NCBI GenBank assembly: GCA_011525745.1
Contig: WYBU01000012.1
Coordinates: forward strand, 1 to 64,000
Direction of reading: 5' to 3'
DNA: 64,000 bases
From: Planctomycetaceae bacterium
Lineage (GTDB): Bacteria; Planctomycetota; Phycisphaerae; UBA1845; UTPLA1
Notes under the pieces: model-generated
The model's database searches: none
What the model was told of the DNA's origin: nothing
What the model saw: only the letters and a program-made list of their open reading frames with translations
Program-made: the position numbers and the translations under genes
Part shown: positions 1 to 64,000 of the stretch, one piece after another
How positions within the stretch are numbered: the first letter of the stretch is position 1
Layout of the letters: every line of letters starts with the position of its first letter

Positions 1-335
1 CGGTCGTAAGAGGGTCGTTCACTCTCGCTTCCGGCCGGCGGATCCCGCTTGCTTACGCTGCGCGGCTCGGATTCGCACGGGCTACAAGCCCGTGCCACGC
101 GAGTTGATCCGAGCCGCAAGCGCCAGCGAGCGGGATCGGGGCGCTTCAACTCATGTGAAACGCACCGATCTACGAGTACACGCTCGGCGCGCCGCCAGAC
201 TTTGAGCGCGCGGTCGCAAGAGGTTCGTTCACTCTCGCTTCCGGCCGGCGGATCCCGCTTGCTTACGCTGCGCGGCTCGGATTCGCACGGGCTACAAGCC
301 CGTGCCACGCGAGTTGATCCGAGCCGCAAGCGCCA
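1..335. repeat. Direct repeat pair containing palindromic GC-rich elements
   Basis: Bases 1-125 and 211-335 are near-identical direct copies. Each carries the palindrome CACGGGCTACAAGCCCGTG (76-94 and 286-304) followed by a GATCCGAGCCGCAAGCG stretch that is the inverse of an upstream CGCGGCTCGGAT stretch. Related copies recur between genes through the window (35.0, 42.0, 53.4, 56.2, 56.5, 60.7 and 62.7 kb). Open frames over this block come from the repeat and look non-coding. Confidence 0.8.
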
Positions 336-418
336 TCGCTGCGGTCGTCTGGCAGCGAACGGTCCGCGCAGCGGACCCAACGTTTTCACTTCGCTGCCGT
401 TCGGCTAATCTTCCCGCC

Positions 419-1378
419 ATGCACGCTCGGCGACTGCGTAAGATCGGCGGGAATGGCGGGTCGGCGCCCTTGCTGCCGGCCATTCGCGCCGCCTCGGGAT
501 TCGGGCCATACGAGATGGTACATGCCAATGCGATGGATTGGCTCGATAGCGCGCCGCGACATTCCCTTCACGCCGTCGTCACCGATCCGCCTTATGGCCT
601 GCTGGAATATCGTCCTGCCGAACTCGAGAAACGCAGAAACGGCAAGGGCGGCGTGTGGCGCATTCCGCCGTCGTTCGACGGCCATCGGCGCAGCCCTCTT
701 CCCCGCTTTACCGTCCTGAGCGCATCGGATCGTGTCGGGCTGCGCGAGTTCTTCCTGCGGCTGGCCGAGCGGCTGTTTCCGGTGCTCGTCCCCGGCGCCC
801 ACGTGTTTATCGCGACAAACCCGCTCGTGTCGCATCTGGTCTATGAGCCGTTTGTTGCGGCCGGCTTCGAGAAGCGCGGCGAGATCATCCGCGTGGTGCA
901 CACGCTGCGGGGCGGCGACCGGCCGAAAAACGCCCACGCGGAATTCGCCGAGGTCTCGGTGATGCCCAAGTCATGCTGGGAACCGTGGGGGCTTTTCCGC
1001 AAGCCCTGCGAAGGGCGCGTGCAGGACAATCTTCGCAAATGGAAGACCGGCGGCCTGCGGCGCATTTCGAGCGAAGAGCCGTTCAAGGACCTGCTGCACG
1101 CCGCTCCGGCACGCGGTGTCGAGCGCCGCATCGCGCCGCACCCGTCGCTCAAGCCGCAGTCGCTGATGCGTCAGCTTGTGCGAGCGGCGCTGCCGCTCGG
1201 CGAGGGGGTGATCCTCGATCCGTTCATGGGATCGGGATCAACCATCGCTGCCGCATCGGCCCTGGGCCTGCGCAGTATCGGCATCGAGTGCAACGTCGAA
1301 TACTACCGCCTCGCGTGCAAAGCGGTTCCGCGATTAGCGGAGCTTGTAGTGAAGGAGCACAATAGCCAGGACAAGTGA
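419..1378 (+). CDS. Site-specific DNA methyltransferase, beta-class N6-adenine/N4-cytosine type
   Basis: Transfers a methyl group from S-adenosylmethionine to a base in a recognition site. The catalytic motif IV DPPY is near residues 56-59, and the SAM-binding motif I, DPFMGSGST, is near residues 267-275. Catalytic-first order is the beta arrangement, and DPPY favours adenine N6. The region between them would hold target recognition. The start at 419 is chosen because the upstream frame runs through the intergenic repeat; a start at 515 is also possible. The next frame overlaps its 3' end and encodes a decayed PD-(D/E)XK nuclease, so this looks like the surviving half of a type II restriction-modification system. 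The methylated sequence cannot be told from the gene. Confidence 0.85.
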   Translation: MHARRLRKIGGNGGSAPLLPAIRAASGFGPYEMVHANAMDWLDSAPRHSLHAVVTDPPYGLLEYRPAELEKRRNGKGGVWRIPPSFDGHRRSPLPRFTVLSASDRVGLREFFLRLAERLFPVLVPGAHVFIATNPLVSHLVYEPFVAAGFEKRGEIIRVVHTLRGGDRPKNAHAEFAEVSVMPKSCWEPWGLFRKPCEGRVQDNLRKWKTGGLRRISSEEPFKDLLHAAPARGVERRIAPHPSLKPQSLMRQLVRAALPLGEGVILDPFMGSGSTIAAASALGLRSIGIECNVEYYRLACKAVPRLAELVVKEHNSQDK

Positions 1379-1988
1379 CTTCGATCCGACCGTACCGCTT
1401 CCGCCCGGCCTGGAGCTTTCTGCAATCCGTCGCGCAATCGAGTACATGGAGAAGGAACTGGCCGAGCGTGTCGAAATCTACTACGAGCAAGCCAATGTCT
1501 TCAGCGCGATTGTCGGGATTTTCGGCACGCGAGCGTTGGACGCCGTGAGCAACTACGAGAAACACCGCCACGCCGACATGGCTCAGCAGCGTTTCCCGGA
1601 TCTGCGACGCCGAGGTTCAGGCAAGAATCCGGCGCCGCGCGACTCGCTGGAAAGCAAAGGTCGCAAACGACCGTGGGCGATTTGATCGCACTACGACCAT
1701 CCCGGCTGGTACATCGTTTGGCGCTATCTGGTTGATCCTACCGAATCACTTGAGCCAGGCAGGCCCGTGGTCATCTGGCGTGTTGATGTTGTGTTTCTCG
1801 AAAAGCAAGATTGGAAGTATGAGAAGAGCACGGCAGGCGAGAGCGGCGGTGGCCGCACGCACACGTTCGGCGTAAAGGAAGCAGCCAGGAAACTCGCGGG
1901 CAAGGCGGTGTATCGTCGAAACGACGTGATCATCCGGGATGGGAAGCCGATTCCAAAAAACGGCCAAGGTAATGAGGAACGAATCTAG
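1362..1988 (+). pseudogene. Decayed type II restriction endonuclease, PD-(D/E)XK fold, with in-frame stop
   Basis: One reading frame is open from about 1353 to 1988 except for a single TGA at 1683-1685, which follows RPWAI and precedes SHYDHPGWYIVWR; the protein sense continues without a frame change. A nuclease motif is visible: PD at 1596-1601, then 17 residues, then ESK at 1650-1658. No ATG lies at the expected start, but ATA at 1362 has an AAGGAG-like ribosome site just upstream and overlaps the methyltransferase end by 17 bases, as expected if ATG mutated to ATA. Two lesions suggest an inactive restriction partner. The alternative is a shortened product starting at 1446 or 1767. The specific nuclease family is not recognised. 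Confidence 0.65.
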
Positions 1989-2022
1989 CGCGAATAGAAC
2001 AATCCCGACAGGACTCGCTCAC

Positions 2023-2772
2023 TCAATCGATGGCCTTATCTTCGTTTTCCCCGCCACATGGCGGTTCGACGTTTTTTCTCAGCCATCGTTCCACCTCCTG
2101 CGGCTTGAAACCGAACGGGCCGGGACCGCCCGCGTAGACGATGCGACCGTCGTCGCCGATGACGAACAGCCGCTCCGGCCAGCCGGCATAGGCCGTATCG
2201 ACCGCGTCGTCCAGCGTATCGACGACGCAGGTCATGCTCAGCTTCGTGGCCGAGCAGCATTTCTCGGCCAGTTCGCGACGCTCGTCCCACGTCGTCGGCT
2301 GGCGAAAAACCACGCCCTGCTCTTCGTTGACCGGCATCTGCCACTCGTCCGACGGATGCGCCTCGCGCACATAGACGAACAGGAACGCGACGCGGTCGCC
2401 CCAGCTTCGATACATCCGTTCGAGGGCGTCAGACTGACGCCGAAAGGGCGGTCAGGTGAAGCTGCCGAAGATCAGCACCAGCGGCCGATCTGGGTGGAAC
2501 TTCGAGCGCGTGATCGTCGTGCGGCCATCGCGCGTCGTCAGCGTGAAATCGGGCGCCGTCTCGCCGACGGTCGGCGCGCGGCGAGCCATGAGGCGCTTGA
2601 CCTCGGGCCAGTTGGCGGGCTGCCCCTCAGGCGGCTGGCGATCCGTGCGGGCGATAAACTCTTGCATCGGGTCCGGTGATTTTTTGGGGCCGCAGGATGC
2701 GCTGGCGATAAGCAGTGGGGCGAGTCCCATGATTAGCGCATGAAGCTGCCAAGAAGCGGACGGCTCGTTCAT
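2023..2772 (-). CDS. Iodothyronine-deiodinase-like selenoprotein, thioredoxin fold, exported lipoprotein
   Basis: A 249-residue product if the in-frame TGA (2454-2452, residue 107) is read as selenocysteine. The context GSFT-U-PPF, followed about 30 residues later by EAHPSDEW, matches the deiodinase active-site pattern. The N-terminus (MNEPSASW..., ATG at 2772) is a signal sequence ending near ASASCG, probably a lipoprotein; an APDFTL segment then opens the thioredoxin fold. Read conventionally, the gene falls into two meaningless halves, a 106-aa N-part and a 130-aa C-part starting at 2415. The SECIS-like hairpin at 2441-2425 supports recoding. The substrate is unknown; bacterial members need not act on thyroid hormones and may be thiol or peroxide redox enzymes. 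No selA, selB or selC lies in the window. Confidence 0.85.
2425..2441 (-). promoter_or_regulatory. Bacterial SECIS-like hairpin for selenocysteine insertion
   Basis: Ten bases after the UGA, the minus strand reads GGCGTCAGTCTGACGCC, a perfect 17-base hairpin with a 3- to 5-base loop containing GUC. Outer pairing is possible between CCG and TTC just after the UGA and GAA and CGG after the stem. Size, spacing and the loop resemble the E. coli fdhF SECIS from general knowledge, where about 11 bases separate the UGA from a 17-base hairpin with a GGUC loop. There is no bulged U in the upper stem as in E. coli, so SelB recognition may differ. Confidence 0.7.
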
Positions 2773-2993
2773 GGTTGGAAGTATAACGCGGAGCGGGAGG
2801 GGAACAGACAACGGGGAACAGGGAACGGGGGAAAGCGGCGAATCGGCGTCGCCAGTGCTGTCAAGAGGTGATCGAGTTTCGAACGGCGACATCAGACTTC
2901 GGGACCTCGCCGCGCGCCAGCGACGCCGTGGCGGAATCGGCCTGTTTTCTCGGCTCCCGCCGTATCCGGACGGCCGCTTGTTTTCGGGCGCGG

Positions 2994-2999
2994 TATAAT
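2994..2999 (+). promoter_or_regulatory. TATAAT -10 box before rpoN
   Basis: A perfect TATAAT lies here. Transcription from it would start near 3006, so the ATG at 2998 inside the box cannot be the start and the ATG at 3022 is favoured. No good -35 box is seen at normal spacing. Confidence 0.4.
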
Positions 3000-3021
3000 G
3001 GACAATAACGGCGGAAGAAGT

Positions 3022-4578
3022 ATGTCTCAGCACTTCTCGATGATCGCGACGCAGTCCATGCGGCTGGAGCAGCGGCTGACGCCGCAGCTCATTCAGTCGA
3101 TGGAGATCCTTCAGCTTCCGCTGATGGCGCTGGAGACGCGCATCCGCGAGGAGTTGGAGATCAACCCCGTTCTCGAGGACGCTTCGCTGCACGACGAACC
3201 GTCTGGTGCGACCGCCGCCGAAGACCAGCCCGCCGAACGGCCCGAAGCGGACACCTCGCGTGAGCAGGCCGAGAGCTTCGAACGGTTGGAGCGCCTGTCG
3301 CGCGAGTACGACTTCGATCCCGGCGACCTGCCATACGGCCGCGTGCGCAACAACGGCGAGCGCGACGCCAAGATGGACGCGATGGCCAACTCCGCCGCCC
3401 GCGGGCCGTCGTTGCAGGAACATCTCGAACGGCAATGGTCGCTGATGGAGCTGTCGCCGGAGGTCAAGCACGCCGGCCTGATCGTCATCGGCTGGATGGA
3501 CCCCGACGGCTATCTACGGACGAAGGCGGAGCATACGCTGGCCGAGAAGAACGCCGGCGACAGCGGGTCGATTCTGCCGCTGCTGATCCGGCGCGATGCG
3601 GCCGAGGCGGAGCGTCTGGACGACGAAATTGCGAAGTCCGTCCATCCGCCGATTGATCCGGGCGTGCTCGAAGAGGCCATCGCTCGGGTGCAGACGCTGG
3701 AGCCGAAAGGGGTGGGGGCGCGCGACCTGACGGAATGTCTGCTGATTCAGCTCGACGCGCTGCCCGAGAGTCACGAGCTGGCCGAGACGCTGGTCGAAAA
3801 TCACTTGCACGACATCGCCAAGAACCGCTTTCCGGTTATCGCGCGGGCGACCGGCCGGACGGTTGAGGAAATCAAGGAGGCGATGGCGATCATCTCGCGG
3901 CTGCATCATCACCCCGGTTCGGTGTTTTCGCCGGAAGAGGTGCCGCCGATCGTGCCGGACGTCATGGTTGATTACGCGGACGACGGCGACGGTTACACGG
4001 TCCGCCTGACGCGCGGCAACAGTCCATCGCTGCGCATTTCGCCGCAGTACCGTCACATGCTGACGGCCCGCGAGGCCGATGCGACGGCGCTGGCGTTTCT
4101 GAGAAAAAACCTCGAATCGGCCAAGTCGCTGATCGACGCGATTCACTTCCGCCGCGACCGGATGCTGGAAATCTCGCGCGTCATCGTCGAGCGGCAGCGC
4201 GAATTCCTGGATTTCGGGCCGCAGTTCCTCAAGATTTTGCGGATGCGCGATCTGGCCGAGGAGCTGGGCTGCGATCCTTCGACGATCAGCCGCACGGTCG
4301 ATGGCAAGTACATGCAGACGCCGCGCGGCATTTATCCGATGCGGATGTTCTTCACAGGCGGCACCGAGACGCAGGACGGCGACGCGATCAGTTGGGACGC
4401 GATCAAGATGAAGGTCAAGGAGATCATCGAGCGCGAGGACAAGGCCGATCCGCTGTCCGACGACGCCATCGCCAAACAGCTCAGCGAGCAGGGCAACGTC
4501 ACCATCTCGCGCCGCACCGTGGCCAAGTACCGCGCCCAACTCATGATCCCGCCGGCCCGCGAACGCAAGCAGTTCTGA
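3022..4578 (+). CDS. rpoN: RNA polymerase sigma-54 factor RpoN
   Basis: Directs RNA polymerase to -24/-12 promoters that need AAA+ activators. Region I (about residues 1-50) is the glutamine/leucine-rich activator-interacting segment, with RLTPQLIQSMEILQLP clearly visible. An acidic region II follows, then the core-binding domain, a helix-turn-helix (LAEELGCDPSTISRTV) and the RpoN box RRTVAKYR near residues 497-504. The 518-residue length is normal for the family. The start at 3022 is chosen over 2998 because a TATAAT box covers 2994-2999 and a GGAAG ribosome site precedes 3022. The gene stands alone, with divergent and intergenic neighbours. Confidence 0.95.
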   Translation: MSQHFSMIATQSMRLEQRLTPQLIQSMEILQLPLMALETRIREELEINPVLEDASLHDEPSGATAAEDQPAERPEADTSREQAESFERLERLSREYDFDPGDLPYGRVRNNGERDAKMDAMANSAARGPSLQEHLERQWSLMELSPEVKHAGLIVIGWMDPDGYLRTKAEHTLAEKNAGDSGSILPLLIRRDAAEAERLDDEIAKSVHPPIDPGVLEEAIARVQTLEPKGVGARDLTECLLIQLDALPESHELAETLVENHLHDIAKNRFPVIARATGRTVEEIKEAMAIISRLHHHPGSVFSPEEVPPIVPDVMVDYADDGDGYTVRLTRGNSPSLRISPQYRHMLTAREADATALAFLRKNLESAKSLIDAIHFRRDRMLEISRVIVERQREFLDFGPQFLKILRMRDLAEELGCDPSTISRTVDGKYMQTPRGIYPMRMFFTGGTETQDGDAISWDAIKMKVKEIIEREDKADPLSDDAIAKQLSEQGNVTISRRTVAKYRAQLMIPPARERKQF

Positions 4579-5155
4579 TTCACGACGAACAATAGCATAT
4601 TTACGCGGTCCTGTCGAAGCCCCCGCGCGCCACCATCGCCGAAAGGGATGAACATGAATAGCCGCGGGTGAGACCCACGGTATCAGACGCGTTTTATCCA
4701 TTGGAACCCTGAAGGGGTTCCACAATGCACCACCTGTGCGCGTGACGTTAGGCACTCTCGCGCCTCGCCCCGGCCGCAGCACGAAGTTGTCCGGCCCTTT
4801 CAGGCCGGCATCTATAAAGGGGGGACGCCCTCCGTGGGTTGCGTCCACGGCCATTCACGTTGATCCCCTTCGGGGAGGAACGACCTGGGGACGTGTGTGC
4901 GATTCAGCGGCACATTGTGACGGCGCCGCCTGCTTCGATGACGGTGGCTTCCATGAATACCAAGGGCGGATTTGTTCGCGCCCCGCGACGAATTCCCAGC
5001 AACGTGCCGCACCAGTCAGGTCACATCATCAACGTGCATACGATTGTGCCACGCCGCCTTTCTTCCGTTCGTCGCTCCGTCGCTTTCTCCTGCCGCTTTG
5101 TGCCCACGTGCCTTCTTCATGGCTTGACCGCGCCGCCCGTTCGGAACGGCCATCC
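4579..5155. other. Intergenic region with short palindromes, no supported gene
   Basis: No frame here resembles a protein. The stretch carries imperfect palindromes such as GGAACCCTGAAGGGGTTCC near 4702-4720 and GATCCCCTTCGGGGAGG near 4862, of a type seen between genes elsewhere in this genome. Frames at 4736-5197 and 4839-5330 run over these and into the antisense of the next gene. Confidence 0.6.
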
Positions 5156-6655
5156 TCATTCCACGCCAACGCCCAGTTCGAGAAGGGCATCGCGTAAGTT
5201 TTCCATCTGCACGACTCGCGGCAGATCGCCGGCCGCGGTCATGGCGAAGCCCGTCGAACTCACGGCGCTGAGGCTGCCGTGCGCCGCCGCCAGGGCCACC
5301 ATGCGATCCATTAATGCGCTGCCGAAGTGATACCCTTCGGCGGAACACACGAGCACGTCGGGCTGGTGCACGACCAAACCGTGAAACGCGCGCCACAGCC
5401 GGTGCAGCGGATCGGGATAAATATGATCCGCTGTAACCGTAAACCACGTTTCATCGGCGGCGCAGCCCGCCGCGTCGCCAGCGCCGTGTTTCCGCAATTC
5501 GTCCAGCAGGGGAAGCAGGCCCAGCGGGTCTCCGTATTCGCAGCGATAGCAGTAGGCGTCACCCGATTTCGTAATCGCCGCCAAACCGTCGCGGGAACGG
5601 ACCACGACGCGATCTTGCTCGTCGAGCCACGCCGCCAGCGTTACGCCGTCGATGCCCACCACGTCGCGCGCCACTCCCGCCGGTTGTTGCGTGTGAATGG
5701 CCGCGTAGGTCACGATGCCGAACTCGGGCACGACGATGTCGCCCGGCCGTTCCAACCGCGTCGAGACGCGGTAGCCGAACCGCGAAAGCAGATCGGCCAG
5801 CGGAATGCGCCTGCTGCGCACCAGATTGTGACCGTGGTCGGAGAACATCGACACGCGCACGCGGCCGCGCGTGTCATACAACATCTGCTGGCAGACGCGA
5901 TCGACGCGGATCAGGCCGGCCTGATGTCCGTTGCGGCCCTCGTTGGCGCCGAGCGACGAAGGCCCGACGCAATAGCCGATGAACGCGCGCTGCGCTGCGG
6001 CATCGCCGTTTGCAGCCTGCTGCACGCGCTGTGTCATGCGGTCTTGAATGACGCGCAGCTCATGATCGAACCAGGGATGCGGATCGAGGTACGCGCGCGT
6101 GTGCGCGATCGTCCACATGCGGTAATCGACGCGTGGGACCCAGGGCATGTCGACGTCGCCGGCGTACTTCCAGTAGCCCGACGTCAGCCGGCTGCCGTCG
6201 TAGTACCGCGACTCCAGCCCCGGACACGGCGACACGCCGAAGAATTCCGCCAGCGACACGTCGGTCATCACCGGAAACGGACTGATCACGCGCGTCGGCG
6301 GCCGGCAGTAACGAAAGCGGCCGGCCTGCCACAGGTCGTGCACCATGCGGTAGGGAATGCTGTCGAGGATGAGCACCAGGTCGCGTCGCTGGTCCGACGC
6401 GATTTCCGCCAGATGCACGATGGTTCCGCCGCCGCCGTCGGCGTCGGTGTCATAGTGCAGCGACTCGACAAGGCCCTCGCGGGAGAGCTGCTCGCCGAAG
6501 TCGGCGCGGCCGTCGCCGTTGACGTCGTAGAGGCGCAGCGCGCCGCCGTTTTGAAGCGCCCGTTCGGCCAACGGCGCGACCGGAAACAGCCGCGGTCCGG
6601 GGCCGGCGCATCCGGCGAACGAAAGGCATGCCGCGAGAACTCCGATTCGCGTCAT
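5156..6655 (-). CDS. Alkaline-phosphatase-superfamily lipoprotein with EF-hand-like loop
   Basis: A 499-residue exported protein with a short lipoprotein signal (LSFAGCAG). Residues about 42-55 contain YDVNGDGRADFGE, a calcium-binding dockerin/EF-hand-like loop. Superfamily signatures follow: the metal aspartate in ILDSIPY, a nucleophile threonine in FPVMTDVSLAEFF, and the metal pair in SDHGH. It is a predicted metal-dependent phosphodiesterase/phosphatase acting outside the cytoplasm; the substrate is unknown. The ATG overlaps the stop of the upstream gene (ATGA at 6652-6655), so the two are translationally coupled and probably form one unit. Confidence 0.75.
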   Translation of the reverse strand: MTRIGVLAACLSFAGCAGPGPRLFPVAPLAERALQNGGALRLYDVNGDGRADFGEQLSREGLVESLHYDTDADGGGGTIVHLAEIASDQRRDLVLILDSIPYRMVHDLWQAGRFRYCRPPTRVISPFPVMTDVSLAEFFGVSPCPGLESRYYDGSRLTSGYWKYAGDVDMPWVPRVDYRMWTIAHTRAYLDPHPWFDHELRVIQDRMTQRVQQAANGDAAAQRAFIGYCVGPSSLGANEGRNGHQAGLIRVDRVCQQMLYDTRGRVRVSMFSDHGHNLVRSRRIPLADLLSRFGYRVSTRLERPGDIVVPEFGIVTYAAIHTQQPAGVARDVVGIDGVTLAAWLDEQDRVVVRSRDGLAAITKSGDAYCYRCEYGDPLGLLPLLDELRKHGAGDAAGCAADETWFTVTADHIYPDPLHRLWRAFHGLVVHQPDVLVCSAEGYHFGSALMDRMVALAAAHGSLSAVSSTGFAMTAAGDLPRVVQMENLRDALLELGVGVE

Positions 6656-8304
6656 GATGGCGATTGCACTCCAGCGGCTTGATCTTCGCCCGCGCGCAGG
6701 ATTTCCGCCCGAAGGCTGACGCCGTCGATGACGCCGTTTCGTTCGAGGCGGTGAAGCTCGCCGAGAAAGTCCAGGATCGTCGGCATCACGTCGACCAGGC
6801 GCGCAAACGGCAGCGTCGCGCCGCGCGGAACGTCCGGACCGGCGAAGTAGAGCGGGATGTGCATGTCCGCACTCAGGCAGGAACCGTGTCCGCTGATGTC
6901 CGAGGCGTCGAATGACCAGTCATCGGCCGCGAACACCACGACGTCGCCGGTGCGCGTCGAATCGAACATCTCGACGGCCTGGGGCACGAAATCGGGATGG
7001 TTTGACGCGGCGCTGGCGGCAAGCCACGTCCGTGATGCGTGCCAGTCGTCGTCCAGCAGCGCCGAAATCGCCGGATTTTCGCGAAATCCCAGCGGATTTC
7101 CGCACAGCTCCGCCACGCGATAAAAGGCGTCGCCGCCCTGGTGGCGTCCCTCAAGCACCGCCGACCCGCCGCGCGCATTAAGCCGGACACGCGCCGGGCC
7201 ATCGCGCGTCAGGACCGCTTCGACAGCCGGTTCGTCAACCAGGCGCGGCGCCGCTTCGGCCAGCCGGCGCGACTCCTCCGGCCCGACAGGGTATGACCAT
7301 CCGCGGCGCCCGCGCAGGTGAATCATGGCGCTGCGAAACGCCCCGGTAATCAGCGCGGCATCGTAAGAATCGAGCCGGTTCAGCAATGCCACGTACGATT
7401 CGTCGATTCGCAGTTCGCGGCGACGGTCGCGGATCGTGTAGGAGCGCAGGCCGTGTTTGCTCGTGAGCCATCGCGCCAGGTCGAAGCGTCGTCCGTGGCC
7501 GGTCGCCACGTGACCGTGATCGGTCACGAGCACCAGGTAAATGCGATCCGATAGCTTTAGTGCATCCAGCACGCCGGCGATGCGCCCGATCTGGCGGTCG
7601 AGATTGCGAATGGCCTCTTCGTACGCGGGCGAAGCCGAGCCGTGCACGTGGCCGGTCTGGTCGATGCCGGGGAAGTACGTCAGCACGACGCGCGGCCAGC
7701 GGCGCACGCCCTCGGCCAGCGGAATCAGATCGACAAAGCGCTTGCCGACGCGTTCGTCGACTTCGCGGTACCGACCGAAAAACCAGTCAATGCCGCTTTC
7801 GACCATGCGGTCGAACGTGTAGACGGCCCCGCGCCGCGTGTGACTCTGGATGCTGACGGTGAAGTCGTCGGCGAGAATCTCGAACAGCGTCGCGGCGCGA
7901 AAGTCCTCGTTGACGGCGCGATAGGTGGCCGCCGAGCTGTAGTCCTGAAAACGCAACGTGCGACGATCGAACCACTGATTGCCGACGATCCCGTGATGGC
8001 CCGGATGCACGCCCGTAAGCAGGGAAACGGCGTTGGGATATGTGATCGGCGGCAGCGAAGCGATCGCGTGCTCGACGCGCAGGCCGCCCTCGATAAAGCG
8101 CTTCTGAACATGAGGCAGCTCACCCCGCGCGAGCAGTTCGTCGAGCCGCCGCGCGTCGAGTCCGTCGGCGAAAAAGATCAGCGCGCCGCTGGCCGGTCGC
8201 TCGACGTCATCCGTCAGCGTGGGCCGAAGTTCATGCGGGGCCGCGCAGCCGCCGGCTAATCCGATGAAGAGCAGCAGGTGTGGATTTCCGCGCCGGACGC
8301 GCAT
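6652..8304 (-). CDS. Type I phosphodiesterase / nucleotide pyrophosphatase family lipoprotein
   Basis: A 550-residue exported protein with lipobox LAGGCA near residue 20. It shows the nucleotide pyrophosphatase/phosphodiesterase signatures: the metal aspartate in FFADGLD, the nucleophile threonine in PPITYPNAVSLLTG, GIDQTGHVHG, and VTDHGH for the second metal site. It likely hydrolyses phosphodiester or pyrophosphate bonds of extracytoplasmic substrates. It is the first gene of a two-gene unit; its TGA overlaps the next ATG. The pair looks like ancient paralogues with different N-terminal additions. Confidence 0.8.
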   Translation of the reverse strand: MRVRRGNPHLLLFIGLAGGCAAPHELRPTLTDDVERPASGALIFFADGLDARRLDELLARGELPHVQKRFIEGGLRVEHAIASLPPITYPNAVSLLTGVHPGHHGIVGNQWFDRRTLRFQDYSSAATYRAVNEDFRAATLFEILADDFTVSIQSHTRRGAVYTFDRMVESGIDWFFGRYREVDERVGKRFVDLIPLAEGVRRWPRVVLTYFPGIDQTGHVHGSASPAYEEAIRNLDRQIGRIAGVLDALKLSDRIYLVLVTDHGHVATGHGRRFDLARWLTSKHGLRSYTIRDRRRELRIDESYVALLNRLDSYDAALITGAFRSAMIHLRGRRGWSYPVGPEESRRLAEAAPRLVDEPAVEAVLTRDGPARVRLNARGGSAVLEGRHQGGDAFYRVAELCGNPLGFRENPAISALLDDDWHASRTWLAASAASNHPDFVPQAVEMFDSTRTGDVVVFAADDWSFDASDISGHGSCLSADMHIPLYFAGPDVPRGATLPFARLVDVMPTILDFLGELHRLERNGVIDGVSLRAEILRAGEDQAAGVQSPS

Positions 8305-8327
8305 GGGTGTGACACTCTCGTGCGGTC

Positions 8328-8359
8328 AAAAAAAAGCCCCCTGGACGCTGCCAGGGGGC
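8328..8359 (-). terminator. Rho-independent terminator after tRNA-Glu
   Basis: A perfect 9-bp stem (GCCCCCTGG with CCAGGGGGC, 8336-8359) is followed on the minus strand by a run of eight T (8335-8328). It lies just downstream of the tRNA. Confidence 0.8.
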
Positions 8360-8371
8360 CTTTCGATCAAA

Positions 8372-8444
8372 TACCCCCACGGGGACTCGAACCCCGGTCT
8401 TCAGGATGAGAACCTGATATCCTGGGCCGCTAGACGATGGGGGC
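8372..8444 (-). tRNA. tRNA-Glu (anticodon CTC)
   Basis: The minus strand folds as a 73-base cloverleaf. Acceptor GCCCCCA pairs with TGGGGGT plus an A discriminator. The D arm is CGTCTAGCGGCCC-like, the anticodon loop is TTCTCAT with CTC, and the T arm is CCGGGGTTCGAGTCCCCG. CCA is not encoded. Confidence 0.95.
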
Positions 8445-8835
8445 CGGATATCCCGCGCCCGGCATCGCCGGTCACGGAAGACTCAAGAGGGACGCCCATT
8501 TTCTAGCGGCGGTCCGTGATGGAATCAAGTCCCGGCGAAAGCCGTCAGCAATCGGCGATGAGCGTTCAACCATCGGCTTTCAGCCGTCGCCGGATGCCCT
8601 GGAAGTCGGGGTGACTTGATCTAACAGGATTTTTTTTTCAAGGAGTCCGCTCCTGTGGGCCGGAAACGCGGGTACTGCTGGCCGTGAAATTGGTGACTGG
8701 GCGCCTGTTGAACTTCATGCCACCCGGCGTGGGCCTCTGGACGCCGGAAAGCGGCAAATCGCTGCCCCTTGACAGGCAAGCCCAGACTTGCCTATACTGC
8801 GAGCGTTTGATGAGTCACGAAGGCATGCTTGATTC
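8445..8835. other. Intergenic region, no supported gene
   Basis: A non-coding stretch between divergent genes. It contains a short degenerate repeat around CATCGGCTTTCAGCCG (8571-8587), also seen near 40185. A weak promoter for the ArsR gene may lie around 8769-8800 (TTGACA at 8769, TATACT at 8791). Confidence 0.5.
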
Positions 8836-9111
8836 ATGGACGACATTTGCCACGCCATCGCCGACGCGACAAGGCGAGCGATACTGGACGAGTTGGTGCA
8901 GCGCGACGGGCAGACGCTCTTTGAACTCTGCGGGCGCTTGACCATGAAACACGGCATCAGTTCGTCTCGGCAAGCGATCTCGCAGCACTTGGACGTCTTG
9001 GAGTCGGCCGGGTTGGTCATTGCGAGGCGAGAAGGTCGGTACAAGTTCCATTGGTTCAACGGCGAGCCTCTGAAGGCAATCACCCAGCGATGGCCCACGA
9101 AAGGACGCTGA
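8836..9111 (+). CDS. ArsR-family winged-helix transcriptional regulator
   Basis: A 91-residue protein. It opens with the typical DATRRAILDELVQRDGQTLFEL segment of ArsR regulators, followed by a recognition helix region (SSSRQAISQHLDVLESAGLV) and a wing (ARREGRYKFHWFN). No metal-binding cysteine pair is seen, so it belongs to the subgroup that pairs with stress or SRPBCC/VOC genes rather than to metal sensors. It is followed after 6 bases by a VOC protein and probably controls that operon. A TTGACA (8769)/TATACT (8791) promoter with a 16-base spacer lies about 40 bases upstream. Confidence 0.85.
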   Translation: MDDICHAIADATRRAILDELVQRDGQTLFELCGRLTMKHGISSSRQAISQHLDVLESAGLVIARREGRYKFHWFNGEPLKAITQRWPTKGR

Positions 9112-9117
9112 AGCTCG

Positions 9118-9516
9118 ATGAAAATCAATTTGTCCAGCGTGCTCGTCGACGACCAGGAGAAGGCTCTGCGGTTCTATACCGAAGCGCTCGGCTTCCAGAA
9201 GAAGCACGACATACCCCTGGGCCCATATCGCTGGTTGACCGTCGTATCCCCCGAGGATCCGGACGGCACCGAACTCGTCCTTGAACCCGACGAGCATCCA
9301 GCCGTCAAACCGTTCAAAGCCGCGCTCGTCGAAGATGGCATTCCCTTCACGTCATTTGCGGTGACGGACGTCGCGGCCGAGCACAAACGGCTCGAAGCGC
9401 TCGGCGTGCGATTCACGCAGCCGCCCACCGACTTCGGTACAGTGATCACGGCGGTCTTCGACGACACGTGCGGCAACCTCATCCAGATTGCACAGGAGAT
9501 TCGGAAGCCATGTTGA
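9118..9516 (+). CDS. VOC-family (glyoxalase/bleomycin resistance-like) protein
   Basis: A 132-residue single-domain protein with two beta-alpha-beta-beta-beta halves. It starts with VLVDDQEKALRFYTEALGF, a canonical VOC opening, and ends with FDDTCGNLIQIAQ, carrying the metal-ligand region near the C-terminus. It is likely a metal-dependent lyase, isomerase or binding protein; the substrate is unknown. It lies 6 bases after the ArsR gene and 20 bases before the next start. Confidence 0.85.
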   Translation: MKINLSSVLVDDQEKALRFYTEALGFQKKHDIPLGPYRWLTVVSPEDPDGTELVLEPDEHPAVKPFKAALVEDGIPFTSFAVTDVAAEHKRLEALGVRFTQPPTDFGTVITAVFDDTCGNLIQIAQEIRKPC

Positions 9517-9536
9517 CGTTCATCAGGGAGAAAGCC

Positions 9537-10118
9537 ATGAACAAACGCGCAATCCTCTGCGTCTGCATCGCGATCGCGCTGGTCGGCGGGATCAGCGGTG
9601 TGATTGCCCAGTCGTCCGCCCCGGGAACTACGTCCGCGCCCGCCGCGCCCCCGAGAGATCATGAATGGCTCAAGCGACTCGTGGGTGAATGGGACGTGCA
9701 GTTCAAGATGTACATGCAGCCGGATCAACCGCCCGTGGAGTCGACCGGCACCGATTCCGTTCGCACGCTTGGCGAGCACTGGATCATCGCTGAAACCAAA
9801 ACCACGATGATGGGCGCTTCCTATCACGGCGTTCTCTCGCTGGGTTACAACGCGCTGAAGAAGCAGTTCAATGGCACATGGATCGATTCCTTCGGCGGGC
9901 AACTGTGGGTGTACAAGGGCACGCTCAACGACGCCGGCGACACGATGACGCTCGAAACCGAAGGTCCGAGCCTCACGCAAGGCCCCGACAAGACCGCGCG
10001 GTACAAGGAAGTCCACCAGATCAAGAGTAAGGACAGCCGCACGTTCACGTCGTCCATGGAAAAGGAAGACGGTACGTGGATGAAGATTGTCACGATCGAA
10101 TACCGGCGGAAGAAGTGA
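9537..10118 (+). CDS. DUF1579 family exported protein
   Basis: A 193-residue protein with a signal peptide (MNKRAILCVCIAIALVGG, cut near VIAQS). The mature part has HEWLKRLVGEWDV, TTMMGASYHG and GYNALKKQFNGTWID, matching DUF1579, a lipocalin-like beta-barrel family of unknown ligand. The ATG at 9537, preceded by GGGAGAAAG, is chosen over an in-frame upstream start at 9468 that overlaps the VOC gene. DUF1579 genes often sit beside VOC and ArsR genes, as here. Confidence 0.8.
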   Translation: MNKRAILCVCIAIALVGGISGVIAQSSAPGTTSAPAAPPRDHEWLKRLVGEWDVQFKMYMQPDQPPVESTGTDSVRTLGEHWIIAETKTTMMGASYHGVLSLGYNALKKQFNGTWIDSFGGQLWVYKGTLNDAGDTMTLETEGPSLTQGPDKTARYKEVHQIKSKDSRTFTSSMEKEDGTWMKIVTIEYRRKK

Positions 10119-10150
10119 CGCCCGATAGCCTGGAACCGGAGGATCTCACC

Positions 10151-10876
10151 ATGCCATCCAGCACACTCGCTCCCATGACCGTCAAAGAAATCCTCGCGAA
10201 GTTGGAGTCGATGGGCGACGATGCTCGCCGCAAGCATAATGCCAAGGTCGGGCCTGACGGCACGGTGGCGCCGGACAACCAGTTCGGCGTCAAGCACGGC
10301 GACATCCGCGCACTCGCCAAGAAGATCAAACCACCCAAGGGGGCCGACAATCGCGACCTCGCCCTGCAACTCTGGGCCACGGGCAACGTCGAAGCTCAAC
10401 TTCTCGCCACGCTCCTCATCAAACCGGCGTCTCTTTCTGCAAAGGAGCTTGACGCGATGACGCGCTCCACGACCTGTGCATCTGTGGCCGAATGGCTGAA
10501 CTCCTATGTTGTCGCGCAGCATCCCGAGAGGGAATCGCTTCGCGAGACGTGGATGAAACCGAAAGAGAAACATCGGTGGGCTGCCCGAGCGGGCTGGCAC
10601 CTCACCGCATCGATGATCAACAAGGGCGAAGGTGGCTTGGATGTGGAAGCGCTGCTCGATCGCATCGAGAAGGAGATGCCGAAGGCGCCCCCGGAGACGC
10701 AGTGGACGATGAACAACACGCTTATGGCGATCGGCATCCATCACGCCAAGCATCGCAAGCTGGCAATCGCGATCGGCGAGAAAATCGGCCTGTACAAGGA
10801 TTGGCCGATGTCAAAGGGCTGCATTATCCCCTATGTGCCGGTGTGTGTGCCGGAGCTGGTGAAGCGGCAGGCGTGA
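10151..10876 (+). CDS. DNA alkylation repair (AlkD-like HEAT-repeat) family protein
   Basis: A 241-residue all-helical protein with the AlkD/YhaZ-like opening FGVKHGDIRALAKKI and repeated helical pairs. The family flips out or scans alkylated bases without a typical glycosylase pocket. The C-terminus (GLYKDWPMSKGCIIPYVP) fits a branch annotated as DNA alkylation repair proteins. A GGAGG site lies 9 bases before ATG 10151. It is the last gene of the ArsR-VOC-DUF1579 run; activity on DNA is inferred from the fold family only. Confidence 0.7.
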   Translation: MPSSTLAPMTVKEILAKLESMGDDARRKHNAKVGPDGTVAPDNQFGVKHGDIRALAKKIKPPKGADNRDLALQLWATGNVEAQLLATLLIKPASLSAKELDAMTRSTTCASVAEWLNSYVVAQHPERESLRETWMKPKEKHRWAARAGWHLTASMINKGEGGLDVEALLDRIEKEMPKAPPETQWTMNNTLMAIGIHHAKHRKLAIAIGEKIGLYKDWPMSKGCIIPYVPVCVPELVKRQA

Positions 10877-11456
10877 AGGCACATCGAGATTGCGCGCCCA
10901 CCCTGTGCACCGGAGCCGGCGATGGCGCCTACGCGGTTTTTCCGAACACGGCTCGGGACCGTCGTCAACGGCACGTACTGTTTTTTCGGGATGCCCAGGA
11001 CGGATGTGCCCGGCTTGGCTGAATACTACAAGAAACGAGATCGTCTGGCCCATCCGCGGGCACCGTGACGGTGCGACGGCGTTCGACGGCGCCACTGTCC
11101 AGGTAAGAGGCTCGTTGGTCTACTGGTCTATATCATGCTGGACAGCGTCGGAGCGATCCTGAATGGCGTTCTCATGCAGTACAAGCAGAGATCGTCCAGC
11201 CGACCGATGCGAGTGCGCGCGAGAATCACCGGCCGCTTCCGCGACTCGGGCGACAACTGGGCCGCAATGCGCATGCGATTCTGGGGGGGCCGTGAAACTT
11301 CCTCGTGAAATCGACACTGTGAGATTCGAAATAGGTGATTTGGAATCTCAGAGCCAAGTCCACAAGTCCCAAGTCTGAAAAGGAGAACCGCGGTCGCTCA
11401 ACCCCACTTGAAGCTCCTTTTCGTCGTTTCGACGTTTTGACTTTGCGACGTTTTCT
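10877..11456. other. Intergenic region with one doubtful 57-aa frame
   Basis: No recognised gene. A 57-codon frame (11135-11308, MLDSVGAILNGV...) has no clear ribosome site or relatives that I can name. The stretch ends in low-complexity sequence rich in GTTTCGACGTTTTGAC-like runs (about 11420-11455), related to ones near 40310 and 58495. Confidence 0.5.
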
Positions 11457-12431
11457 TCACGTCGCCTCGCCCGAAAACACGAGCATCGCGGCGCCGACGA
11501 CGCCGGCGTCGTCGGCCAACGCGGCCAGGCGGATGTCCGGGCGGTCGTTGATCTTCGGCCAGGTCAGCTCCGAAAAATGTCTTCGTACTGGTTCCAGCAG
11601 TTGCGCTCCAGCGGCCGACATGCCGCCCCCAAGAACGATCACCTGCGGATTCAAGACATGTTGCACGTTGACGCACGACACCGCCAGCAGCCGGCAGGCC
11701 TGATCCCACGCCTGCATCGCAACAGAGTCGCCGGCCTGGGCCGCTTCCGCCACGTGCTCGGCCGTCAGGCCGTTCTCAGCCGTTAAAGTCTCCGCGCAGA
11801 CGGTGGCGGTGCCGGCCGATATCTGCTCGCTCACAATCCGCACAATGCTGTTCGCCGAGGCATAAGCCTCGAGGCAGCCCTTCTGCCCGCAGCCGCACGG
11901 TCGGCCATCCGGTATGACGATCGTGTGTCCCACTTCGCCGGCTGTCTCGAAAAACCCTCGCAGGATTCGGCCGCCCAGCACGACGCCGCCGCCGATTCCA
12001 GTCCCGAGCGTCAACAGCACCAGATTGTCTACGCCGCGTCCCGCGCCGGTCCAGAACTCCCCCAGGGCCGCGGCGTTGGCGTCGTTTTCAAGAATCGTCG
12101 GCAATCCGCATCGCTCGCGCACCAGCGCCGCGACCGGTACGTTGTTCCAGCCGGGGAGGTTCGGCGGCGCGAGAATCACGCCTCGACTCTGACTCAGCGC
12201 GCCCGGCGCGCCGACCGCGACACCCATGGGATTCAGCGAACGGCGGCGCGCCTCGTCGGCCAGGTCGCGCGCCTCAGCGATGATTCGCTGCATGACGTGG
12301 TCCGGTCCCCGCTCCGCTTCGGTCGGGATTGTGTGGCGCGCCACCACGCGTGCGTCGCGGTCGACAATGCCGGCCTTGATCCGCGTGCCGCCCAGATCGA
12401 TCGCGATGGCACAATCGGCGTTGGAACCCAA
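11457..12431 (-). CDS. ROK-family sugar kinase (glucokinase-like)
   Basis: A 324-residue ROK protein, likely phosphorylating glucose or a related hexose with ATP. It has the ATP phosphate loop DLGGTRIKAG, the catalytic ENDANAAALGE, the LGTGIGGGVVLGG segment, the zinc-binding GHT...CGCGQKGCLEAYAS region, and a C-terminal VLGGGMS. The start is TTG at 12431, preceded by AAAGGA. The upstream open frame runs antisense into the next gene and no ATG fits. No DNA-binding domain is present, so it is a kinase rather than a ROK repressor. Confidence 0.85.
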   Translation of the reverse strand: MGSNADCAIAIDLGGTRIKAGIVDRDARVVARHTIPTEAERGPDHVMQRIIAEARDLADEARRRSLNPMGVAVGAPGALSQSRGVILAPPNLPGWNNVPVAALVRERCGLPTILENDANAAALGEFWTGAGRGVDNLVLLTLGTGIGGGVVLGGRILRGFFETAGEVGHTIVIPDGRPCGCGQKGCLEAYASANSIVRIVSEQISAGTATVCAETLTAENGLTAEHVAEAAQAGDSVAMQAWDQACRLLAVSCVNVQHVLNPQVIVLGGGMSAAGAQLLEPVRRHFSELTWPKINDRPDIRLAALADDAGVVGAAMLVFSGEAT

Positions 12432-12559
12432 GATGAGTCCTTTCGATCGCGGCGATATTGCGGCTCGGCGCAGGCCAAGCCGATCGAACCCGTGAGAGAA
12501 TACGAGAGCGGGGGGATTTACGGAAGCGTCGTAAATTCCTTCGCCAAAAGGCGAGGGCT

Positions 12560-13702
12560 TTACGCCGCCTTGCCGCTGCGGACGGCCGCCCGCGTGCGCT
12601 GTTCCGCGGTCAGCAGCGCCTCGAGACGCGATTTCAGCTCGTCGAACATCGCCTTGAGCGGCGCTTCGAGCCGGTCGAGTTCGGCCTTCAGCTTGTCGCG
12701 TTCGGCCGGCGACTTGGCGGCCGACATCTGCGCCCGCACCGAGTCGATCTGCTTGCTTGACGTTTTTCGATATCGCTCGGACCGCGTCAGTAGCTCCTGC
12801 AAGATGCTCTGGGCGCTGGTTTTCTGAGCGTCGGTACACTCATTCCGCGTGACGAATTCACGTACGTAGCGCACCCATTCGTGCTCCGTCGTCGGCGAAA
12901 CGTCCACAGGCGCCGGCTGGGAAGCGGCCGGCCGCCGCGCCGCCGCCCGCGCGGCTTCGCGAGCGCGGATTTCCGCTTGTGCCTCCGGCGTCAATCGTTC
13001 GCCGCGCTGGATGGGATCGTTTTCCATCCCCCAATCTTCGGGGTTCCACTCGCCCTGCTCCCAGCGGACCATCTGTGTCATGATCCCGTTATGGCGGCGG
13101 ATCAGCGCGTTGAGATCGGCGTTGAGCTTGGTTTTCTGCTCGGGCGTCAGGTTCTTTGACAGCTCGCGACAGACGCGCTCGACCGACTCGCGAGCCTCTT
13201 CTGCGATCGGGCGGAACTTGCGGCACCATTCAGCGATCTGCTCCGATGAATAGGGCTGTCCGGCCGAGCGCGTACGGATGGCCTCCATCGCGATCGGCGC
13301 GAGGTCGGCGGCATGGTTGATCGTAAAGCGCAGCGTCTCTCGCTGTATCATGCGGCTGAGATGCCGTGTCTGATCGGGCGTCAGGTCGTAGCGCCCTTTC
13401 AGCGCATCGAAGAACACGTCCATGCGCTCGGCCTGTTGCCAGGGCGGAATCTCATTCACCTGCGTGACCAGCGACAGCGCAAACTGATCGGCCTCGCTGT
13501 TCCAGCCGTTCCGCTCAAAAACGCGTTGGATCGCGTCGCGCTCCATCGCGGCGTTCTCTTCCCAGGGGCCGAGCTTTTTCGTCTCTTCCAGCAGGTTCCG
13601 GACATCGTGCCCCGGATCCGGTTGCGACGGTTCTTCCGCGGCCGGCGGATCCGCCTGCGCCAACGACAACGCCACCAACATCACGACCAGCTTAGACGCC
13701 AT
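12560..13702 (-). CDS. Exported coiled-coil protein of unknown function
   Basis: A 380-residue protein with a signal peptide (MASKLVVMLVALSLAQA). It is mostly charged helices with repeated LTPxQ segments (DLTPDQT, NLTPEQK, RLTPEAQ), like those of Spy/CpxP-type or planctomycete LTXXQ proteins, plus a long C-terminal coiled coil with DKLKAELDRLEAPLK. It has an alanine/proline linker near residue 255. The start overlaps the end of the PH-domain gene by 11 bases, so it is cotranscribed with hpt. Function is not assignable. Confidence 0.7.
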   Translation of the reverse strand: MASKLVVMLVALSLAQADPPAAEEPSQPDPGHDVRNLLEETKKLGPWEENAAMERDAIQRVFERNGWNSEADQFALSLVTQVNEIPPWQQAERMDVFFDALKGRYDLTPDQTRHLSRMIQRETLRFTINHAADLAPIAMEAIRTRSAGQPYSSEQIAEWCRKFRPIAEEARESVERVCRELSKNLTPEQKTKLNADLNALIRRHNGIMTQMVRWEQGEWNPEDWGMENDPIQRGERLTPEAQAEIRAREAARAAARRPAASQPAPVDVSPTTEHEWVRYVREFVTRNECTDAQKTSAQSILQELLTRSERYRKTSSKQIDSVRAQMSAAKSPAERDKLKAELDRLEAPLKAMFDELKSRLEALLTAEQRTRAAVRSGKAA

Positions 13703-14288
13703 GTTCGCCTCGTCCCAAAGTCGCCCGATTGATCGCCGCCCGCAGCATTTCGTGGACTTCCAGCGGTCGCGCCACCGTCCGCCACGCGACGTGCCCGGTT
13801 CCGAAACCGGCCGTCGCCATGTGAATCGTGCCGGTCCGCGTCACACGCTCCGGCAGCGACAGGGCCAACTCCGTATTCTGTATCCGCGTGAGCGGACACT
13901 CGAAAACCTCGACGTTCACGATGCCGCGGATGCGCATGATGCGGAAGTCGGTCAGAACGTACAATCGCGAAACCCATTGCAGCGTTGCCCACGCCAGGCG
14001 GAGCAGCCCGACCGATACCGCCGCCTGGATGGTCAGGGCATGATATTCGGACGGCGCCAACTGGGTTGCAACCAATGCCGCCAGCGCCATCGCCGCCAAT
14101 ACGCGACCCGACGCAAACAGCACAAACCACAACGAAGGCTTGATCGCCAGCAGGACCCGCTCACCTCCGCTGAGCAAATGTGCCGGCACCACGCCCTCGG
14201 CCGTCAACGTGACCGCCGGCACCGGACCGCTGGGCGTGTCCGCGTGCGGGGCGACCCACGCACGTTCCTGCGGTGCGTTGGACGTCAC
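13692..14288 (-). CDS. Bacterial PH-domain (YdbS/DUF304-like) membrane protein
   Basis: A 198-residue protein with two hydrophobic helices (LWFVLFASGRVLAAMALAAL and the ALTIQAAVSVGLLRLAW region). A bPH2 domain follows, with YVLTDFRIMRIRGIVN, VFECPLTRIQNTEL and GTIHMATAG. The GTG start (14288) overlaps the hpt stop (GTGA), so translation is coupled. Such proteins sit in the inner membrane; their role is unclear. Confidence 0.75.
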   Translation of the reverse strand: MTSNAPQERAWVAPHADTPSGPVPAVTLTAEGVVPAHLLSGGERVLLAIKPSLWFVLFASGRVLAAMALAALVATQLAPSEYHALTIQAAVSVGLLRLAWATLQWVSRLYVLTDFRIMRIRGIVNVEVFECPLTRIQNTELALSLPERVTRTGTIHMATAGFGTGHVAWRTVARPLEVHEMLRAAINRATLGRGEHGV

Positions 14289-14827
14289 GCGTACAACTCC
14301 CGCTTCAATACGCCGATGCCCGGCCAGTTTCGATATAGATCGTTGTAATCGAGGCCGTATCCGACGACGAACACGTCCTCGATATCGAAACCAACGAAAT
14401 CCACTTGCAGGCTTTTCGGCGCCTTGTTGGGCTTGCGAAGCAGCACACAGACGCGCAGGCTGGCCGGATTCTGACGCTTCAATTGATCGACGACCAACCG
14501 CAACGTGTTTCCCGTATCGAGAATGTCGTCCAGAACGAGGACGTGCCGGTCGGTGATGTCGATGCCGAGCGGCTGCAATACGCGCGCCCCGCGCGATTGC
14601 GTCGTGGCGCCGCGATAGCTGCTGACGGCCATCAGTCCCACACGCATCTTGAACGGCATGCAACGGATGAGGTCGGCCAGGAAAATGACCGAGCCGGATA
14701 GGATCGGCACGATCACAAGGCCGTCCGGACGCCCTGCGTAAGTGGCTGCGATCTCGTCGGCCAGCTCGCGGACCCGCCGCGCCAGGTCCTCGCTCGAGAT
14801 GAGCGTCCGCTCGATATCGTCTCTCAT
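14285..14827 (-). CDS. hpt: Hypoxanthine phosphoribosyltransferase
   Basis: Purine salvage: joins hypoxanthine or guanine to PRPP to give IMP or GMP. The PRPP-binding motif VLVLDDILDTGNTL is near residues 96-109. PILSGSVIFLADLIR (PPi loop) and VDFVGFDIEDVFVVGYGLDYN (purine pocket) are in place. At 180 residues it is full length. It is first in a run with the PH-domain gene and the coiled-coil gene. Confidence 0.93.
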   Translation of the reverse strand: MRDDIERTLISSEDLARRVRELADEIAATYAGRPDGLVIVPILSGSVIFLADLIRCMPFKMRVGLMAVSSYRGATTQSRGARVLQPLGIDITDRHVLVLDDILDTGNTLRLVVDQLKRQNPASLRVCVLLRKPNKAPKSLQVDFVGFDIEDVFVVGYGLDYNDLYRNWPGIGVLKRELYA

Positions 14828-14987
14828 TCAAGCATTATAGTCCGGGAACGTCGGCATCGGGAGTGAGCGCGACCTCCGAAACCGCGCAAGCGAAGGCTGA
14901 AAATCGAACGCCGCCGACAGACGGCTGGTTCGGCTGCGAGATCCCGAGGGGAAAAAATCATCAGCCTGTGTGGCGATGGCGAGACCG

Positions 14988-15980
14988 CTAGGCGGCGAGA
15001 ATCGATTCTTCCAGCGCCGTTCGCAGTTTCGCCAACGCCTTATTCTGAATTTGCCGCACCCGCTCCTTGGTGACGCCGATGAGGAAGCCGACCTGCTCAA
15101 GCGTCAGCGGGCGCGGCGGCTGGCCCCGATCGTCCGTTGGGTTGTCCAGCGCGAACCGAGCCGTCAGCACGCGCCGCTCGATCTCGGTCAGTTCCGCACG
15201 ATTGCCCTGGAGAATCTCTTTCAACTCGGCGATGCAATCCAGCTCGACGCCGTCGCGGTTGCGATCCTGATGGTCGCTGCGTTCCAGCGTGGGGTCGAAC
15301 TCGGTCGGGAAGCGACAGCGGTATCGGCTGGTGCGGATCACGACGCGCGAGAAGCTCTTGAGGATGGCGCGGCAGGCGTACGTGCTGAAGCGGAATCCGC
15401 GACCGCAATCGAACTTGTCGGCGCTGCGCAGCAGGGCCATGTTGCCCTCGCTGATCAGTTCGGCGTAGTCGACGTTGCCCAGCCTGGCGCGCTTCGCCAT
15501 GGCCAGCACCAGCGGCAGGTTGCTCTGCACGATCTCGACGCGGGCCGCCTCTGCGCAGGCGTGCAACGCCAGAAGCTTCTGCGCCTCGGTCGGCGTCAAC
15601 GGACGGCCGGAAGCGCCATCGAGAATCTGCCTCATGCAGTAGCGGGCGTAGTTCAATCGCAAGAAGATGCCCGCTTCATCATCGCTGGAGTAAGCCGCGA
15701 AGCCGTCGCCCAGCAGATCATCCGGCGTTCCGTTGCGGACAACCTCGGCGGAGTTGCAGAAGGGACGCGTCGAGGCGATGAGATCGGAAGTCGGAGTTAA
15801 CGACGCAGCCTGCTGATGAAACGTGGGGCTGTCGACGAAATCGACAGGTTCGTTGAGGATGCGCCACAGCGTATCACGATCCGCCGGCGAGAGGCCGGTC
15901 CATGCTTGGGGTTCGGGCATAAGTGCGGTCGGTCGCTGTGGGACCGAATCCCGCGCGGTGGCCTTCGGCACGCTGGACAT
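14988..15980 (-). CDS. RNA polymerase sigma-70 family factor (group 2/3-like)
   Basis: A 330-residue sigma factor. Region 2 shows NLPLVLAMAKRARLGNVDYAELISEGNMALLRSADKFD with RFSTYACRAILKSF. Region 3 is short and region 4 ends with LTLEQVGFLIGVTKERVRQIQNKALAKLR. It is longer than ECF factors and lacks the RpoD region 1.1. The first 60 residues are unusual and proline-rich. The start at 15980 has GGGAG upstream; in-frame codons to 16148 cannot be excluded. A transcription-factor role is clear; the regulon is unknown. Confidence 0.88.
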   Translation of the reverse strand: MSSVPKATARDSVPQRPTALMPEPQAWTGLSPADRDTLWRILNEPVDFVDSPTFHQQAASLTPTSDLIASTRPFCNSAEVVRNGTPDDLLGDGFAAYSSDDEAGIFLRLNYARYCMRQILDGASGRPLTPTEAQKLLALHACAEAARVEIVQSNLPLVLAMAKRARLGNVDYAELISEGNMALLRSADKFDCGRGFRFSTYACRAILKSFSRVVIRTSRYRCRFPTEFDPTLERSDHQDRNRDGVELDCIAELKEILQGNRAELTEIERRVLTARFALDNPTDDRGQPPRPLTLEQVGFLIGVTKERVRQIQNKALAKLRTALEESILAA

Positions 15981-16322
15981 TTTCTGGACTCCCGACCCAG
16001 GGTGGGGACCAAGGTCCGCACCGATAACGCGGCGCATGCAACCTCTCGGACACCTCGAAATCGCTTCGTTTCGATCGCCAAGTGCCGCCCAGGTGGGGAG
16101 ATTCCTGGTTAAACACCGGTCCACTGCGGGGGGAGACCGCCAACTCAACTATTCTCTCATACCATGTAGTTTGCAGAAAGCAAGAATGTCGAACGCAAAA
16201 AAGTTTGCACGGTCGGATTGAGCGAGGACAAATGAATTCAACTCACTGTAAATTAAACACTTACGCGCATTGAAATCCGGCCGGTTTCTACGGAATTTAT
16301 ACAAAGGATGATACGAGTCTGT

Positions 16323-16328
16323 TATAAT
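16323..16328 (+). promoter_or_regulatory. TATAAT -10 box upstream of the ABC exporter gene
   Basis: A perfect -10 hexamer sits within an AT-richer stretch. The sequence 17 bases upstream (TACAAA) matches a -35 poorly. It would give the downstream exporter gene a leader of about 255 bases that includes both hairpins. Confidence 0.35.
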
Positions 16329-16417
16329 AGCGCCATTCCCGGCACATGCCATCCCAACGAACCGGGACAATCGTAATCCAAGGTCGCTTTCCGCCTGCAC
16401 GGACACCGCATAGTGAC

Positions 16418-16492
16418 AAAAAAAGCCGGGGCATAGCCCCGGCCTGGTGGGGAGACCGACTTTGCCCGGGTTTTCCCGGACAAAGCGGGGTT
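16418..16492 (-). ncRNA. Candidate short structured RNA ending in an intrinsic terminator
   Basis: Minus strand: a TATGAT -10-like box (16504-16499) is followed by about 75 bases that fold into an 11-bp hairpin (16485-16460, AAAA loop). A GC-rich 8-bp hairpin then follows (16443-16425) with seven T (16424-16418), a textbook intrinsic terminator. No protein frame with a ribosome site is served by this terminator, and the gene to the right is on the other strand. It may be a small RNA or a 5'-leader antisense. No -35 box is convincing. Confidence 0.35.
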
Positions 16493-16590
16493 GTGGGCAT
16501 CATATTCAAACCACATGTTCGGACTTATCGTTGTGCAACTTGACACGATTTACGTTTTTTCACGCGCGTCGCTACCATGACAAGCCGCGC

Positions 16591-18894
16591 ATGAAGCTCG
16601 CTCCACCAACTTCCGCCGACGGCCGACCGGACGACCGGCATGCCCGTCACAAGGCCAAGTCGCTTCATCACTTCTTTCGCGTTCTGCGCCACACCCGGCC
16701 GCACCGGCGACTGCTGGTCCCGGCGATCGCCTGCATCATTATCGTGGCCATGTCCTACTCGGCCAGCATCGCGGCCATCCTGCCGGTGCTTCAGGCCATC
16801 ATCCGTCCGGAGGGCGTGCCGACGTGGGTCTATCGCACGATTGCCGAGCGCCGGCTGAAGGCCGATCTGGCTGTGTTTACCCGCGACGACGGCGAAACCG
16901 TCCACCCCAGCTTCGATCCAGCCGTCATTCTGTGGCGTTTTCATGACGACTCGCCGCTCAAGACGCTCGTTCGCTCTTCCGAATTACCCATCTTGATCAC
17001 GCAGGTCGGCGACGCGGCGATGGACGAGGGGCGTGTCGCCAGTCACATTCTGCGAAGCCTGGCCGACCGGCCTGAAGAAGACGCAACGCGAATCACGTAT
17101 GTTCCGCGCGCGCGAGCGTCCCAGGCGGATGCAGCGCGGTCGGTGGAAACGCCGCTTCGGCACGTCGGCGCCGCCTGGCGGATGGCGCGCTGGGCCGCAG
17201 CCAAGCTGCCCGAAAGCCGCGACGCCCGCGACAAGCTCAAGGCGCTGGCCATGATCCTGGCCGGCATGTTCACGATCCAGCTCATCGGCGGCTCAGCACG
17301 TTTCGCCGGCGAGTATCTCATCGCCGTCGTCGCCGGCCGCACGCTGGTGGGCATCCGCCGGCAGATGTACCGCAAGGTGCTTCGGTTGCCGGTATCGTTC
17401 TTCGCCCGACACGGCACGTCGGATGTGATGAGCCGCTTCGTGCAGGACAGCCAGGCGATCTATCGCGGCCTGACGTACATCTTCTCACAGAGCATCCGCG
17501 AGCCGTTGAAGGCCATCGGCGTCTTCGGCGTTGCGCTCTACCTGAACTGGCGGATTACGCTGACGGCGGCAATCGGCGCGCCGGTGGCGATACTGATCAT
17601 CCGCGCCTTCGGCCGCAGGATTCGCAAGCGCAGCCGGCGACTGCTGGAGGGCTATTCCCGCATGTTGACGGCGCTGGAAGGCGCGCTGCTCGGCATCCGC
17701 GTGGTCAAGGGTTACGGCGGAGAAAGCTACGAGCGGCGGCACCTTTACGCGGTGGACTGGCACATGTTCCGGCAGCAGGCCGGCATTGAAAAAATCGACG
17801 CGCTGACCAGCCCGCTGTTCGAGGTGCTGGGTTACTTCTTCGGCGCGCTGGTGACGCTCTACTTCGCAAACCAGGTCATGACGCACCGGCTGGACGCCGA
17901 GGAGTTCATGCTGATGGTCGTCTGCCTGGGGGCGATGTTCGATCCGGTTCGCAAGCTGTCGAACTTCTACAACCGCATTCAGCAGGCCAACGCGGCGGCC
18001 GAGCGCGTGTTTGAGTTGATCGACATGCCCGATGAGAAAAGCAGCGCCGCGGCCCGCGCCCTGCCGCCGCTGTCGAATGCGATCGAGTTTCGCAACGTGA
18101 CGTTCGCCTACCCCGGGGCGAATCGACCGGCGGTCGTGGATGTGTCGTTTACGGTGCAGCGCGGCGAGCGCATCGCGATCGTCGGCCCCAACGGCTCGGG
18201 TAAGACCACGCTGCTGTCGCTGCTGATGCGCTTCTTCGATCCGATCGAAGGGGCGATTCTGTTCGACGGTGTCGACATTCGCACCGCCTCGCTCAACTCG
18301 CTGCGCGCCCAGTTCGGCCTCGTCACGCAGGATGCCGTGGTGTTCGCCGACACGGTGGCGAACAACATCGCCTACGGCGATCCGCCGTTGTTGTGGAAGC
18401 TCAATTTGCGCAAGCGCCGGCCGGATCGGCCCTACGCCGCCCAGAACGGCGACGCCCGCGTCATTTCGGCCGCCCGCGCCGCCTACGCCGATGAGTTCAT
18501 CTCACGCATGCCGCAGGGCTATGACACGCACGTCGGCGAACACGGCGCGACGCTTTCGGGCGGGCAGAAGCAGCGGCTGGCGATCGCGCGCGCCATTTTG
18601 GCCAACGCGCCGATCCTGATTTTCGACGAGGCCACCAGCCAGATCGACTCCGACAGCGAGCAGAAAATCCACGATGCGCTGGAGCGCTTCATGGTCGATC
18701 GCACGGCGTTCATCATCGCGCACCGCTTCAGCACGATTCAGACGGCCGACCGCATCATCGTCATGGACCAGGGCCGCATCATCGCCGCCGGCAGCCACGC
18801 CGAACTGCTCGCCTCCTGTGCCTTCTACCGCACGTTGTTCGAGACGCAGCTCCAGCGGCCTGAGTCGAGCCGCGGCGCTGCAGGCCCGGTTTGA
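16591..18894 (+). CDS. MsbA-like ABC exporter (fused membrane and ATPase domains)
   Basis: A 767-residue half-transporter. Six helices are predicted between residues about 35 and 450, with a large insert (about residues 75-220) between the first and second. The ATPase domain has Walker A GPNGSGKTT (near 532), signature LSGGQKQR (near 655), Walker B ILIFDEATS (near 676) and H-loop IIAHRFSTI. It probably exports lipid or another hydrophobic substrate as a homodimer. An odd insert, KLNLRKRRPDRPYAAQNG, lies between the Q-loop and the signature. The start at 16591 is chosen because upstream in-frame codons cover the hairpins. Confidence 0.88.
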   Translation: MKLAPPTSADGRPDDRHARHKAKSLHHFFRVLRHTRPHRRLLVPAIACIIIVAMSYSASIAAILPVLQAIIRPEGVPTWVYRTIAERRLKADLAVFTRDDGETVHPSFDPAVILWRFHDDSPLKTLVRSSELPILITQVGDAAMDEGRVASHILRSLADRPEEDATRITYVPRARASQADAARSVETPLRHVGAAWRMARWAAAKLPESRDARDKLKALAMILAGMFTIQLIGGSARFAGEYLIAVVAGRTLVGIRRQMYRKVLRLPVSFFARHGTSDVMSRFVQDSQAIYRGLTYIFSQSIREPLKAIGVFGVALYLNWRITLTAAIGAPVAILIIRAFGRRIRKRSRRLLEGYSRMLTALEGALLGIRVVKGYGGESYERRHLYAVDWHMFRQQAGIEKIDALTSPLFEVLGYFFGALVTLYFANQVMTHRLDAEEFMLMVVCLGAMFDPVRKLSNFYNRIQQANAAAERVFELIDMPDEKSSAAARALPPLSNAIEFRNVTFAYPGANRPAVVDVSFTVQRGERIAIVGPNGSGKTTLLSLLMRFFDPIEGAILFDGVDIRTASLNSLRAQFGLVTQDAVVFADTVANNIAYGDPPLLWKLNLRKRRPDRPYAAQNGDARVISAARAAYADEFISRMPQGYDTHVGEHGATLSGGQKQRLAIARAILANAPILIFDEATSQIDSDSEQKIHDALERFMVDRTAFIIAHRFSTIQTADRIIVMDQGRIIAAGSHAELLASCAFYRTLFETQLQRPESSRGAAGPV

Positions 18895-18971
18895 GCTGCA
18901 AACGGGGCGTTCCGCGGGCAAGTGCTTGCCACCTGGCGCATATAAGCGGACGTGTACAATTCATCGCCTGC

Positions 18972-19203
18972 TCAGGGAATAAGGGCGCAACGCACGCGAC
19001 GCCGAGCGCGGCACAGCCTGGCGAAGCCTGCCGTCAGGAGCAGGGCGCCGGCCGGTTCGGGGACCGGCTAGAACTGAAAGTCCTGTGAAAGCTCCTGTTC
19101 CACCCCCTCGATCCAACGTCCGCCAACTCGCCCCCACCGGCGCCTCACCCGCGCCGCCCGGCCCAAAGGGGCTTACAGGTTGGTAATACGCCGAACCCGC
19201 CAA
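18972..19203 (-). pseudogene. Probable fragment of a PEP-CTERM protein
   Basis: The last 30 codons (19064-18972) read VPEPAGALLLTAGFARLCRA plus an arginine-rich tail, the PEP-CTERM sorting signal: a VPEP motif, a hydrophobic helix and basic residues. Immediately upstream this frame has a TAG, while a neighbouring frame is open to 19203 (GGGTGAFTGLSVLA), so a frameshift would join them. No signal peptide or full domain is seen. It may be a decaying gene end. Confidence 0.35.
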
Positions 19204-19428
19204 GAGGCAAATTCGAACGATGGCGACATTCGGCCTTTGGGCAACGAGACGCGCACGTAAGTAAGCGTTTACGCCGCGAAGGCGATGCGGGGCTTGTGCG
19301 CGATAAAGCGCGTGGCTCGGGGATTACGCGAAACGCTTACTGACGTGCGCGTCTCGTTTCGCGCGACGTGTGCGCGTCTCGTTTCGCTGATCGGACCAAC
19401 GCCGGGAAGCATGGCTATACTGCCGCGC

Positions 19429-20643
19429 ATGTCCCGCAACGGACGAGTGCTGGTTGCGATGAGCGGCGGCGTCGATTCGTGCGTCGCGGCGGCGATGCTG
19501 CGCGCGGCGGGCTACGACGTTGTCGGCGTCTTCATGCGGCTGGGCAGCGAGGCGGCGCATGGCGGACAGGCGATGCTTGCCGCGTCGGACGAGACGCGGT
19601 GCGACTCGTCGCTCGGAAGTGCGGGGATGTCACTGCCACTCGCGCCGGCCGACCGCACGCGCGGCTGCTGCTCGGCGTCCGACGCCTCCGACGCGCGGAC
19701 CGTCGCGGCGCGGCTGGGTATACCGTTTCATTCGCTGAACTTTCAGCCCGACTTCGACCGGCTGATCGACTACTTCGCCGACGAGTACGTGCGCGGCCGG
19801 ACGCCCAATCCGTGCGTGCGTTGCAATCAGTGGCTCAAGTTCGGGCGCCTGGAGGCGTATGCGGACGTCTTCGAGGCCGAGTTCATCGCCACGGGGCACT
19901 ACGCGCGCGTGACGCACGCGTCCGACGGCCCGCGGTTGTTTCGGGCGCGCGACCGGCGCAAGGATCAGTCATATGTGCTGTTCGGCGTCAGCCGCGACGT
20001 GCTGCGACGCACGCTGTTCCCCATCGGCGAACTGTCGAAGGAAGAGGTTCGAGCAGAGGCCCGCCGCATGGGCCTGGCCGTGTTTGACAAGCCCGAGTCG
20101 CAGGACATCTGCTTCGTGCCGGACGGCGACTACTGGTCGGTCGTGTCGCGCCGCCGGCCGGCGGCGCTGCGGCCGGGCGAGATTCGCCACATCGATGGCC
20201 GTTTGGTCGGCACACACACGGGCGTGGCGTCGTTTACGATCGGTCAACGTCGCGGCGTGCGCGTGGCGCTGGGCGAGCCGGTGTACGTGACGGCGCTGGA
20301 TGCCGCGTCGGGCGTGGTGACAGTCGGGCCGCGCGAGGCGTTGTTCAGCGGCGGATTGATCGCCGCGGATGTTCGGTGGATTCGTCCGCCGGATGATCGC
20401 AATGCGGCAATTCGTGCCGCCGTGCAGATTCGCTACCACCATCAGCCCGTGCCGGCAACGCTGGACGTGCTGGATGGCGGCGACGTGCGCGTGGCGTTCG
20501 ACGCGCCCGTGGAGGCGGCGACGCCGGGGCAGGCGGCGGTGTTCTACGACGGTGACGAAGTTTTAGGCGGTGGATGGATCGCGAAGAGCGTCGGAGCCGG
20601 GCACTTCGAACGCGCCACTTCAGTATCCGAACCGCGACCGTGA
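19429..20643 (+). CDS. mnmA: tRNA-specific 2-thiouridylase MnmA
   Basis: Thiolates U34 of tRNA-Lys, -Glu and -Gln using ATP and persulfide sulfur. The PP-loop SGGVDS is at residues 12-17. The catalytic cysteines fit C129 (NPCVRCNQ) and C228 (SQDICFVPDGDY). A FTIGQRRGVRVALGEPVYV segment opens the C-terminal domains. Residues about 40-85 include a longer insert than in E. coli, with SAGMSLPLAPADRTRGCCSA. The last codons (SEPRP) and stop fall in a dispersed repeat (20629-20651), so the end of the protein is supplied by it. The start at 19429 is preferred over earlier frames. It reads tRNAs such as the window's own tRNA-Glu. Confidence 0.93.
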   Translation: MSRNGRVLVAMSGGVDSCVAAAMLRAAGYDVVGVFMRLGSEAAHGGQAMLAASDETRCDSSLGSAGMSLPLAPADRTRGCCSASDASDARTVAARLGIPFHSLNFQPDFDRLIDYFADEYVRGRTPNPCVRCNQWLKFGRLEAYADVFEAEFIATGHYARVTHASDGPRLFRARDRRKDQSYVLFGVSRDVLRRTLFPIGELSKEEVRAEARRMGLAVFDKPESQDICFVPDGDYWSVVSRRRPAALRPGEIRHIDGRLVGTHTGVASFTIGQRRGVRVALGEPVYVTALDAASGVVTVGPREALFSGGLIAADVRWIRPPDDRNAAIRAAVQIRYHHQPVPATLDVLDGGDVRVAFDAPVEAATPGQAAVFYDGDEVLGGGWIAKSVGAGHFERATSVSEPRP

Positions 20644-21008
20644 GGGAGCGGCGGAGAACGTCAGAAGTGGTATTCGTGTAGTGTTCTGAGTGTCCGCATC
20701 GCATCAATCGCGTGGTGCGGGCATGTTGCCCGCAAGAACGGGCTAAGACCCCGTTCCACCCGACTTTCGTATGCGACGCGAGTTCTGACGAGCACCGCGA
20801 TCGCCTGTTGGTGGATTTGCGGTGGTGAGTGTCCCGGCGCTCCCTTAGGCATCGCGCGGAAATAAGGTGAACGAACGGAAGAGGGGTGTTACGGGCGTTC
20901 CGCCCGTCCGGAACGGGCAAGATGCCCGTACCACCGAGGACAATCGTTCTGGTAATTTGTGCGTAACTCCTTACGGTCGCGGTTCGGTGCAGTTGCGGAT
21001 GACGAACC
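20629..21008. repeat. Intergenic region with dispersed repeats
   Basis: It begins with GAACCGCGACCGTGAGGGAG (20629) and ends with its degenerate inverse (20966-20987). In between are two palindromic blocks (about 20719-20760 and 20888-20933) with GGGCATGTTGCCC-like and GGGCAAGATGCCC-like cores. The same family appears at 23722, 25597, 25718 and 55975. No gene is seen. Confidence 0.7.
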
Positions 21009-22643
21009 ATGCCCATCGCTGATCTCCCACTGCCCGGTCGGCTCGAGGTCTTCCGCCAACGGCTGGTCGCCATCCCCGAGCGCATGGGAGAGACGCTGGC
21101 CCGCACGGCCTACTCGGCCAACATCAAGGAGCGTCGCGATCACTCCTGCGCGCTGTTCGACGCGGCCGGCAACCTGTTGGCACAGGCGGCGCATATACCC
21201 GTGCATCTCGGCTCGATGGCGGTCAGCGTCGCGGCGGCGCGCGATGCGGTCGACATGCGGCCGGGCGATGCGGTGCTGCTCAACGATCCCTACGCCGGCG
21301 GCACGCACCTGCCCGATCTGACGCTGGTTTCGCCTATTCACGATGACAAAGGTGGGCTGCTGGGTTACGTTGCCAACCGCGCGCATCACTCCGACGTGGG
21401 CGGCGCCACGCCGGGTTCGATGGGCGCATCCGAGTCGATCCACGAAGAGGGCCTTCGCATCCCGCCGGTGCGCTGGTTCGAGGCCGGGCGCGAAGTGTTC
21501 GAGGTGCGCCGCCTGCTGCTGGCCAACGTTCGCACGCCGGAAGAGCGGCTGGGCGATCTGCGGGCGCAGGCTGCCGCCAACGAGGTCGGTCGCACGGCGC
21601 TGTGCGCCCTGATGGCGCGTTACGAGCCGGCCGAGTTCGCGCGACTGGCCGAAGCACTGTGCGACTATGCCGAGCGGCGCATGCGGGCCGCCATCAGCCG
21701 CATCGCCGATGGAACGTATCGCCACACCGACCATCTGGAAGGCGACGGCTTCAGCGATGATCTCATTCCCATCACCGTGACGCTGACGGTGCGCGGCGAT
21801 GAAGTCGAAGTCGATTTTGCCGGGACCAGTTCCGCCGTGCGCGGATGCGTGAATTGTCCGCTGACCGTCGCACGGGCGGCCGTCAACTACGCCTTTACCT
21901 GTCTGGCCGGCCGCGGCGTGCCGCTCAATGCCGGTCTCGATCGGCCGATTCGCATCACTGCGCCGGCTGGTTGCCTGGTAAACGCGCACTATCCGTCGGC
22001 TGTTGCGGCGGGCAACGTCGAGACGAGCCAGCGCATCGTAGACGTGCTCCTGGGTGCGTTGGCCGAGGCCGTGCCGGAGCTGATTCCCGCGGCGTCGGCG
22101 GGCACGATGACGTCGCTGACGCTGGGCGGGCAGGATCCGCGAAACGGTGGGGCGTTCACGTACTATGAGACGGTCGGCGGCGGCAGTGGGGGGGCAGTGC
22201 ATGGCGACGGCGAGTCCGGCATCCACACGCACATGACCAACACGCGCAACACGCCGATCGAAGCGCTTGAGGCGGCCGTACCGGTGCGGGTCTGCCGCTA
22301 CGCGCTTGCGGATCGGTTGATGAACCGCGGCGGGGCCGCGCGTCGGGATTCAGCGGCCCAATCGGCCGGCATCGGCGGCGCCGGCGTGCACCGGGGCGGT
22401 CATGGCATCGTGCGCGAGCTGCTTGCACTGGCCGACATGCAGGGCGCGTTGCTGAATGAGCGGGCGCGCCTCGGCCCGGCGGGCCGCGCCGGTGGCTGTG
22501 TGGGCGGCGTCGGCAGGGCCGAGTTAGTGCACGGCGACGGGCGCGTGACATTGCTCGCGGCAAAGGGGTCGTTTGAACTTTCGCGCGGCGACGTGCTTCG
22601 TCTGATCACTCCCGGCGGAGGCGGTTACGGGTCGGCGCATTAA
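21009..22643 (+). CDS. Hydantoinase B / oxoprolinase-type protein (HyuB-like)
   Basis: A 544-residue protein matching the hydantoinase B family, which with HyuA forms ATP-dependent N-methylhydantoinase, oxoprolinase or acetone carboxylase-type complexes. Hallmarks include ERRDHSCALFDAAGNLLAQA, HIPVHLGSM, GDAVLLNDPYAGGTHLPD, NRAHHSDVGG and the C-terminal GGGGYG. It is full length. No HyuA-type partner is adjacent, so the partner must be elsewhere or the protein works alone. Some codons after residue 440 (MNRGGAARRDSAAQ) look divergent from the family. Confidence 0.85.
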   Translation: MPIADLPLPGRLEVFRQRLVAIPERMGETLARTAYSANIKERRDHSCALFDAAGNLLAQAAHIPVHLGSMAVSVAAARDAVDMRPGDAVLLNDPYAGGTHLPDLTLVSPIHDDKGGLLGYVANRAHHSDVGGATPGSMGASESIHEEGLRIPPVRWFEAGREVFEVRRLLLANVRTPEERLGDLRAQAAANEVGRTALCALMARYEPAEFARLAEALCDYAERRMRAAISRIADGTYRHTDHLEGDGFSDDLIPITVTLTVRGDEVEVDFAGTSSAVRGCVNCPLTVARAAVNYAFTCLAGRGVPLNAGLDRPIRITAPAGCLVNAHYPSAVAAGNVETSQRIVDVLLGALAEAVPELIPAASAGTMTSLTLGGQDPRNGGAFTYYETVGGGSGGAVHGDGESGIHTHMTNTRNTPIEALEAAVPVRVCRYALADRLMNRGGAARRDSAAQSAGIGGAGVHRGGHGIVRELLALADMQGALLNERARLGPAGRAGGCVGGVGRAELVHGDGRVTLLAAKGSFELSRGDVLRLITPGGGGYGSAH

Positions 22644-22758
22644 TCCTGATAAGCAGGTACAGTCCGCCGCGATTCGCGGCGGGAGACAGAATCCGCGTCC
22701 GCGCGAGGACTTGACGGCAATATCGCTGCGGAATTGGTAGATTTGGTGCCGCGCAATC

Positions 22759-23589
22759 CTACGACCGCCGTTTTCGTGGCCCGAAGCACAGCGCGAGTCC
22801 CGCCGCCAGCAGACCGAGCGTGCCCGGTTCGGGAACGACGGCTAGTCCCAGCCCCAACTCGAACACGTAGCCCGAGCCGACGACGTCGGGAATCGAATCG
22901 TCGCCGTCGTTCACGGTCGCGCCGGTGTAGCCGGGGTTTTGCAGACCGAGCCACGAGAACGTCATGGTCGGGCCATCGACGAATGAGAAAGAGTTCTCGG
23001 GATTCGAATCGAAGAACGCCGTGCCGTAAACCTGAACCTGCCGGCTGGGTCCTGTGCCGGTCGCGATGCCGTCGTTGAGGTTGTAGAACAGCCCGTTGTC
23101 GTCGCGCTGGAACGTGACGGCGAACGTGTTATTGTTGACCAGCAGCGGATAGACGTAAGGCGAGTTCGTGAACGCCAGATTCGAGATCGTCACGTCGACG
23201 CCGAACGGATTCGTCGGGTCGATCAGCGAATCGGGACCGGGCGAATGAATGTCACTCAGGCTGATGGGCACATCGACGTAGAAATGCAGGATGCGAAACT
23301 GCGAGTCGCCCTCGCTGACGATCTTCAGGATGATCGGCCCGCCGTTGGGGACCGTCGTTCCGATTTGCACGAAATCCTCCGGATCGCCGTCGTCGATGAA
23401 GATGTCGGCCGGCACCGTTACGGATGGGTTGTCGACAATAATCGTCGAGCCTTGCTGAATCGTGATGCCGAAGGTGCCGGTCGGTTGGCCCACGTATCCG
23501 GCACGGGCGTCCGCGACGGCCGTAGTGATGAGCAGTCCGGCGGCAAAGCCGAAGGTGCGCCGTGCGGCGCGGCAGAAAGACCCTTGCAT
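22759..23589 (-). CDS. PEP-CTERM exported protein
   Basis: A 276-residue protein. A signal peptide (residues 1-31, FGFAAGLLITTAVADARA) is followed by a beta-rich domain with no recognised fold. The C-terminal sorting signal VVPEPGTLGLLAAGLALCFG ends in RKRRS. PEP-CTERM proteins are processed by exosortase/archaeosortase systems and are linked to extracellular polysaccharide; no exosortase is in the window. The ATG at 23589, with GAGGGGAAG upstream, is chosen. Confidence 0.85.
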   Translation of the reverse strand: MQGSFCRAARRTFGFAAGLLITTAVADARAGYVGQPTGTFGITIQQGSTIIVDNPSVTVPADIFIDDGDPEDFVQIGTTVPNGGPIILKIVSEGDSQFRILHFYVDVPISLSDIHSPGPDSLIDPTNPFGVDVTISNLAFTNSPYVYPLLVNNNTFAVTFQRDDNGLFYNLNDGIATGTGPSRQVQVYGTAFFDSNPENSFSFVDGPTMTFSWLGLQNPGYTGATVNDGDDSIPDVVGSGYVFELGLGLAVVPEPGTLGLLAAGLALCFGPRKRRS

Positions 23590-23875
23590 GTTTGCTTCCC
23601 CTCTCGTGAGCGACTGACACTCGCGTTCGTCGAACGCCTGCAAGCTCAGAGCGTGATTGACTGACCCGTTTCAGGGCGAACTCTTGTATTCGGGCATTGC
23701 GCACCTTGCGACGCCCGCTCGCCGCTCCCTCACGGTCGCGGTTCGGTGTACCGAACACGCTCTCATTCGACGAACGCCTTCCCTTTGCGCATTCTATGCC
23801 CGGCGATGCGATTCGCGTCCACGGAAAAACAGTCCGCGCCCGACGCCCGGTAATTCGATTCGCCCCGCGCGGCGA
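23590..23875. repeat. Intergenic region with an inverted copy of the CCGCGACCGTGAGGGAG repeat
   Basis: The repeat is at 23722-23746 (inverse orientation) and is followed by a palindrome around CGGTGTACCG. No gene is supported in the rest. Confidence 0.6.
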
Positions 23876-24079
23876 TCAGAAGTTCCGCGCGTCCTCGAAG
23901 ATCGAGGAAACGCGTTCGCCCAGCAGGGCCACGGCAACGATGACCACGAGGAGAATCAGGGCGAGCATGACGGCGTACTCCGTCGCTGTGGGAGCGCGCT
24001 CGTCTGACAGGAATGCGCTGATCCCCCGACGCCTCAGGTTGCCCGAACGTGCGCGAGTCGGACTTTGAGAGTGCATCAT
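23876..24079 (-). CDS. Flp/Fap-type pilin component
   Basis: A 67-residue protein with a short basic leader, then FLSDERAPTATEYAVMLALILLVVIVAVALLG, the conserved Flp pilin hydrophobic helix with its glutamate (TEYAV), and a short polar tail. Flp pilins form tight-adherence fibres. Here the pilin is an orphan, without prepilin peptidase, RcpA or TadA neighbours. The start is 24079; ATG at 24076 is equally possible. Confidence 0.7.
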   Translation of the reverse strand: MMHSQSPTRARSGNLRRRGISAFLSDERAPTATEYAVMLALILLVVIVAVALLGERVSSIFEDARNF

Positions 24080-24298
24080 GATGAACAATTTACCGCGCCG
24101 GCAAGCCAATTACCATACATCCGGGAGCGAATCGTGCCCGATTCGCGGCCGATGTCGGTCGACGGCGGTGGAGGAGCGCTGATTATCCAGCGGCGCAACA
24201 CGCCGCCATGCGTACAATGCTCTGAGGCGCGGAATGCACGCTCCGAGCGGAATTGCGCGAAACCCTGCCGACGATTACCTGGAACGACGGAGAGGCTC

Positions 24299-25546
24299 AT
24301 GAACGCGAGATTTCGGATCGCCGGGATGTCCGCAGCCACTCTGACCATCTGCCTCGGGGGGTGCGACTCACTCGGCGGCTTGCCCGGTTTCATGCGAACG
24401 TTTCCGCGAACGACGGCCTGGCGCCAGATCGACGTGAACCGCGGCGCCAACGCTCTGCCCGCCGTGACGGCCGTGGCCGATTTCAACAACGACGGCCTGC
24501 CCGACGTCGTGGTCGGCTATCCCGGCAGCCAGAACTCAACTGCCGAAATCGCGATCATGTTCCAGATCTCTCCGACGCAGTGGCGGCGCGTTCCGATTCT
24601 CAGCGGCACAGGGGCGACGGGCGTCGTGTCGCTGGCGGTGGCGGATGTCAGCAGCGACGGCCGGCCGGACATCATTGCCGGCTGCGATGGGCGAATCGTG
24701 TACCTTCGTTCTCCGGACAATCCGGATACGGGCCTGGGCTGGGGCGCCGATGTGATTGCGCAGTCGGACGGCGCAGGCCTCGGCCGCTGGACCGACGTGG
24801 CAGCGGTGCAGATCGACCGATTGTTCGGCGTCGATATCGTGGCCTGCAATTCGCAGGGGGCGCTGCTGAGTTGGTTCCGCGCGCCGCAGTTCGCATTGAC
24901 CGGCGGTGGCTGGCAGCGCGTCGACATAGACAACACAACCCGCTCGGGCGCGACCGGCATCGCGATTACCGATCTCGATCGCGACGGCTTTCCCGACGTG
25001 GTCTCAACCGCGCGCAGCGAGTCGCAGGCTTCGGTCGCGTGGTACCGCCATCCGGGCAACAACGTGAATCAGGGCGCGGCGTGGCAGAAATTCACGATCG
25101 GCAACCTCAACGACGCGACGCGGGTGGACGTGGGCGATTTGAACCGTGACGGCCGCACCGACGTGGTCGTCGTCAGCCCGGCCGAGTTGCTCATCGGCTG
25201 GTACGCCCAGCCGGAGAACCTGACGACGGGAACGTGGTCGGGCGTGATTCTGGCGGAATTTGTCTCGAATACGCCGGCCGACGCGCGCGTGGCCGACGTC
25301 GACGCCAACGGCCAGCCGGACGTCGTGGCCGCGACGGCCAACGGCGGAACGCTTCGCTGGTTTACGCCGATCAACGACGTGCGCGCCGCCTGGGTCGAGA
25401 ACAATCTGATCGATCTCGACACCAACGTGGGGCGGATATCGCTGGCGGACATCGATCGCAACGGCCGCATCGACGCGGTCGCGCCGCTGGTGGCGATGGA
25501 TGCGGCAAACGATCTCGTGGCGTGGTTCCAGAATCCGGAGCTGTAG
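24299..25546 (+). CDS. FG-GAP/VCBS-repeat beta-propeller lipoprotein
   Basis: A 415-residue exported protein with lipobox CLGGCD near residue 23. At least six FG-GAP/VCBS-like repeats are visible: ADFNNDGLPDVV, ADVSSDGRPDII, TDLDRDGFPDVV, GDLNRDGRTDVV, ADVDANGQPDVV and ADIDRNGRIDAV. Each has a DxDxDG-like calcium site. They build a seven-bladed propeller; the ligand is unknown. GGAGAGG precedes the start. It ends with one blade-like stretch after the last repeat. Confidence 0.85.
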   Translation: MNARFRIAGMSAATLTICLGGCDSLGGLPGFMRTFPRTTAWRQIDVNRGANALPAVTAVADFNNDGLPDVVVGYPGSQNSTAEIAIMFQISPTQWRRVPILSGTGATGVVSLAVADVSSDGRPDIIAGCDGRIVYLRSPDNPDTGLGWGADVIAQSDGAGLGRWTDVAAVQIDRLFGVDIVACNSQGALLSWFRAPQFALTGGGWQRVDIDNTTRSGATGIAITDLDRDGFPDVVSTARSESQASVAWYRHPGNNVNQGAAWQKFTIGNLNDATRVDVGDLNRDGRTDVVVVSPAELLIGWYAQPENLTTGTWSGVILAEFVSNTPADARVADVDANGQPDVVAATANGGTLRWFTPINDVRAAWVENNLIDLDTNVGRISLADIDRNGRIDAVAPLVAMDAANDLVAWFQNPEL

Positions 25547-25922
25547 CTCCGCGACCACGTTCCTGGCCGAACCGCGACGGTCTTTCTGCTTGATCCGAAC
25601 CGCGACCGTGAGGGAGCGCCGGAAGGCCAAGCGACCATAAGGCGCCCCCCAACTCCGATCACACGCACGCACTCTCGCACGTTCTTGCCTGCGTCGATCT
25701 GCCGCGTTTGCCGCCGCTCCCTCACGGTCGCGGTTCGGTATGCCGGGTGGCGCCGGCGTCAACGTGGGCGCAAGGGCCATTACACCTCACGAATCGCCGG
25801 GCACGCACATCGCTGTAACGCGGCACAATCGACCCGCATCGGATAGAGCGTTCGCCGATCGCAGTTCGAGCCGCGTCGTGCGGCGGCGATCGGATTGAAA
25901 CAAACTTTTCAAGGAGAGTCTT
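25547..25922. repeat. Intergenic region with two inverted repeat copies
   Basis: GAACCGCGACCGTGAGGGAG at 25597-25616 and its inverse at 25718-25737 form a pair separated by about 100 bases. A plausible ribosome site (AAGGAGAG) precedes the next gene. No gene is seen in the stretch. Confidence 0.7.
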
Positions 25923-26333
25923 ATGTTTCTTTTGAATGTTCCGCGCTCCCGGTGCGCGCTGCTTGCGGCCGTTTCCGCCGTCGGCTTGCTCGCCGCCGGC
26001 GCCGCCTACGCCATCGGCAACAAGCATACGTCGACGACGTTCAAGGGCGCCAAGGTCAACGCCGGTTTCGTCACGCACGAGCACAAGGACGGCCGCCACA
26101 CGCTGACGTGGTCGGACGACTTCAAGATTCCCGACACGCCGGCGCCGCACTGGCAGGTGGTCGATACGAAAGGCAACGTCTATCTGCTGAACCGCCTGAA
26201 GATCAAGGATGACAAGGAGAATCGCACGATCACGCTGCCGACGTACGTAAAGGACATCGCGAAGGTTCAGATCTGGTGCGCCTACGCCGAAGCGCTGCTG
26301 GGCGAAGCGCGCTTCGAGCCGCCGGTGAAGTAA
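25923..26333 (+). CDS. DM13-like domain exported protein
   Basis: A 136-residue protein with a signal peptide (LLAAVSAVGLLAAGAAYA, cut near AIG). The mature part (THEHKDGRHTLTWSDDFKIP, APHWQVVD, KVQIWCAYAEALLGEARF) matches DM13-type electron-transfer-like domains. It is well preceded by AAGGAGAG. It begins an exported four-gene run with GlcG-like, YHS and SMP-30 proteins, suggesting extracytoplasmic redox or heme handling. Confidence 0.65.
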   Translation: MFLLNVPRSRCALLAAVSAVGLLAAGAAYAIGNKHTSTTFKGAKVNAGFVTHEHKDGRHTLTWSDDFKIPDTPAPHWQVVDTKGNVYLLNRLKIKDDKENRTITLPTYVKDIAKVQIWCAYAEALLGEARFEPPVK

Positions 26334-26401
26334 CCGCCACGATGCGCGGTGAGCCAACAGCCCACGCGCATGGCGTCGCACCCAACGAAACGGAGAAACA
26401 C

Positions 26402-26893
26402 ATGATGCGTTCGATGAGTTTCATGGTCGCCGCCCTGACCGTCGCGTCGGCGGCAGGAAACGAAAGCCCCGTCGTGCAATCGCGCCCCGGATTGACGCTG
26501 GAGGGCGCGCGGCGCGTGCTGGCTGCCGCGGAAGCAATCGCGTTGAAAAACGGCGCTACGCCGGCGATCGCCGTCGTCGATGAGGGCGGTCACCTGATCG
26601 CGTTGCACCGGCTCGACGGCTGCTTCGCCGCCGCCGCGGAGGTCTCGATCGGCAAGGCCCGCACGGCCGCCATGTTCAAGAAGCCGACCAGCGCGTTCGA
26701 GGAAGTCATTCGCGCCGGCCGGACGTCGATGGTGGCGCTGGAGCGCTTCACGCCGTTGCAGGGCGGAGTGCCGCTCGTCGTCGACGGACAGATTGTCGGC
26801 GCGGTCGGCGTCAGCGGCGCGGCCAGCGCCCAACAGGACGAGGAAATCGCACACACCGCGGCGGGCGTACTGATGGAAAGGAAATCGCAATGA
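26402..26893 (+). CDS. GlcG/HbpS-family heme-binding-like exported protein
   Basis: A 163-residue protein with a signal peptide (MMRSMSFMVAALTVASA). The Pfam GlcG/HbpS signature is clear: LTLEGARRVLAAAEAIALKN, VAVVDEGGHLIALHR-like strand (AIAVVDEGGHLIALHRLDG), and GGVPLVVDGQIVGAVGVSGA. Members include heme-degrading or heme-binding extracellular proteins. It overlaps the next gene (ATGA at 26890-26893), so they are coupled. The start is chosen at ATG 26402, just before a second ATG. Confidence 0.85.
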   Translation: MMRSMSFMVAALTVASAAGNESPVVQSRPGLTLEGARRVLAAAEAIALKNGATPAIAVVDEGGHLIALHRLDGCFAAAAEVSIGKARTAAMFKKPTSAFEEVIRAGRTSMVALERFTPLQGGVPLVVDGQIVGAVGVSGAASAQQDEEIAHTAAGVLMERKSQ

Positions 26894-27399
26894 ACCGCCA
26901 CACACTCACTATTGCGATCATGCTGCTGTTGACGGCTGAGTTCTCGGGTTGCACGCGGCCGGCGCGCGGCCCGGTGCTCAGCGACGGCGTCGGTTCGCCG
27001 GTCGAACAGAAGTTTCTGGTGAATGTTGATGAGAACGGCGTCGCGCTTCAGGGATACGACCCGGTGGCCTACTTCACCCAGAAGAAACCCGTCCGCGGAG
27101 AATCGCGCTTTCGCTCGGCCTATCGCGGCGCGATCTACCACTTTGCTTCGGCGGAGCACAAGTCGATGTTCGATCGCGAGCCGGCCCGCTACGAGCCGCA
27201 GTTCGGCGGCTTTTGCGGCTACGCCGCGTCGATCAACAAAGTGTCGCCGATCAGCGTCGAATTCTGGGAAGTGCTGGACGGCCGCCTCGTGCTCCAGCAC
27301 AACCAGAAGGCCTGGAACCTGTGGCATCAGGATGTTCCGGGGAACCTGAAGAAGGCCGACGCCAATTGGTCGGGATTGGTGGAGCGCTACGGTTTGTAA
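26890..27399 (+). CDS. YHS-domain lipoprotein
   Basis: A 169-residue lipoprotein (FSGCTRP). It contains a YHS-like domain (VALQGYDPVAYFTQKKP, YHFASAEHKSMFDREPARYEPQFGGFCGYAAS). YHS domains bind metals; this form (GYDPVAYF) is common in exported copper- or heme-linked proteins. A translational overlap with the GlcG-like gene suggests a shared function. Confidence 0.85.
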   Translation: MNRHTLTIAIMLLLTAEFSGCTRPARGPVLSDGVGSPVEQKFLVNVDENGVALQGYDPVAYFTQKKPVRGESRFRSAYRGAIYHFASAEHKSMFDREPARYEPQFGGFCGYAASINKVSPISVEFWEVLDGRLVLQHNQKAWNLWHQDVPGNLKKADANWSGLVERYGL

Positions 27400-27497
27400 T
27401 TTCGCGGCGCGCCTCGCTGCGCGATGCGTTGCTCGCCATGCGACACGTTGGGTTTGCGCGAAAGACTCGCGTCCAAGCGGCAAAGGAAACAACCGTC

Positions 27498-29171
27498 ATG
27501 AAGATCATTCTCGGAAGATTGCGCGTCGCGCTCACGCTCATGGGTCGTCGACTGGGTCGGCCGGTTGCCGCTTCGTGCGTGGCAATGTTTCTGTCGTGGT
27601 CGGCGACCGAAACCGCATCGGCTCAGCCGATGACGGTCACACCCGACGCCGTCGTCGACCTGGCCACGCGCAATGGCATCGAACTCGTTCGGGGTTCTTG
27701 GCGTTATTCCGACGCGACGATCGTCGAGGTCGAGCATCGCGACGCCGGACGGGACAAAAAGCCCAGCGGCGCCCCGAATCGGACGCACGACATCCGGCCG
27801 CGCGCCGGCGGCTCCGATTTCGACGACTCGGCCTGGCCGACAATTGATCCGGAATCGCTTACGCAGCGCCGCACGCATGGGCGACTCGCCTTTGGGTGGT
27901 ACCGCTTGCGCATCACGCTGCCGCAGCGCATCGCCTCGCTGGACGTACGCGGGGCCACCGTCGCCCTTGAAATCGTCGCCGACGATTACGCGGAGATATG
28001 GATCGATGGCCGGCTGCCGCAGGTGCTCGGCCAGGCCGGCGGTCCGCTCGTGGCCGGCTGGAACGCCGTTAATCGCGTCGTGCTGACCGATGACGCGAGG
28101 CCGGGTCAGTCGTTTCAGATCGCCATCTTCGCCGCCAACGGGCCGCTTTCCGATCCGCCGGCGAATTACGTCTGGATTCGCTCGGCCACGCTCGATTTCT
28201 ATCGCCCCGGTCGTTTCGCCGGCGTGCAGGAGGCGCCGCTGAAAGTCGATCGCCGCGATCAGGCGCTGGATTCGATCGTCTCCGCCGGCGCGACGCTCGA
28301 GCGCCTGGCTACCGGGTTTATCTTCACCGAGGGGCCGGTCTGGTCGGAAGAGGGCTACCTGTTGTTCAGCGATCCGAACGCCAATCGGGTTTATCGCTGG
28401 ACGCCGCAGGGGCAGGTGTCGCTCTATCGCACCAAGAGCGGATACGCTGGGGCCGACATCGGCGAGTATCGGCAGCCGGGATCGAATGGCCTGGCGTTCG
28501 ATCTCGACGGACGGCTGACGGTTTGCGAGCACGGCCGGCGGCGCGTGACGCGCATCGAAAAGAACGGCGACGTGACAGTTGTTGCCGACCGCTACGAAGG
28601 CAAGCGTCTGAACAGTCCGAACGACCTGGTGTATCGTTCGGACGGCGCGTTGTTCTTCACCGATCCGCCTTTCGGGCTGCCGAAGTTTCATGACGATCCG
28701 CGTCGCGAATTGCCGCACTTCGGCGTCTATGGCATCGTCGACGGCACAGTACGGCTTGTGTCGAAGGAATTGACAGGTCCCAACGGCCTGGCGTTTTCGC
28801 CCGACGAGAAGTACCTGTACGTCGGCAACTGGGACACGTCGCGGAAAGTCGTGATGCGATACGAGATCGGCCGCGACGGCGCCGCGTCCGGCGGCAGCGT
28901 CTTCTTCGACATGACCGCGGCCGCCGGCGAGGATGCCATCGACGGCATCAAGGTGGACGGCCGTGGAAACCTGTTCGTGTCAGGCCCCGGCGGGCTGTGG
29001 GTGATTTCACCTGAGGGGCGACATCTCGGGACCCTGAGCGGTCCGGAGCATCCGCACAATCTGGCGTGGGGCGACGCGAATCGGCGAACGCTCTACCTGA
29101 CGGCTCTTTCGAGCATTTACCGCCTGCGATTGGACGGGCGCGCCTCGGTCGAAGCCGTCTCGCAGCGGTGA
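27498..29171 (+). CDS. SMP-30/gluconolactonase-like exported protein with N-terminal jelly-roll
   Basis: A 557-residue protein with a signal peptide (residues 1-40). Residues about 60-240 form a beta-sandwich-like module. The C-terminal part (about 270-557) is a six-bladed SMP-30 propeller, with FTEGPVWSEEGYLLFSD, GSNGLAFDLDGRL, SPNDLVYRSDGALFFTDPPFG, GPNGLAFSPDEKYLYVGNW and IDGIKVDGRGNLFVSGPGG. It is a predicted calcium-dependent lactonase; the substrate is unknown. AAAGGA precedes ATG 27498; upstream in-frame codons overlap the YHS gene. Confidence 0.88.
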   Translation: MKIILGRLRVALTLMGRRLGRPVAASCVAMFLSWSATETASAQPMTVTPDAVVDLATRNGIELVRGSWRYSDATIVEVEHRDAGRDKKPSGAPNRTHDIRPRAGGSDFDDSAWPTIDPESLTQRRTHGRLAFGWYRLRITLPQRIASLDVRGATVALEIVADDYAEIWIDGRLPQVLGQAGGPLVAGWNAVNRVVLTDDARPGQSFQIAIFAANGPLSDPPANYVWIRSATLDFYRPGRFAGVQEAPLKVDRRDQALDSIVSAGATLERLATGFIFTEGPVWSEEGYLLFSDPNANRVYRWTPQGQVSLYRTKSGYAGADIGEYRQPGSNGLAFDLDGRLTVCEHGRRRVTRIEKNGDVTVVADRYEGKRLNSPNDLVYRSDGALFFTDPPFGLPKFHDDPRRELPHFGVYGIVDGTVRLVSKELTGPNGLAFSPDEKYLYVGNWDTSRKVVMRYEIGRDGAASGGSVFFDMTAAAGEDAIDGIKVDGRGNLFVSGPGGLWVISPEGRHLGTLSGPEHPHNLAWGDANRRTLYLTALSSIYRLRLDGRASVEAVSQR

Positions 29172-29216
29172 GGCTGCGACGATGGTCGACGCTTCGATGC
29201 GTGATTCGGCTCCACA

Positions 29217-29258
29217 AAAAAAGTACAGCCGCGGCGGAAACACGCTTCCGCCGCGGCC
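29217..29258 (-). terminator. Intrinsic terminator after the secretin gene
   Basis: A perfect 12-bp stem (29229-29240 with 29247-29258) around the loop ACACGC or its complement. On the minus strand it is followed by TGTAC and a T run (29223-29217). It sits 45 bases after the secretin stop. Confidence 0.75.
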
Positions 29259-29302
29259 GTGAAATCAATCGGTGAGTGACTTGCGGACCAGTGCGCTCGC
29301 GT

Positions 29303-31885
<2,583 letters not shown>

Positions 31886-32287
31886 GGGGAGTTCTCCTTT
31901 GCCGCCGGGTCAAGCTCGTCGTGTTTTTGTTCCCAAGCGGCCGGCTACAGGGAGCCTAGGGTAAGCAGCCTTCGGGCGGGATGCAACAACAGGTATGTGT
32001 CGTACCCGTGCTATTCGCGTCGTAGCGGGTCATCAGGCGATGCCGCTCTGGAATGTTATCGACGGATCGCCATTCCAACCCATCTATAGTTTACTCCCGA
32101 AGGAGCCGGGGATGCAACCCCAAGGGCCGAAAAAAGTACTCGCTCCAAAAGATTGTAGCTCCTTCGGGGGCCGGTTTCGTAACCCCTCGGCCTTTGGGAC
32201 TTTTCACCCGATTTCGCACCCCGGTCGATAAACTGCATGAGGGGCGAGCGCCTTTTCGCTCGCGGCACGGGATCCGGCACCGAACCT
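31886..32287. other. Intergenic region between divergent genes
   Basis: It holds the palindromic structured element at 32096-32168 and likely promoters of both flanking genes. No frame is supported. Confidence 0.5.
32096..32168. promoter_or_regulatory. Long-range stem element with internal hairpin, unclassified
   Basis: CCCGAAGGAGC (32096-32106) is perfectly complementary to GCTCCTTCGGG (32158-32168). It encloses 51 bases with an inner GGGG...CCCC hairpin (32108-32121). A second GGCCG...CGGCC hairpin follows (about 32169-32192). It could be a leader RNA for the gene at 32288, a terminator-like structure, or a DNA repeat; no known riboswitch core was recognised. A short local alternative (CTCC around a TTCG loop with GGAG) also exists. 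Confidence 0.35.
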
Positions 32288-33304
32288 ATGACCCCGCACG
32301 ATTCACGCAAGCCCTCGGAGTCCACGAGCACGGGTACCCGCCTTCCGGGCTGGATCAAGCTCGGACGAATCTTCGAACCCGGCGGCGAACGCGAATGGAT
32401 GAAGACCCACGCCGCGCTGCCGGCGACATTGCCGTTACGGAGCGGGCAACTCCGCGTGTACTTCGCCACCCGTGACGAACAATCCCGTGCACGAATCGGC
32501 TGGCTGGACCTGAACCTCGGCTCGGCACGTGAAATCGGCGGCATGCTTTCTTCGCCGGATCGCTTTCACCCCGCGGCCATTGCCTCAGTGAGCAAGGCTC
32601 CCGTCGTTGACCTCGGCCCCCTGGGGGCGTTCGACGACAGCGGCGTTACGACGGGTTGCGTCGTGAAACTCGCGGGAGCCGCGTATCTTTACTACACCGG
32701 CTGGTCGCTGGGCCGAACGGTGCCGTTTTACTATGCCGTCGGGCTGGCAGTCGGCGACGACGACGGGGCAACTTTTCAGAAAGTCTCGTCAGCACCGATC
32801 CTGGATCGCAGCGACGTCGATCCGTATTTGGTCGCATCCCCATGTGTTTTGATCGAGGGAGGCGTCTGGCGCATGTGGTACGTTTCGGGTGTGCGCTGGG
32901 AGATGCACAACAATGTTCCTCGTCACTATTACCACATTCGCTACGCCGAATCGCGCGATGGACTGCACTGGACACGCACCGGTCGAGTCTGCGTCGATTT
33001 CGCCTCGCCCAACGAATACGCCATCGCCCGGCCGACCGTCGTCCGCGATGGCCGACTGTATCGCATGTGGTTTTCGTGCCGTGGGCAGGCCTATCGGCTC
33101 GGATATGCCGAGTCGGTCGACGGCGTGAGCTGGACGCGGCGCGACGATCTGGCCGGACTTGATGCGACCGCGGACGGCTGGGACAGCGAGATGATCTGTT
33201 ATCCGCACGTCTTCGATCACGCGGGCCGCCGCTTCATGCTCTACAACGGAAATGGTTACGGACGAACCGGGCTTGGTCTGGCCGTCCACGCAACGTCAAC
33301 ATAG
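32288..33304 (+). CDS. Five-bladed beta-propeller glycosidase-like protein (GH43/GH32-like superfamily)
   Basis: A 338-residue protein. Repeated aromatic-rich blade motifs are visible: WLDLNLG, YLYYTGWSLG, RMWYVSG, YHIRYAESRDGLHWTR, YRMWFSC and YRLGYAESVDGVSWTR. The RYAESRDGLHW type is usual in GH43/GH62/GH130-like propellers. Catalytic residues cannot be assigned from sequence alone. No signal peptide is seen, so it may act in the cytoplasm. Confidence 0.65.
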   Translation: MTPHDSRKPSESTSTGTRLPGWIKLGRIFEPGGEREWMKTHAALPATLPLRSGQLRVYFATRDEQSRARIGWLDLNLGSAREIGGMLSSPDRFHPAAIASVSKAPVVDLGPLGAFDDSGVTTGCVVKLAGAAYLYYTGWSLGRTVPFYYAVGLAVGDDDGATFQKVSSAPILDRSDVDPYLVASPCVLIEGGVWRMWYVSGVRWEMHNNVPRHYYHIRYAESRDGLHWTRTGRVCVDFASPNEYAIARPTVVRDGRLYRMWFSCRGQAYRLGYAESVDGVSWTRRDDLAGLDATADGWDSEMICYPHVFDHAGRRFMLYNGNGYGRTGLGLAVHATST

Positions 33305-33682
33305 CCCTTTCGGCTGAGGTCGTTTGCGCGGCCGGCTGTGCGGTTCTCCGACGCCGTGGCAGGAAGAACGCTCCGTTCGACCAAGCTGAAACTACTGTAG
33401 AACGAGCGCCGAGCTTCCGGCGAATTGACCCAAAGACTCGGCGAGAAACTCGACTCGCGGGAGCTTACGTCCGCCGCTTGCGTTGCCCTTCGTCGCTCCG
33501 TCGCTTCGTTGCTTGATCCGCGCCCTGCGACGCCGCCGATGGGTTGCCGCCCCCGTTCGCGCTGTCCCAGCCCGCCGACACTTCGTTCTGAACCGCCCCA
33601 CGTTCGTAGCCGATAACACGCGCAAGACGTATTGCCGGTTCGTCGGACCGACTCCGACGCACGCCACACAGCGAGGATCCGC
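33305..33682. other. Intergenic region, no supported gene
   Basis: About 380 bases. Small frames (33425-33616 and others) have no family resemblance. The sequence includes a CTTCGTCGCTCCGTCGCTTCGTTGCTTG low-complexity stretch (33488-33515 region). Confidence 0.5.
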
Positions 33683-34570
33683 ATGTCGCAAGTCACGTTC
33701 GACCGGCCGTTGGCCTTGCCGCGTCCCACTGCTCGTCCGGCGGCGCTAAAGCGCGTGCATTGTCGCCGCGATCCCGATTGGCTGCCGCGCGTATTACGCG
33801 CCCTGCAACGGGACGGCTGCGCCGTGGTCGAGGGTGTTCTCGACGCGGGGCTGATCGACCGCGTCGTCCCCGCCTTGTACGCGGTCCGCGAACGGATCCT
33901 CGACGAGATCGGTCTGGATCGCTTGCGCCGCGCCGGCGAGCTGGGTGTGTTGCGCGCGCTGCCGAAGTTCGACCCGTTGTTCCTCGAACTGATCGAATTG
34001 TCCGAAGTGCTGGCCGTCGTCGATGGAACGGTCGGGCCAACGTCGATCCTGCATCTCCAGAACGGTTTGCTGCTGCCCTCGTCGCCGCCCGAATCCACGC
34101 CGAGCATCTTTCAGAACCGGTTCCACATGGACTTTCCGCGCGTGCTGAACGGATATCTTTGCTCGATCAATCTGCTCTTCGCGATCAGTCCGTTCTCTTG
34201 CGAAAACGGCGGCACGCTCGTGGTGCCGGGAACGCACCAGCGACAGCAGCGGCCGGGCGACGCCTGGCTTGAACAACACGCCATTGCCGTGGAATGCCCG
34301 GCCGGTTCGTTGCTGGTCTTCGATTCAACGCTTTACCACGCGGCCGGGCGCAACACGTCCGGCGCCGATCGGCTCGGCATCAACCAGCAGTTCACGCAGT
34401 CCTACTTCAAACAGCAGATCGACCTGGTGCGCGCGATCGGTGACGAAACGGTTGGCTTGTGCCGCCCGCGTACACAGCAGTTGCTCGGTTGGTACACGCG
34501 CGTTCCCACCAGTCTCGACGAGTTCTATCGCCCGCCCGTCGATCGCCTCTATCGCTCCGGCCAGGGTTGA
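33683..34570 (+). CDS. Phytanoyl-CoA dioxygenase family Fe(II)/2-oxoglutarate oxygenase
   Basis: A 295-residue oxygenase of the PhyH type. The iron facial triad fits H148 and D150 (FHMDFPR) and H219 (TLYHAAGRN). The C-terminal 2-oxoglutarate-binding arginine is likely just downstream. [21 protein letters not shown] is the usual PhyH opening. It probably hydroxylates a small metabolite; the substrate is unknown. A GAGGA site precedes ATG 33683. The palindromic repeat array begins 12 bases after its stop. Confidence 0.85.
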
Positions 34571-34581
34571 TGAGCCGGCCG

Positions 34582-34918
34582 TGGAGCACCGCCCCGGCTG
34601 TGACAAACGGGGCACAGCCGCCCTCGGCTGTGACAAATGGGGCACAGCCGCCCTCGGCTGTGACAAATGGGACACAGCCGCCCTCGGCTGTGAATGGGGC
34701 ACAGCCGCCCTCGGCTGTGAATGGGGCACAGCCGCCCTCGGCTGTGACAAATGGGACACAGCCGCCCTCGGCTGTGAACGGGGTGCCGCCGCCCTCGGCT
34801 GTGACAAATGGGACACAGCCGCCCTCGGCTGTGAATGGGGCACAGCCGCCCTCGGCTGTGACAAACGGGGCACAGCCGCCCTCGGCTGTGAATGGGGCAC
34901 AGCCGCCCTCGGCTGTGA
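34582..34918. repeat. Tandem array of a 20-bp palindromic repeat
   Basis: Eleven units, plus a degenerate first one, of CACAGCCGCCCTCGGCTGTG. Units are separated by 6-9 bases that come in only a few kinds (ATGGGG, ACAAATGGGA and ACAAACGGGG types). Each unit is itself an inverted repeat (CACAGCCG with CGGCTGTG). Copies occur at 41925-41972 and 60612-60690. The spacers are not unique, so this is not CRISPR. Long frames encoding AAVPHSQPR-type repeats are artefacts of the array. Confidence 0.9.
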
Positions 34919-35168
34919 AGTTTGGTACAAGCCTTCCGCCCGCGTATCCCCCAACGTATTCAGGGCGGCAAACGCTCTCTTACCTGCGCGTCTCGTTTCC
35001 GCGTGGCGCGGGCTTTCAGCCCGTGTTCCCACGTCGCCTCCGCGCAGACCGGTGTCCTGCGCATACCGGCATGCCACTGGATTCCCGCCTGCGCGGGAAT
35101 GACGTGCCGCTGCTGTGTTGAGCGCCGCAACGCGATCGTGGTGACACATCAGCCCCGCCTCGCCCTCC

Positions 35169-36494
35169 TCAAGCTCGTTGGACGAGTTGCCCGATCAGCC
35201 GCGCGTATGCCTCCACAAGCCGGACGGGGCCGAACCGCTGAAACGCGCGTTGCGACATGGCGAAGCCATCCCACCGCGCGTATTCGGCCGCTACATTGCG
35301 AATCGCATTCGCCAGTTCCGTGGGTCTCCCCACCGGGCACAAGATGCCATCGTCCGGTCCGACGATCGCCTCGCATCCCGGCGTGAACGTCGCCACGACC
35401 GGCCGGCCGACCGCCAGCGCTTCGGCCGCCGCCAGGCCGAACGTCTCGCCGTGGCTGGGTAGCACGAGCATGTGACTTTCCTGCAGAGCTTGTGCGACGT
35501 GGCGACGGTTGCACGGGCCGTCGAACCGGACGCGGTCGCTCGGAAGTGCGCTTGCGAGGCGTTCTTGCAGCGCCGCTCGTTGCGGTCCATCGCCAATGAA
35601 ACGCCAGTGAAATGCGAACTGCACGTCGCTCCACAGTTGGCCCGCGGCCTCGGCAAGTTCCCAGACGCCTTTCTCATCCGCCAGCCGTCCGACAAAGCTG
35701 ACGTGGACGATCCTCCGACCGTCCGACGCATTCGACATCGCCGGAGCGGGAACGAACCGGAATTCCGTACCGATTGTGTTGGGAATGACTTCGATCGGTC
35801 GATCGACGCCCGCGGCCTGCATCTGCTGTCGCAGGTGCTGGCTCACGGCGACGACTGCGTCCGCGGTCCGCAGCGCGGCCAGCGTGAATCGACCCGCCGC
35901 CGGCGGCGTCATCGTCAGCGAGAACGGTCCGGTGTGCTCCGTGATAAAGACTATGGGGGTGGTTATTGCCGGGCAGCCTGCCTTTGAGTCCGAGCCGGCC
36001 GTGCCCGGATCCGAACCGCATGCGCGAAATCGCGATGACGCGCCAGCGGTGATCCATCGCGTCCATTGAGCGCGAACCGCCACCGCCGCCCATCCGGCCG
36101 GGATCGCGCAGTGGGCATGCAACACGTCCGGCAGGCCGTGCTGCGAAACGTAGCGCGCCAGTCCGCGTCGCAACCAGCGGCAGTACCGGTGCATCTGAAT
36201 CGCGGGTTGGCGCAGGGCTGCATGCAGCCCGCGAATCCGGACCACGGGAATCGGCGGATCGTCGTGCAATTGTTCATCGATCAGTCGTGGTATCAGCCCT
36301 GCGCCCTGGGCGAACCTCCAATGCCGAATGGGAACAAGATCGGGAAAAACCACGCCGACCTTGGCGCCCGCGGCGACGAAAACGCGTGCATAATCGACGT
36401 TGAATATCCCGGCCGTCGGCTGCTCGATCGAAGGCCACCACGCGGGAACCAGCAGGATGTGGAGTCCGCGCAAATCCATCTCGGCCGGTGGCAT
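35169..36494 (-). CDS. GT4-family glycosyltransferase
   Basis: A 441-residue retaining glycosyltransferase. The N-terminal domain includes HILLVPAWWPSIEQPTAGIF. The C-terminal Rossmann domain has FVGRLADEKGVWEL, HMLVLPSHGETFGLAAAEALAVGRPVV and the GT4 EX7E region. It likely builds surface polysaccharide or lipid-linked sugar. The start is ATG 36494 (MPPAEMDLRG); ATG 36479 is possible. A neighbour PEP-CTERM protein fits an exopolysaccharide context only loosely. Confidence 0.85.
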   Translation of the reverse strand: MPPAEMDLRGLHILLVPAWWPSIEQPTAGIFNVDYARVFVAAGAKVGVVFPDLVPIRHWRFAQGAGLIPRLIDEQLHDDPPIPVVRIRGLHAALRQPAIQMHRYCRWLRRGLARYVSQHGLPDVLHAHCAIPAGWAAVAVRAQWTRWITAGASSRFRACGSDPGTAGSDSKAGCPAITTPIVFITEHTGPFSLTMTPPAAGRFTLAALRTADAVVAVSQHLRQQMQAAGVDRPIEVIPNTIGTEFRFVPAPAMSNASDGRRIVHVSFVGRLADEKGVWELAEAAGQLWSDVQFAFHWRFIGDGPQRAALQERLASALPSDRVRFDGPCNRRHVAQALQESHMLVLPSHGETFGLAAAEALAVGRPVVATFTPGCEAIVGPDDGILCPVGRPTELANAIRNVAAEYARWDGFAMSQRAFQRFGPVRLVEAYARLIGQLVQRA

Positions 36495-36731
36495 GGACTC
36501 GCAGTGTAGCAGTCGCCTCGTGCGGGCGTCATCGCGTCGCCGGCGCCTCAAGAGTCGGCCGACTCCGCACTCGCCGCTCCTTCTCGTAAGGAACTTCCCA
36601 GATGTCGCGAGCGCAAGGTTATGTAGCACAGAAGATTAGCGACGTCTTGTCGGATTATTGCGATCCGGATGGCGCGTTCAGCTCGCGCGTCGGTACAATT
36701 CTGACCGCATGGCTTGGATTGGGAGGCTTGT

Positions 36732-37253
36732 ATGACCCAGGAAACCAGACGCGATTTCATGGGACAGGTCGGTAAGACCGCGCTGGCCGGCGGCGCGGTG
36801 ATGATGGGCGCCGGGGCGACGATGGCTCAGCCAGCCGAAGCCGAAGCGCATCCGTCGCACGGCCGCCAGCGGCGTCGCGTGGTACCGGGCAGTCCGTCAC
36901 CGGTGTATTCGAGGGCGGTCGCATTCGGAGACCTTGTCTGGGTGGCGGGCGTGGTGGGCGTCAAGCCCGGCACGAAGGAGATCCCCCGCGACGTGGCCGA
37001 TGAGATCCGCCAGGCGCTGGACAATTTGAAGGAAAGCGTCGAATCCGCGGACTCGCGCCTCGACAACGTGCTGAAGTGCACGGTGTTTCTCAAGGACTAC
37101 GACCACTTCAAGACTTTCAACGAAGTCTACCAGAGCTATTTTCCCAAGCGTCCCCCGGCCCGATCGACGGTGGTCGTGAAGGACTTTGTCGTGCCCGGCG
37201 CGCGGATTGAGATCGACTGCGTCACCTGCGTTCAGGGGCCGCCGGCCGATTGA
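36732..37253 (+). CDS. RidA/YjgF-family protein with Tat signal
   Basis: A 173-residue protein. The twin-arginine signal ETRRDFMGQVGKTALAGGAV is at the N-terminus, and the mature RidA domain has YSRAVAFGDLVWVAGV, DEIRQALDNLKESVE, VLKCTVFLKDYDHFKTFNEVY and PPARSTVV. RidA proteins hydrolyse reactive enamines/imines or act as chaperones; export by Tat is unusual and suggests an extracytoplasmic substrate. GGGAGG lies before ATG 36732. Confidence 0.85.
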   Translation: MTQETRRDFMGQVGKTALAGGAVMMGAGATMAQPAEAEAHPSHGRQRRRVVPGSPSPVYSRAVAFGDLVWVAGVVGVKPGTKEIPRDVADEIRQALDNLKESVESADSRLDNVLKCTVFLKDYDHFKTFNEVYQSYFPKRPPARSTVVVKDFVVPGARIEIDCVTCVQGPPAD

Positions 37254-37348
37254 ATCTTTCCCGCGGGCGCCGGATCGAACCGCGACAGGTGCGATACCCG
37301 CGGTCGAACCTGCGCCATCGCCCGCTTCTGGTGCGCCGCGAGGCTTCA

Positions 37349-37417
37349 CATGGCCAAGCCCTCGCAAAGCCGTTTCTCGAAATCGTCAAGTTGCTTTCGC
37401 GAGAGGGCTTGACCATG
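37349..37417. repeat. Imperfect inverted repeat in a convergent intergenic region
   Basis: 37349-37369 (CATGGCCAAGCCCTCGCAAAG, with minor gaps) mirrors 37394-37417 across about 24 bases. It lies between convergent genes and could stop transcription from both sides, but no T run is present. Confidence 0.45.
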
Positions 37418-37488
37418 CCACACGGGCGATGCCGTGCGCTCGCTTGTGCGCGAGAGAACACACAGTCGTAAATCGGGATTCGGGCAGG

Positions 37489-37956
37489 TCAGTACGCGCG
37501 CGGCTGCCGCGCCAGCCACTCGTCAAAGAGGGCGGCGCACTCGCGCTGCATCACGCCGGACGTAATTCGTACCGGACTCCCGCCCATCGTGTACACGTCG
37601 GTCGCGGACAGAATGAGTTCGTTAAATCCGGCTCTTCGCGCGTCGGCGATCGTCGCGCCGAAATAGACGTCTGAAATGCGCGACCAGTGGATGGCGGCGG
37701 CGCACATCGGGCACGGCTCGCACGTCGTGTACATCGTGCAGCCGCTCAGGTCGATCGATTTCAACGCCGCGGCTGCGTTCTGAATCGCGACGACTTCGGC
37801 GTGGGCGGTCGGATCGCAGCGATGCCACACCTCGTTGTGCCCGCCGGCGACGAGTTGTCCGTCGCGCACGACAATCGCGCCGAAGGGCGATTGTCCCCCG
37901 GCCACTCCGGCACGCGCCTGCTCGATCGCCTGGGCCATCCACGCCTCGTGAGACAT
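37489..37956 (-). CDS. Nucleoside/cytidine deaminase-family (guanine deaminase or TadA-like) enzyme
   Basis: A 155-residue zinc deaminase. The zinc site is HAEVVAIQ plus PCPMCAAA; SPFGAIVVRDGQLVAGGHNEV precedes it. The length and GCTMYTTCEPCPMC fit guanine deaminase/TadA-like deaminases of purine salvage. It is the first gene on its transcript. The ATG at 37956 lies 6 bases after a TATAAT box, so its mRNA is probably leaderless. In-frame codons to 37989 overlap that promoter. Confidence 0.85.
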   Translation of the reverse strand: MSHEAWMAQAIEQARAGVAGGQSPFGAIVVRDGQLVAGGHNEVWHRCDPTAHAEVVAIQNAAAALKSIDLSGCTMYTTCEPCPMCAAAIHWSRISDVYFGATIADARRAGFNELILSATDVYTMGGSPVRITSGVMQRECAALFDEWLARQPRAY

Positions 37957-37962
37957 GTCCGG

Positions 37963-37989
37963 ATTATACATGGTTCGGATGAACCGCAA
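37963..37989 (-). promoter_or_regulatory. Promoter producing a leaderless deaminase mRNA
   Basis: On the minus strand, TATAAT (37968-37963) and a TTGCGG -35-like hexamer (37989-37984) lie 15 bases apart. The expected transcription start coincides with the ATG at 37956. The same layout is used for the satellite regulator at 48460. Confidence 0.5.
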
Positions 37990-38210
37990 AGTGCGAAATG
38001 GGTCGCGCGAGTCGCGCCGGATAAGCGGAACGCGGCCGTTGCGGCCAAATCAGATCATTTTTCTACACGTTCGGCTGGTAGGGCGACGCCGCGGGCATTC
38101 GCAGCGTTGGTGCGCTGCAAACGGCGCCGCTACAATGTCGCGGGTTTCACGACGCCGCGGCGGCTGACACTCGTCACATCACGCGGCGTCGTCCCGGGAT
38201 CGGCGGCAGG

Positions 38211-39098
38211 ATGGACGAGCTGTTGAACTGGATACGGCGATTGTTCAGAGGCGACGTCGTCGCCATCGGCGTATTGGCCGAGTGGGTGATCATCGGCACG
38301 GGCGTCTATGTCATTCTACGCTTTCTGCGTGGCACGCGCGGCGCCAATCTCTTTCGCGGCATGGCGCTGCTTCTGCTGCTGGTCACCGTCGTCGTCAAGC
38401 TGGTGGCCGACCGATTCAACCTCGACCGCATTCAGGCGGCCTATCCGACGTTTGTCATGGGCGTCATTCTGGTGGGCATCGTTGTTTTTCAGCCCGAGCT
38501 TCGGCGCGCCCTGATGCACCTGGGGGCGACCGGCTGGTTGCCCGGCTTCAGCCGCGACGTCGTGGCCATGCTCGATGAGTTGATCGAGTCCGTCAGCTAC
38601 CTCTCGCGCAACAAGGTCGGCGCGCTCATGGCGATCGAACGCAACACCGAGCTGGGCGGGCTGATCGCGTCGGGCTGCAAGCTCGACGCCGAGGTCACCG
38701 CGCAACTGCTCAACACCATCTTCTGGCCCGGCTCGGCGCTGCACGACATGGGCGCCGTCATCTCGCAGGGGCGACTCGCGGCGGCCGCCGTTCAGTTTCC
38801 TTTGACGGACAACGAATCGCTCGATCCTTCGCTCGGCAGCCGCCATCGGGCGGCGCTGGGTCTTTCCGAAGAATCCGACGCGCTGATTATCGTGGTCAGC
38901 GAAGAGACCGGCATCATCAGCCTGGCCGAGCACGGTCATTTGCATCGCCCGCTGACGCCCGATACGCTCCGCAGCCTGCTGGAAGCGCGGTTGGGCGGCG
39001 GTACTCCGTCCGAGCCGGCGCTGGAGCCGACCCCGGCGGCCGGCGAGACGGCCCCATCAACGCCTGATGCGCGCACTTCGATCCATACCGCGACGTAG
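38211..39098 (+). CDS. cdaA: Diadenylate cyclase (CdaA/DisA_N domain)
   Basis: Makes cyclic di-AMP from two ATP. Three N-terminal helices (residues about 15-95) anchor it, and the DAC domain follows. The RHR motif (SRHRAALGLSEESDALIIVVSEETG) is intact at residues 211-213. The DGA motif appears as HDMGA (residues 178-182), with one extra methionine compared with the usual HDGA. The C-terminal tail is variable and rich in proline/alanine. It overlaps the next gene by 32 bases; the pairing with a YbbR protein matches cdaA-cdaR operons. Confidence 0.9.
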   Translation: MDELLNWIRRLFRGDVVAIGVLAEWVIIGTGVYVILRFLRGTRGANLFRGMALLLLLVTVVVKLVADRFNLDRIQAAYPTFVMGVILVGIVVFQPELRRALMHLGATGWLPGFSRDVVAMLDELIESVSYLSRNKVGALMAIERNTELGGLIASGCKLDAEVTAQLLNTIFWPGSALHDMGAVISQGRLAAAAVQFPLTDNESLDPSLGSRHRAALGLSEESDALIIVVSEETGIISLAEHGHLHRPLTPDTLRSLLEARLGGGTPSEPALEPTPAAGETAPSTPDARTSIHTAT

Positions 39099-40110
39099 CC
39101 TCGAGCAGGGTCTGTGGACCCGGCTTCGGACGGCGATGCTGGTGCTGCTGTTCACCGGTCTGATCTGGTGGACGGCCGATCAGTCGGTGCGCGAACGGCG
39201 CGATTTCTCGGTTCAGCTTCGAGTGCTCAAGTTGCCCGGACTGGCGATCGCCATCCGCAGTCCGTCCCCGCCGCACGAGTTCACGATTCGCGTGTCCGGT
39301 TCGAAACGGCAGTTGGATGCCTTCGAACGCTCCCTGACGACACACAGTGATACGCTCGACTATCGACTTCCGACGGCCGACGCCGTGACGGGCACCTCGT
39401 TTACGCGCATCGCCCGCGACGTGATCGACCAGACCAATCTGCTCATGGAATCGGGACTGACCGTGCTCGAAGCGACGCCGCGTGAGATCGTCTTTCGCGT
39501 CGACCGCCTCGATTCGAAAACCGTCACCGTCGAGCCGGATTTCGGCTCGATTCGCGTCGACAACTGGGCCGTCTCACCGCCACGAGTCACGGTCACGATG
39601 TCCGCCAGCGAGTTGGCCGATCTACATGGCGTGCTGCGCCCCCGCATCGAGCCGCAATTGATGACCTGGCGACGAGAGCATCCCGACGAACGCGAATTCG
39701 ACATCGCCCTGGCGCTGACGCTTCCGCAGGCAAGCATCGAGCCGGCCAGCGTGACCGTGACCGGCCGCATCATTCAGCTCATGGAGACGCGGACGTTCGG
39801 CCCGGTTCCGATTCTGCCGGCGGTCCCGGTGTCGATACAGCGGAAGTATCTGGTCGAGCCGGCCGGGGAGGGAGAGTTTCGCACCGATCTGTCGATTCGC
39901 GGTCCGCGCGGACGCATCGAGACGCTGCTTCCCGACGAGATACGGGCCTACTTCGATGTGCTGACGGCGGATGAGCGGCAGGCTCAGTCGGGTGAGGCGA
40001 TCACGCGGCGCATCGTCGTGGTGCTGCCGGACGGCTTCGAGTTGGAAGGCCCCGCGCCTGAAGTGACGTTTCGCCTGATGCCGCGTCACGAAACCGGCGA
40101 CGGCGGGTGA
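39067..40110 (+). CDS. YbbR-domain protein, likely CdaR-type regulator of CdaA
   Basis: A 347-residue protein with one N-terminal transmembrane helix (TAMLVLLFTGLIWWTADQS) and an extracytoplasmic beta-rich region with several repeated YbbR-like units. CdaR proteins bind and modulate CdaA. It overlaps cdaA by 32 bases, so the two are coupled. The start at 39067 is favoured by the overlap. Confidence 0.75.
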   Translation: MRALRSIPRRSLEQGLWTRLRTAMLVLLFTGLIWWTADQSVRERRDFSVQLRVLKLPGLAIAIRSPSPPHEFTIRVSGSKRQLDAFERSLTTHSDTLDYRLPTADAVTGTSFTRIARDVIDQTNLLMESGLTVLEATPREIVFRVDRLDSKTVTVEPDFGSIRVDNWAVSPPRVTVTMSASELADLHGVLRPRIEPQLMTWRREHPDEREFDIALALTLPQASIEPASVTVTGRIIQLMETRTFGPVPILPAVPVSIQRKYLVEPAGEGEFRTDLSIRGPRGRIETLLPDEIRAYFDVLTADERQAQSGEAITRRIVVVLPDGFELEGPAPEVTFRLMPRHETGDGG

Positions 40111-40447
40111 GCGGGGCGCAGCAGCCGTCCGCAGGGTCCGCAGCGCGGACCGTCAGCCGCAAGCAGTCAGGCATCAGCCATCGGCTTTCAGAGATAGCCG
40201 GCATTTCCGCGCAGACGGGAATCCCGCCGCCCGTGGCCTCGGTGTGTCCGCGCGCCACTTCCCACTTCGACTTACGGCTCTCTGCTGCTTGCTCCACATC
40301 TTCCCGTTTCGACTTTTTGACGTTTCGACATCCGTGGCCGGGGACGCCTGGCCGCGCGGTCGTCTTTTTCCGGTTTTTCGTGTCCGAGTGTAGACGATTC
40401 ATATAGAATGATCGTGCGGGGGTCGGCCGGAGGCCAGGGACCCGACC
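40111..40447. other. Intergenic region with low-complexity and short repeats
   Basis: It holds a CATCGGCTTTCAGAG-type repeat like that near 8571, then a GTTTCGACTTTTTGACGTTTCGAC stretch (about 40309-40332 region). No gene is seen; the next gene's promoter probably lies near 40390-40430. Confidence 0.5.
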
Positions 40448-41101
40448 ATGTCCGAAGCAGAAGCCTGCTTGCTTCGTGCTGCCGCTGCCGGGGACCGGCA
40501 CGCGGCCGGCCAGCTTTTCATCCGCTATGAAGCGTTGCTTCGGCGGCGGCTTGGCACGTGGATTCCGCGCGATCTTCAATCGCTGATTACGGTCGAAGAC
40601 ATTCTTCAGGACACCTATCGTGCGGCGTTGGTGGGCATCGGGCGCTTCCGGCTGCCCGAAATGGGCAGCATCGCGGCATGGCTGGTCTGCATCGCGCAGC
40701 GGCAGTTCGTCAACGCCTGCCGGCACTTTCGCGCGGCGAAACGCGGCCTGCGGCGTCAGCTTCGCAACGATCGCGACGGTCACTCGGTGTGCGTCGAAAC
40801 GCTGCTGACGCGCGTGCACCAGACAAGCTGGACCGCCAGCCGCAGCGCGATTCGACGCGAGCAGATCCACTTGCTGTACGCAGCCATGAACATGCTGCGC
40901 GAGGAATACCGCGACGCGGTGAAGCTGCGCTACATCGAGGGCAAGTCGGTTAACGAAGTTGCCGCGGCGCTGGGGCGCTCCCCGTCGGCCGTACAGATGC
41001 TCTGCCATCGCGGCATGCACGAATTGCGGGAACAGCTTGAAGAGTTGGGCGGCGCATCAGTGTTCGGCTGGTCCGGCGCTATGCGGCGGTCCAGGACGTA
41101 G
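40448..41101 (+). CDS. Sigma-70 family ECF-like sigma factor
   Basis: A 217-residue factor with regions 2 and 4 only. Region 2 includes TVEDILQDTYRAALVGIGRF and GSIAAWLVCIAQRQFVNACR. Region 4 has REEYRDAVKLRYIEGKSVNEVAAALGRSPSAVQMLCHRGMHELREQL. It fits the ECF or ECF-like group abundant in Planctomycetota. No anti-sigma factor is adjacent. Confidence 0.85.
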   Translation: MSEAEACLLRAAAAGDRHAAGQLFIRYEALLRRRLGTWIPRDLQSLITVEDILQDTYRAALVGIGRFRLPEMGSIAAWLVCIAQRQFVNACRHFRAAKRGLRRQLRNDRDGHSVCVETLLTRVHQTSWTASRSAIRREQIHLLYAAMNMLREEYRDAVKLRYIEGKSVNEVAAALGRSPSAVQMLCHRGMHELREQLEELGGASVFGWSGAMRRSRT

Positions 41102-41263
41102 CTTTCACACCAGCCACCGTCTTTCTCAATCGTTTGCGCTTCGGTGAATGCCGGTTGCCACGGCTTGGGACATCGCGATAATGGCGGCCCTCAGCACGTT
41201 GCCCGCGGCAGGTGGCGCGGCCATCCTTCGACGGGCAGCCCAACGCTCACACGGAATCGGCGG

Positions 41264-41905
41264 ATGGCAGCCATCGAAGAGGTCCTTGTCGTCGAGCGAC
41301 GCGTCTTTGACGCCGCCGGCAGCTTTCAGGGCGTGGCATTCGACGTCGATCGTTATGTCGAGGCGTTGTTCACGCCGGGCATGCTTCGATTCATTCCGCG
41401 TCCGCAGGCCGAGAGCGACCCCGCTTTCAAGCAGATCATCCCCTACGTGCTCCTGACGCATGATGGGCGCTACCTCACCTACGTACGCGGCAAACGAGCC
41501 GGTGAACAGCGGCTCGTCGGCCATCGGTCGATCGGCATCGGCGGCCACGTCAATCCCGCGGACGATCTGCCGCTGCTGGCTTCTGACTATCGCGAAACCT
41601 ACCGAGCGGCCGTAGCCCGCGAGGTCGCCGAGGAAGTCGTCATCGACACGGGGCATTCCGACCGGATCGTCGGGCTGCTGAACGATGATTCGACGGAAGT
41701 GGGGCGGGTGCATCTGGGCATCGTGCACTACTGGGAGCTGGAATCCTCAGACGTTCGCCGTCGCGAGCAGGTCATCACGCAATTCTCGTTCATGACGCCG
41801 GCCGAGCTGTGCGAGGTGCGCGAGAGTCTCGAATCGTGGTCGCAGTTCTGCCTCGATCACATCGAGCGTCTGGCCGAGATCGCGCGAAAGCCGGCGTTGC
41901 GTTGA
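41264..41905 (+). CDS. NUDIX-type/MutT-like phosphohydrolase family protein
   Basis: A 213-residue protein. A NUDIX-like region is visible as GIGGHVNPADD...AVAREVAEEVVI, with the REVAEEV element of the NUDIX box but longer spacing from the glycine (GGH) than usual. The family is often annotated as phosphoesterase. Substrates may be nucleotides. ATG 41264 is chosen. It lies next to a second NUDIX gene on the other strand. Confidence 0.65.
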   Translation: MAAIEEVLVVERRVFDAAGSFQGVAFDVDRYVEALFTPGMLRFIPRPQAESDPAFKQIIPYVLLTHDGRYLTYVRGKRAGEQRLVGHRSIGIGGHVNPADDLPLLASDYRETYRAAVAREVAEEVVIDTGHSDRIVGLLNDDSTEVGRVHLGIVHYWELESSDVRRREQVITQFSFMTPAELCEVRESLESWSQFCLDHIERLAEIARKPALR

Positions 41906-41924
41906 TGGCGGGTGGACGCCCGGG

Positions 41925-42012
41925 GCGCCGCCGCCCTCGGCTGTGAATGGGGCACAGCCGCCCTCGGCTGTGTTTCTCGCGTGGCACGGGCTTGCAGCCC
42001 GTGGAGCGCTGC
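41925..42012. repeat. Two copies of the CACAGCCG palindrome plus CACGGGC repeat
   Basis: Same repeat as at 34582-34918 (two copies, the first partial), followed by the palindrome CACGGGCTTGCAGCCCGTG. No gene is seen here or up to 42191. Confidence 0.8.
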
Positions 42013-42191
42013 CGCCATCGCCGCGCTTACCGACGCTCCCTCCACGCTCTCGCCTTGGTCGCATTCAGGGTCGCAGTTCGGATCACGCGGAGCGGACGGC
42101 CACGACCCGCGCGGGACTTCATCGCGTGCGGTCTCCCGAGGCAAACGCGGCGTTCGGTGCAGGTTGACTCCGGGCGAGCTTCTGGTGCGGT

Positions 42192-42824
42192 TCAATGCTC
42201 TGTGAGCATTCGCGGGGCCGATCGCACCGCGGCGAGCGCAGCGTTGGCACCGCTGCCGTTGTCAAGCATCCGTCGCCATTTGAGACTCATGCGTCGCACG
42301 GCATCGTCGACATCCATCGCCGCCAGCCCGTCGAACGTGAACCACCCCAGCGCGTGCGACTCGTCGCTGACGACGTAGCGCCCGTCCCCCCGCACTTGCA
42401 GCAGAAACCGGATGTCGTAGTGCCGGTGCGCCGCCAGTCCGTCGTGGCCGGGCGTACCGTGCACGCCCACGTCGAAGATGTCTTCGCTGAGCGGTTCGAC
42501 AGCGTCGATGCCCGATTCCTCGCGCGCCTCGCGTAGCGCGACCGCCAGCAGGTCGGGATCGCCGTCGGCATGGCCGCCGAGCTGAATCCATCGCCCCAGC
42601 CGCCGATGGTGCGTCAGCAGCACGCGCGTTCCGCTTGCATCGAGCAGCCATGCCGAACCGGTGACGTGCCCCGGCGCATACGCAGTGTCGAAACATCGTT
42701 TGTGCGTGCGGACAAACGCCGCGATTTCCCGGCACGCGGCTGCGTCGCCGGCATCAATTGCCCGGTAGCGCGCCAGCTTGGCGAGAAGCAGGCCTCGATG
42801 CGTCGGCAGGCGAGGACGACCCAT
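42192..42824 (-). CDS. NUDIX hydrolase
   Basis: A 210-residue protein with NUDIX box GGHADGDPDLLAVALREAREESGI, which has a D in place of the first conserved E. It hydrolyses nucleoside diphosphates linked to another moiety. The N-terminal 60 residues form a helical lead-in. The ATG at 42824 is used because the in-frame codon before it (42827) is TTG. The short distance to attL makes this the last chromosomal gene before the element. Confidence 0.82.
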   Translation of the reverse strand: MGRPRLPTHRGLLLAKLARYRAIDAGDAAACREIAAFVRTHKRCFDTAYAPGHVTGSAWLLDASGTRVLLTHHRRLGRWIQLGGHADGDPDLLAVALREAREESGIDAVEPLSEDIFDVGVHGTPGHDGLAAHRHYDIRFLLQVRGDGRYVVSDESHALGWFTFDGLAAMDVDDAVRRMSLKWRRMLDNGSGANAALAAVRSAPRMLTEH

Positions 42825-42866
42825 CAAGACAGTGTACCACGACCGGGCGTGTCCACGCCGGTTATC

Positions 42867-42932
42867 GGAGAGGGGGGGATTCGAACCCCCGGTACAGGTT
42901 TAAGCCCGTACAACGGTTTAGCAAACCGTCGC
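42867..42932 (-). other. attL: displaced 3' half of tRNA-Ser
   Basis: It matches the right-end tRNA-Ser in the acceptor/T region (42867-42890, identical to 50251-50274) and in the 21-bp core (42912-42932, identical to 50296-50316), but differs in the variable arm between them. The 5' half is missing, so it is not a functional tRNA. This is the original chromosomal 3' end pushed away by integration. Confidence 0.9.
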
Positions 42933-43237
42933 ACGATTCCACAAGCACAGATAAGACAAGCACTTGCAAGAGTGAGGATACGGACCCCCGCAGTAGTCTA
43001 CGCAGTAGTGGGGAATCTCAAGGGGGTTTCGTAGTGGACTCCGCCGTTTTACTCAATCTAGAACATACGTATCTAGATATCCTGAGAGAGTCTTACCCTG
43101 ACCTGTCGGTTCTGGTAGAGCTATGGCCCTCTCTACCTGACGGGGTAAGGCAGGCTATTACGACCCTGGCCCGCGCTTCAATTTCTACTTCCCGGCGTGG
43201 CTATGGATACGAAACCTCAAAAAATCCCGAGAAATAG
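42932..43237 (+). CDS. Detached C-terminal segment of the integrase (joined in the excised circle)
   Basis: An in-frame continuation of the integrase reading frame after the attachment core: 101 codons from the core to TAG. Its last 67 codons, from GTG 43034, can form a small stand-alone protein (VDSAVLLNLEHTYLDILRES..., WPSLPDGVRQAITTLARA). The frame phase at both core copies is the same. Similar ends (an acidic helix then WPxLPxxVRxxI) are recalled from planctomycete integrases. In the integrated state this piece has no clear start of its own except GTG 43034. Confidence 0.65.
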   Translation, partial: HDSTSTDKTSTCKSEDTDPRSSLRSSGESQGGFVVDSAVLLNLEHTYLDILRESYPDLSVLVELWPSLPDGVRQAITTLARASISTSRRGYGYETSKNPEK

Positions 43238-43252
43238 GGGGGTTTCGTATCC
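43205..43252. repeat. Attachment-flanking 48-bp palindromic repeat, left copy
   Basis: GGATACGAAACC at one end and its inverse GGTTTCGTATCC at the other, with TCCCGAGAAA inside. The right copy is at 49950-49997 in the same orientation. In the excised circle the two would lie about 270 and 300 bp on either side of the core. Confidence 0.8.
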
Positions 43253-43384
43253 AGGGGGGTGTGAAAATGGGGGGTTTGAGGGATGACGCGGGGGTGACTG
43301 ACCCGCCGGCCGGCGGCGGGGACTTTGTTAACGCTACCAAACCGGCCGCGTGGTGCGGCTGGCGAACTTTTGAAAGGAAGCGAC

Positions 43385-44086
43385 ATGGCAACGAAGACGA
43401 AGACGGCGACCCCGGCGACGGACGAGGCGGCGGAACTGGCGCGACTGCTGGACCGGCTGACGGACGCGGCCGGACGGATTCAATGGGGATGCCGCGTGCC
43501 GGAACCAAGCGGCCCGGCGGTGCTAGTGGCACGCGAACGGCTGGCGGCCCTGGGCGAGAAACTGTCCGACGCCCGCCGGCGGGCGGATACCCTGCGGGGT
43601 GAAATTGCGGACGCCGAATCCCGCGCCCGCGACCTGGATGAACAGGCGGACGCCGTGCTGGCCGGCGGCGATGCCGACGCGACGTTGAAAAGCCTGGCCG
43701 GCAAGCGTTCCGAGCTTACGGAACTGGACCACGTGACGCGGGTGTACGCCAAGGCAATTGACAAGACCCGCGAAACGCTGCGCCGCGCCATCATCGCCGA
43801 ATCGCCCGATGCGGCGGCGGCGGTGCGGCCGACGTTTGCGGCGGCGGTTGAAGCGCTGTGCATGGCAATCCGTGTTTGCCAAGCCGTCGACCCGTTGCTG
43901 TCGCGGCTGCGTTGCGCGTTTGAGGCGGCCGGTTACCGCGTTGCGGAAGATACGCTGGGCAATGTTTTGGTTCCGTACGAGCTTCGCGGCACGCAGGTGG
44001 AACGCACGGCGACGGGCGATGTTGTGAACCCGACGGTTTCAGCGCTCTTCATCGAGCACGTCCGGCGGCAGGGTTTCGACGTTTGA
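43385..44086 (+). CDS. Element-encoded coiled-coil protein of unknown function
   Basis: A 233-residue protein with a central heptad-rich helix (ARERLAALGEKLSDARRRADTLRGEIADAESRARDLDEQADAVL). A mixed C-terminal region follows (GYRVAEDTLGNVLVPYELRG). AAGGAAG precedes ATG 43385. It is the first gene after attL and the start of an operon ending at the terminator near 45020. No family was recognised. Confidence 0.7.
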   Translation: MATKTKTATPATDEAAELARLLDRLTDAAGRIQWGCRVPEPSGPAVLVARERLAALGEKLSDARRRADTLRGEIADAESRARDLDEQADAVLAGGDADATLKSLAGKRSELTELDHVTRVYAKAIDKTRETLRRAIIAESPDAAAAVRPTFAAAVEALCMAIRVCQAVDPLLSRLRCAFEAAGYRVAEDTLGNVLVPYELRGTQVERTATGDVVNPTVSALFIEHVRRQGFDV

Positions 44087-44130
44087 TATCCGAATTGGCG
44101 GGTACAATCGGGATGAAAGGCGGTGATGTT

Positions 44131-44487
44131 ATGATTCGATTCGGTGCTGGCGGATACCGGCATTCTGTGATGCGCGATGTTTGCCTGACGGCGGCCGCGG
44201 TGATACTTGACCATCGCGTGCGGCCCGCCGACGTGGCGCGCCGATGCGGGATGAGTGAGCGCGAGATTGTGAAGTTTCTTCGCGACGCGATGGACGGCGA
44301 TACGCGGCTCGGCTGGGATGATGCACGTGCGCTGCACAAAGCGGCGATGGAGCTGGCCGGCTTGCGTGCGGTAACAGCCCGGCCGCATTCCGCGGGGCGG
44401 TTGCCCACAATTGAGCGAGCGACGCGCAAGGCGGCGGACCCGGCCTGGCGCGAGCGCCGGATTCGGGAACTGGAAACGCGGAGATAG
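44131..44487 (+). CDS. Small helix-turn-helix protein
   Basis: A 118-residue protein with a compact HTH segment (VRPADVARRCGMSEREIVKFL). Earlier starts (44083 as TTG overlapping the previous stop, ATG 44113) are possible; ATG 44131 has AAGGCGG upstream. It probably regulates or assists element replication or packaging; its DNA target is unknown. Confidence 0.6.
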   Translation: MIRFGAGGYRHSVMRDVCLTAAAVILDHRVRPADVARRCGMSEREIVKFLRDAMDGDTRLGWDDARALHKAAMELAGLRAVTARPHSAGRLPTIERATRKAADPAWRERRIRELETRR

Positions 44488-44584
44488 GGGGAGGGGGGTT
44501 GATTTTCTATGAAACGGCGGCGTGGGGGACCGCACCCAACCCGCGCAAATAAACTCGGTGGTTTTGAGTGAAAAGGGGTGAAAT

Positions 44585-45004
44585 ATGGGATTGCGAGGAC
44601 CTCCGCCGCTGCCCGCGTGGCTGAAAGCTGACCGAAGCGGCAGGCGACCGCGCCCGGCGTGCAGATTCGCGCCCGGCCGACCGGACCCGCCGGCGGAAGT
44701 TACGGACGACGCCGACGCGCTGGCGGCGTGGCAAGATGCGGCGGATGAACTTGAGCAACGCGGCGACCTAACGCTGGCCGACCGCGCTGTGTTGAGCGTG
44801 TACGCGCTTACGTGGGGGCGGCTGATTCGCGCAGTACGTCACGTGCGCGAGCACGGGGAGCGAACGCACGAGGGGAAGATTGCAAGCGAACTGACGCGAC
44901 AATTGCGGACGTTTTCTCTAGCATTAGGACTGACGCCCGCCGGGCGGTTGCGGCTCGGCAACGCGGCCCCGGTCGATGAAGTGCCGTCGTTTCTGACGCG
45001 CTGA
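44585..45004 (+). CDS. Phage terminase small subunit, P27 family
   Basis: A 139-residue protein fitting the P27 small terminase pattern: MGLRGPPPLP start, then AAWQDAADELEQRGDLTLADRAVLSVYALTWGRLI, and a final helical RQLRTFSLALGLTPAGRLRL. Small terminase binds the packaging site and directs the large ATPase/nuclease. No large subunit is present, so in a satellite the protein would redirect a helper phage's terminase. It is the last gene before a terminator. Confidence 0.75.
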   Translation: MGLRGPPPLPAWLKADRSGRRPRPACRFAPGRPDPPAEVTDDADALAAWQDAADELEQRGDLTLADRAVLSVYALTWGRLIRAVRHVREHGERTHEGKIASELTRQLRTFSLALGLTPAGRLRLGNAAPVDEVPSFLTR

Positions 45005-45019
45005 CCTTTCTCTCGTTCC

Positions 45020-45057
45020 CGGCCGCGCGGGGTGCGTTGCCCTGGCGGCCGTTTTTT
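45020..45057 (+). terminator. Intrinsic terminator after the small terminase gene
   Basis: CGGCCGC (45020-45026) pairs with GCGGCCG (45045-45051), followed by six T (45052-45057). It separates the left module from genes that begin at 45189. Confidence 0.7.
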
Positions 45058-45188
45058 GTTGGCGACTCGGCGACGGTAGAGTAGTCTTTTCGGCGGGACG
45101 GTGGAGTAGCTATCCACCAAGCGGCAGGCGCGTTGAGTTGTTGCACCTGGCAATTCAGCGCGTCGGCCGGCCCGCCAACAGGTGCGGC

Positions 45189-45839
45189 ATGTCTCCGGTT
45201 CAATCTGTAGTTGATGCGGTTGACACGATTGTGCGACGGCGGACGCGATACCGGCATGCACGCTACGAGCGCCCCGCGGCCGACGCCGACGCGGCTGAGA
45301 AGATGCGGTTTTATGAATGGGACTGCCGCAACGACCGGCGGCTGAAAACGATGTTCCGCGTGGCGCGGGAGCGATGCTCACGGCTGATTGAATGGATGAG
45401 CAAATGCGGCGGGAACCCCGCCCCGGCGTTCAAGCTGCGGGAACTGCTGCGCGTGAATGTTGATGAAAAGACGCTGCGTGATGCGTGGCTCGACATCAAG
45501 CCGGCGCTGCTGGCGGAAGACATGCGGCAGGCGGACCGGCCCGCGCAGGCGGGCGAGAAAACGCCGTCACGTCGGCGGGTAAAAGTCAAAGTGAGCAAGG
45601 ACCGGCTGTCCGTAGAAATTGATGGTGAGCTTGTGCGGCTGAACTCCGAAGCCGATGGCGAGTTTGTGGCGATACTCTGGAAGAACCGAGGAACGTCGAT
45701 TGCCGCGAAGAATCTTGAAGACGCAACGAACCGGCGGCCCGACCATATTTACAAACGCCTGCCCAAAATTCTGCGAAACTGCATCATGCCCCCCGGACGG
45801 AGCGGCAAATCCGGCTATCTTTGGCCGAAGTGCGACTGA
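45189..45839 (+). CDS. Element protein of unknown function with possible winged-helix C-terminus
   Basis: A 216-residue basic protein. The N-terminal half is helical and charged (RHARYERPAADADAAEKMRFYEWDC). The C-terminal part (DGEFVAILWKNRGTSIAAKNLEDATNRRPDHIYKRLPKILRN) has the look of a winged-helix DNA-binding domain. It starts the right-hand module after the terminator. A role in replication or gene control is only inferred. Confidence 0.55.
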   Translation: MSPVQSVVDAVDTIVRRRTRYRHARYERPAADADAAEKMRFYEWDCRNDRRLKTMFRVARERCSRLIEWMSKCGGNPAPAFKLRELLRVNVDEKTLRDAWLDIKPALLAEDMRQADRPAQAGEKTPSRRRVKVKVSKDRLSVEIDGELVRLNSEADGEFVAILWKNRGTSIAAKNLEDATNRRPDHIYKRLPKILRNCIMPPGRSGKSGYLWPKCD

Positions 45840-45901
45840 ATACGTATTTCATACGACTTACGACGTTGAAGTCGCGGTTTTGCGCTAGCAATACTGCGTG
45901 C

Positions 45902-46069
45902 ATGGAAACCATCAAAATTCCTCCACTTAGCGAGATTGAAGCCGCAATCCGCAATCGGCGGCGGGAACTCGCCGAGTTACGCGCGCTGCTCCGTGTTGCG
46001 CAGGTGCGTGAGCTTACAACCCCAAAGCAAACCAAACGCGGCAGGAAGGCGGTGGCCGATGCGCGCTGA
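45902..46069 (+). CDS. Small element protein, 55 residues
   Basis: A small basic helical protein (IPPLSEIEAAIRNRRRELAELRALL, then a K/R-rich end). An AATACT -10-like box and a TTGAAG -35-like hexamer (18-base spacer) lie upstream, with the ATG 6 bases after the box, again suggesting a leaderless transcript. It overlaps the next start by 11 bases. Confidence 0.55.
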   Translation: METIKIPPLSEIEAAIRNRRRELAELRALLRVAQVRELTTPKQTKRGRKAVADAR

Positions 46070-46298
46070 AGCCCCCGCCCCGCCCCGACCGCCCGCGACG
46101 CCCGCCGGCGGCCCGGTGACGCTAGCCCTGAATGCCCCGGACGCGGCGGCGGCTCTGGGTATTTCAACCCGGCTGCTGTGGAGCATGACAAACCAAAATC
46201 GGATACCGCACGTCCGAATTGGGCGTCGGGTGATTTACCCCACCGCCGAGCTTCAAAAGTGGCTGAATGAGCAAATCTCGAAAGGGGGGCGGCGGTGA
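46059..46298 (+). CDS. AlpA/excisionase-like helix-turn-helix protein
   Basis: A 79-residue MerR-type HTH: DAAAALGISTRLLWSMTNQNRIPHVRIGRRVIYPTAELQKWLNE is the classic pattern of AlpA/excisionase-type proteins. These control excision and integrase expression in P4-like and PICI-like elements. It overlaps both neighbours (11 bases before; GTGA at its end with the next gene). Confidence 0.8.
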   Translation: MRAEAPAPPRPPATPAGGPVTLALNAPDAAAALGISTRLLWSMTNQNRIPHVRIGRRVIYPTAELQKWLNEQISKGGRR

Positions 46299-46921
46299 AC
46301 CCCCGATATAAAAAAAGCCCGCCCCGCGTCGTCAGCGCGGGAACGGGCGAAACTCAAGGCGGCCGATTCAACAGCGCGGAATTATACCCCCCGGAATCCC
46401 TGGAAGCAATCGAACTCGACGCCGTACGTGCGACGGCCGAAGCGTTGGCCGACGAACGGGCGGTGCTCGGCAAGCTTTGGAGCGACCCCGGCCCGGCGTT
46501 CGACCTGGCCCTCTCTGTTGGCCTGAACAGGGCGGCGTATTTCTCGCTTCCCGAGCACGCGGCGTTGTTCCGTATGCTCTGCTGGCACGTGGTCAACGCC
46601 GGCGGCGCTGATCCCGAGCCGGCTGACCCGGCGATTCTTCGCGTGGCGTTGGCCGACCTGCGAATTGAACTGACCCCCAGCAACTTGAATGCGATTCTTG
46701 GCGCCGGCTGCGGCTACGTCGGCGCTGATGAAATCGCCCGGCGAATTACCGAAGAACACTACCCCCGCCGCGTCCGCGTGGCCCGGCTGTGGCGGCTGTT
46801 ACGCGACCAAATGCGGCCAGCGAGCAAACCGAAACACGCCCCCGCGTCGAGCGGGGGGCCGACGAAACGCCCCGTCTTTTCCTGGCGTGCGATTCGCGGA
46901 ATGAAGGGCGGTGCGGCATGA
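46295..46921 (+). CDS. DnaB N-terminal-domain-like element protein
   Basis: A 208-residue protein. The first 30 residues (from GTG 46295, coupled to the previous stop) span an A-run/hairpin and may be only weakly coding. The central part (ERAVLGKLWSDPGPAFDLALSVGL, then YFSLPEHAALFRMLC) resembles the DnaB helicase N-terminal domain. No helicase domain follows in this gene; the next one carries an ATPase. The stop overlaps the next ATG (ATGA). Confidence 0.6.
   Translation: MNPRYKKSPPRVVSAGTGETQGGRFNSAELYPPESLEAIELDAVRATAEALADERAVLGKLWSDPGPAFDLALSVGLNRAAYFSLPEHAALFRMLCWHVVNAGGADPEPADPAILRVALADLRIELTPSNLNAILGAGCGYVGADEIARRITEEHYPRRVRVARLWRLLRDQMRPASKPKHAPASSGGPTKRPVFSWRAIRGMKGGAA
46310..46348 (-). 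terminator. Minus-strand terminator-like hairpin inside the element
   Basis: GCCCG and CCGCG arms (46317-46328) pair with CGCGG and CGGGC (46336-46348), and seven T follow on the minus strand. It lies at the beginning of the DnaB-N-like gene, where no minus-strand gene is annotated. Confidence 0.4.
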
Positions 46922-48429
46922 CCACTTACAAGCTCTTTCCCCTCGACGCCCTGCCCGAGCCTATGCGGCAAATGGTGCAGGAAACCGCCGTGGCAACCTC
47001 AACCGACCCGGCGTATGCGGCCCTGGCGTGTCTCGTAACGGCCACAAGTTGTATCGGGAATCGCGTCGCGGCCGTTGTCCGTGACGGCTGGATGGAGGCT
47101 GCGGTTTTGTGGGGTTGCCTTGTCGGCCGAAGCGGCACAATGAAAAGCCCGGTGTTGCGGCTCGTTGCAAGGGGTGCTGTCGAACTCTACAAGCAAAACC
47201 GCACCGAGTATCAATCTCGCCTGGCTGAGCACGCGTCGGCGGTGCAGCGCTACGCCGTTGAACTCGCTGAATGGAAGCGGCAACAGAGGGGCAAGGGCGC
47301 GCCGGTGACGGACCCGCCGGTTGAACCCGAAGCCCCTCGGGAAAAGCGCCTTTTGGTATCCGATGTTACGGTTGAAAAGTTGGGTGCGCTGCTGGAAGCG
47401 AATCCTCTCGGCTTACTGATTGTGCGCGACGAAGTGGCGGCGTTGCTCGGCTCGTTTGACAGATACGCGAACGGCCGCGGCGACATGCCCGCGTACCTGT
47501 CGTTCCACGACGCACACTCCGTCGTTATCGACCGCAAGAACGAAGCGGGAACGTTGTTCGTTGAACGGGCGGCGGTAAGCATTCTCGGCGGCGTTCAACC
47601 GGCCGTCTTACGTCGCGTTTTCGGCGAGCGGGAACGCGAGAGCGGACTTCTGGCGCGGTTTCTCCTTGTGAACCCGCCTGAAAGGCCCCAGCGCTGGAGC
47701 GACGCGGGGCTGTCGGATGACGCGGCGTATTGCTGGCGCGAACTGCTGGCGGCCCTACAAGGCATTCCGTCGGCGATCGACGATAACGGCTACGTCAGAC
47801 CGCACTTTATCCCTCTCGGCGACGAAGCAAAGGCCCTGTTTATTCCCTGGCTTAATGCCCATTCCGACGAACTCGCGGAACTCGCCGATGACGATTTACG
47901 AGCGCACTACAGCAAGCAGAAGGGCGGCTGTGTCCGCCTGGCGCTGCTGTTTGAATGCATCATGGCCGAAGGCGCAATCCGTTTCGTCGGCGCTGACGCC
48001 ATGCGGCGGGCAATCATACTGACGGAGTGGTACAAGCATGAGGCGGCCAGAATCTACGGCACGCTGCGGGATGACGCGGAGCAAACGCGAATCCGAAGCA
48101 TGTTGGAATGGATCGGGCGGCGCGGCGGAAGCGTGACGCCCACGGAGCTGGCGCGGTGCGGCCCCCGAGAATTTCGGGGCGACGCTGACATGGCGGAGCA
48201 AGCGCTTTCCCTACTGGTGAAAGCCGGATTCGGCCGGTGGGAAAACGTCGGCCACGGGCCCGACGGCGGGCGGCCGACGCTGCGATTCCTGCTAAGCCCA
48301 ACAGGCGGCGAGCACGCGGGTGGGAACGGGCGGGACATGGAACCCCCGGCGGCCGACGCCGACGGCCCGCCGCTGCCGGAACCCGACTTCAACCCCGACG
48401 AACATGAAGAAATTCCATTGCCTTATTGA
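46918..48429 (+). CDS. DUF3987-type primase/helicase-like ATPase
   Basis: A 503-residue protein in the DUF3987 group found in phages, satellites and integrative elements, thought to act in replication initiation. A P-loop-like stretch is GRSGTMKSPVLR and a Walker B-like stretch LLIVRDEVAALLG. The C-terminal region (EWIGRRGGSVTPTELARCGPREF, then winged-helix-like sequence) probably binds DNA. The P-loop lacks the usual second glycine before K (M in its place), as noted in some relatives. A promoter for the next module overlaps its last codons. Confidence 0.75.
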   Translation: MTTYKLFPLDALPEPMRQMVQETAVATSTDPAYAALACLVTATSCIGNRVAAVVRDGWMEAAVLWGCLVGRSGTMKSPVLRLVARGAVELYKQNRTEYQSRLAEHASAVQRYAVELAEWKRQQRGKGAPVTDPPVEPEAPREKRLLVSDVTVEKLGALLEANPLGLLIVRDEVAALLGSFDRYANGRGDMPAYLSFHDAHSVVIDRKNEAGTLFVERAAVSILGGVQPAVLRRVFGERERESGLLARFLLVNPPERPQRWSDAGLSDDAAYCWRELLAALQGIPSAIDDNGYVRPHFIPLGDEAKALFIPWLNAHSDELAELADDDLRAHYSKQKGGCVRLALLFECIMAEGAIRFVGADAMRRAIILTEWYKHEAARIYGTLRDDAEQTRIRSMLEWIGRRGGSVTPTELARCGPREFRGDADMAEQALSLLVKAGFGRWENVGHGPDGGRPTLRFLLSPTGGEHAGGNGRDMEPPAADADGPPLPEPDFNPDEHEEIPLPY

Positions 48430-48453
48430 CGTATACAACTAACGTTGTATAAT
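48426..48453 (+). promoter_or_regulatory. Promoter with embedded operator controlling regulator and integrase
   Basis: TTGACG (48426-48431) and TATAAT (48448-48453) are 16 bases apart. Between and into the -10 lies a perfect inverted repeat, ATACAAC-TAAC-GTTGTAT (48433-48450). The start ATG is 6 bases after the -10, so the transcript is probably leaderless. The position suits a repressor that blocks RNA polymerase, most simply the protein made from it. Confidence 0.75.
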
Positions 48454-48459
48454 CCGCGC

Positions 48460-48675
48460 ATGGATATCGTTCAACAAATACTGAAGCTGGCGCGTGCCCG
48501 CGGAATCAGCATCTATCGCCTGGCCAAAGATGCGGATTTGGGCGTGGCGGCCGTACAGCGCATGGTGAAGGGCGGCGGGGCGAAAGTTTCGACGGCTGAA
48601 AAGCTGGCCCGCGTGGTCGGCTGCCGGCTCGTGCTGCAACCCACCAAGAGAAAACAAAAGGCGGTGCAATCGTGA
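48460..48675 (+). CDS. XRE-like helix-turn-helix regulator of the element
   Basis: A 71-residue HTH protein: ISIYRLAKDADLGVAAVQRMVKGGGAKVSTAEKLARVVG is a compact XRE-like domain. It is cotranscribed with the integrase; its TGA overlaps the integrase GTG. It likely autorepresses via the inverted repeat in its own promoter. The start ATG 48460 is set by the promoter position. Confidence 0.8.
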   Translation: MDIVQQILKLARARGISIYRLAKDADLGVAAVQRMVKGGGAKVSTAEKLARVVGCRLVLQPTKRKQKAVQS

Positions 48676-50321
48676 AACAGCGCTCGCACGGGTCCGGCTC
48701 GTTATTCAAGCGCACCGAAAGCGGCTGCTGGATTGCGGCCTGGTATCTGCACGACGGAAGGCGACGGGAGAAAAGCACCGGCACGACCGATCGGGCGGCG
48801 GCGGCCCGGATTCTCGCCAAGCACGTGGCGGACGCGGCGCTGAGGCGCGACGGCGTGATCGACGCGAGGACCGACGGCTACGCCGAAGCGAATCGAAAAC
48901 CGCTGGCGGAGCACGTCAAAGAATGGAAGGCGTCGCTGACGGCCAAGGGCGTCACGTCGCAGCAGGTGAATCTTGTAACGAACCGCGTGACCTGGCTGCT
49001 GAACACCTGCAACGCGGAACGAATCGCGGACCTCTCGGCATCAGCCGTGCAGGCGGCCCTGGGCGAATTGAAGGGCAAGGGGCGGAGTCTCCAAAGCCTG
49101 CAACATTATCTGAGAGCAATCAAGCAATTCTCAAAGTGGCTGCGGCAGAATGGGCGGGTGCGCGAAGACGCCCTGGCGTTTCTCCAGGGCTACCGAGCGG
49201 ACGCGGACCGCCGATACGAGCGGCGGCCGTTCAACCCCGACGAACTCGCCCGCCTGATCCGGGCGGCCGAAGACGGCGAGCCTTGGCGTGACCTGATCGG
49301 ACGTGACCGGGCAATGCTCTACCGCGTCGCTACAGGGACCGGATTCCGTGCGTCTGAACTGCGGAGCCTGACCCCAACGGCGTTCCGGCTGGACGGCGAT
49401 TCCCCCTGCGTCATGCTTACCGCACGGGCGAGCAAACGCAGGACTGCCGACGTACAGCCCATTCGTCGCGACCTGGCCGACGTGGTGGGCGCGTGGCTGG
49501 CGGGCAAGCCCGCGGACGAACCGCTGTGGCCCGGCGCGTGGCACAAGCGAGCGGCCGAAATGCTGCGGGCCGACCTCGACAAAGCCCGTCAAACGTGGCT
49601 GCACGAAGCGGCAACGCCGCGGGAACGAACGCGACGGGAAGGGACGGACTTCCTGTCGGCCGAAAACGAGCAAGGGCTTGTGGCGGACTTTCACAGCCTC
49701 AGAGCGACGTTCATTACGCTTATCGTCAAGGGCGGCGTGAGCGTGAAGGTGGCGCAGGAACTCGCCCGCCATTCCGACCCCCGGCTCACGCTGAACACCT
49801 ACACAAGGCTGGGAATCCATGACCTCGACGCTGCGCTCGACGTGCTGCCCCCGCTGTCACGCGACGCGCAGGCTACGCCGCTGAGAGCGACGGGCACGGC
49901 CGGCGGCCCGCCCGATAAGCTGGCAATCGTTACAAACCGGCCCCCCCCTGGATACGAAACCCCCTCAATTCCCGAGAAAAACAGGGGTTTCGTATCCATA
50001 GCCACTACGAAGAATGAAAAAACGCACGGACCCCGAGAGGATCGGGAAGGAACTACAGAGCGGGGTACAGAGAGGGGTATACCACAAAAGGCGTCTACGC
50101 ACTTGTCTACGCAGTTGCTGAGCGAAGCGGTGCGACGTAGTGCGTCGTATGTCACAGATACCGAATCCTGTGAAGGTTCAGGTGGGATATCTGATACCCC
50201 TATGAATCAAGGGGTATTGCGAGACAATGCGACACAATACGACGTAATACGGAGAGGGGGGGATTCGAACCCCCGTAGCAGGTTGAAGCCCGCTAAACGG
50301 TTTAGCAAACCGTCGCTTTAA
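48672..50321 (+). CDS. Tyrosine-type site-specific integrase
   Basis: Inserts and excises the element at tRNA-Ser. The arm-binding domain (residues about 70-170) precedes the catalytic domain with R226 (GTGFRASEL), H341-x-x-R344 (FHSLRATF), H367 and Y377 (ARHSDPRLTLNTYTRLG). The catalytic part ends near residue 395; 150 more residues run through attachment arm repeats and antisense of the tRNA (RGGDSNPRSRLKPAKRFSKPSL), stopping at TAA in the tRNA. In the circular form the frame continues for another 101 residues (see 42932-43237). The length, 549, thus exceeds the usual 350-420. The start is GTG 48672, coupled to the regulator. Confidence 0.92.
   Translation: MKQRSHGSGSLFKRTESGCWIAAWYLHDGRRREKSTGTTDRAAAARILAKHVADAALRRDGVIDARTDGYAEANRKPLAEHVKEWKASLTAKGVTSQQVNLVTNRVTWLLNTCNAERIADLSASAVQAALGELKGKGRSLQSLQHYLRAIKQFSKWLRQNGRVREDALAFLQGYRADADRRYERRPFNPDELARLIRAAEDGEPWRDLIGRDRAMLYRVATGTGFRASELRSLTPTAFRLDGDSPCVMLTARASKRRTADVQPIRRDLADVVGAWLAGKPADEPLWPGAWHKRAAEMLRADLDKARQTWLHEAATPRERTRREGTDFLSAENEQGLVADFHSLRATFITLIVKGGVSVKVAQELARHSDPRLTLNTYTRLGIHDLDAALDVLPPLSRDAQATPLRATGTAGGPPDKLAIVTNRPPPGYETPSIPEKNRGFVSIATTKNEKTHGPREDREGTTERGTERGIPQKASTHLSTQLLSEAVRRSASYVTDTESCEGSGGISDTPMNQGVLRDNATQYDVIRRGGDSNPRSRLKPAKRFSKPSL
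49950..49997. repeat. Attachment-flanking 48-bp palindromic repeat, right copy
   Basis: The direct partner of 43205-43252, with the same GGATACGAAACC/GGTTTCGTATCC ends and TCCCGAGAAA core. Nearby are TCTACGCA-type repeats at 50094-50103 and 50106-50115, with a third at 42997-43006 on the left side. These are candidate integrase arm sites. Confidence 0.7.
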
Positions 50322-50340
50322 GCCACTCAGCCACCTCTCC
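50250..50340 (-). tRNA. tRNA-Ser (anticodon GCT), reconstituted at attR
   Basis: A 91-base class II tRNA. Acceptor GGAGAGG pairs with CCTCTCC plus a G discriminator; the anticodon loop is TTGCTAA in an ACGGT/ACCGT stem; a long variable arm follows. The 5' half is chromosomal; the 3' half beyond the 21-bp core (50296-50316) is supplied by the element, with a changed variable arm. The integrase frame ends inside it on the opposite strand. Confidence 0.95.
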
Positions 50341-50430
50341 AGCGTGGCGACCCGCGCCGTTGGCGACGCGGGTCGCGGACGATCAGAATATAGCACCGAT
50401 TTCGGCGCGCGAAAGTCAATTCTCGCCCGA

Positions 50431-53223
50431 CTACTCGCGCGTCTTGCCCGCCGCCTCGAAGTCGCCGGCGCTGACCACGATCAGGTTCTCCGCCTTGATG
50501 TACTTCCGCGCGGCCGTGTTGACGTCGTCCACCGTCAACGCCTCGATCTTCTTCAACTGGTCCTCGTTGAACTTCAGCGTGCGGCCGAGGTAGGCGTTCT
50601 GGGCCAGCGCACCGGCCACGGCGGCGTCGTTCGACAGACCGACCTTGACCTGCTCGCGGTAGCCCTTGCGCGCGTCGTCCAGCTCCTTCTGCGTGACGCC
50701 GGCCTTCAACAGCTTCTCGATCTCATCGACCGCGCAGGCGACAGCCTTTTCGGCATTCTGCGGAGCGCAGATGCCGTAGGCGATGAAGTAACCCGCCCGG
50801 TCCTGCGGGCTGGCCTGAAGCGCCGAGCCGCAGCCGTATGACAGCCCTTCCTTCTGGCGGATGCGGTTGAGCAGTCGCGAGTTGGCGTTGCCGCCCAGGA
50901 TGAAATTGGCCATGAACGCGGCCGGGTAATCGGGATCATCATCGCGCAGTTCCAGATTCAGGCCGATCGTGAACAGCGCGTTGGCCTTGTCCGGCGTGTT
51001 GATCGCCGCGCGGTCGGGCTTCGCCGCCAGGTACGGCCGCTCGATGCGTTCGAAGGGCTTGTCGCTCTTCCAGTCGGCGAACAGGCTGCCCAGCAGGTTG
51101 CGGACCTCTGAAGCGTCGAAATCGCCGACGATCGCCATCTCGGCGTTGCCGGCGCCGATCAGCTCCTGATAGACCTTCTTCACGTCGTCGAGCGTCACGG
51201 CCTTGACGCGCCCGATCTGCTCATCCAGCGAAGGCACGTATCGAATGTTGTCCTTGTCGACCGGCGTCATCCGGCGGCGCAGCTCGATTCGCGCGAGCGT
51301 CATCGGCTCCGATCGCTGCTCTTCTAGCCCGCTCAGTTCCTGCTTGTGCAGCTTTTCGAACTCTTTCTCCGGGAACGTCGATTCGCGCAGCAACTCGGCC
51401 ACAAGCTGAAGCACGGGCGTCAGATTCGGTCGCGTCGTTTCGATTCCGACCGACAGCGCTCCGGGCGTGGAGGAGGATGAAGCGCCCATTCGCCCGCGTC
51501 CGCCGCCGCCGCCGATGAAGACGCGCGCCTTGAGCCGATCCAGTTCGTCGCGAATCTGCTCGCGCGTGTGTTTCTTCGTGCCGCACATGAGCATCGCGCC
51601 GATGAAGTCGGCCGCCTCGGTGCGGCCCTTGAGCGACGATTCGGCGCCGTAATGGAGCGTCAGTGATGCATTGACGCGCTGGCCGCGCGTCTTCTTCGGC
51701 AGCAGGGCGAGCTTCATGCCGACCGGCAGCGCCTCGCGCTGGGTGCGGGCCTCGATCGCGGCGTAGGTGGCCTCGAACGCCTCGCCGGTTTCGACCGCCT
51801 CCTTGCCCTTGTAATCCTTCAGCAGCATGGCGATGTCCGGCGTGGGCGGCACCGAGGTGCGATCGACCTCTTTCGTCGGAACGAACATGCCGATGGTGCG
51901 GTTGCTGGGTTTCAGGTAGTGCGCGGCGACGCGCTGCACGTCGGCCGGCGTAACGCGGGCCATGCGGTCGCGGTGCAGAAACATCAGCCGCCAGTCGCCG
52001 GATGCGGCCGACTCCGACAGCGTGATGCCGACGCGGCCGCTGTCGTTCATCAGCAGCTCGAAGTTCTTGGCGAACTTGTTCTTGGCGCGGTTGACCTCTT
52101 CGTCGGTGATGGTCTGGTTGCCGAGATTGTCGAGCACCAACATCATGACGCGCCGTACCTCGTCGAGGGACTTTTCGAGCCGCACGCTGGCCATGAATTC
52201 CAGCATCCCAGGGTCAAACAGGGAATAAGCGCTGCCGGTCACGCGCGTGGCGAGCTGCGTCTCGACCAGCGCCTTGTACAGCCGGCCGGTCTGGTCGGCC
52301 GTCAGTACGTCCTCCATGACTTCGACGGCGGGCATGTCCTCGTGGCTGCCGGCGCAGATGTGGTACAGCGCGCCGACGGCCTGCACGTCTCCGACGCGGC
52401 GCAGGATGACCTCGCGCTCGCCGTCCTGAGGCGGCTCGACGGTGTAGGTGCGGTCAAGAACGCGCTGCGGCCTCGGAATGGCGCCGTAGATTTCGTTAAT
52501 GCGCTTCAGCGTGCGCTCGGCGTCAAACTTGCCGGCGACGACCAGCATGGCGTTGTCGGGCTGGTAGTACTTGCGGTAGAAAGCCTGCAAGCGGTCGATC
52601 GGCACGCGCTCGATGTCCTCGCGCGAGCCGATGGTCGATTTGCCGTAGTTGTGCCAAAGGAACGCGGTCGAAGCCATTCGCTCCGACAGGATTCCGACCG
52701 GGTTGTTCTCGCCCATCTCGAATTCGTTGCGCACGACGGAGAACTCGGATTTCAGATCCTTCTCGGCGATAAAGCTGTTGATCATGCGGTCGGCTTCGAG
52801 CTGCAGGGCGAATTCGAGGTTCTCGTCGCTGGCGGCCAGCGTCTCGAAGTAGTTGGTGCGGTCGAGCCAGGTCGTGCCGTTGAACTGCGCGCCGTGGTCC
52901 TGGAGCAGCTTCCAGATCTGCGGATGCGTCGGCGTGCCCTTGAAAACCATGTGCTCGAGCAAATGCGCCATGCCCGTTTCGCCGTAACCCTCGTGGCGCG
53001 AGCCGACGAAATAGGTGATGTTGACCGTGACGGTGGGCTTGGACTCGTCGGGGAAGAGCAGCACTTGCAGGCCGTTGCCGAGGCGATATTCGGTGATGCC
53101 TTCGACGGTGGTGATCTTCTTCGGCGGTGGGGGAGCGTCGTCCGCGGCGCGGACGGGTGCGTGGCTGAGGGATAAACCGGCGGCGGCGGCGGACATCATC
53201 AGAATGCAGCGACGGGGGAACAT
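50431..53223 (-). CDS. M16-family (pitrilysin-like) zinc peptidase, tandem-domain
   Basis: A 930-residue exported peptidase with a signal peptide (residues 1-26). The N-terminal M16 domain has the inverted zinc motif HLLEH (H87-x-x-E-H91) and a downstream glutamate region (EKDLKSEFSVVRNEFEMGENN). The C-terminal part is a second, catalytically degenerate M16 copy. It likely degrades peptides outside the cytoplasm, as planctomycete M16 enzymes do. The gene is single. Confidence 0.9.
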   Translation of the reverse strand: MFPRRCILMMSAAAAGLSLSHAPVRAADDAPPPPKKITTVEGITEYRLGNGLQVLLFPDESKPTVTVNITYFVGSRHEGYGETGMAHLLEHMVFKGTPTHPQIWKLLQDHGAQFNGTTWLDRTNYFETLAASDENLEFALQLEADRMINSFIAEKDLKSEFSVVRNEFEMGENNPVGILSERMASTAFLWHNYGKSTIGSREDIERVPIDRLQAFYRKYYQPDNAMLVVAGKFDAERTLKRINEIYGAIPRPQRVLDRTYTVEPPQDGEREVILRRVGDVQAVGALYHICAGSHEDMPAVEVMEDVLTADQTGRLYKALVETQLATRVTGSAYSLFDPGMLEFMASVRLEKSLDEVRRVMMLVLDNLGNQTITDEEVNRAKNKFAKNFELLMNDSGRVGITLSESAASGDWRLMFLHRDRMARVTPADVQRVAAHYLKPSNRTIGMFVPTKEVDRTSVPPTPDIAMLLKDYKGKEAVETGEAFEATYAAIEARTQREALPVGMKLALLPKKTRGQRVNASLTLHYGAESSLKGRTEAADFIGAMLMCGTKKHTREQIRDELDRLKARVFIGGGGGRGRMGASSSSTPGALSVGIETTRPNLTPVLQLVAELLRESTFPEKEFEKLHKQELSGLEEQRSEPMTLARIELRRRMTPVDKDNIRYVPSLDEQIGRVKAVTLDDVKKVYQELIGAGNAEMAIVGDFDASEVRNLLGSLFADWKSDKPFERIERPYLAAKPDRAAINTPDKANALFTIGLNLELRDDDPDYPAAFMANFILGGNANSRLLNRIRQKEGLSYGCGSALQASPQDRAGYFIAYGICAPQNAEKAVACAVDEIEKLLKAGVTQKELDDARKGYREQVKVGLSNDAAVAGALAQNAYLGRTLKFNEDQLKKIEALTVDDVNTAARKYIKAENLIVVSAGDFEAAGKTRE

Positions 53224-53505
53224 GGACGTGATGATCCTTTCCGGGATTCACGGCGCAGGCGGCACGCGGAGGAAACGCTCGACCGCGGAGAGGGCCGCGC
53301 GCTGAGCGGCCCTCGTTGCAGTACCTACAGCGTATCGACGAGGCGCGTATGGTTCAATGAAGGAAGTGTTTGAGTGGGGGCTCGCGCCAACGGTGATTCG
53401 CGGCGGAATTGCAGGCGCTTCGCTTGCCGGGCCTGAACTGCCGCGTGGCACGGGCTTGTAGCCCCGTGCGACTTCGATCCTCGCCGCCTCAGCGAGCGGG
53501 ATCGG

Positions 53506-53808
53506 CTGGGCGACGCGACCGTGACGTTCACCTACGACAATCACAACCGGCTGACGCACGAGGTCCGCACGCCGGCGCAGGGGGCCTCGCCGCAGAACCC
53601 GGCGTATGACCTGGCCTGCACTTACGACGCGGGCGGCAATCGCCTCACGAAGCACGACGCCCTCAACAACGTCACGACCGTGTATCATTACGACGTGCAG
53701 GATCAGGAGACCTACGGCACGCGGAACAACCGGCTGATGTGGTACGCGGTGTCGCAGAACGGCGAAGAGATCGAGAAGGTGTATTACGCCTACCACGCCG
53801 GCGAGCTG
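53506..53808 (+). pseudogene. RHS/YD-repeat gene fragment
   Basis: About 100 codons with the YD-repeat pattern (TYDNHNRLTHEVRTP, CTYDAGGNRLTKHDALNNVTTVYHYDVQDQ) and a C-terminal segment (EEIEKVYYAYHAGEL). It begins in a dispersed repeat (53443-53505) and ends in another (53821 on), so only an interior slice of a large RHS protein is left. No start or toxin domain is present. Confidence 0.75.
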
Positions 53809-53927
53809 ATGCGCCAGCCATCATATGGGGCGACTGGCGCGAGCTTTGTGCCTGGGTGCGCCCATGAGGCGGACGCATCCCGCTCGCTGACTCTTCGCGG
53901 CTCGGATGAGTTTCATTCAGCCCGCGA

Positions 53928-54929
53928 TTACGGCGACAGCGTCCCGCTCAGCAGCGCAACGTACTCGGCGCGCCCGGCCAGGTCCGCCGCTGACGCCGGT
54001 TGCGACGACAGGAACACCTCGCCTGTGACGCGCTCGCCATCGACGCGCAGCCGAATCAATGCCGCCGCGACGTTGACGCTCGGCGCGCGTCGATCATCGG
54101 TGCGGAACAGCCCGGGACTCACGCCGCCGCGAATCGCCTCGAGCGAAGGGCCGCTGAAAATCAGGTCGAGTCCCTCGACCCGTACGTCGAGCAGATCAAC
54201 CAGCGCGCTGGATTGCGTGGCCACGTTTCCGCCGAAAGTCGTTACGCCGCTGGTCGTCGTCACCTGCACGGAAGCGGCATCGCTCACGCTGCCCGCCGAT
54301 TCCAGCGTCACCGCGCCGACGGGCGAAGTCGCAAAGAACGGCGATGCGTCGGTCCGCAACGAAACCACGACCTCGTTGTCTCCGGCATAGGCGGCATCCG
54401 GCTCGCGAATTTCCAGCGTGCCGACGACGGAAAAACTCGTGAATCCGGTCGCGGCGACGGCCCGCCCCGAGAGTGTGACGCGATACGGGCCGAATCGAAT
54501 CGGGATCGACTGTGCCGCCAGCGGCTCGGTGCGGGCCGGCTCAGCCGGGCCGATCGTCAGTGACACATCCGCCGTCGCCTCGAAAAAGCCGTCCGACGCG
54601 ATGATGCGAAACGCGTACACACCGTCGCCGGCCGGTTGCAGCAGGACGCTGAACGCGCCGCCGGCGGTGATGGCCGATTGCTGCGTCGCAAACGGTCCGC
54701 TGCGCTGCTCGTAACGGATCGTCAGGCCGTCGGCGTCGGGATCGAATACGGTGGCGGTTAAGCGCAACAGGCCGGAATTCAGTTTTGTCAGCGATGGCGC
54801 CGCGATGATCGGCGGACGATTGGCGCCGGCGCGGACGACGCCCGGAATCGTGATGCCGGTATCGCAGCCGCCGATGGCGATTGACAACAACAGCGCAACG
54901 CCGAAACGGCGATGACGCGAAGTGGACAT
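53928..54929 (-). CDS. Exported Ig-like (PKD/cadherin-type) lipoprotein
   Basis: A 333-residue protein with lipobox IAIGGCD. Residues about 35-125 form an Ig-like domain (VFDPDADGLTIRYEQ, GVYAFRIIASDGFFEATADVSLTI). The remainder is beta-rich with no known family. GAGGGG precedes ATG 54929; codons upstream overlap the Fpg gene in antisense. Confidence 0.7.
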   Translation of the reverse strand: MSTSRHRRFGVALLLSIAIGGCDTGITIPGVVRAGANRPPIIAAPSLTKLNSGLLRLTATVFDPDADGLTIRYEQRSGPFATQQSAITAGGAFSVLLQPAGDGVYAFRIIASDGFFEATADVSLTIGPAEPARTEPLAAQSIPIRFGPYRVTLSGRAVAATGFTSFSVVGTLEIREPDAAYAGDNEVVVSLRTDASPFFATSPVGAVTLESAGSVSDAASVQVTTTSGVTTFGGNVATQSSALVDLLDVRVEGLDLIFSGPSLEAIRGGVSPGLFRTDDRRAPSVNVAAALIRLRVDGERVTGEVFLSSQPASAADLAGRAEYVALLSGTLSP

Positions 54930-55055
54930 GTTCCCCTCGCTCCGACGCCTCCCCCGGGCGTCACGTTCGATTCTACCCCGCGCCGGGGGCGGATTCGACT
55001 GAAAACGCGTTGCACGTGTATTTTGCAGTGGGTGCGATAAGTAGAATGAGCCGGC

Positions 55056-55949
55056 ATGCCCGAGTTGCCGGACCTTGAGCTGTATGTCGCTTGCCTGCGA
55101 CCGCGCGTCGTCGGGCAGGCGCTCCAGCGGATGCGCGTCTTCAGTCCGTTCGTCGTGCGGAGCGTCGAGCCGCCACTGAGCGAAACTCACGGCCGCGCCG
55201 TCGTCGAGGTGCGCCGCATGGGCAAGCGCATCGTGCTTCACTTTGCGGATGAACTGTATCTGATTATTCACCTGATGATCGCCGGCCGGCTGCTGTGGAA
55301 GAAGCCGGGCGCGATGCGGCCGGGCAAGATCGGGCTGGCGGCGCTGGACTTCGCCGCCGGATCGCTGCAACTGACCGAGGCCGGCACGAAGAAGCGCGCG
55401 GCGCTGCACCTGGTTTGCGGCGAAGCATCGCTGCGGCGACATGATCCCGGCGGACTGGAACCGCTGGAGTGTGGGCCGGCGGCGTTCACCGCGGCGCTGC
55501 GGCGCGGGAATCACACGCTGAAGCGCGCCCTGACCGATCCTCGGCTATTCAGCGGCATCGGCAATGCGTATTCGGACGAAATCCTGCACGCGGCGCGGTT
55601 GTCGCCGCTGGCCCTGACGGGGCGGCTGACCGACGCGGAGACGGAGCGGCTCTTTGAGGCGACGCGGTCCACGTTGAGCCGATGGACCGATTCGCTGCTG
55701 CGTCAGTTCGCCGATCGCTTTCCCGGTCCGGGCGACGTGACCGCGTTTCGCGACGGATTCGCCGTGCACGGCCGATTCGGCCAGCCCTGTCCCGACTGCG
55801 GATGCGCGGTGCAGCGAATTCGATATGCGGAGAATGAAACCAATTACTGTCCGGTCTGTCAGACGCAGGGCCGCGTGCTGGCGGATCGGTCGCTGTCGCG
55901 GTTGTTGAAAAACGACTGGCCGCGAAGCGTCGAAGAGTTGAACTTTTAG
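55056..55949 (+). CDS. mutM: Fpg/MutM-type DNA glycosylase
   Basis: Removes oxidised purines and nicks the abasic site. The N-terminal PELPDLE has Pro2 and Glu3; the helix-two-turn-helix is GIGNAYSDEILHAARLSP. The zinc finger is CPDCGCAVQR...NYCPVCQTQGR. At 297 residues it is full length. Base specificity (8-oxoG or pyrimidines) cannot be assigned from sequence alone. Confidence 0.9.
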   Translation: MPELPDLELYVACLRPRVVGQALQRMRVFSPFVVRSVEPPLSETHGRAVVEVRRMGKRIVLHFADELYLIIHLMIAGRLLWKKPGAMRPGKIGLAALDFAAGSLQLTEAGTKKRAALHLVCGEASLRRHDPGGLEPLECGPAAFTAALRRGNHTLKRALTDPRLFSGIGNAYSDEILHAARLSPLALTGRLTDAETERLFEATRSTLSRWTDSLLRQFADRFPGPGDVTAFRDGFAVHGRFGQPCPDCGCAVQRIRYAENETNYCPVCQTQGRVLADRSLSRLLKNDWPRSVEELNF

Positions 55950-56002
55950 GAGATCGCCTCAAGTTCCCTGATCCGCACCGCGACCGTGAGGGAGCGTCGG
56001 GA

Positions 56003-56515
56003 AATGCCGCGTTCTTTCAGAGCCGCGAAGCGTCAGCGAGCGGGATAGGGGGGTTCCGTTGCGAACAAGACTGTGCGATCGCGCGCGTGGCGTGGTTTGC
56101 GCCGTCAGGCTTCGGGCGTACCGGCGCGAGCAAACGATTGACTTTCGCTTCTTGCACGTAGATCCCGCTTGCTGACGCTGCGCGGCTCTGAATGGGAGAA
56201 TGGTCCGCACAACGGACCGTACACACGGGCTACAAGCCCGTGCCACGCGGCATGCTTTGAGTCGCCGTCGCCGCGTTCTTTCAGAGCCGCGAATCGTCAG
56301 CGAGCGGGATAGGGGGGTTCCGTTGCGAACAAGACTGTGCGATCGCGCGTGGCGTGGTTTGCGCCGTCAGGCTTCGGGCGTACCGGCGCGAGCAGACGAT
56401 TGACTTTCGCTTCTTGCGCGTAGATCCCGCTTGCTGACGCTGCGCGGCTCTGAATGGGAGAATGGTCCGCACAACGGACCCTGCACACGGCCTACAAGCC
56501 CGTGCCACGCGGATC
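56003..56515. repeat. Duplicated 250-bp repeat block
   Basis: Two near-identical copies, 56003-56251 and 56270-56515, with a period of about 267 bases. Each runs from TTCTTTCAGAGCCGCGA to a CACGGGCTACAAGCCCGTG-like palindrome (CACGGCCTACAAGCCCGTG in the second). They also share TGACTTTCGCTTCTTGC. They belong to the same family as 1-335. No gene is supported. Confidence 0.85.
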
Positions 56516-56542
56516 AACCGTCGCCTGCGACGTTCCGTCCCC

Positions 56543-58078
56543 TCAAAACTTCAACGCATACTGAATGTAGATCAAATCCGCGTCGCGGTCCGGGCCGGTG
56601 TCGCGAATGAAGTTGTCGCACCAGAAATGCGAGTAGCCGAACAGCACCGACGAGTGCACGTCTATCTGCCACGCGATCGTCAGGTCCAGCTCGTCTCCGA
56701 CTTCGCGCCCGAAGAATCCCCGCGCGTTGCGCCGGATGGCCAACCCGCCGGCGTTGTAGAGCGCATCGGTCTCGGAATCGAGCCAGAACGTGTGATACGC
56801 CAGGCGGGCCGTCACGTCCTTGTGCGGCTTGAGCGTCAGATTCACGTTCGATGCCAGTATGTTCGACCGGCCGACGAGATCGAGAAAGCCCAGGTAGTTG
56901 TGCCCGAAGGGAAACAGCGGATTGAAGGTCTGATGGGCCCCATCCCGCGGGTTGCGGTCGCCGCCGGCGTAATCGAAGCCCGCGCCGATGCGCGGCGTCC
57001 AAGGCAGCGCCGCGACCGTGTAGCCGCCGTCCGCCGCCCACATCCATGCTTGCACGACGTCGCTGGCGAACGTGCCCCATTGACCGGCCAGCTCGGTGTC
57101 GTAGTCGAACGCACCGGTCCGCCCGCCGAGCCGGCAGCCGAGCGTCATGATCGTCAGATCGCCCGTGCGGCCGTTGGCGTTGAGACTGCGCCCCGTGTCG
57201 TTCAGCCCCATCGCGTAGAAATCGATTTCGTGTCGGGGCAGCCCTTTGTAGGTGGCGTAGGCGCCGTAGAAATGAGCTTCTTCCCGGTATTCATCCGGCT
57301 TGCGTTGCAGCCCTTCGGCCAGATTGACCGGAACGGGCCGCAGATAGAAAAAGTCAAGATTCAGCCGCTCGTCCCGCCACAACAGGTCGACTCCATCGAA
57401 TTTGCGGCGGTCGTTGCTCCATTCGAGCGTGCTGACGAGCCGCTGTCGGCCGAGCGCCAGTTCCTGGCGGCCGATCCGTAACGTCAGCGGCGTTTCCTCG
57501 CCCAACACGCGCAGGTCGGCGAAGAGTTGATACACGTCGAACCGGTTCTCCATCCCCGTGACCTGGGGCAGGTCGCGATCCTCCTTCATCGCGTTGACGC
57601 CCTGCACGAACACGCGGAACAGTTTGCGGTAGCGCAAGTCGGCGTGCAGCAATTCGCGATGCAGGAAAAAAGTGTCCGACGCCGGCTCGCGCGCGCCGAA
57701 GCGGGTGTTGGTCTCGGACTCCAGCCGCCCCTTGATCTCCCCGCCCAGCGTCAGCCGCCAGTTGTCGTCGAGATGAATGTTCTTGATCGGATCGAACAGG
57801 TCCTTGCGATAGCTGTCCGGCGGGCCGTCCAGATAGCTGTAGTCTTCATCGTAGCGGAGATCGAGGATCAGCGGACCGCGCAGAGTCGCGGGCGCAGGGG
57901 AATCTTCCGCCTCGGGTTCGCGCGGGGGCCCGCCTGGTTGTGAGGCGGCGGGCGCAGATTGTGTTGAAGGAGCAGGCGCGGGCGAATCCTGTGCCGCGGC
58001 GGCCCGCAACGAACACAGGATAATTATCAGCGAAAACAAGACTCGGGAAGCGACACCGGCGTAACGTAAACCGCGCAT
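56543..58078 (-). CDS. Alginate-export/porin-like outer-membrane beta-barrel
   Basis: A 511-residue protein with a signal peptide (SLIIILCSLRAAAAQ) and an acidic, alanine/proline-rich spacer. It fits AlgE-like porins: NWRLTLGGEIKGRLESETN, RFDVYQLFADLRVLGEETPLTLRIGRQEL and WSNDRRKFDGVDLL, ending in aromatic YIQYALKF typical of a barrel end. GGAGG lies 5 bases before ATG 58078. It probably transports a small acidic or carbohydrate substrate across the outer membrane. Confidence 0.82.
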   Translation of the reverse strand: MRGLRYAGVASRVLFSLIIILCSLRAAAAQDSPAPAPSTQSAPAASQPGGPPREPEAEDSPAPATLRGPLILDLRYDEDYSYLDGPPDSYRKDLFDPIKNIHLDDNWRLTLGGEIKGRLESETNTRFGAREPASDTFFLHRELLHADLRYRKLFRVFVQGVNAMKEDRDLPQVTGMENRFDVYQLFADLRVLGEETPLTLRIGRQELALGRQRLVSTLEWSNDRRKFDGVDLLWRDERLNLDFFYLRPVPVNLAEGLQRKPDEYREEAHFYGAYATYKGLPRHEIDFYAMGLNDTGRSLNANGRTGDLTIMTLGCRLGGRTGAFDYDTELAGQWGTFASDVVQAWMWAADGGYTVAALPWTPRIGAGFDYAGGDRNPRDGAHQTFNPLFPFGHNYLGFLDLVGRSNILASNVNLTLKPHKDVTARLAYHTFWLDSETDALYNAGGLAIRRNARGFFGREVGDELDLTIAWQIDVHSSVLFGYSHFWCDNFIRDTGPDRDADLIYIQYALKF

Positions 58079-58595
58079 CCCAACCTCCGACCGGCGCAGT
58101 CCTCGGCCGACGGTCGTGTCGAGTCCCGTGCCGCCTGATGGAGCGGCAGTATAGAGGCGGGAACGTCGAGGCGTCCATCGCGCGCACTGTGAATTCAACG
58201 CGTTTCAGTTGGCGATGAGTCAATCGGACCCCATCGCGAGTCCCAACGTGCGTCGCGGGGAGTGCCGCGACCCCCTTGGAGTCGATCGGGCCAGGGGGCG
58301 ATGGTTCCGAGGTTGTCGCGGCGTGACACGTCGCTCCTTCCCCGGGCTAAAGGACGCAACGCCGATGGCGTGGAAACGCCGGCCGCGGAGATTCGTTTCA
58401 CGCGAACCGCACGTGCCGCGGTGACTGACGGCGCGAAATCGACAGGAGCGCCCAACAGTGTTCTTTGGTTGCGGCCAACAGGCTCCCTGCGACGTTTCGA
58501 CTTGTCATCGTTTTATTTCCACTTTCCGTTCTCTACTTTCGACTTTCTGTTCCCTTTGCTCCGATCACGCACCCGCGGGCGACAGGCGCAACACA
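58079..58595. other. Intergenic region, no supported gene
   Basis: Non-coding, with a GCGACGTTTCGACTTGTC run (58490-58507) related to 11420 and 40310. Frames at 58209-58424 and 58262-58636 are shadows. Confidence 0.5.
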
Positions 58596-59120
58596 TCAGG
58601 CCGCCGGCATGCCCATCGCGCGACGCCAGGCGCTGATCTGCCCCAGGTGATTCTGAACATGGCCGCTGAGGTAGAAATTCAGGGCCGCACCGATCGTGGG
58701 GAACAGCTCGCGCATGCGTCCCTCGGCGGGGTTCGGCGCCAGAAACACGTCGTCCGGCGCTTCGCGCACGGCGCGGATGGCGGTCCGGTAGCCGTCAAAA
58801 AAACGCGACGTCAGCTCGTCCATCGAGGGGTAGATCGTTCCGTCGGGATCGTCGCGGCATTCGGTTCCCGCGCGGAACAGAGCTTCGTACCCCGCCGGAT
58901 ACGCCGCGTTGCCGGCCGGCCGGTTCAGATTGGCCACGATACGCGGCGGATACAACGCCAGGTGCCCGAGTACGAACGCGGCGTGGTTCGACCGCACGAC
59001 GACGCCTCCAGGCTGCGCCAGGCGCGCAAACTGCTTCGCCGACACGCCCGTCAACAGGCGCTCCGCGTACATCAGCGACAATTCACCCGGGGCCGCCAGA
59101 ATGGGACCGATGTGATTCAT
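58596..59120 (-). CDS. DinB-family protein
   Basis: A 174-residue four-helix protein of the DinB/YfiT-like type. HAAFVLGHLALYP and HVQNHLGQISAWRRAMGMP carry the metal-binding histidines. It is predicted to be a metal-dependent thiol S-transferase-type enzyme; the substrate is unknown. Confidence 0.8.
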   Translation of the reverse strand: MNHIGPILAAPGELSLMYAERLLTGVSAKQFARLAQPGGVVVRSNHAAFVLGHLALYPPRIVANLNRPAGNAAYPAGYEALFRAGTECRDDPDGTIYPSMDELTSRFFDGYRTAIRAVREAPDDVFLAPNPAEGRMRELFPTIGAALNFYLSGHVQNHLGQISAWRRAMGMPAA

Positions 59121-59188
59121 GTGCTACCCTTTTGTTCCAGTGTTTCCGTCCGACGATCATAGCAAACCGCCGATTCGAACACTGTCGC

Positions 59189-60346
59189 ATGAATGAAGAT
59201 CGCTATCCGTTGTTCGACGCCTGGCCGCGGTTGCGCGATGCGCTGCCGCGCGTGCGGCTTGGCGCTTGGCCGACGCCGGTTCAGGGCGCGCCCGGCCTGG
59301 CGCGTTGGCTGGGCGTCGAGAATGTCTGGATCAAGCGCGAGGATCTCTGCGCCGCCTTCGGCGGCAACAAAGTGCGCGGGCTTGAGCTGCTGTTGGGCGA
59401 CGCCGAGCGCCGCGGCGCGGAAACGGTGCTGACGATCGGCTCGGCCGGCTCGTACCACGTGCGCACGACGGCGGTCTATGCGGTCCAGCGCGGCCTGAAT
59501 TTGACGGCGCTGCTCGTTCACCAGCCGCGAGCCGCGTATGTCCGTCGCAACATTACAGTTGCGTATCGAAGCGGCGCGGGGCTTCGTCCGGTGCGCATTC
59601 CGATGCTGCCTGTCGCCTTTGCGGGCGAGTATGCACGCGCGTGGCGCCGTGACGGCACGCGGCCGGCGGTCATCCCCGCCGGCGGCTCGGGGCCTCTCGC
59701 CTGTATGTCACACGTCAATGCAGCGCTGGAAATGCGCGATCAGATCGTGGCCGGCGCGTTGCCGGAACCGGATTTGCTCTTCGTGCCGATGGGAAGCATG
59801 GGCACGGCCGCGGGCCTCTCGCTGGGATGCCGATTGGCGGGATTGAAAACGCGTGTCGTCGGCGTCGTTGTGTTTTCCCGATGGTATTGCACCGCGGCGC
59901 GCACCATGCGGTTGGCGCGTCGGACGCTCCGGCGGTTGTCGGCCTGGGCGCCGGCCGTCGAGCGCGTCGAGCTGGCGCGAGGCGATGTGACGGTCGTCGG
60001 TGACGTGCTTGGGAGAGGTTATGCGCATTTCACGCGCGAGGGCGTCGAGGCGGCCCAGGCCTTGTACGACGCCGAAGGCATCGTGGCCGATGGAACGTAC
60101 ACCGCCAAGATGTACGCCGGCTTGCGGTCGTTTCTGCGCTCCGCGGACGGCATGGGGCGACGCGTCCTGATCTGGCACACCCACGCCGCGGGTCCGGCCG
60201 TTGCGCCTTTGAGTGAAGCCGAGTTGGCGCAATTGCCGCGCGGCCTGCGGACCTACTTTCGCGATACGCCGCAGCCGCTCGATGCAGCGCTGCCGAAGAG
60301 TGAAGAAAAATCCCCGGATCGGCCGATAGCCCTTGTTGCCGACTGA
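59189..60346 (+). CDS. PLP-dependent ACC-deaminase/D-cysteine-desulfhydrase-family enzyme
   Basis: A 385-residue type II PLP enzyme. The PLP lysine is in FGGNKVRGLE (near residue 57) within the ACC-deaminase-like context LGVENVWIKREDLCAAFGGNK. PMGSMGTAAGLSLG is the phosphate loop. The family includes D-cysteine desulfhydrase and 1-aminocyclopropane-1-carboxylate deaminase; which is here is open. The ATG at 59189 is chosen. Confidence 0.8.
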   Translation: MNEDRYPLFDAWPRLRDALPRVRLGAWPTPVQGAPGLARWLGVENVWIKREDLCAAFGGNKVRGLELLLGDAERRGAETVLTIGSAGSYHVRTTAVYAVQRGLNLTALLVHQPRAAYVRRNITVAYRSGAGLRPVRIPMLPVAFAGEYARAWRRDGTRPAVIPAGGSGPLACMSHVNAALEMRDQIVAGALPEPDLLFVPMGSMGTAAGLSLGCRLAGLKTRVVGVVVFSRWYCTAARTMRLARRTLRRLSAWAPAVERVELARGDVTVVGDVLGRGYAHFTREGVEAAQALYDAEGIVADGTYTAKMYAGLRSFLRSADGMGRRVLIWHTHAAGPAVAPLSEAELAQLPRGLRTYFRDTPQPLDAALPKSEEKSPDRPIALVAD

Positions 60347-60426
60347 TCGTCCGATCGACGCAATCCCGCGGCGCCTGGCCGCGGGTCCGCTCGTCAACCT
60401 CGTGCCGTTCGTGGGAGCCGCCGTTC

Positions 60427-60597
60427 ATGTCGAAAGCCGAATTGATCGACCGCATCATGCGACTGAACCTGTCCGCGCGCAAGGATTTCCTCGAGCAGTT
60501 CAGCATTCCCGAGCTGCACGCCTACGCGAGGCAGCTCGAGTCCATCACACCGCCGGGCGCTGAAGAGCCGCCGGTGTTCCTCGCCGCGGTGGCGTAA
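60427..60597 (+). CDS. Small conserved-looking 56-residue protein
   Basis: A 56-residue frame, MSKAELIDRIMRLNLSARKD then FLEQFSIPELHAYARQLESI. It has a helical, well-balanced composition unlike the repeat-derived frames around it. Its pattern (a MSKAELI start, xFLxQF, LxxYxxxL) resembles small proteins recalled from planctomycete genomes. It lies 80 bases after the PLP-enzyme gene and just before a repeat block. Confidence 0.7.
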   Translation: MSKAELIDRIMRLNLSARKDFLEQFSIPELHAYARQLESITPPGAEEPPVFLAAVA

Positions 60598-61089
60598 GCG
60601 CCAACGAACCTATGTGGCACAGCCGCCCCCGACTGTAATGTGGCACAGCCGCCCCCGGCTGTGAATGGGGCACAGCCGCCCTCGGCTGTGTTTCTCGCGT
60701 GGCACGGGCTTGCAGCCCGCGGACCGCATCGCTGTCGCTTGCGGCTCGGATCAATCCGCGTGGCACGGGCTTTCAGCCCGTGCGCATCAAAGCCGCGCCG
60801 CCTACGTAGGGTCCGCTGTACGGATCATGTTCCGATTCAGAGCCGCGCGGCGTAAGCAAGCGGGATCGGCAATCTGCGTCGCGAAGGGAACCGCACCGCT
60901 GCGCGCACATGCGCCCGAAGCCTGACGGCGCGCCGTTCAGCCATTCCACGTTTGAGCGCCACGCGCAAGTGCCATGCCGCCCGATCCCGCTCGCTGACGC
61001 TTCGCGGCTCGGATAAGGCAATCCCGCTCTCTGACGCTGCGCGGCCCTGAACTGCCGACGCGCTGGCGCTTGCGGCTCGGATAGACCCA
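60598..61089. repeat. Repeat-rich intergenic region
   Basis: Three degenerate CACAGCCG-palindrome copies (60612-60690), then two CACGGGCTTGCAGCCCG-type palindromes (about 60702 and 60760) and several CGCGGCTCGGAT-type short repeats up to 61080. No gene is supported. Confidence 0.85.
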
Positions 61090-62454
61090 TCACGAAATGT
61101 ATGCCCCGGCCAGCCCCAGATTCGGCCGCGCGACCGTCTCGCGGCAGTCGGTCTCGCGCAGATTCGCCTCGACGCTTCCCGTAAACGTGTTGTCGATCAG
61201 CGTCGTTCGATCGCATCGCACCAACTCGATCGCCACGCGATGATCGTTGAACACGTTCCGCCGAATGCGGTGGTCCACCGGCCGCAACTGCAACATTTCC
61301 GGAGTCGCCGGCTCAACCGGCCGGATGCCGTGGTCCTGATCGGCGGCGATGCGCACGCCCGTCCCGTTTCGCACAAACGTGTTTTCTTCGATGGTCCAGT
61401 CGCGCGACAGCTCGGCCTCGGGAAACACCGCCAGCAGCTCCGGCACGCGCTTCGTCCACAGCAGCACGCCGTGTGCGTTGCCGTGAAAGTGGTTGCGACG
61501 CAGCGTCATGCCGCGCCCGTGCTCGACCGCGATGCCGGCCGTTCGGTTCGACACCATGCGATTGTCGGCCAGCGTGTTGTCCCACGAATAGCCGAGCCAG
61601 AAACCGAAGTTGCAGTAGTCGGCGCGGTTGTCGCGAAAGACGTTGCCCATCGAAAACGTCGCCTCGAACGCGATGTTGGGACTGAGCGAACCGTCATTCT
61701 GCTCGAAAACATTGAAGTCGCAGCCGACTTTTTCAAGCCGCTGCGTCAGGCCGGCCAGGAAGAACCCGTCGCCGCCCAGTCGGGCAAAGTTGCGGCGAAA
61801 GACGTTGTGGCATGAGCGATGAACGATGACGAATCCGGCGGCGTCAGCGCCGACGTGGCCCGCCCGCAGCCCGCGTGGCTCGTAGCGGCAGCAGTAGTCG
61901 GCGAAATTCTCCGCAATGACGCTGTGACACGTCTCGTACAGGTGGATGCCGAAGCCGCTGTTGTAGCTGGCGTTGTTCCGCCGCACCGTCAGTCGCCGGC
62001 AACCGTACGTCAGCAGCCCGTTCATCTGATGCTGAATGTCGTTGTCTTCGATGAGCGAATCGGCGACTTCGTGCAGCAGAATCGCGCCGCCGTAGGCGTC
62101 GGCGGCCGGCTTCCAGATGTCGAGAAAGACTGTGTTCGCGGGGACCTCGGAAGTGCCGCGAATTGTGTTGCCGGCCAGCGTCAGTCCGGAGCAGCGCGAT
62201 GCGTAAATGCCGTGTTGATAGCTCTGAATCGAGCAGCCGCGAACGGTAACGCCGCTACAGCCCTCGACGCGCACGGCCGCACCGCGGTCGCGCTCGCCAA
62301 TGAGCGTCGCGCCGGCTCCGTCCAGCGTGATGCCGTCGCCGGCGATGCGCAGGCCGTTGGGCAAAGAATGGATGCCCGGTGCAAGCCGCGTGCTTTCGCG
62401 CACGACCATCCCATCGACAGGCGTTGTCAGCGGCAACGAACTTGTCTCGGCCAT
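61090..62454 (-). CDS. Right-handed parallel beta-helix (NosD/pectate-lyase-like) protein
   Basis: A 454-residue protein of parallel beta-helix repeats (for example GCSGVTVRGCSIQSYQHGIYASRCSGLTLAGNTIRG). No signal peptide is seen at the chosen start. It may be a polysaccharide-modifying or binding enzyme; catalytic residues cannot be assigned. Confidence 0.8.
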   Translation of the reverse strand: MAETSSLPLTTPVDGMVVRESTRLAPGIHSLPNGLRIAGDGITLDGAGATLIGERDRGAAVRVEGCSGVTVRGCSIQSYQHGIYASRCSGLTLAGNTIRGTSEVPANTVFLDIWKPAADAYGGAILLHEVADSLIEDNDIQHQMNGLLTYGCRRLTVRRNNASYNSGFGIHLYETCHSVIAENFADYCCRYEPRGLRAGHVGADAAGFVIVHRSCHNVFRRNFARLGGDGFFLAGLTQRLEKVGCDFNVFEQNDGSLSPNIAFEATFSMGNVFRDNRADYCNFGFWLGYSWDNTLADNRMVSNRTAGIAVEHGRGMTLRRNHFHGNAHGVLLWTKRVPELLAVFPEAELSRDWTIEENTFVRNGTGVRIAADQDHGIRPVEPATPEMLQLRPVDHRIRRNVFNDHRVAIELVRCDRTTLIDNTFTGSVEANLRETDCRETVARPNLGLAGAYIS

Positions 62455-62872
62455 ATGGGCGCCATGCTAATCCAACATATCGCGCGGCGGAAAGCCGCGC
62501 GGCCGGGGCGGGTTTGTGCATGACGCGCAACGCCGATATTCAGGTTCCGCGTCACGAATCCATGTCACGCCCGGCGCTTGTGCAACTTTGCCACGAAGCT
62601 ACGCTTGTAGGTCGCGCGGGCAAGCGACCGGGAATTTGAAGCGTCAGTCGTCCCGGCGCCCATGCGGCGACTTAGATCGCGCGGCACAAGCTTGCAGCCC
62701 GTGCAAATCAGAGCCGCGCAGCGTAAGCAAGCGCGATCCGCGCGAAAAACAGGGAGGTGGACCCTTCACATGCGCTTGTGACGGGGTCGCACGGACGCCG
62801 CCGGCTGCGAACCCATCGCACGGCTGAGTCTTGCAGCCCGGGGACTTCCCGCCGCTTGCGGAGCGGGTTCTC
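62455..62872. other. Intergenic region with repeats
   Basis: It contains an ACAAGCTTGCAGCCCGTGC-type repeat (62686-62704) and a CGCAGCGTAAGCAAGCG run. The GTG start of the last gene is preceded by GGAGCGGG (62860-62867). No other gene is seen. Confidence 0.6.
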
Positions 62873-64000
62873 GTGTTGGGCTTGCTGTGCGCGAAATGCC
62901 GCGCCATCATCACCGAGCCAAGGTACATGACCCAGATCGGCACAACGGGACTCATGGCCAGCCACAGCGTTTTGGTGCACCGCATGCGCCGGCTGCCGGT
63001 GGAGGGGGAGGTTCTTGTCCACCGCGGCATGCGCGTGTCTCCCGAGACCATCGTCGCACGCGCGGAACTACCCGGGCCGGTTCGCGTCGTGCCGATCGCC
63101 CAGCCGCTGGGTGTTCCAGCCGACCGCACGTTGTCCTTCATGACGGTCCCGATCAACTCAAGCGTGCGCCAGGGCGACCTGCTCGCAAAGCGGTCGACGC
63201 TGTGGGGCCGGCTGACCAGCGAGGTCCGGGCGCCCGTCGCCGGCACGGTCGAATCGGTTTCGAGTGTGACCGGCCAGCTTGTGCTTCGCGCGCCGCCCAA
63301 GTGCGTCGAAGTGGCCGCCTATCTCGACGGCGTCGTAACGCGCGTGCTGACCGGCGAGGGCGTGGTCGTTTCGTCGCGGGCGGCGCTGATTCAGGGCATC
63401 TTCGGCGTCGGCGGCGAGACATGGGGCCGACTGTGCGTTCTCGACGACGACGCGCCGGTCATCGGCCCCGAGCACCGTGGCAGCATCGTAGTTGTTCCCG
63501 GTCGGATCGCCGCGGCGACGATTCAGGCCGCGCTGACCGCGGGCGCTGGGGCCCTGCTCGGCGCGAGCGTTCACGACGTCGACTTGTGTGGTTGGCTTGG
63601 ATACGAGCTGGGTGGGGGGGTCACGGGCAGTGAGAAGGCGGGGCTGACATTGATCGTGACCGAGGGCTTCGGAGACCTGCGCATGTCGCGGCGGACCTGC
63701 GACTTGTTGCGGCAACTCAACGGTCGAACGGCGTCGGTCAACGGCGCCACACAAATCCGCGCCGGTGTGCAGCGGCCCGAAGTTCTGGTCAGTCACGTCT
63801 CCGACGTTCCGTGCGACGGCGTCGATGATTCGTTGTTGGCTGAACTCGCGGCGGCGCCGTCCGATGAATCGCCCTCGGCATCGGTCGCCAACGGCGACCC
63901 GATCGAACGGCTGTGCGTCGGCTTGCGCGTGCGCCTCATCCGCGCGCCGCGGTTCGGTGCCGAAGGAGTCGTCGAAGAATTGCCGCCGCGGCCTCAGAAG
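62873..64000 (+). CDS. KOW-like-domain protein, 3' end beyond the window (partial)
   Basis: 376 codons with no stop before the window ends. The start is GTG 62873, with GGAGCGGG upstream. The N-terminus continues LGLLCAKCRAIITEPRYMTQIGTTGLM. A barrel-sandwich/RnfC-like half (VRQGDLLAKRSTLWGRLTSEVRAPVAGTVESVSS) is followed by a glycine-rich Rossmann-like stretch (AALTAGAGALLGASV, TLIVTEGFGDLRM) and a KOW-like end (GLRVRLIRAPRFGAEGVVEELPPR). Function unknown. Confidence 0.7.
   Translation, partial: MLGLLCAKCRAIITEPRYMTQIGTTGLMASHSVLVHRMRRLPVEGEVLVHRGMRVSPETIVARAELPGPVRVVPIAQPLGVPADRTLSFMTVPINSSVRQGDLLAKRSTLWGRLTSEVRAPVAGTVESVSSVTGQLVLRAPPKCVEVAAYLDGVVTRVLTGEGVVVSSRAALIQGIFGVGGETWGRLCVLDDDAPVIGPEHRGSIVVVPGRIAAATIQAALTAGAGALLGASVHDVDLCGWLGYELGGGVTGSEKAGLTLIVTEGFGDLRMSRRTCDLLRQLNGRTASVNGATQIRAGVQRPEVLVSHVSDVPCDGVDDSLLAELAAAPSDESPSASVANGDPIERLCVGLRVRLIRAPRFGAEGVVEELPPRPQK

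Follow-up and report, generated by a model that had tools for sequence, protein, structure and literature searches.

The first 64,000 nucleotides of contig WYBU01000012.1 from a Planctomycetaceae bacterium (the window) contain a compact element inserted in a tRNA gene, which an initial annotation described as phage-satellite-like. The question raised by this locus is whether a stretch that carries an integrase and a phage-type terminase small subunit (TerS) travels as a satellite of phages, or belongs to some other kind of element. The locus holds a discrete, tRNA-integrated element with an integrase, regulators, a replication ATPase, and a maintained TerS, and without virion genes. We consider it likely that this is an integrated, small, TerS-directed phage satellite with a PICMI-like core and PICI-like packaging, spread most probably by parasitising a phage; that a helper phage packages it is what we infer.

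Limits, insertion site and genes of the element

The element measures 7,384 bp (7.4 kb), with limits 42912-50316, and lies inside tRNA-Ser(GCT) between perfect 21-bp repeats of the core GCGACGGTTTGCTAAACCGTT, identical at 42912-42932 and 50296-50316. Both the limits and the core repeats given in the initial annotation are thus exact by repeat comparison. The displaced tRNA 3' half at 42866-42932 comprises 67 nt and is 90% identical to tRNA-Ser(GCT), and joining the flanks at the core yields an intact tRNA-Ser(GCT) that is accepted by ARAGORN, confirming the proposed insertion in tRNA-Ser. The features of the locus are as follows.

42866..42932, strand -: tRNA-Ser 3' half displaced by integration, including the attL core (repeat comparison, joined-flank test)
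43204..43253, no strand: left subterminal palindrome TGGATACGAAACC...GGTTTCGTATCCA, proposed integrase/excisionase arm site (repeats, folding against shuffles)
43385..44086, strand +: 233-aa predicted coiled-coil protein, no family match, with a 76% identical copy in the sister and no other copy found (sister comparison, structure prediction)
44113..44487, strand +: 124-aa helix-turn-helix (HTH) protein with a regulator-like fold by weak structural matches, no family match (structure search)
44488..44584, no strand: non-coding stretch of 97 bp directly upstream of TerS, candidate packaging (cos/pac) or regulatory site (sister comparison)
44585..45004, strand +: P27-family TerS (PF05119, phrog_83)
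45189..45839, strand +: 216-aa protein, no family match (ORF call, profile search)
45902..46069, strand +: small ORF, 55 aa (ORF call)
46059..46298, strand +: AlpA-like/excisionase-type HTH_17 regulator (PF12728 1e-10)
46295..46921, strand +: 208-aa protein, perhaps with a DnaB N-terminal-like domain, the match being weak (PF00772 E 0.31, under the cut-off)
46918..48429, strand +: DUF3987 helicase/primase-type replication ATPase (DUF3987 1e-67)
48426..48459, strand +: TTGACG-16-TATAAT promoter containing, at 48432-48451, the perfect 8-4-8 dyad TATACAACTAACGTTGTATA; proposed as operator for xre-int (promoter scan, dyad)
48460..48675, strand +: XRE/Cro-type repressor (HTH_26 8e-7)
48672..50321, strand +: tyrosine integrase, its frame running through the attR core (PF00589 2e-12, phrog_1 1e-32)
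49949..49998, no strand: right subterminal palindrome, a copy matching the left one that falls inside the frame of the integrase and is likewise proposed as an arm site (repeats, folding)
50249..50341, strand -: reconstituted tRNA-Ser(GCT), including the attR core (tRNA scan, repeat comparison)

Element proteins were compared with Pfam, TIGRFAM-type, and phrog profiles, and with PADLOC for defence. Every gene lies on the + strand, the terminase at the left and the integrase last, as originally described. The integrase, XRE-like regulator, and DUF3987 ATPase named in the initial annotation are each backed by a profile match, and its P27 small terminase scores 45.5 bits with PF05119, above the curated cut-off of 24.7, and 3e-18 with phrog_83; the 35.1 bits obtained with TIGR01558 lie under that profile's stricter cut-off of 45.6. 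Two of its labels hold in part: the AlpA-like protein is indeed of the HTH_17/excisionase type, "AlpA-like" being apt in a loose sense (a single stray sub-threshold match to a terminase small subunit profile is also seen), and the DnaB-N-like protein is present as the 208-aa product, its domain label being weak. The reported absence of large terminase (TerL), portal, capsid, and tail genes is borne out, as no element protein matches any of these families in the profile searches, and the same searches match no relaxase or other Mob family. No iteron array is seen in 44900-46320; the DUF3987 ATPase is present as replication gene.

The palindromes TGGATACGAAACC...GGTTTCGTATCCA are placed about 270-300 bp inward from each element end, an arrangement that would be expected of attP arm sites. 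They fold much more strongly than shuffled sequence (z -4.8 and -7.3), and an extra half-site of the left palindrome occurs at 43023-43033. The motif is absent from all fetched loci except the locus covering the window itself; at corresponding positions, direct repeats of other sequences are present in the related elements L033, L040, and L043.

The proposed xre promoter is sigma-70-like, agreeing with the consensus at 11 of 12 positions, and the xre ATG stands 7 nt past the -10 box. As a scan of this region would be expected to turn up 1.6 promoters by chance, the call rests on the dyad and on the position. In a sister element described below, TTGACA...TATACACT stands ahead of its own xre.

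A sister element and the shared TerS module

The TerS search reveals another copy elsewhere in this genome (contig G000:C128, fetched as locus L053), within a sister element of 7,391 bp whose ends are marked by perfect 43-bp repeats of tRNA-Gly(TCC) sequence. Common to both elements is the left module only, consisting of the 233-aa protein, the HTH protein, TerS, and non-coding DNA. The respective protein identities are 76%, 48%, and 86%, and the corresponding dN/dS values between the two elements are 0.37, 0.35, and 0.24, the last of which places TerS under purifying selection. At the DNA level the 97-bp stretch before terS is 89% identical, compared with 85% for TerS and 60% for the HTH gene, and is more conserved than any gene of the left module. 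Structure prediction gives no useful fold for the 233-aa protein (pLDDT 48.6) and a predicted fold with pLDDT 79 for the 124-aa HTH protein, for which no structural match has an E value below 0.001.

In the other half the two elements differ. The sister has a Prim-Pol primase in place of the DUF3987 gene, and its integrase and xre show only distant similarity to those of the window (30% and 35% identity). Locus L090 in another genome has an integrase more similar to that of the window (48% identity) than the sister's is, whereas the window TerS is 86% identical to the sister's and at most 35% identical to any other. Because the left module is shared while the other half differs, and because the integrase is closer to that of L090, the packaging module moves independently of the replication-integration module, and exchange of this kind agrees with packaging and replication modules being selected separately. 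Outside the own genome, a sample of 392 genomes of the phylum yields only one marginal partial match to the left module, and a scan of viral_contigs and named genomes, weak owing to poor automatic peptide patterns, yields no relatives.

Both att copies of the sister (L053:9658-9700 and 2267-2309) are tRNA-Gly(TCC) 3' halves, neither joined to a 5' half, and the intact tRNA-Gly(TCC) of this genome lies elsewhere (G000:C18), which suggests that the sister sits in a tRNA remnant from an older event. That the two elements are almost equally long (7,384 and 7,391 bp) may be due to chance, as bounded relatives span 5.9 to 10.5 kb.

Presence of the module in two elements of one genome might also be expected if TerS served mainly for interference, protecting the host by blocking or diverting packaging when a phage invades, with spread being secondary; known PICIs do join TerS with interference (PMC6092414). 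This is nevertheless a distinctly improbable explanation, given that replication and excision machinery are retained and that PADLOC returns no match of weight, only one of E 8e-4 to the coiled-coil part of LmuB.

Related elements and the source of capsids

Gene calls in related genomes were made by a simple in-house script. A DUF3987 homologue occurs in 46 of 150 relative genomes. The initial annotation had proposed a search for the same gene set at other tRNA loci, and its outcome is divided: in 14 of 20 fetched DUF3987 loci the integrase runs into a tRNA that lies on the opposite strand, 13 different anticodons being represented, but a P27 TerS, the only TerS family searched, is clear in just one locus (L039) and marginal in another (L049). 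TerS is therefore not universal in this class of tRNA elements. Exact att copies are found in four of the 20 loci, delimiting about 8.6, 10.5, 7.6, and 5.9 kb.

Since most relatives of the replication core lack a P27 TerS, and since an HTH_17 and DUF3987 pair also occurs in the gut mobile-element-like record L099, the Int/HTH_17/DUF3987 core alone is no proof of a satellite. Both facts would also suit an ordinary integrative mobilizable element, moved by conjugation or chance transduction and having another role for TerS. Such an element is an unlikely identification, however, because no relaxase or other Mob family is matched and because TerS is kept in two elements of one genome along with flanking non-coding DNA. 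The record itself (MT837912.1, 5,996 bp, a human faecal "Bacteriophage sp." deposited unannotated) encodes an HTH_17-like protein, a DUF3987 homologue, and a primase-like zinc-finger/Toprim protein, and might not be a phage but a mobile element.

P27 TerS genes were sought in the same 150 genomes and the own genome, giving 56 matches. A TerL lies within 3 kb in 17 of these and not in the remaining 39, of which at least 15 are near contig ends and some are cut prophages (a cut TerL is seen in L082 and L083). Integrase and primase-type genes accompany TerS at interior TerL-less loci such as L092, L056, and L068, and compact TerS-bearing elements without TerL are present in several relatives (L055/L092, L056, and L068).

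These loci bear on the possibility that the element is a decayed prophage, that is, the two ends and terS of a former phage from which the remainder was deleted. TerS and integrase also occur as prophage genes, and prophages with both P27 TerS and TerL exist in relatives (L061, L064, L071, and L072). Decay is nonetheless improbable: all element genes are intact, TerS remains under purifying selection, a second element has the same left module with an unrelated replication and integration half, and the compact TerL-less elements recur in relatives. Nor do phage genes adjoin the element, whose neighbours are NUDIX-like proteins on the left and an M16-peptidase-like protein on the right, host genes as judged by eye. 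The complete adjoining prophage that the initial annotation named as contrary evidence is not found at homologous loci either, the relatives' elements standing alone beside tRNAs.

Two further sets of TerS loci were observed. In L058 (G062:C12), L066 (G127:C61), L067 (G086:C201), and L090 (G123:C20) a P27 TerS accompanies an HK97-type major capsid gene, while TerL is missing to a distance of 3 kb and a portal to a distance of 10 kb. Three of these four loci are close to a tRNA-Lys, and the four are possible capsid-carrying satellites. In L090, which has the integrase closest to that of the window outside the own genome, TerS is near a contig end. In L073-L077 (G013 and G002) a repeated unit of Cys-rich/HNH-like, ParB-like, and methylase-like proteins, named by eye, contains a P27 TerS without TerL; it is present in several copies, three with a tRNA at the left, and G013 has four TerS copies.

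Profile searches of the own genome, which is 92% complete, find no HK97-type TerL (PF03354), capsid (PF05065), or portal (PF04860), so that the helper of the proposed satellite would have to come from infection, belong to another type of phage, or lie in sequence that the assembly lacks. The sole TerL, portal, and capsid detected in the own genome belong to a Mu-type head and packaging cluster, which is split over two contigs and has no recognisable TerS beside it. In relatives the cluster is usually single-copy; a portal occurs in 95 of 120 of them and matches to the capsid profile in 35 of 41, and its TerL is linked to the portal in 61 of 68 checked. Its flanks consist of differing host genes, among which no integrase was observed. 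The cluster, conserved across this bacterial order, resembles a domesticated module of the gene-transfer-agent type. The order of the cluster is TerL (Terminase_6), Mu-type portal, head protease, virion protein, Mu gpT-type capsid, and head-tail adaptor, as observed at L054:10278-13498 (G000:C62), L105:2674-13853 (G000:C112), L101, L102, L103, L104, and L106.

As the only source of TerL, portal, and capsid found in the genome, and one with no recognisable TerS beside it, this host particle might package the element in place of a phage. We regard this as highly improbable, because P27 TerS normally pairs with TerL_ATPase (PF03354), as in the prophages of relatives, rather than with Terminase_6 types, and because the role of the cluster is only putative. 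Very unlikely as well, if slightly less so, is a satellite family that swaps a self-contained TerS/packaging module between unrelated backbones and whose motor in this order may be the vertically inherited, gene-transfer-agent-like particle of the host.

Proposed mechanism and comparison with known systems

Identification of the element as a phage satellite is supported by its precise att cores, restored empty site, and matching arm repeats near both ends; by a TerS that exceeds the Pfam cut-off and is under purifying selection; and, among relatives, by the 14 of 20 DUF3987 loci that abut tRNAs and the 39 of 56 TerS genes without a TerL within 3 kb. It is also supported by the PICMI, phage-inducible chromosomal minimalist islands of Vibrionaceae, which are experimentally shown satellites with the same core (PMC10803314). 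Gene content and the sister element likewise uphold the phage-satellite-like, compact character first assigned to the locus. Arm repeats, the xre operator-promoter, the extra left-module genes, and the sister element are additions to that description.

In the mechanism we propose, the XRE protein would repress xre-int through the dyad over its promoter until helper-phage infection lifts the repression. The integrase and the HTH_17 factor would then excise a 7.4-kb circle via the core and the palindromic arm sites, and replication would be driven by DUF3987, probably to concatemers. The element TerS would recognise a site in the element, for which the conserved 97 bp upstream of terS are the best candidate, and recruit the helper large terminase, so that helper capsids are filled with element DNA. 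The small size would call for packaging of concatemers, as in PICMI, or for small capsids.

Our literature search found no paper on satellites in planctomycetes, in a coverage that leaves out most subscription journals and preprints; the present reading would place TerS-directed phage satellites in this lineage. The natural pair of elements in one genome, having the packaging module in common and little else, narrows the location of the packaging site and of TerS partners.

Compared with known systems, the element lacks the TerL, portal, capsid, and tail genes of a prophage. The TerS of HK97-type prophages in relatives (L061, L071, and L064) belongs to that Pfam family as well, with an identity of about 30% in the cases that BLAST aligns, but there TerL lies beside TerS, and in L064 portal and capsid as well. 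P4-like satellites, of which genes of the sid, delta, and psu type are defining features, resemble it in tRNA integration, an AlpA-like regulator, and a replication ATPase, whereas no gene of these types is detected here and TerS is present. Own capsid genes define cf-PICIs, and no capsid or portal match occurs here. With PICIs and SaPIs that carry terS the element shares an integrase, a repressor, replication genes, TerS, a specific att site, and the lack of other virion genes (PMC6092414). It differs from them in that its genes all share one strand, int being the last, and form no divergent stl/rpr region, in using DUF3987 rather than the usual pri-rep, and in being smaller (PMC6092414). Further defining features of PICIs are a primase-replication initiator module having an iteron origin, and induction that depends on a helper, with specific packaging into phage particles. 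The remark in the initial annotation that its layout is unlike the classic divergent one is thus correct, and its term "PICI-like" applies to the att site with integrase, the TerS, and the absence of virion genes, but not to the layout or to the core, which is closer to PICMI. The published PICMI model consists of Int, HTH_17/AlpA, and a DUF3987 or DUF5906 primase (PMC10803314), and the integrase, HTH_17/AlpA regulator, and DUF3987 (PF13148) primase core is found in both, as are a small size (6.1 kb for PICMI115) and no recognised capsid-remodelling genes (PMC10803314). PICMI, however, have no terS and lie beside fis, whereas this element, in a distant bacterium, has a TerS module and lies in tRNA-Ser (PMC10803314). 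Filing it as a member of either the PICI or the PICMI is not justified; with a core of the PICMI type and a packaging gene of the PICI type, it would function as a satellite that combines both.

Follow-up and report, generated by a model that had tools for sequence, protein, structure and literature searches.

An attP site buried in the integrase gene of a satellite-like planctomycete element, and a conserved C-terminal tail that integration would exchange

The element described here carries its attachment site, attP, within the 3′ part of its own integrase gene. The preferred reading, to which a probability of roughly 0.75 is given, is that the circular form encodes an integrase with a C-terminal tail and that loss of this tail stabilises the integrated state; the second, switch-like part is an inference. 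What can be read from the DNA is a continuous frame, a conserved tail under selection, an arrangement that recurs in related elements and an uncut gene in homologous phages, and the regulatory switch is inferred, with the Mx8 precedent and the selection on the tail behind it, and not shown.

The window (the whole stretch of 64,000 nucleotides that was analysed) contains an element of ~7.4 kb bounded by two identical 21-bp cores, at 42912-42932 and 50296-50316 (both + strand), whose sequence, AACGGTTTAGCAAACCGTCGC, occurs just twice in the window. An intact tRNA-Ser(GCT), found by ARAGORN on the - strand (50249-50341), is the rebuilt target on the attR side, and the right core falls within its anticodon arm. 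On the attL side is the displaced 3′ half of the target tRNA-Ser (42866-42932, - strand); it is 90% identical to 50250-50316 over 67 nt, and the cores form the end of this duplication. The genes between, all on the + strand, include those for a small terminase subunit (TerS; 44585-45004; PF05119, 1.1e-11; phrog_83, 3e-18), an excisionase-like HTH_17 protein (45936-46298; PF12728; phrog_66), a DUF3987 or helicase-like replication protein (46789-48429; PF13148, 1.3e-67; phrog_2373) and a Cro/CI-like regulator (48463-48675; PF13443). The element has no TerL, capsid or other structural genes, and in its integrase, regulators, replication gene and TerS it is like the PICI-like satellites. On this predicted gene content it may be called phage-satellite-like; no helper phage was identified. 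No empty attB was found among the family genomes, where the M16 peptidase gene that neighbours the tRNA in the window is present in 7 relatives and never adjoins tRNA-Ser. The same genome holds a second element of this design with a different core (L040, G000:C128, about 2241-9835).

The integrase gene in its resident form (48672-50321, + strand) begins at a GTG, runs for 549 codons and stops inside the tRNA one codon beyond the core. Its product has a PF00589 domain (2.2e-12) and the catalytic residues R226, K255, H341, R344, H367 and Y377, which are invariant or nearly so among 12 homologues; with the R-K-H-x-x-R-H-Y residues and the domain both present, the predicted protein qualifies as a tyrosine recombinase of the lambda-Int type. 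A fold search groups the enzyme with lambda Int, Brujita Int, Tn1549 Int and the Xer recombinases, and the resident ORF retains the N-terminal and complete catalytic domains. At the far end of the element lies a displaced C-terminal segment of the integrase, 101 codons and a stop (42932-43237, + strand), whose first codon begins at the last base of the core. Both core copies share the same codon phase, and the gene joined at the core is open for 649 codons followed by a stop; 548 complete codons are common to the two forms, which means that integration exchanges 101 tail residues for 1. An earlier note had claimed that the integrase frame passes through the right core to a stop in the tRNA, and that the left core, in the same phase, leads into 101 further codons to give an uninterrupted gene of 649; joining the two copies confirmed both statements, with the coordinates and counts correct as given. 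Over the joined attP, a length of 239 codons, the int frame contains 0 stops as compared with 4, 10, 11, 13 and 14 in the other five frames, and the chance of a stop-free int frame of that length at the local composition is about 2.5e-5.

It is clear from homologues that an uncut gene exists. The phage genome L200 (IMGVR_UViG_3300025162_000083, IMG/VR) is a contig of 43,208 bp that can be considered circular because its ends overlap by 127 bp, and in it a single ORF of 574 codons encodes the catalytic domain, the antisense-tRNA peptide ARTRNLRFRR and the tail. This gene is flanked on its two sides by phage helicase and terminase genes, and one copy of the core is present in the parts of the genome that were read (about 27 kb). 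The linker-core-tail junction of L200 recurs in L335, which comes from another sample and is identical over 9.9 kb. Uncut genes are also present in L352 (533 codons), a 49-kb phage contig with terminase and helicase genes whose ends do not overlap, and in L308 (645 codons), a MAG contig. The uncut form was thus seen in homologues, not in excised DNA of the window element. In the plasmid and isolated-phage collections relatives of the window integrase were absent, and the phage form gave only weak matches to its catalytic domain; viral scans with L308 and with the integrase of the G012 prophage yielded no relatives. The open join in the window and the uncut gene of the circular phage bear out the earlier proposal that attP lies inside int. 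Since attP is inside int and the tail is reached through the tRNA, the proposed swap of the tail upon integration also follows. The same note had stated that planctomycete integrases often end in a tail of the WPxLPxxVRxxI type, some by reading through an antisense tRNA; related integrases do reach such a tail through a tRNA, mostly in the antisense direction and in a few cases in the sense direction. An attP with a broken frame, or a lack of homologues with the tail attached to an integrase, would have refuted the proposal; the attP frames are continuous and such homologues are found.

The surroundings of the core were analysed for repeats at 32 loci. Direct repeats across the core numbered 113, compared to 16.9 in shuffles, and inverted repeats 20, compared to 14.2 expected; the repeats flanking the core typically lie at about -190 to -110 and +40 to +90. 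In the window, GTCTACGCA has only three occurrences within the element, at -203, -191 and +84, giving by repeat match two putative arm-type sites on the P side (50093-50113, + strand) and one on the P′ side (42996-43004, + strand). These repeats look like arm-type integrase sites; an attP with P and P′ arm-type sites around its core is therefore met on sequence alone, without any binding having been shown. Because the arm-type repeats flank the core within the int frame, the whole of attP would be coding, and the linker between the catalytic domain and the tail would therefore be attP read as protein. An inverted-repeat pair is also present, nearly symmetric about the core at about -350 and +290, with one member on the P side (49949-49998) and the other on the P′ side across the stop codon of the tail (43204-43253), neither being assigned a strand. 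The copies, TGGATACGAAACC...GGTTTCGTATCCA, overlap coding sequence.

The same arrangement is found in related elements. Displaced tails were paired with integrases by their direct repeat, phase not being required, and only those pairs were counted in which there was a core repeat and the integrase ORF was usable. Tail and integrase are in phase in 35 of the 36 resolvable elements, where 1/3 would be expected (binomial tail 5e-16); this value overstates independence, since the phases must agree wherever a tRNA has only one open frame. The 35 consist of 28 distinct loci, L142 and six prophage-sized pairs that are 30-60 kb across; duplicates (L247/L122, L256/L102 and L272/L273/L274) were counted once among the 28, and the joins of this 28-locus set contain no stop. 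In the out-of-phase exception, L144/L185, the linker is frameshifted; the integrase of L140 is decayed, and in L266 int and tail are adjacent but frameshifted. These copies are possibly grounded, or they may be assembly errors. In L306 and L320 int and tail are on the same strand with no core repeat detected between them. L044 and L123 also gave core matches but were left out, as the distal copy has no adjoining integrase, and an out-of-phase 21-nt repeat in L248 was counted neither way; it is not the tRNA core, and the contig begins within the true core. The cores derive from several tRNAs, which are mostly antisense to int, and the same tail is reached by sense-direction read-through of the tRNA in L141, L288 and L211. 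Furthermore, the tail is common to at least two integrase subfamilies. The fact that it is shared across subfamilies and several tRNAs indicates that the tail is the constant part of the arrangement and the tRNA the variable part.

The tail is a genuine protein module, as yet without a name. In the window it is defined by profile matches as a conserved helical module (43031-43234, + strand), with the motif match inside it (43058-43180, + strand), and it is modelled as a helical unit with a pLDDT of 92-97 at its centre. The consensus is DPDLAAVVxAWPxLPEAxRAGIVAMVRA. A 41-residue piece has matches, mostly weak, in 15 of 17 family genomes; a profile of 12 sequences reaches E<=0.1 in 91 of the 114 genomes from the order, with many matches at 1e-10 to 1e-20; and a related profile has matches in 24 of 119 genomes across the phylum at E<=1e-3. 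Several of the loci lie on contigs of Phycisphaerae and of other Planctomycetota, which puts the window in that phylum. Almost every match falls in a short ORF that, upstream of the motif and in the same frame, encodes a peptide of antisense-tRNA type, such as GFEPxTxGL, GIRTHDPR or DSNPQ. The dN/dS of the tail is mostly 0.2-0.6, and pN is below pS in 99.5% of 196 related pairs (the pairs are non-independent); by these estimates the tails are under purifying selection. The tail alignment, A2, has a few letter errors and served only as a search profile, by which the tails of L200, L308, L352, L335, the paired loci and the phylum-wide sample were found; the identity and selection figures for tails were taken from the DNA itself. 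In the AlphaFold2 model of the L200 phage homologue a folded integrase is followed by a disordered linker (424-534) and a two-helix tail with pLDDT about 87-90. The tail has no match in Pfam or NCBIfam, and a profile search of the PDB gave short spurious matches only and no convincing relative. The motif also ends two Ser/Thr-kinase-like proteins of related genomes (L051, a 425-aa ORF, and L147, a 538-aa ORF); the module is therefore not confined to integrases.

Based on this, the circular element would encode an integrase of 649 residues in which a long, flexible linker joins the N-terminal and catalytic domains to a helical tail at the C-terminus; this linker would be translated from the P arm, the tRNA core and the P′ arm. 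The tailed integrase, inferred to be the form that belongs to the element while it infects or is circular, would insert the element at tRNA-Ser with the crossover in the anticodon arm; integration would then shift the tail 7.4 kb to the far end and leave a resident enzyme of 549 residues that terminates one codon beyond the core. It is inferred that the tail boosts or directs attP x attB recombination and that its loss lowers or redirects activity, which would stabilise the integrated state. Excision would restore the tailed gene, and may use the resident enzyme together with the excisionase-like HTH protein (phrog_66).

An attP inside int was described for Mx8 in 1996 (Tojo 1996; Magrini 1999, via PMC6070905 and PMC4701971). 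In Mx8, too, attP lies within a tyrosine integrase gene and integration swaps a C-terminus of ~100 residues for a short one; a tail of 112 residues is reported to be replaced by 13, with the resident form less active (PMC4701971), and the resident enzyme is also reported as retargeted and retaining activity (PMC6070905, PMC4701971). The replacement of the C-terminus of int by integration, as in Mx8, is met by the window join and by L200. Mx8 Int also has the same order of parts, a catalytic domain, a tRNA-like peptide (STGLEPV) and a tail, yet the tails are unrelated, the tail profile having no significant match in Mx8 Int (best domain -4.4 bits). Unlike that of Mx8, the tail of the window type is a conserved module that occurs across a phylum and on several integrase subfamilies, in satellites as well as phages, with sense or antisense tRNAs. 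It is because of Mx8, and of the selection on a part that is made with the enzyme only when the element is circular, that the resident enzyme is taken to be weaker or differently directed. The principle is already known from Mx8; what seems to be new is the family of tails, with its breadth and modularity.

Other systems show a more limited likeness. In the archaeal SSV-type suicidal integrases attP is also inside int and the gene is altered by integration, but there the gene is split into two inactive parts; in the window the catalytic part is not severed from the remainder of the protein, and int keeps the whole catalytic domain and exchanges only its tail. A review calls self-disrupting recombinases exclusively archaeal (PMC8371274), att sites within the integrase gene are stated to occur in very few elements (PMC4701971), and the Islander authors leave room for integrases of the Mx8 and SSV types that reach across attP. 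Streptococcal ICEs in rumA likewise have attR within the integrase gene; they differ in having serine integrases and a protein-coding target, with no such shared tail described. In integration-dependent immunity the integration state is read by cutting a gene at attP, which is located in the repressor gene. Such immunity is mentioned for some actinobacteriophages (PMC4929511). In the window, too, integration cuts a gene at attP; this gene is not a repressor gene, for the cores are in int and beside the tail and the Cro/CI-like gene is elsewhere, at 48463-48675. The open-access literature, which leaves most subscription journals outside, yielded no paper describing such integrases in planctomycetes.

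It is possible that attP lies in int merely for compactness, the tail being just the C-terminus required for full activity and its loss having no regulatory role. No functional data speak to this, and the element's own excisionase-like gene could alone set the direction of recombination. However, ordinary integrases keep attP outside the gene, the buried attP and the same tail are kept in 35 elements with different integrase subfamilies and tRNA targets, and the Mx8 swap does change function; this explanation is unlikely, without being one that can be set aside. Alternatively, tail loss may inactivate the resident enzyme for good, so that excision needs an intact integrase in trans. The frameshifts or decayed integrases of some copies (L140, L144/L185) and the precedent of the archaeal suicidal integrases lend this some weight, but it is made doubtful by the intact catalytic domain of the resident gene, unlike the split archaeal genes, and by the activity that the Mx8 resident form retains. 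That the tail is translated alone at the left end of the integrated element and acts in trans is very improbable, although a GTG at about 43034 follows AAGGGGG and could conceivably start a free peptide of about 67 residues; starts preceded by a ribosome-binding site were found before 7 of 89 tails in frame as against 6 and 5 in the other two frames, and in the absence of any excess, and with the tail fused to int in the uncut phage genes, this reading was rejected. Antisense tRNA frames are often open and are commonly annotated as ORFs, but an accidental open frame through attP can scarcely be entertained for the 101-codon extension and was rejected, given the order-wide conservation of the tail, its purifying selection, the absence of stops in 239 codons and the confident helical model.

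Self-altering integrases, which have been taken as rare, are represented here by a large class in bacteria whose tail is defined and conserved. Both halves of the swap survive in every integrated copy, and with two natural protein forms to compare, it becomes directly testable by what means an integrase promotes insertion while free but stays quiescent once resident. For annotation, the resident integrases in such genomes are systematically truncated, and many short ORFs by tRNAs with GFEPxT- or DSNPR-like peptides are the missing integrase ends. A broader proposition, for and against which the case is evenly balanced, is that the tail serves as a transferable module dedicated to the integration state. 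Phages and satellites across the phylum would keep it beyond an attP buried in int, and integration would thereby disarm or re-aim the recombinase, whatever its subfamily or tRNA. If true, directionality would have a built-in component that is widespread and was previously seen only in isolated cases such as Mx8.
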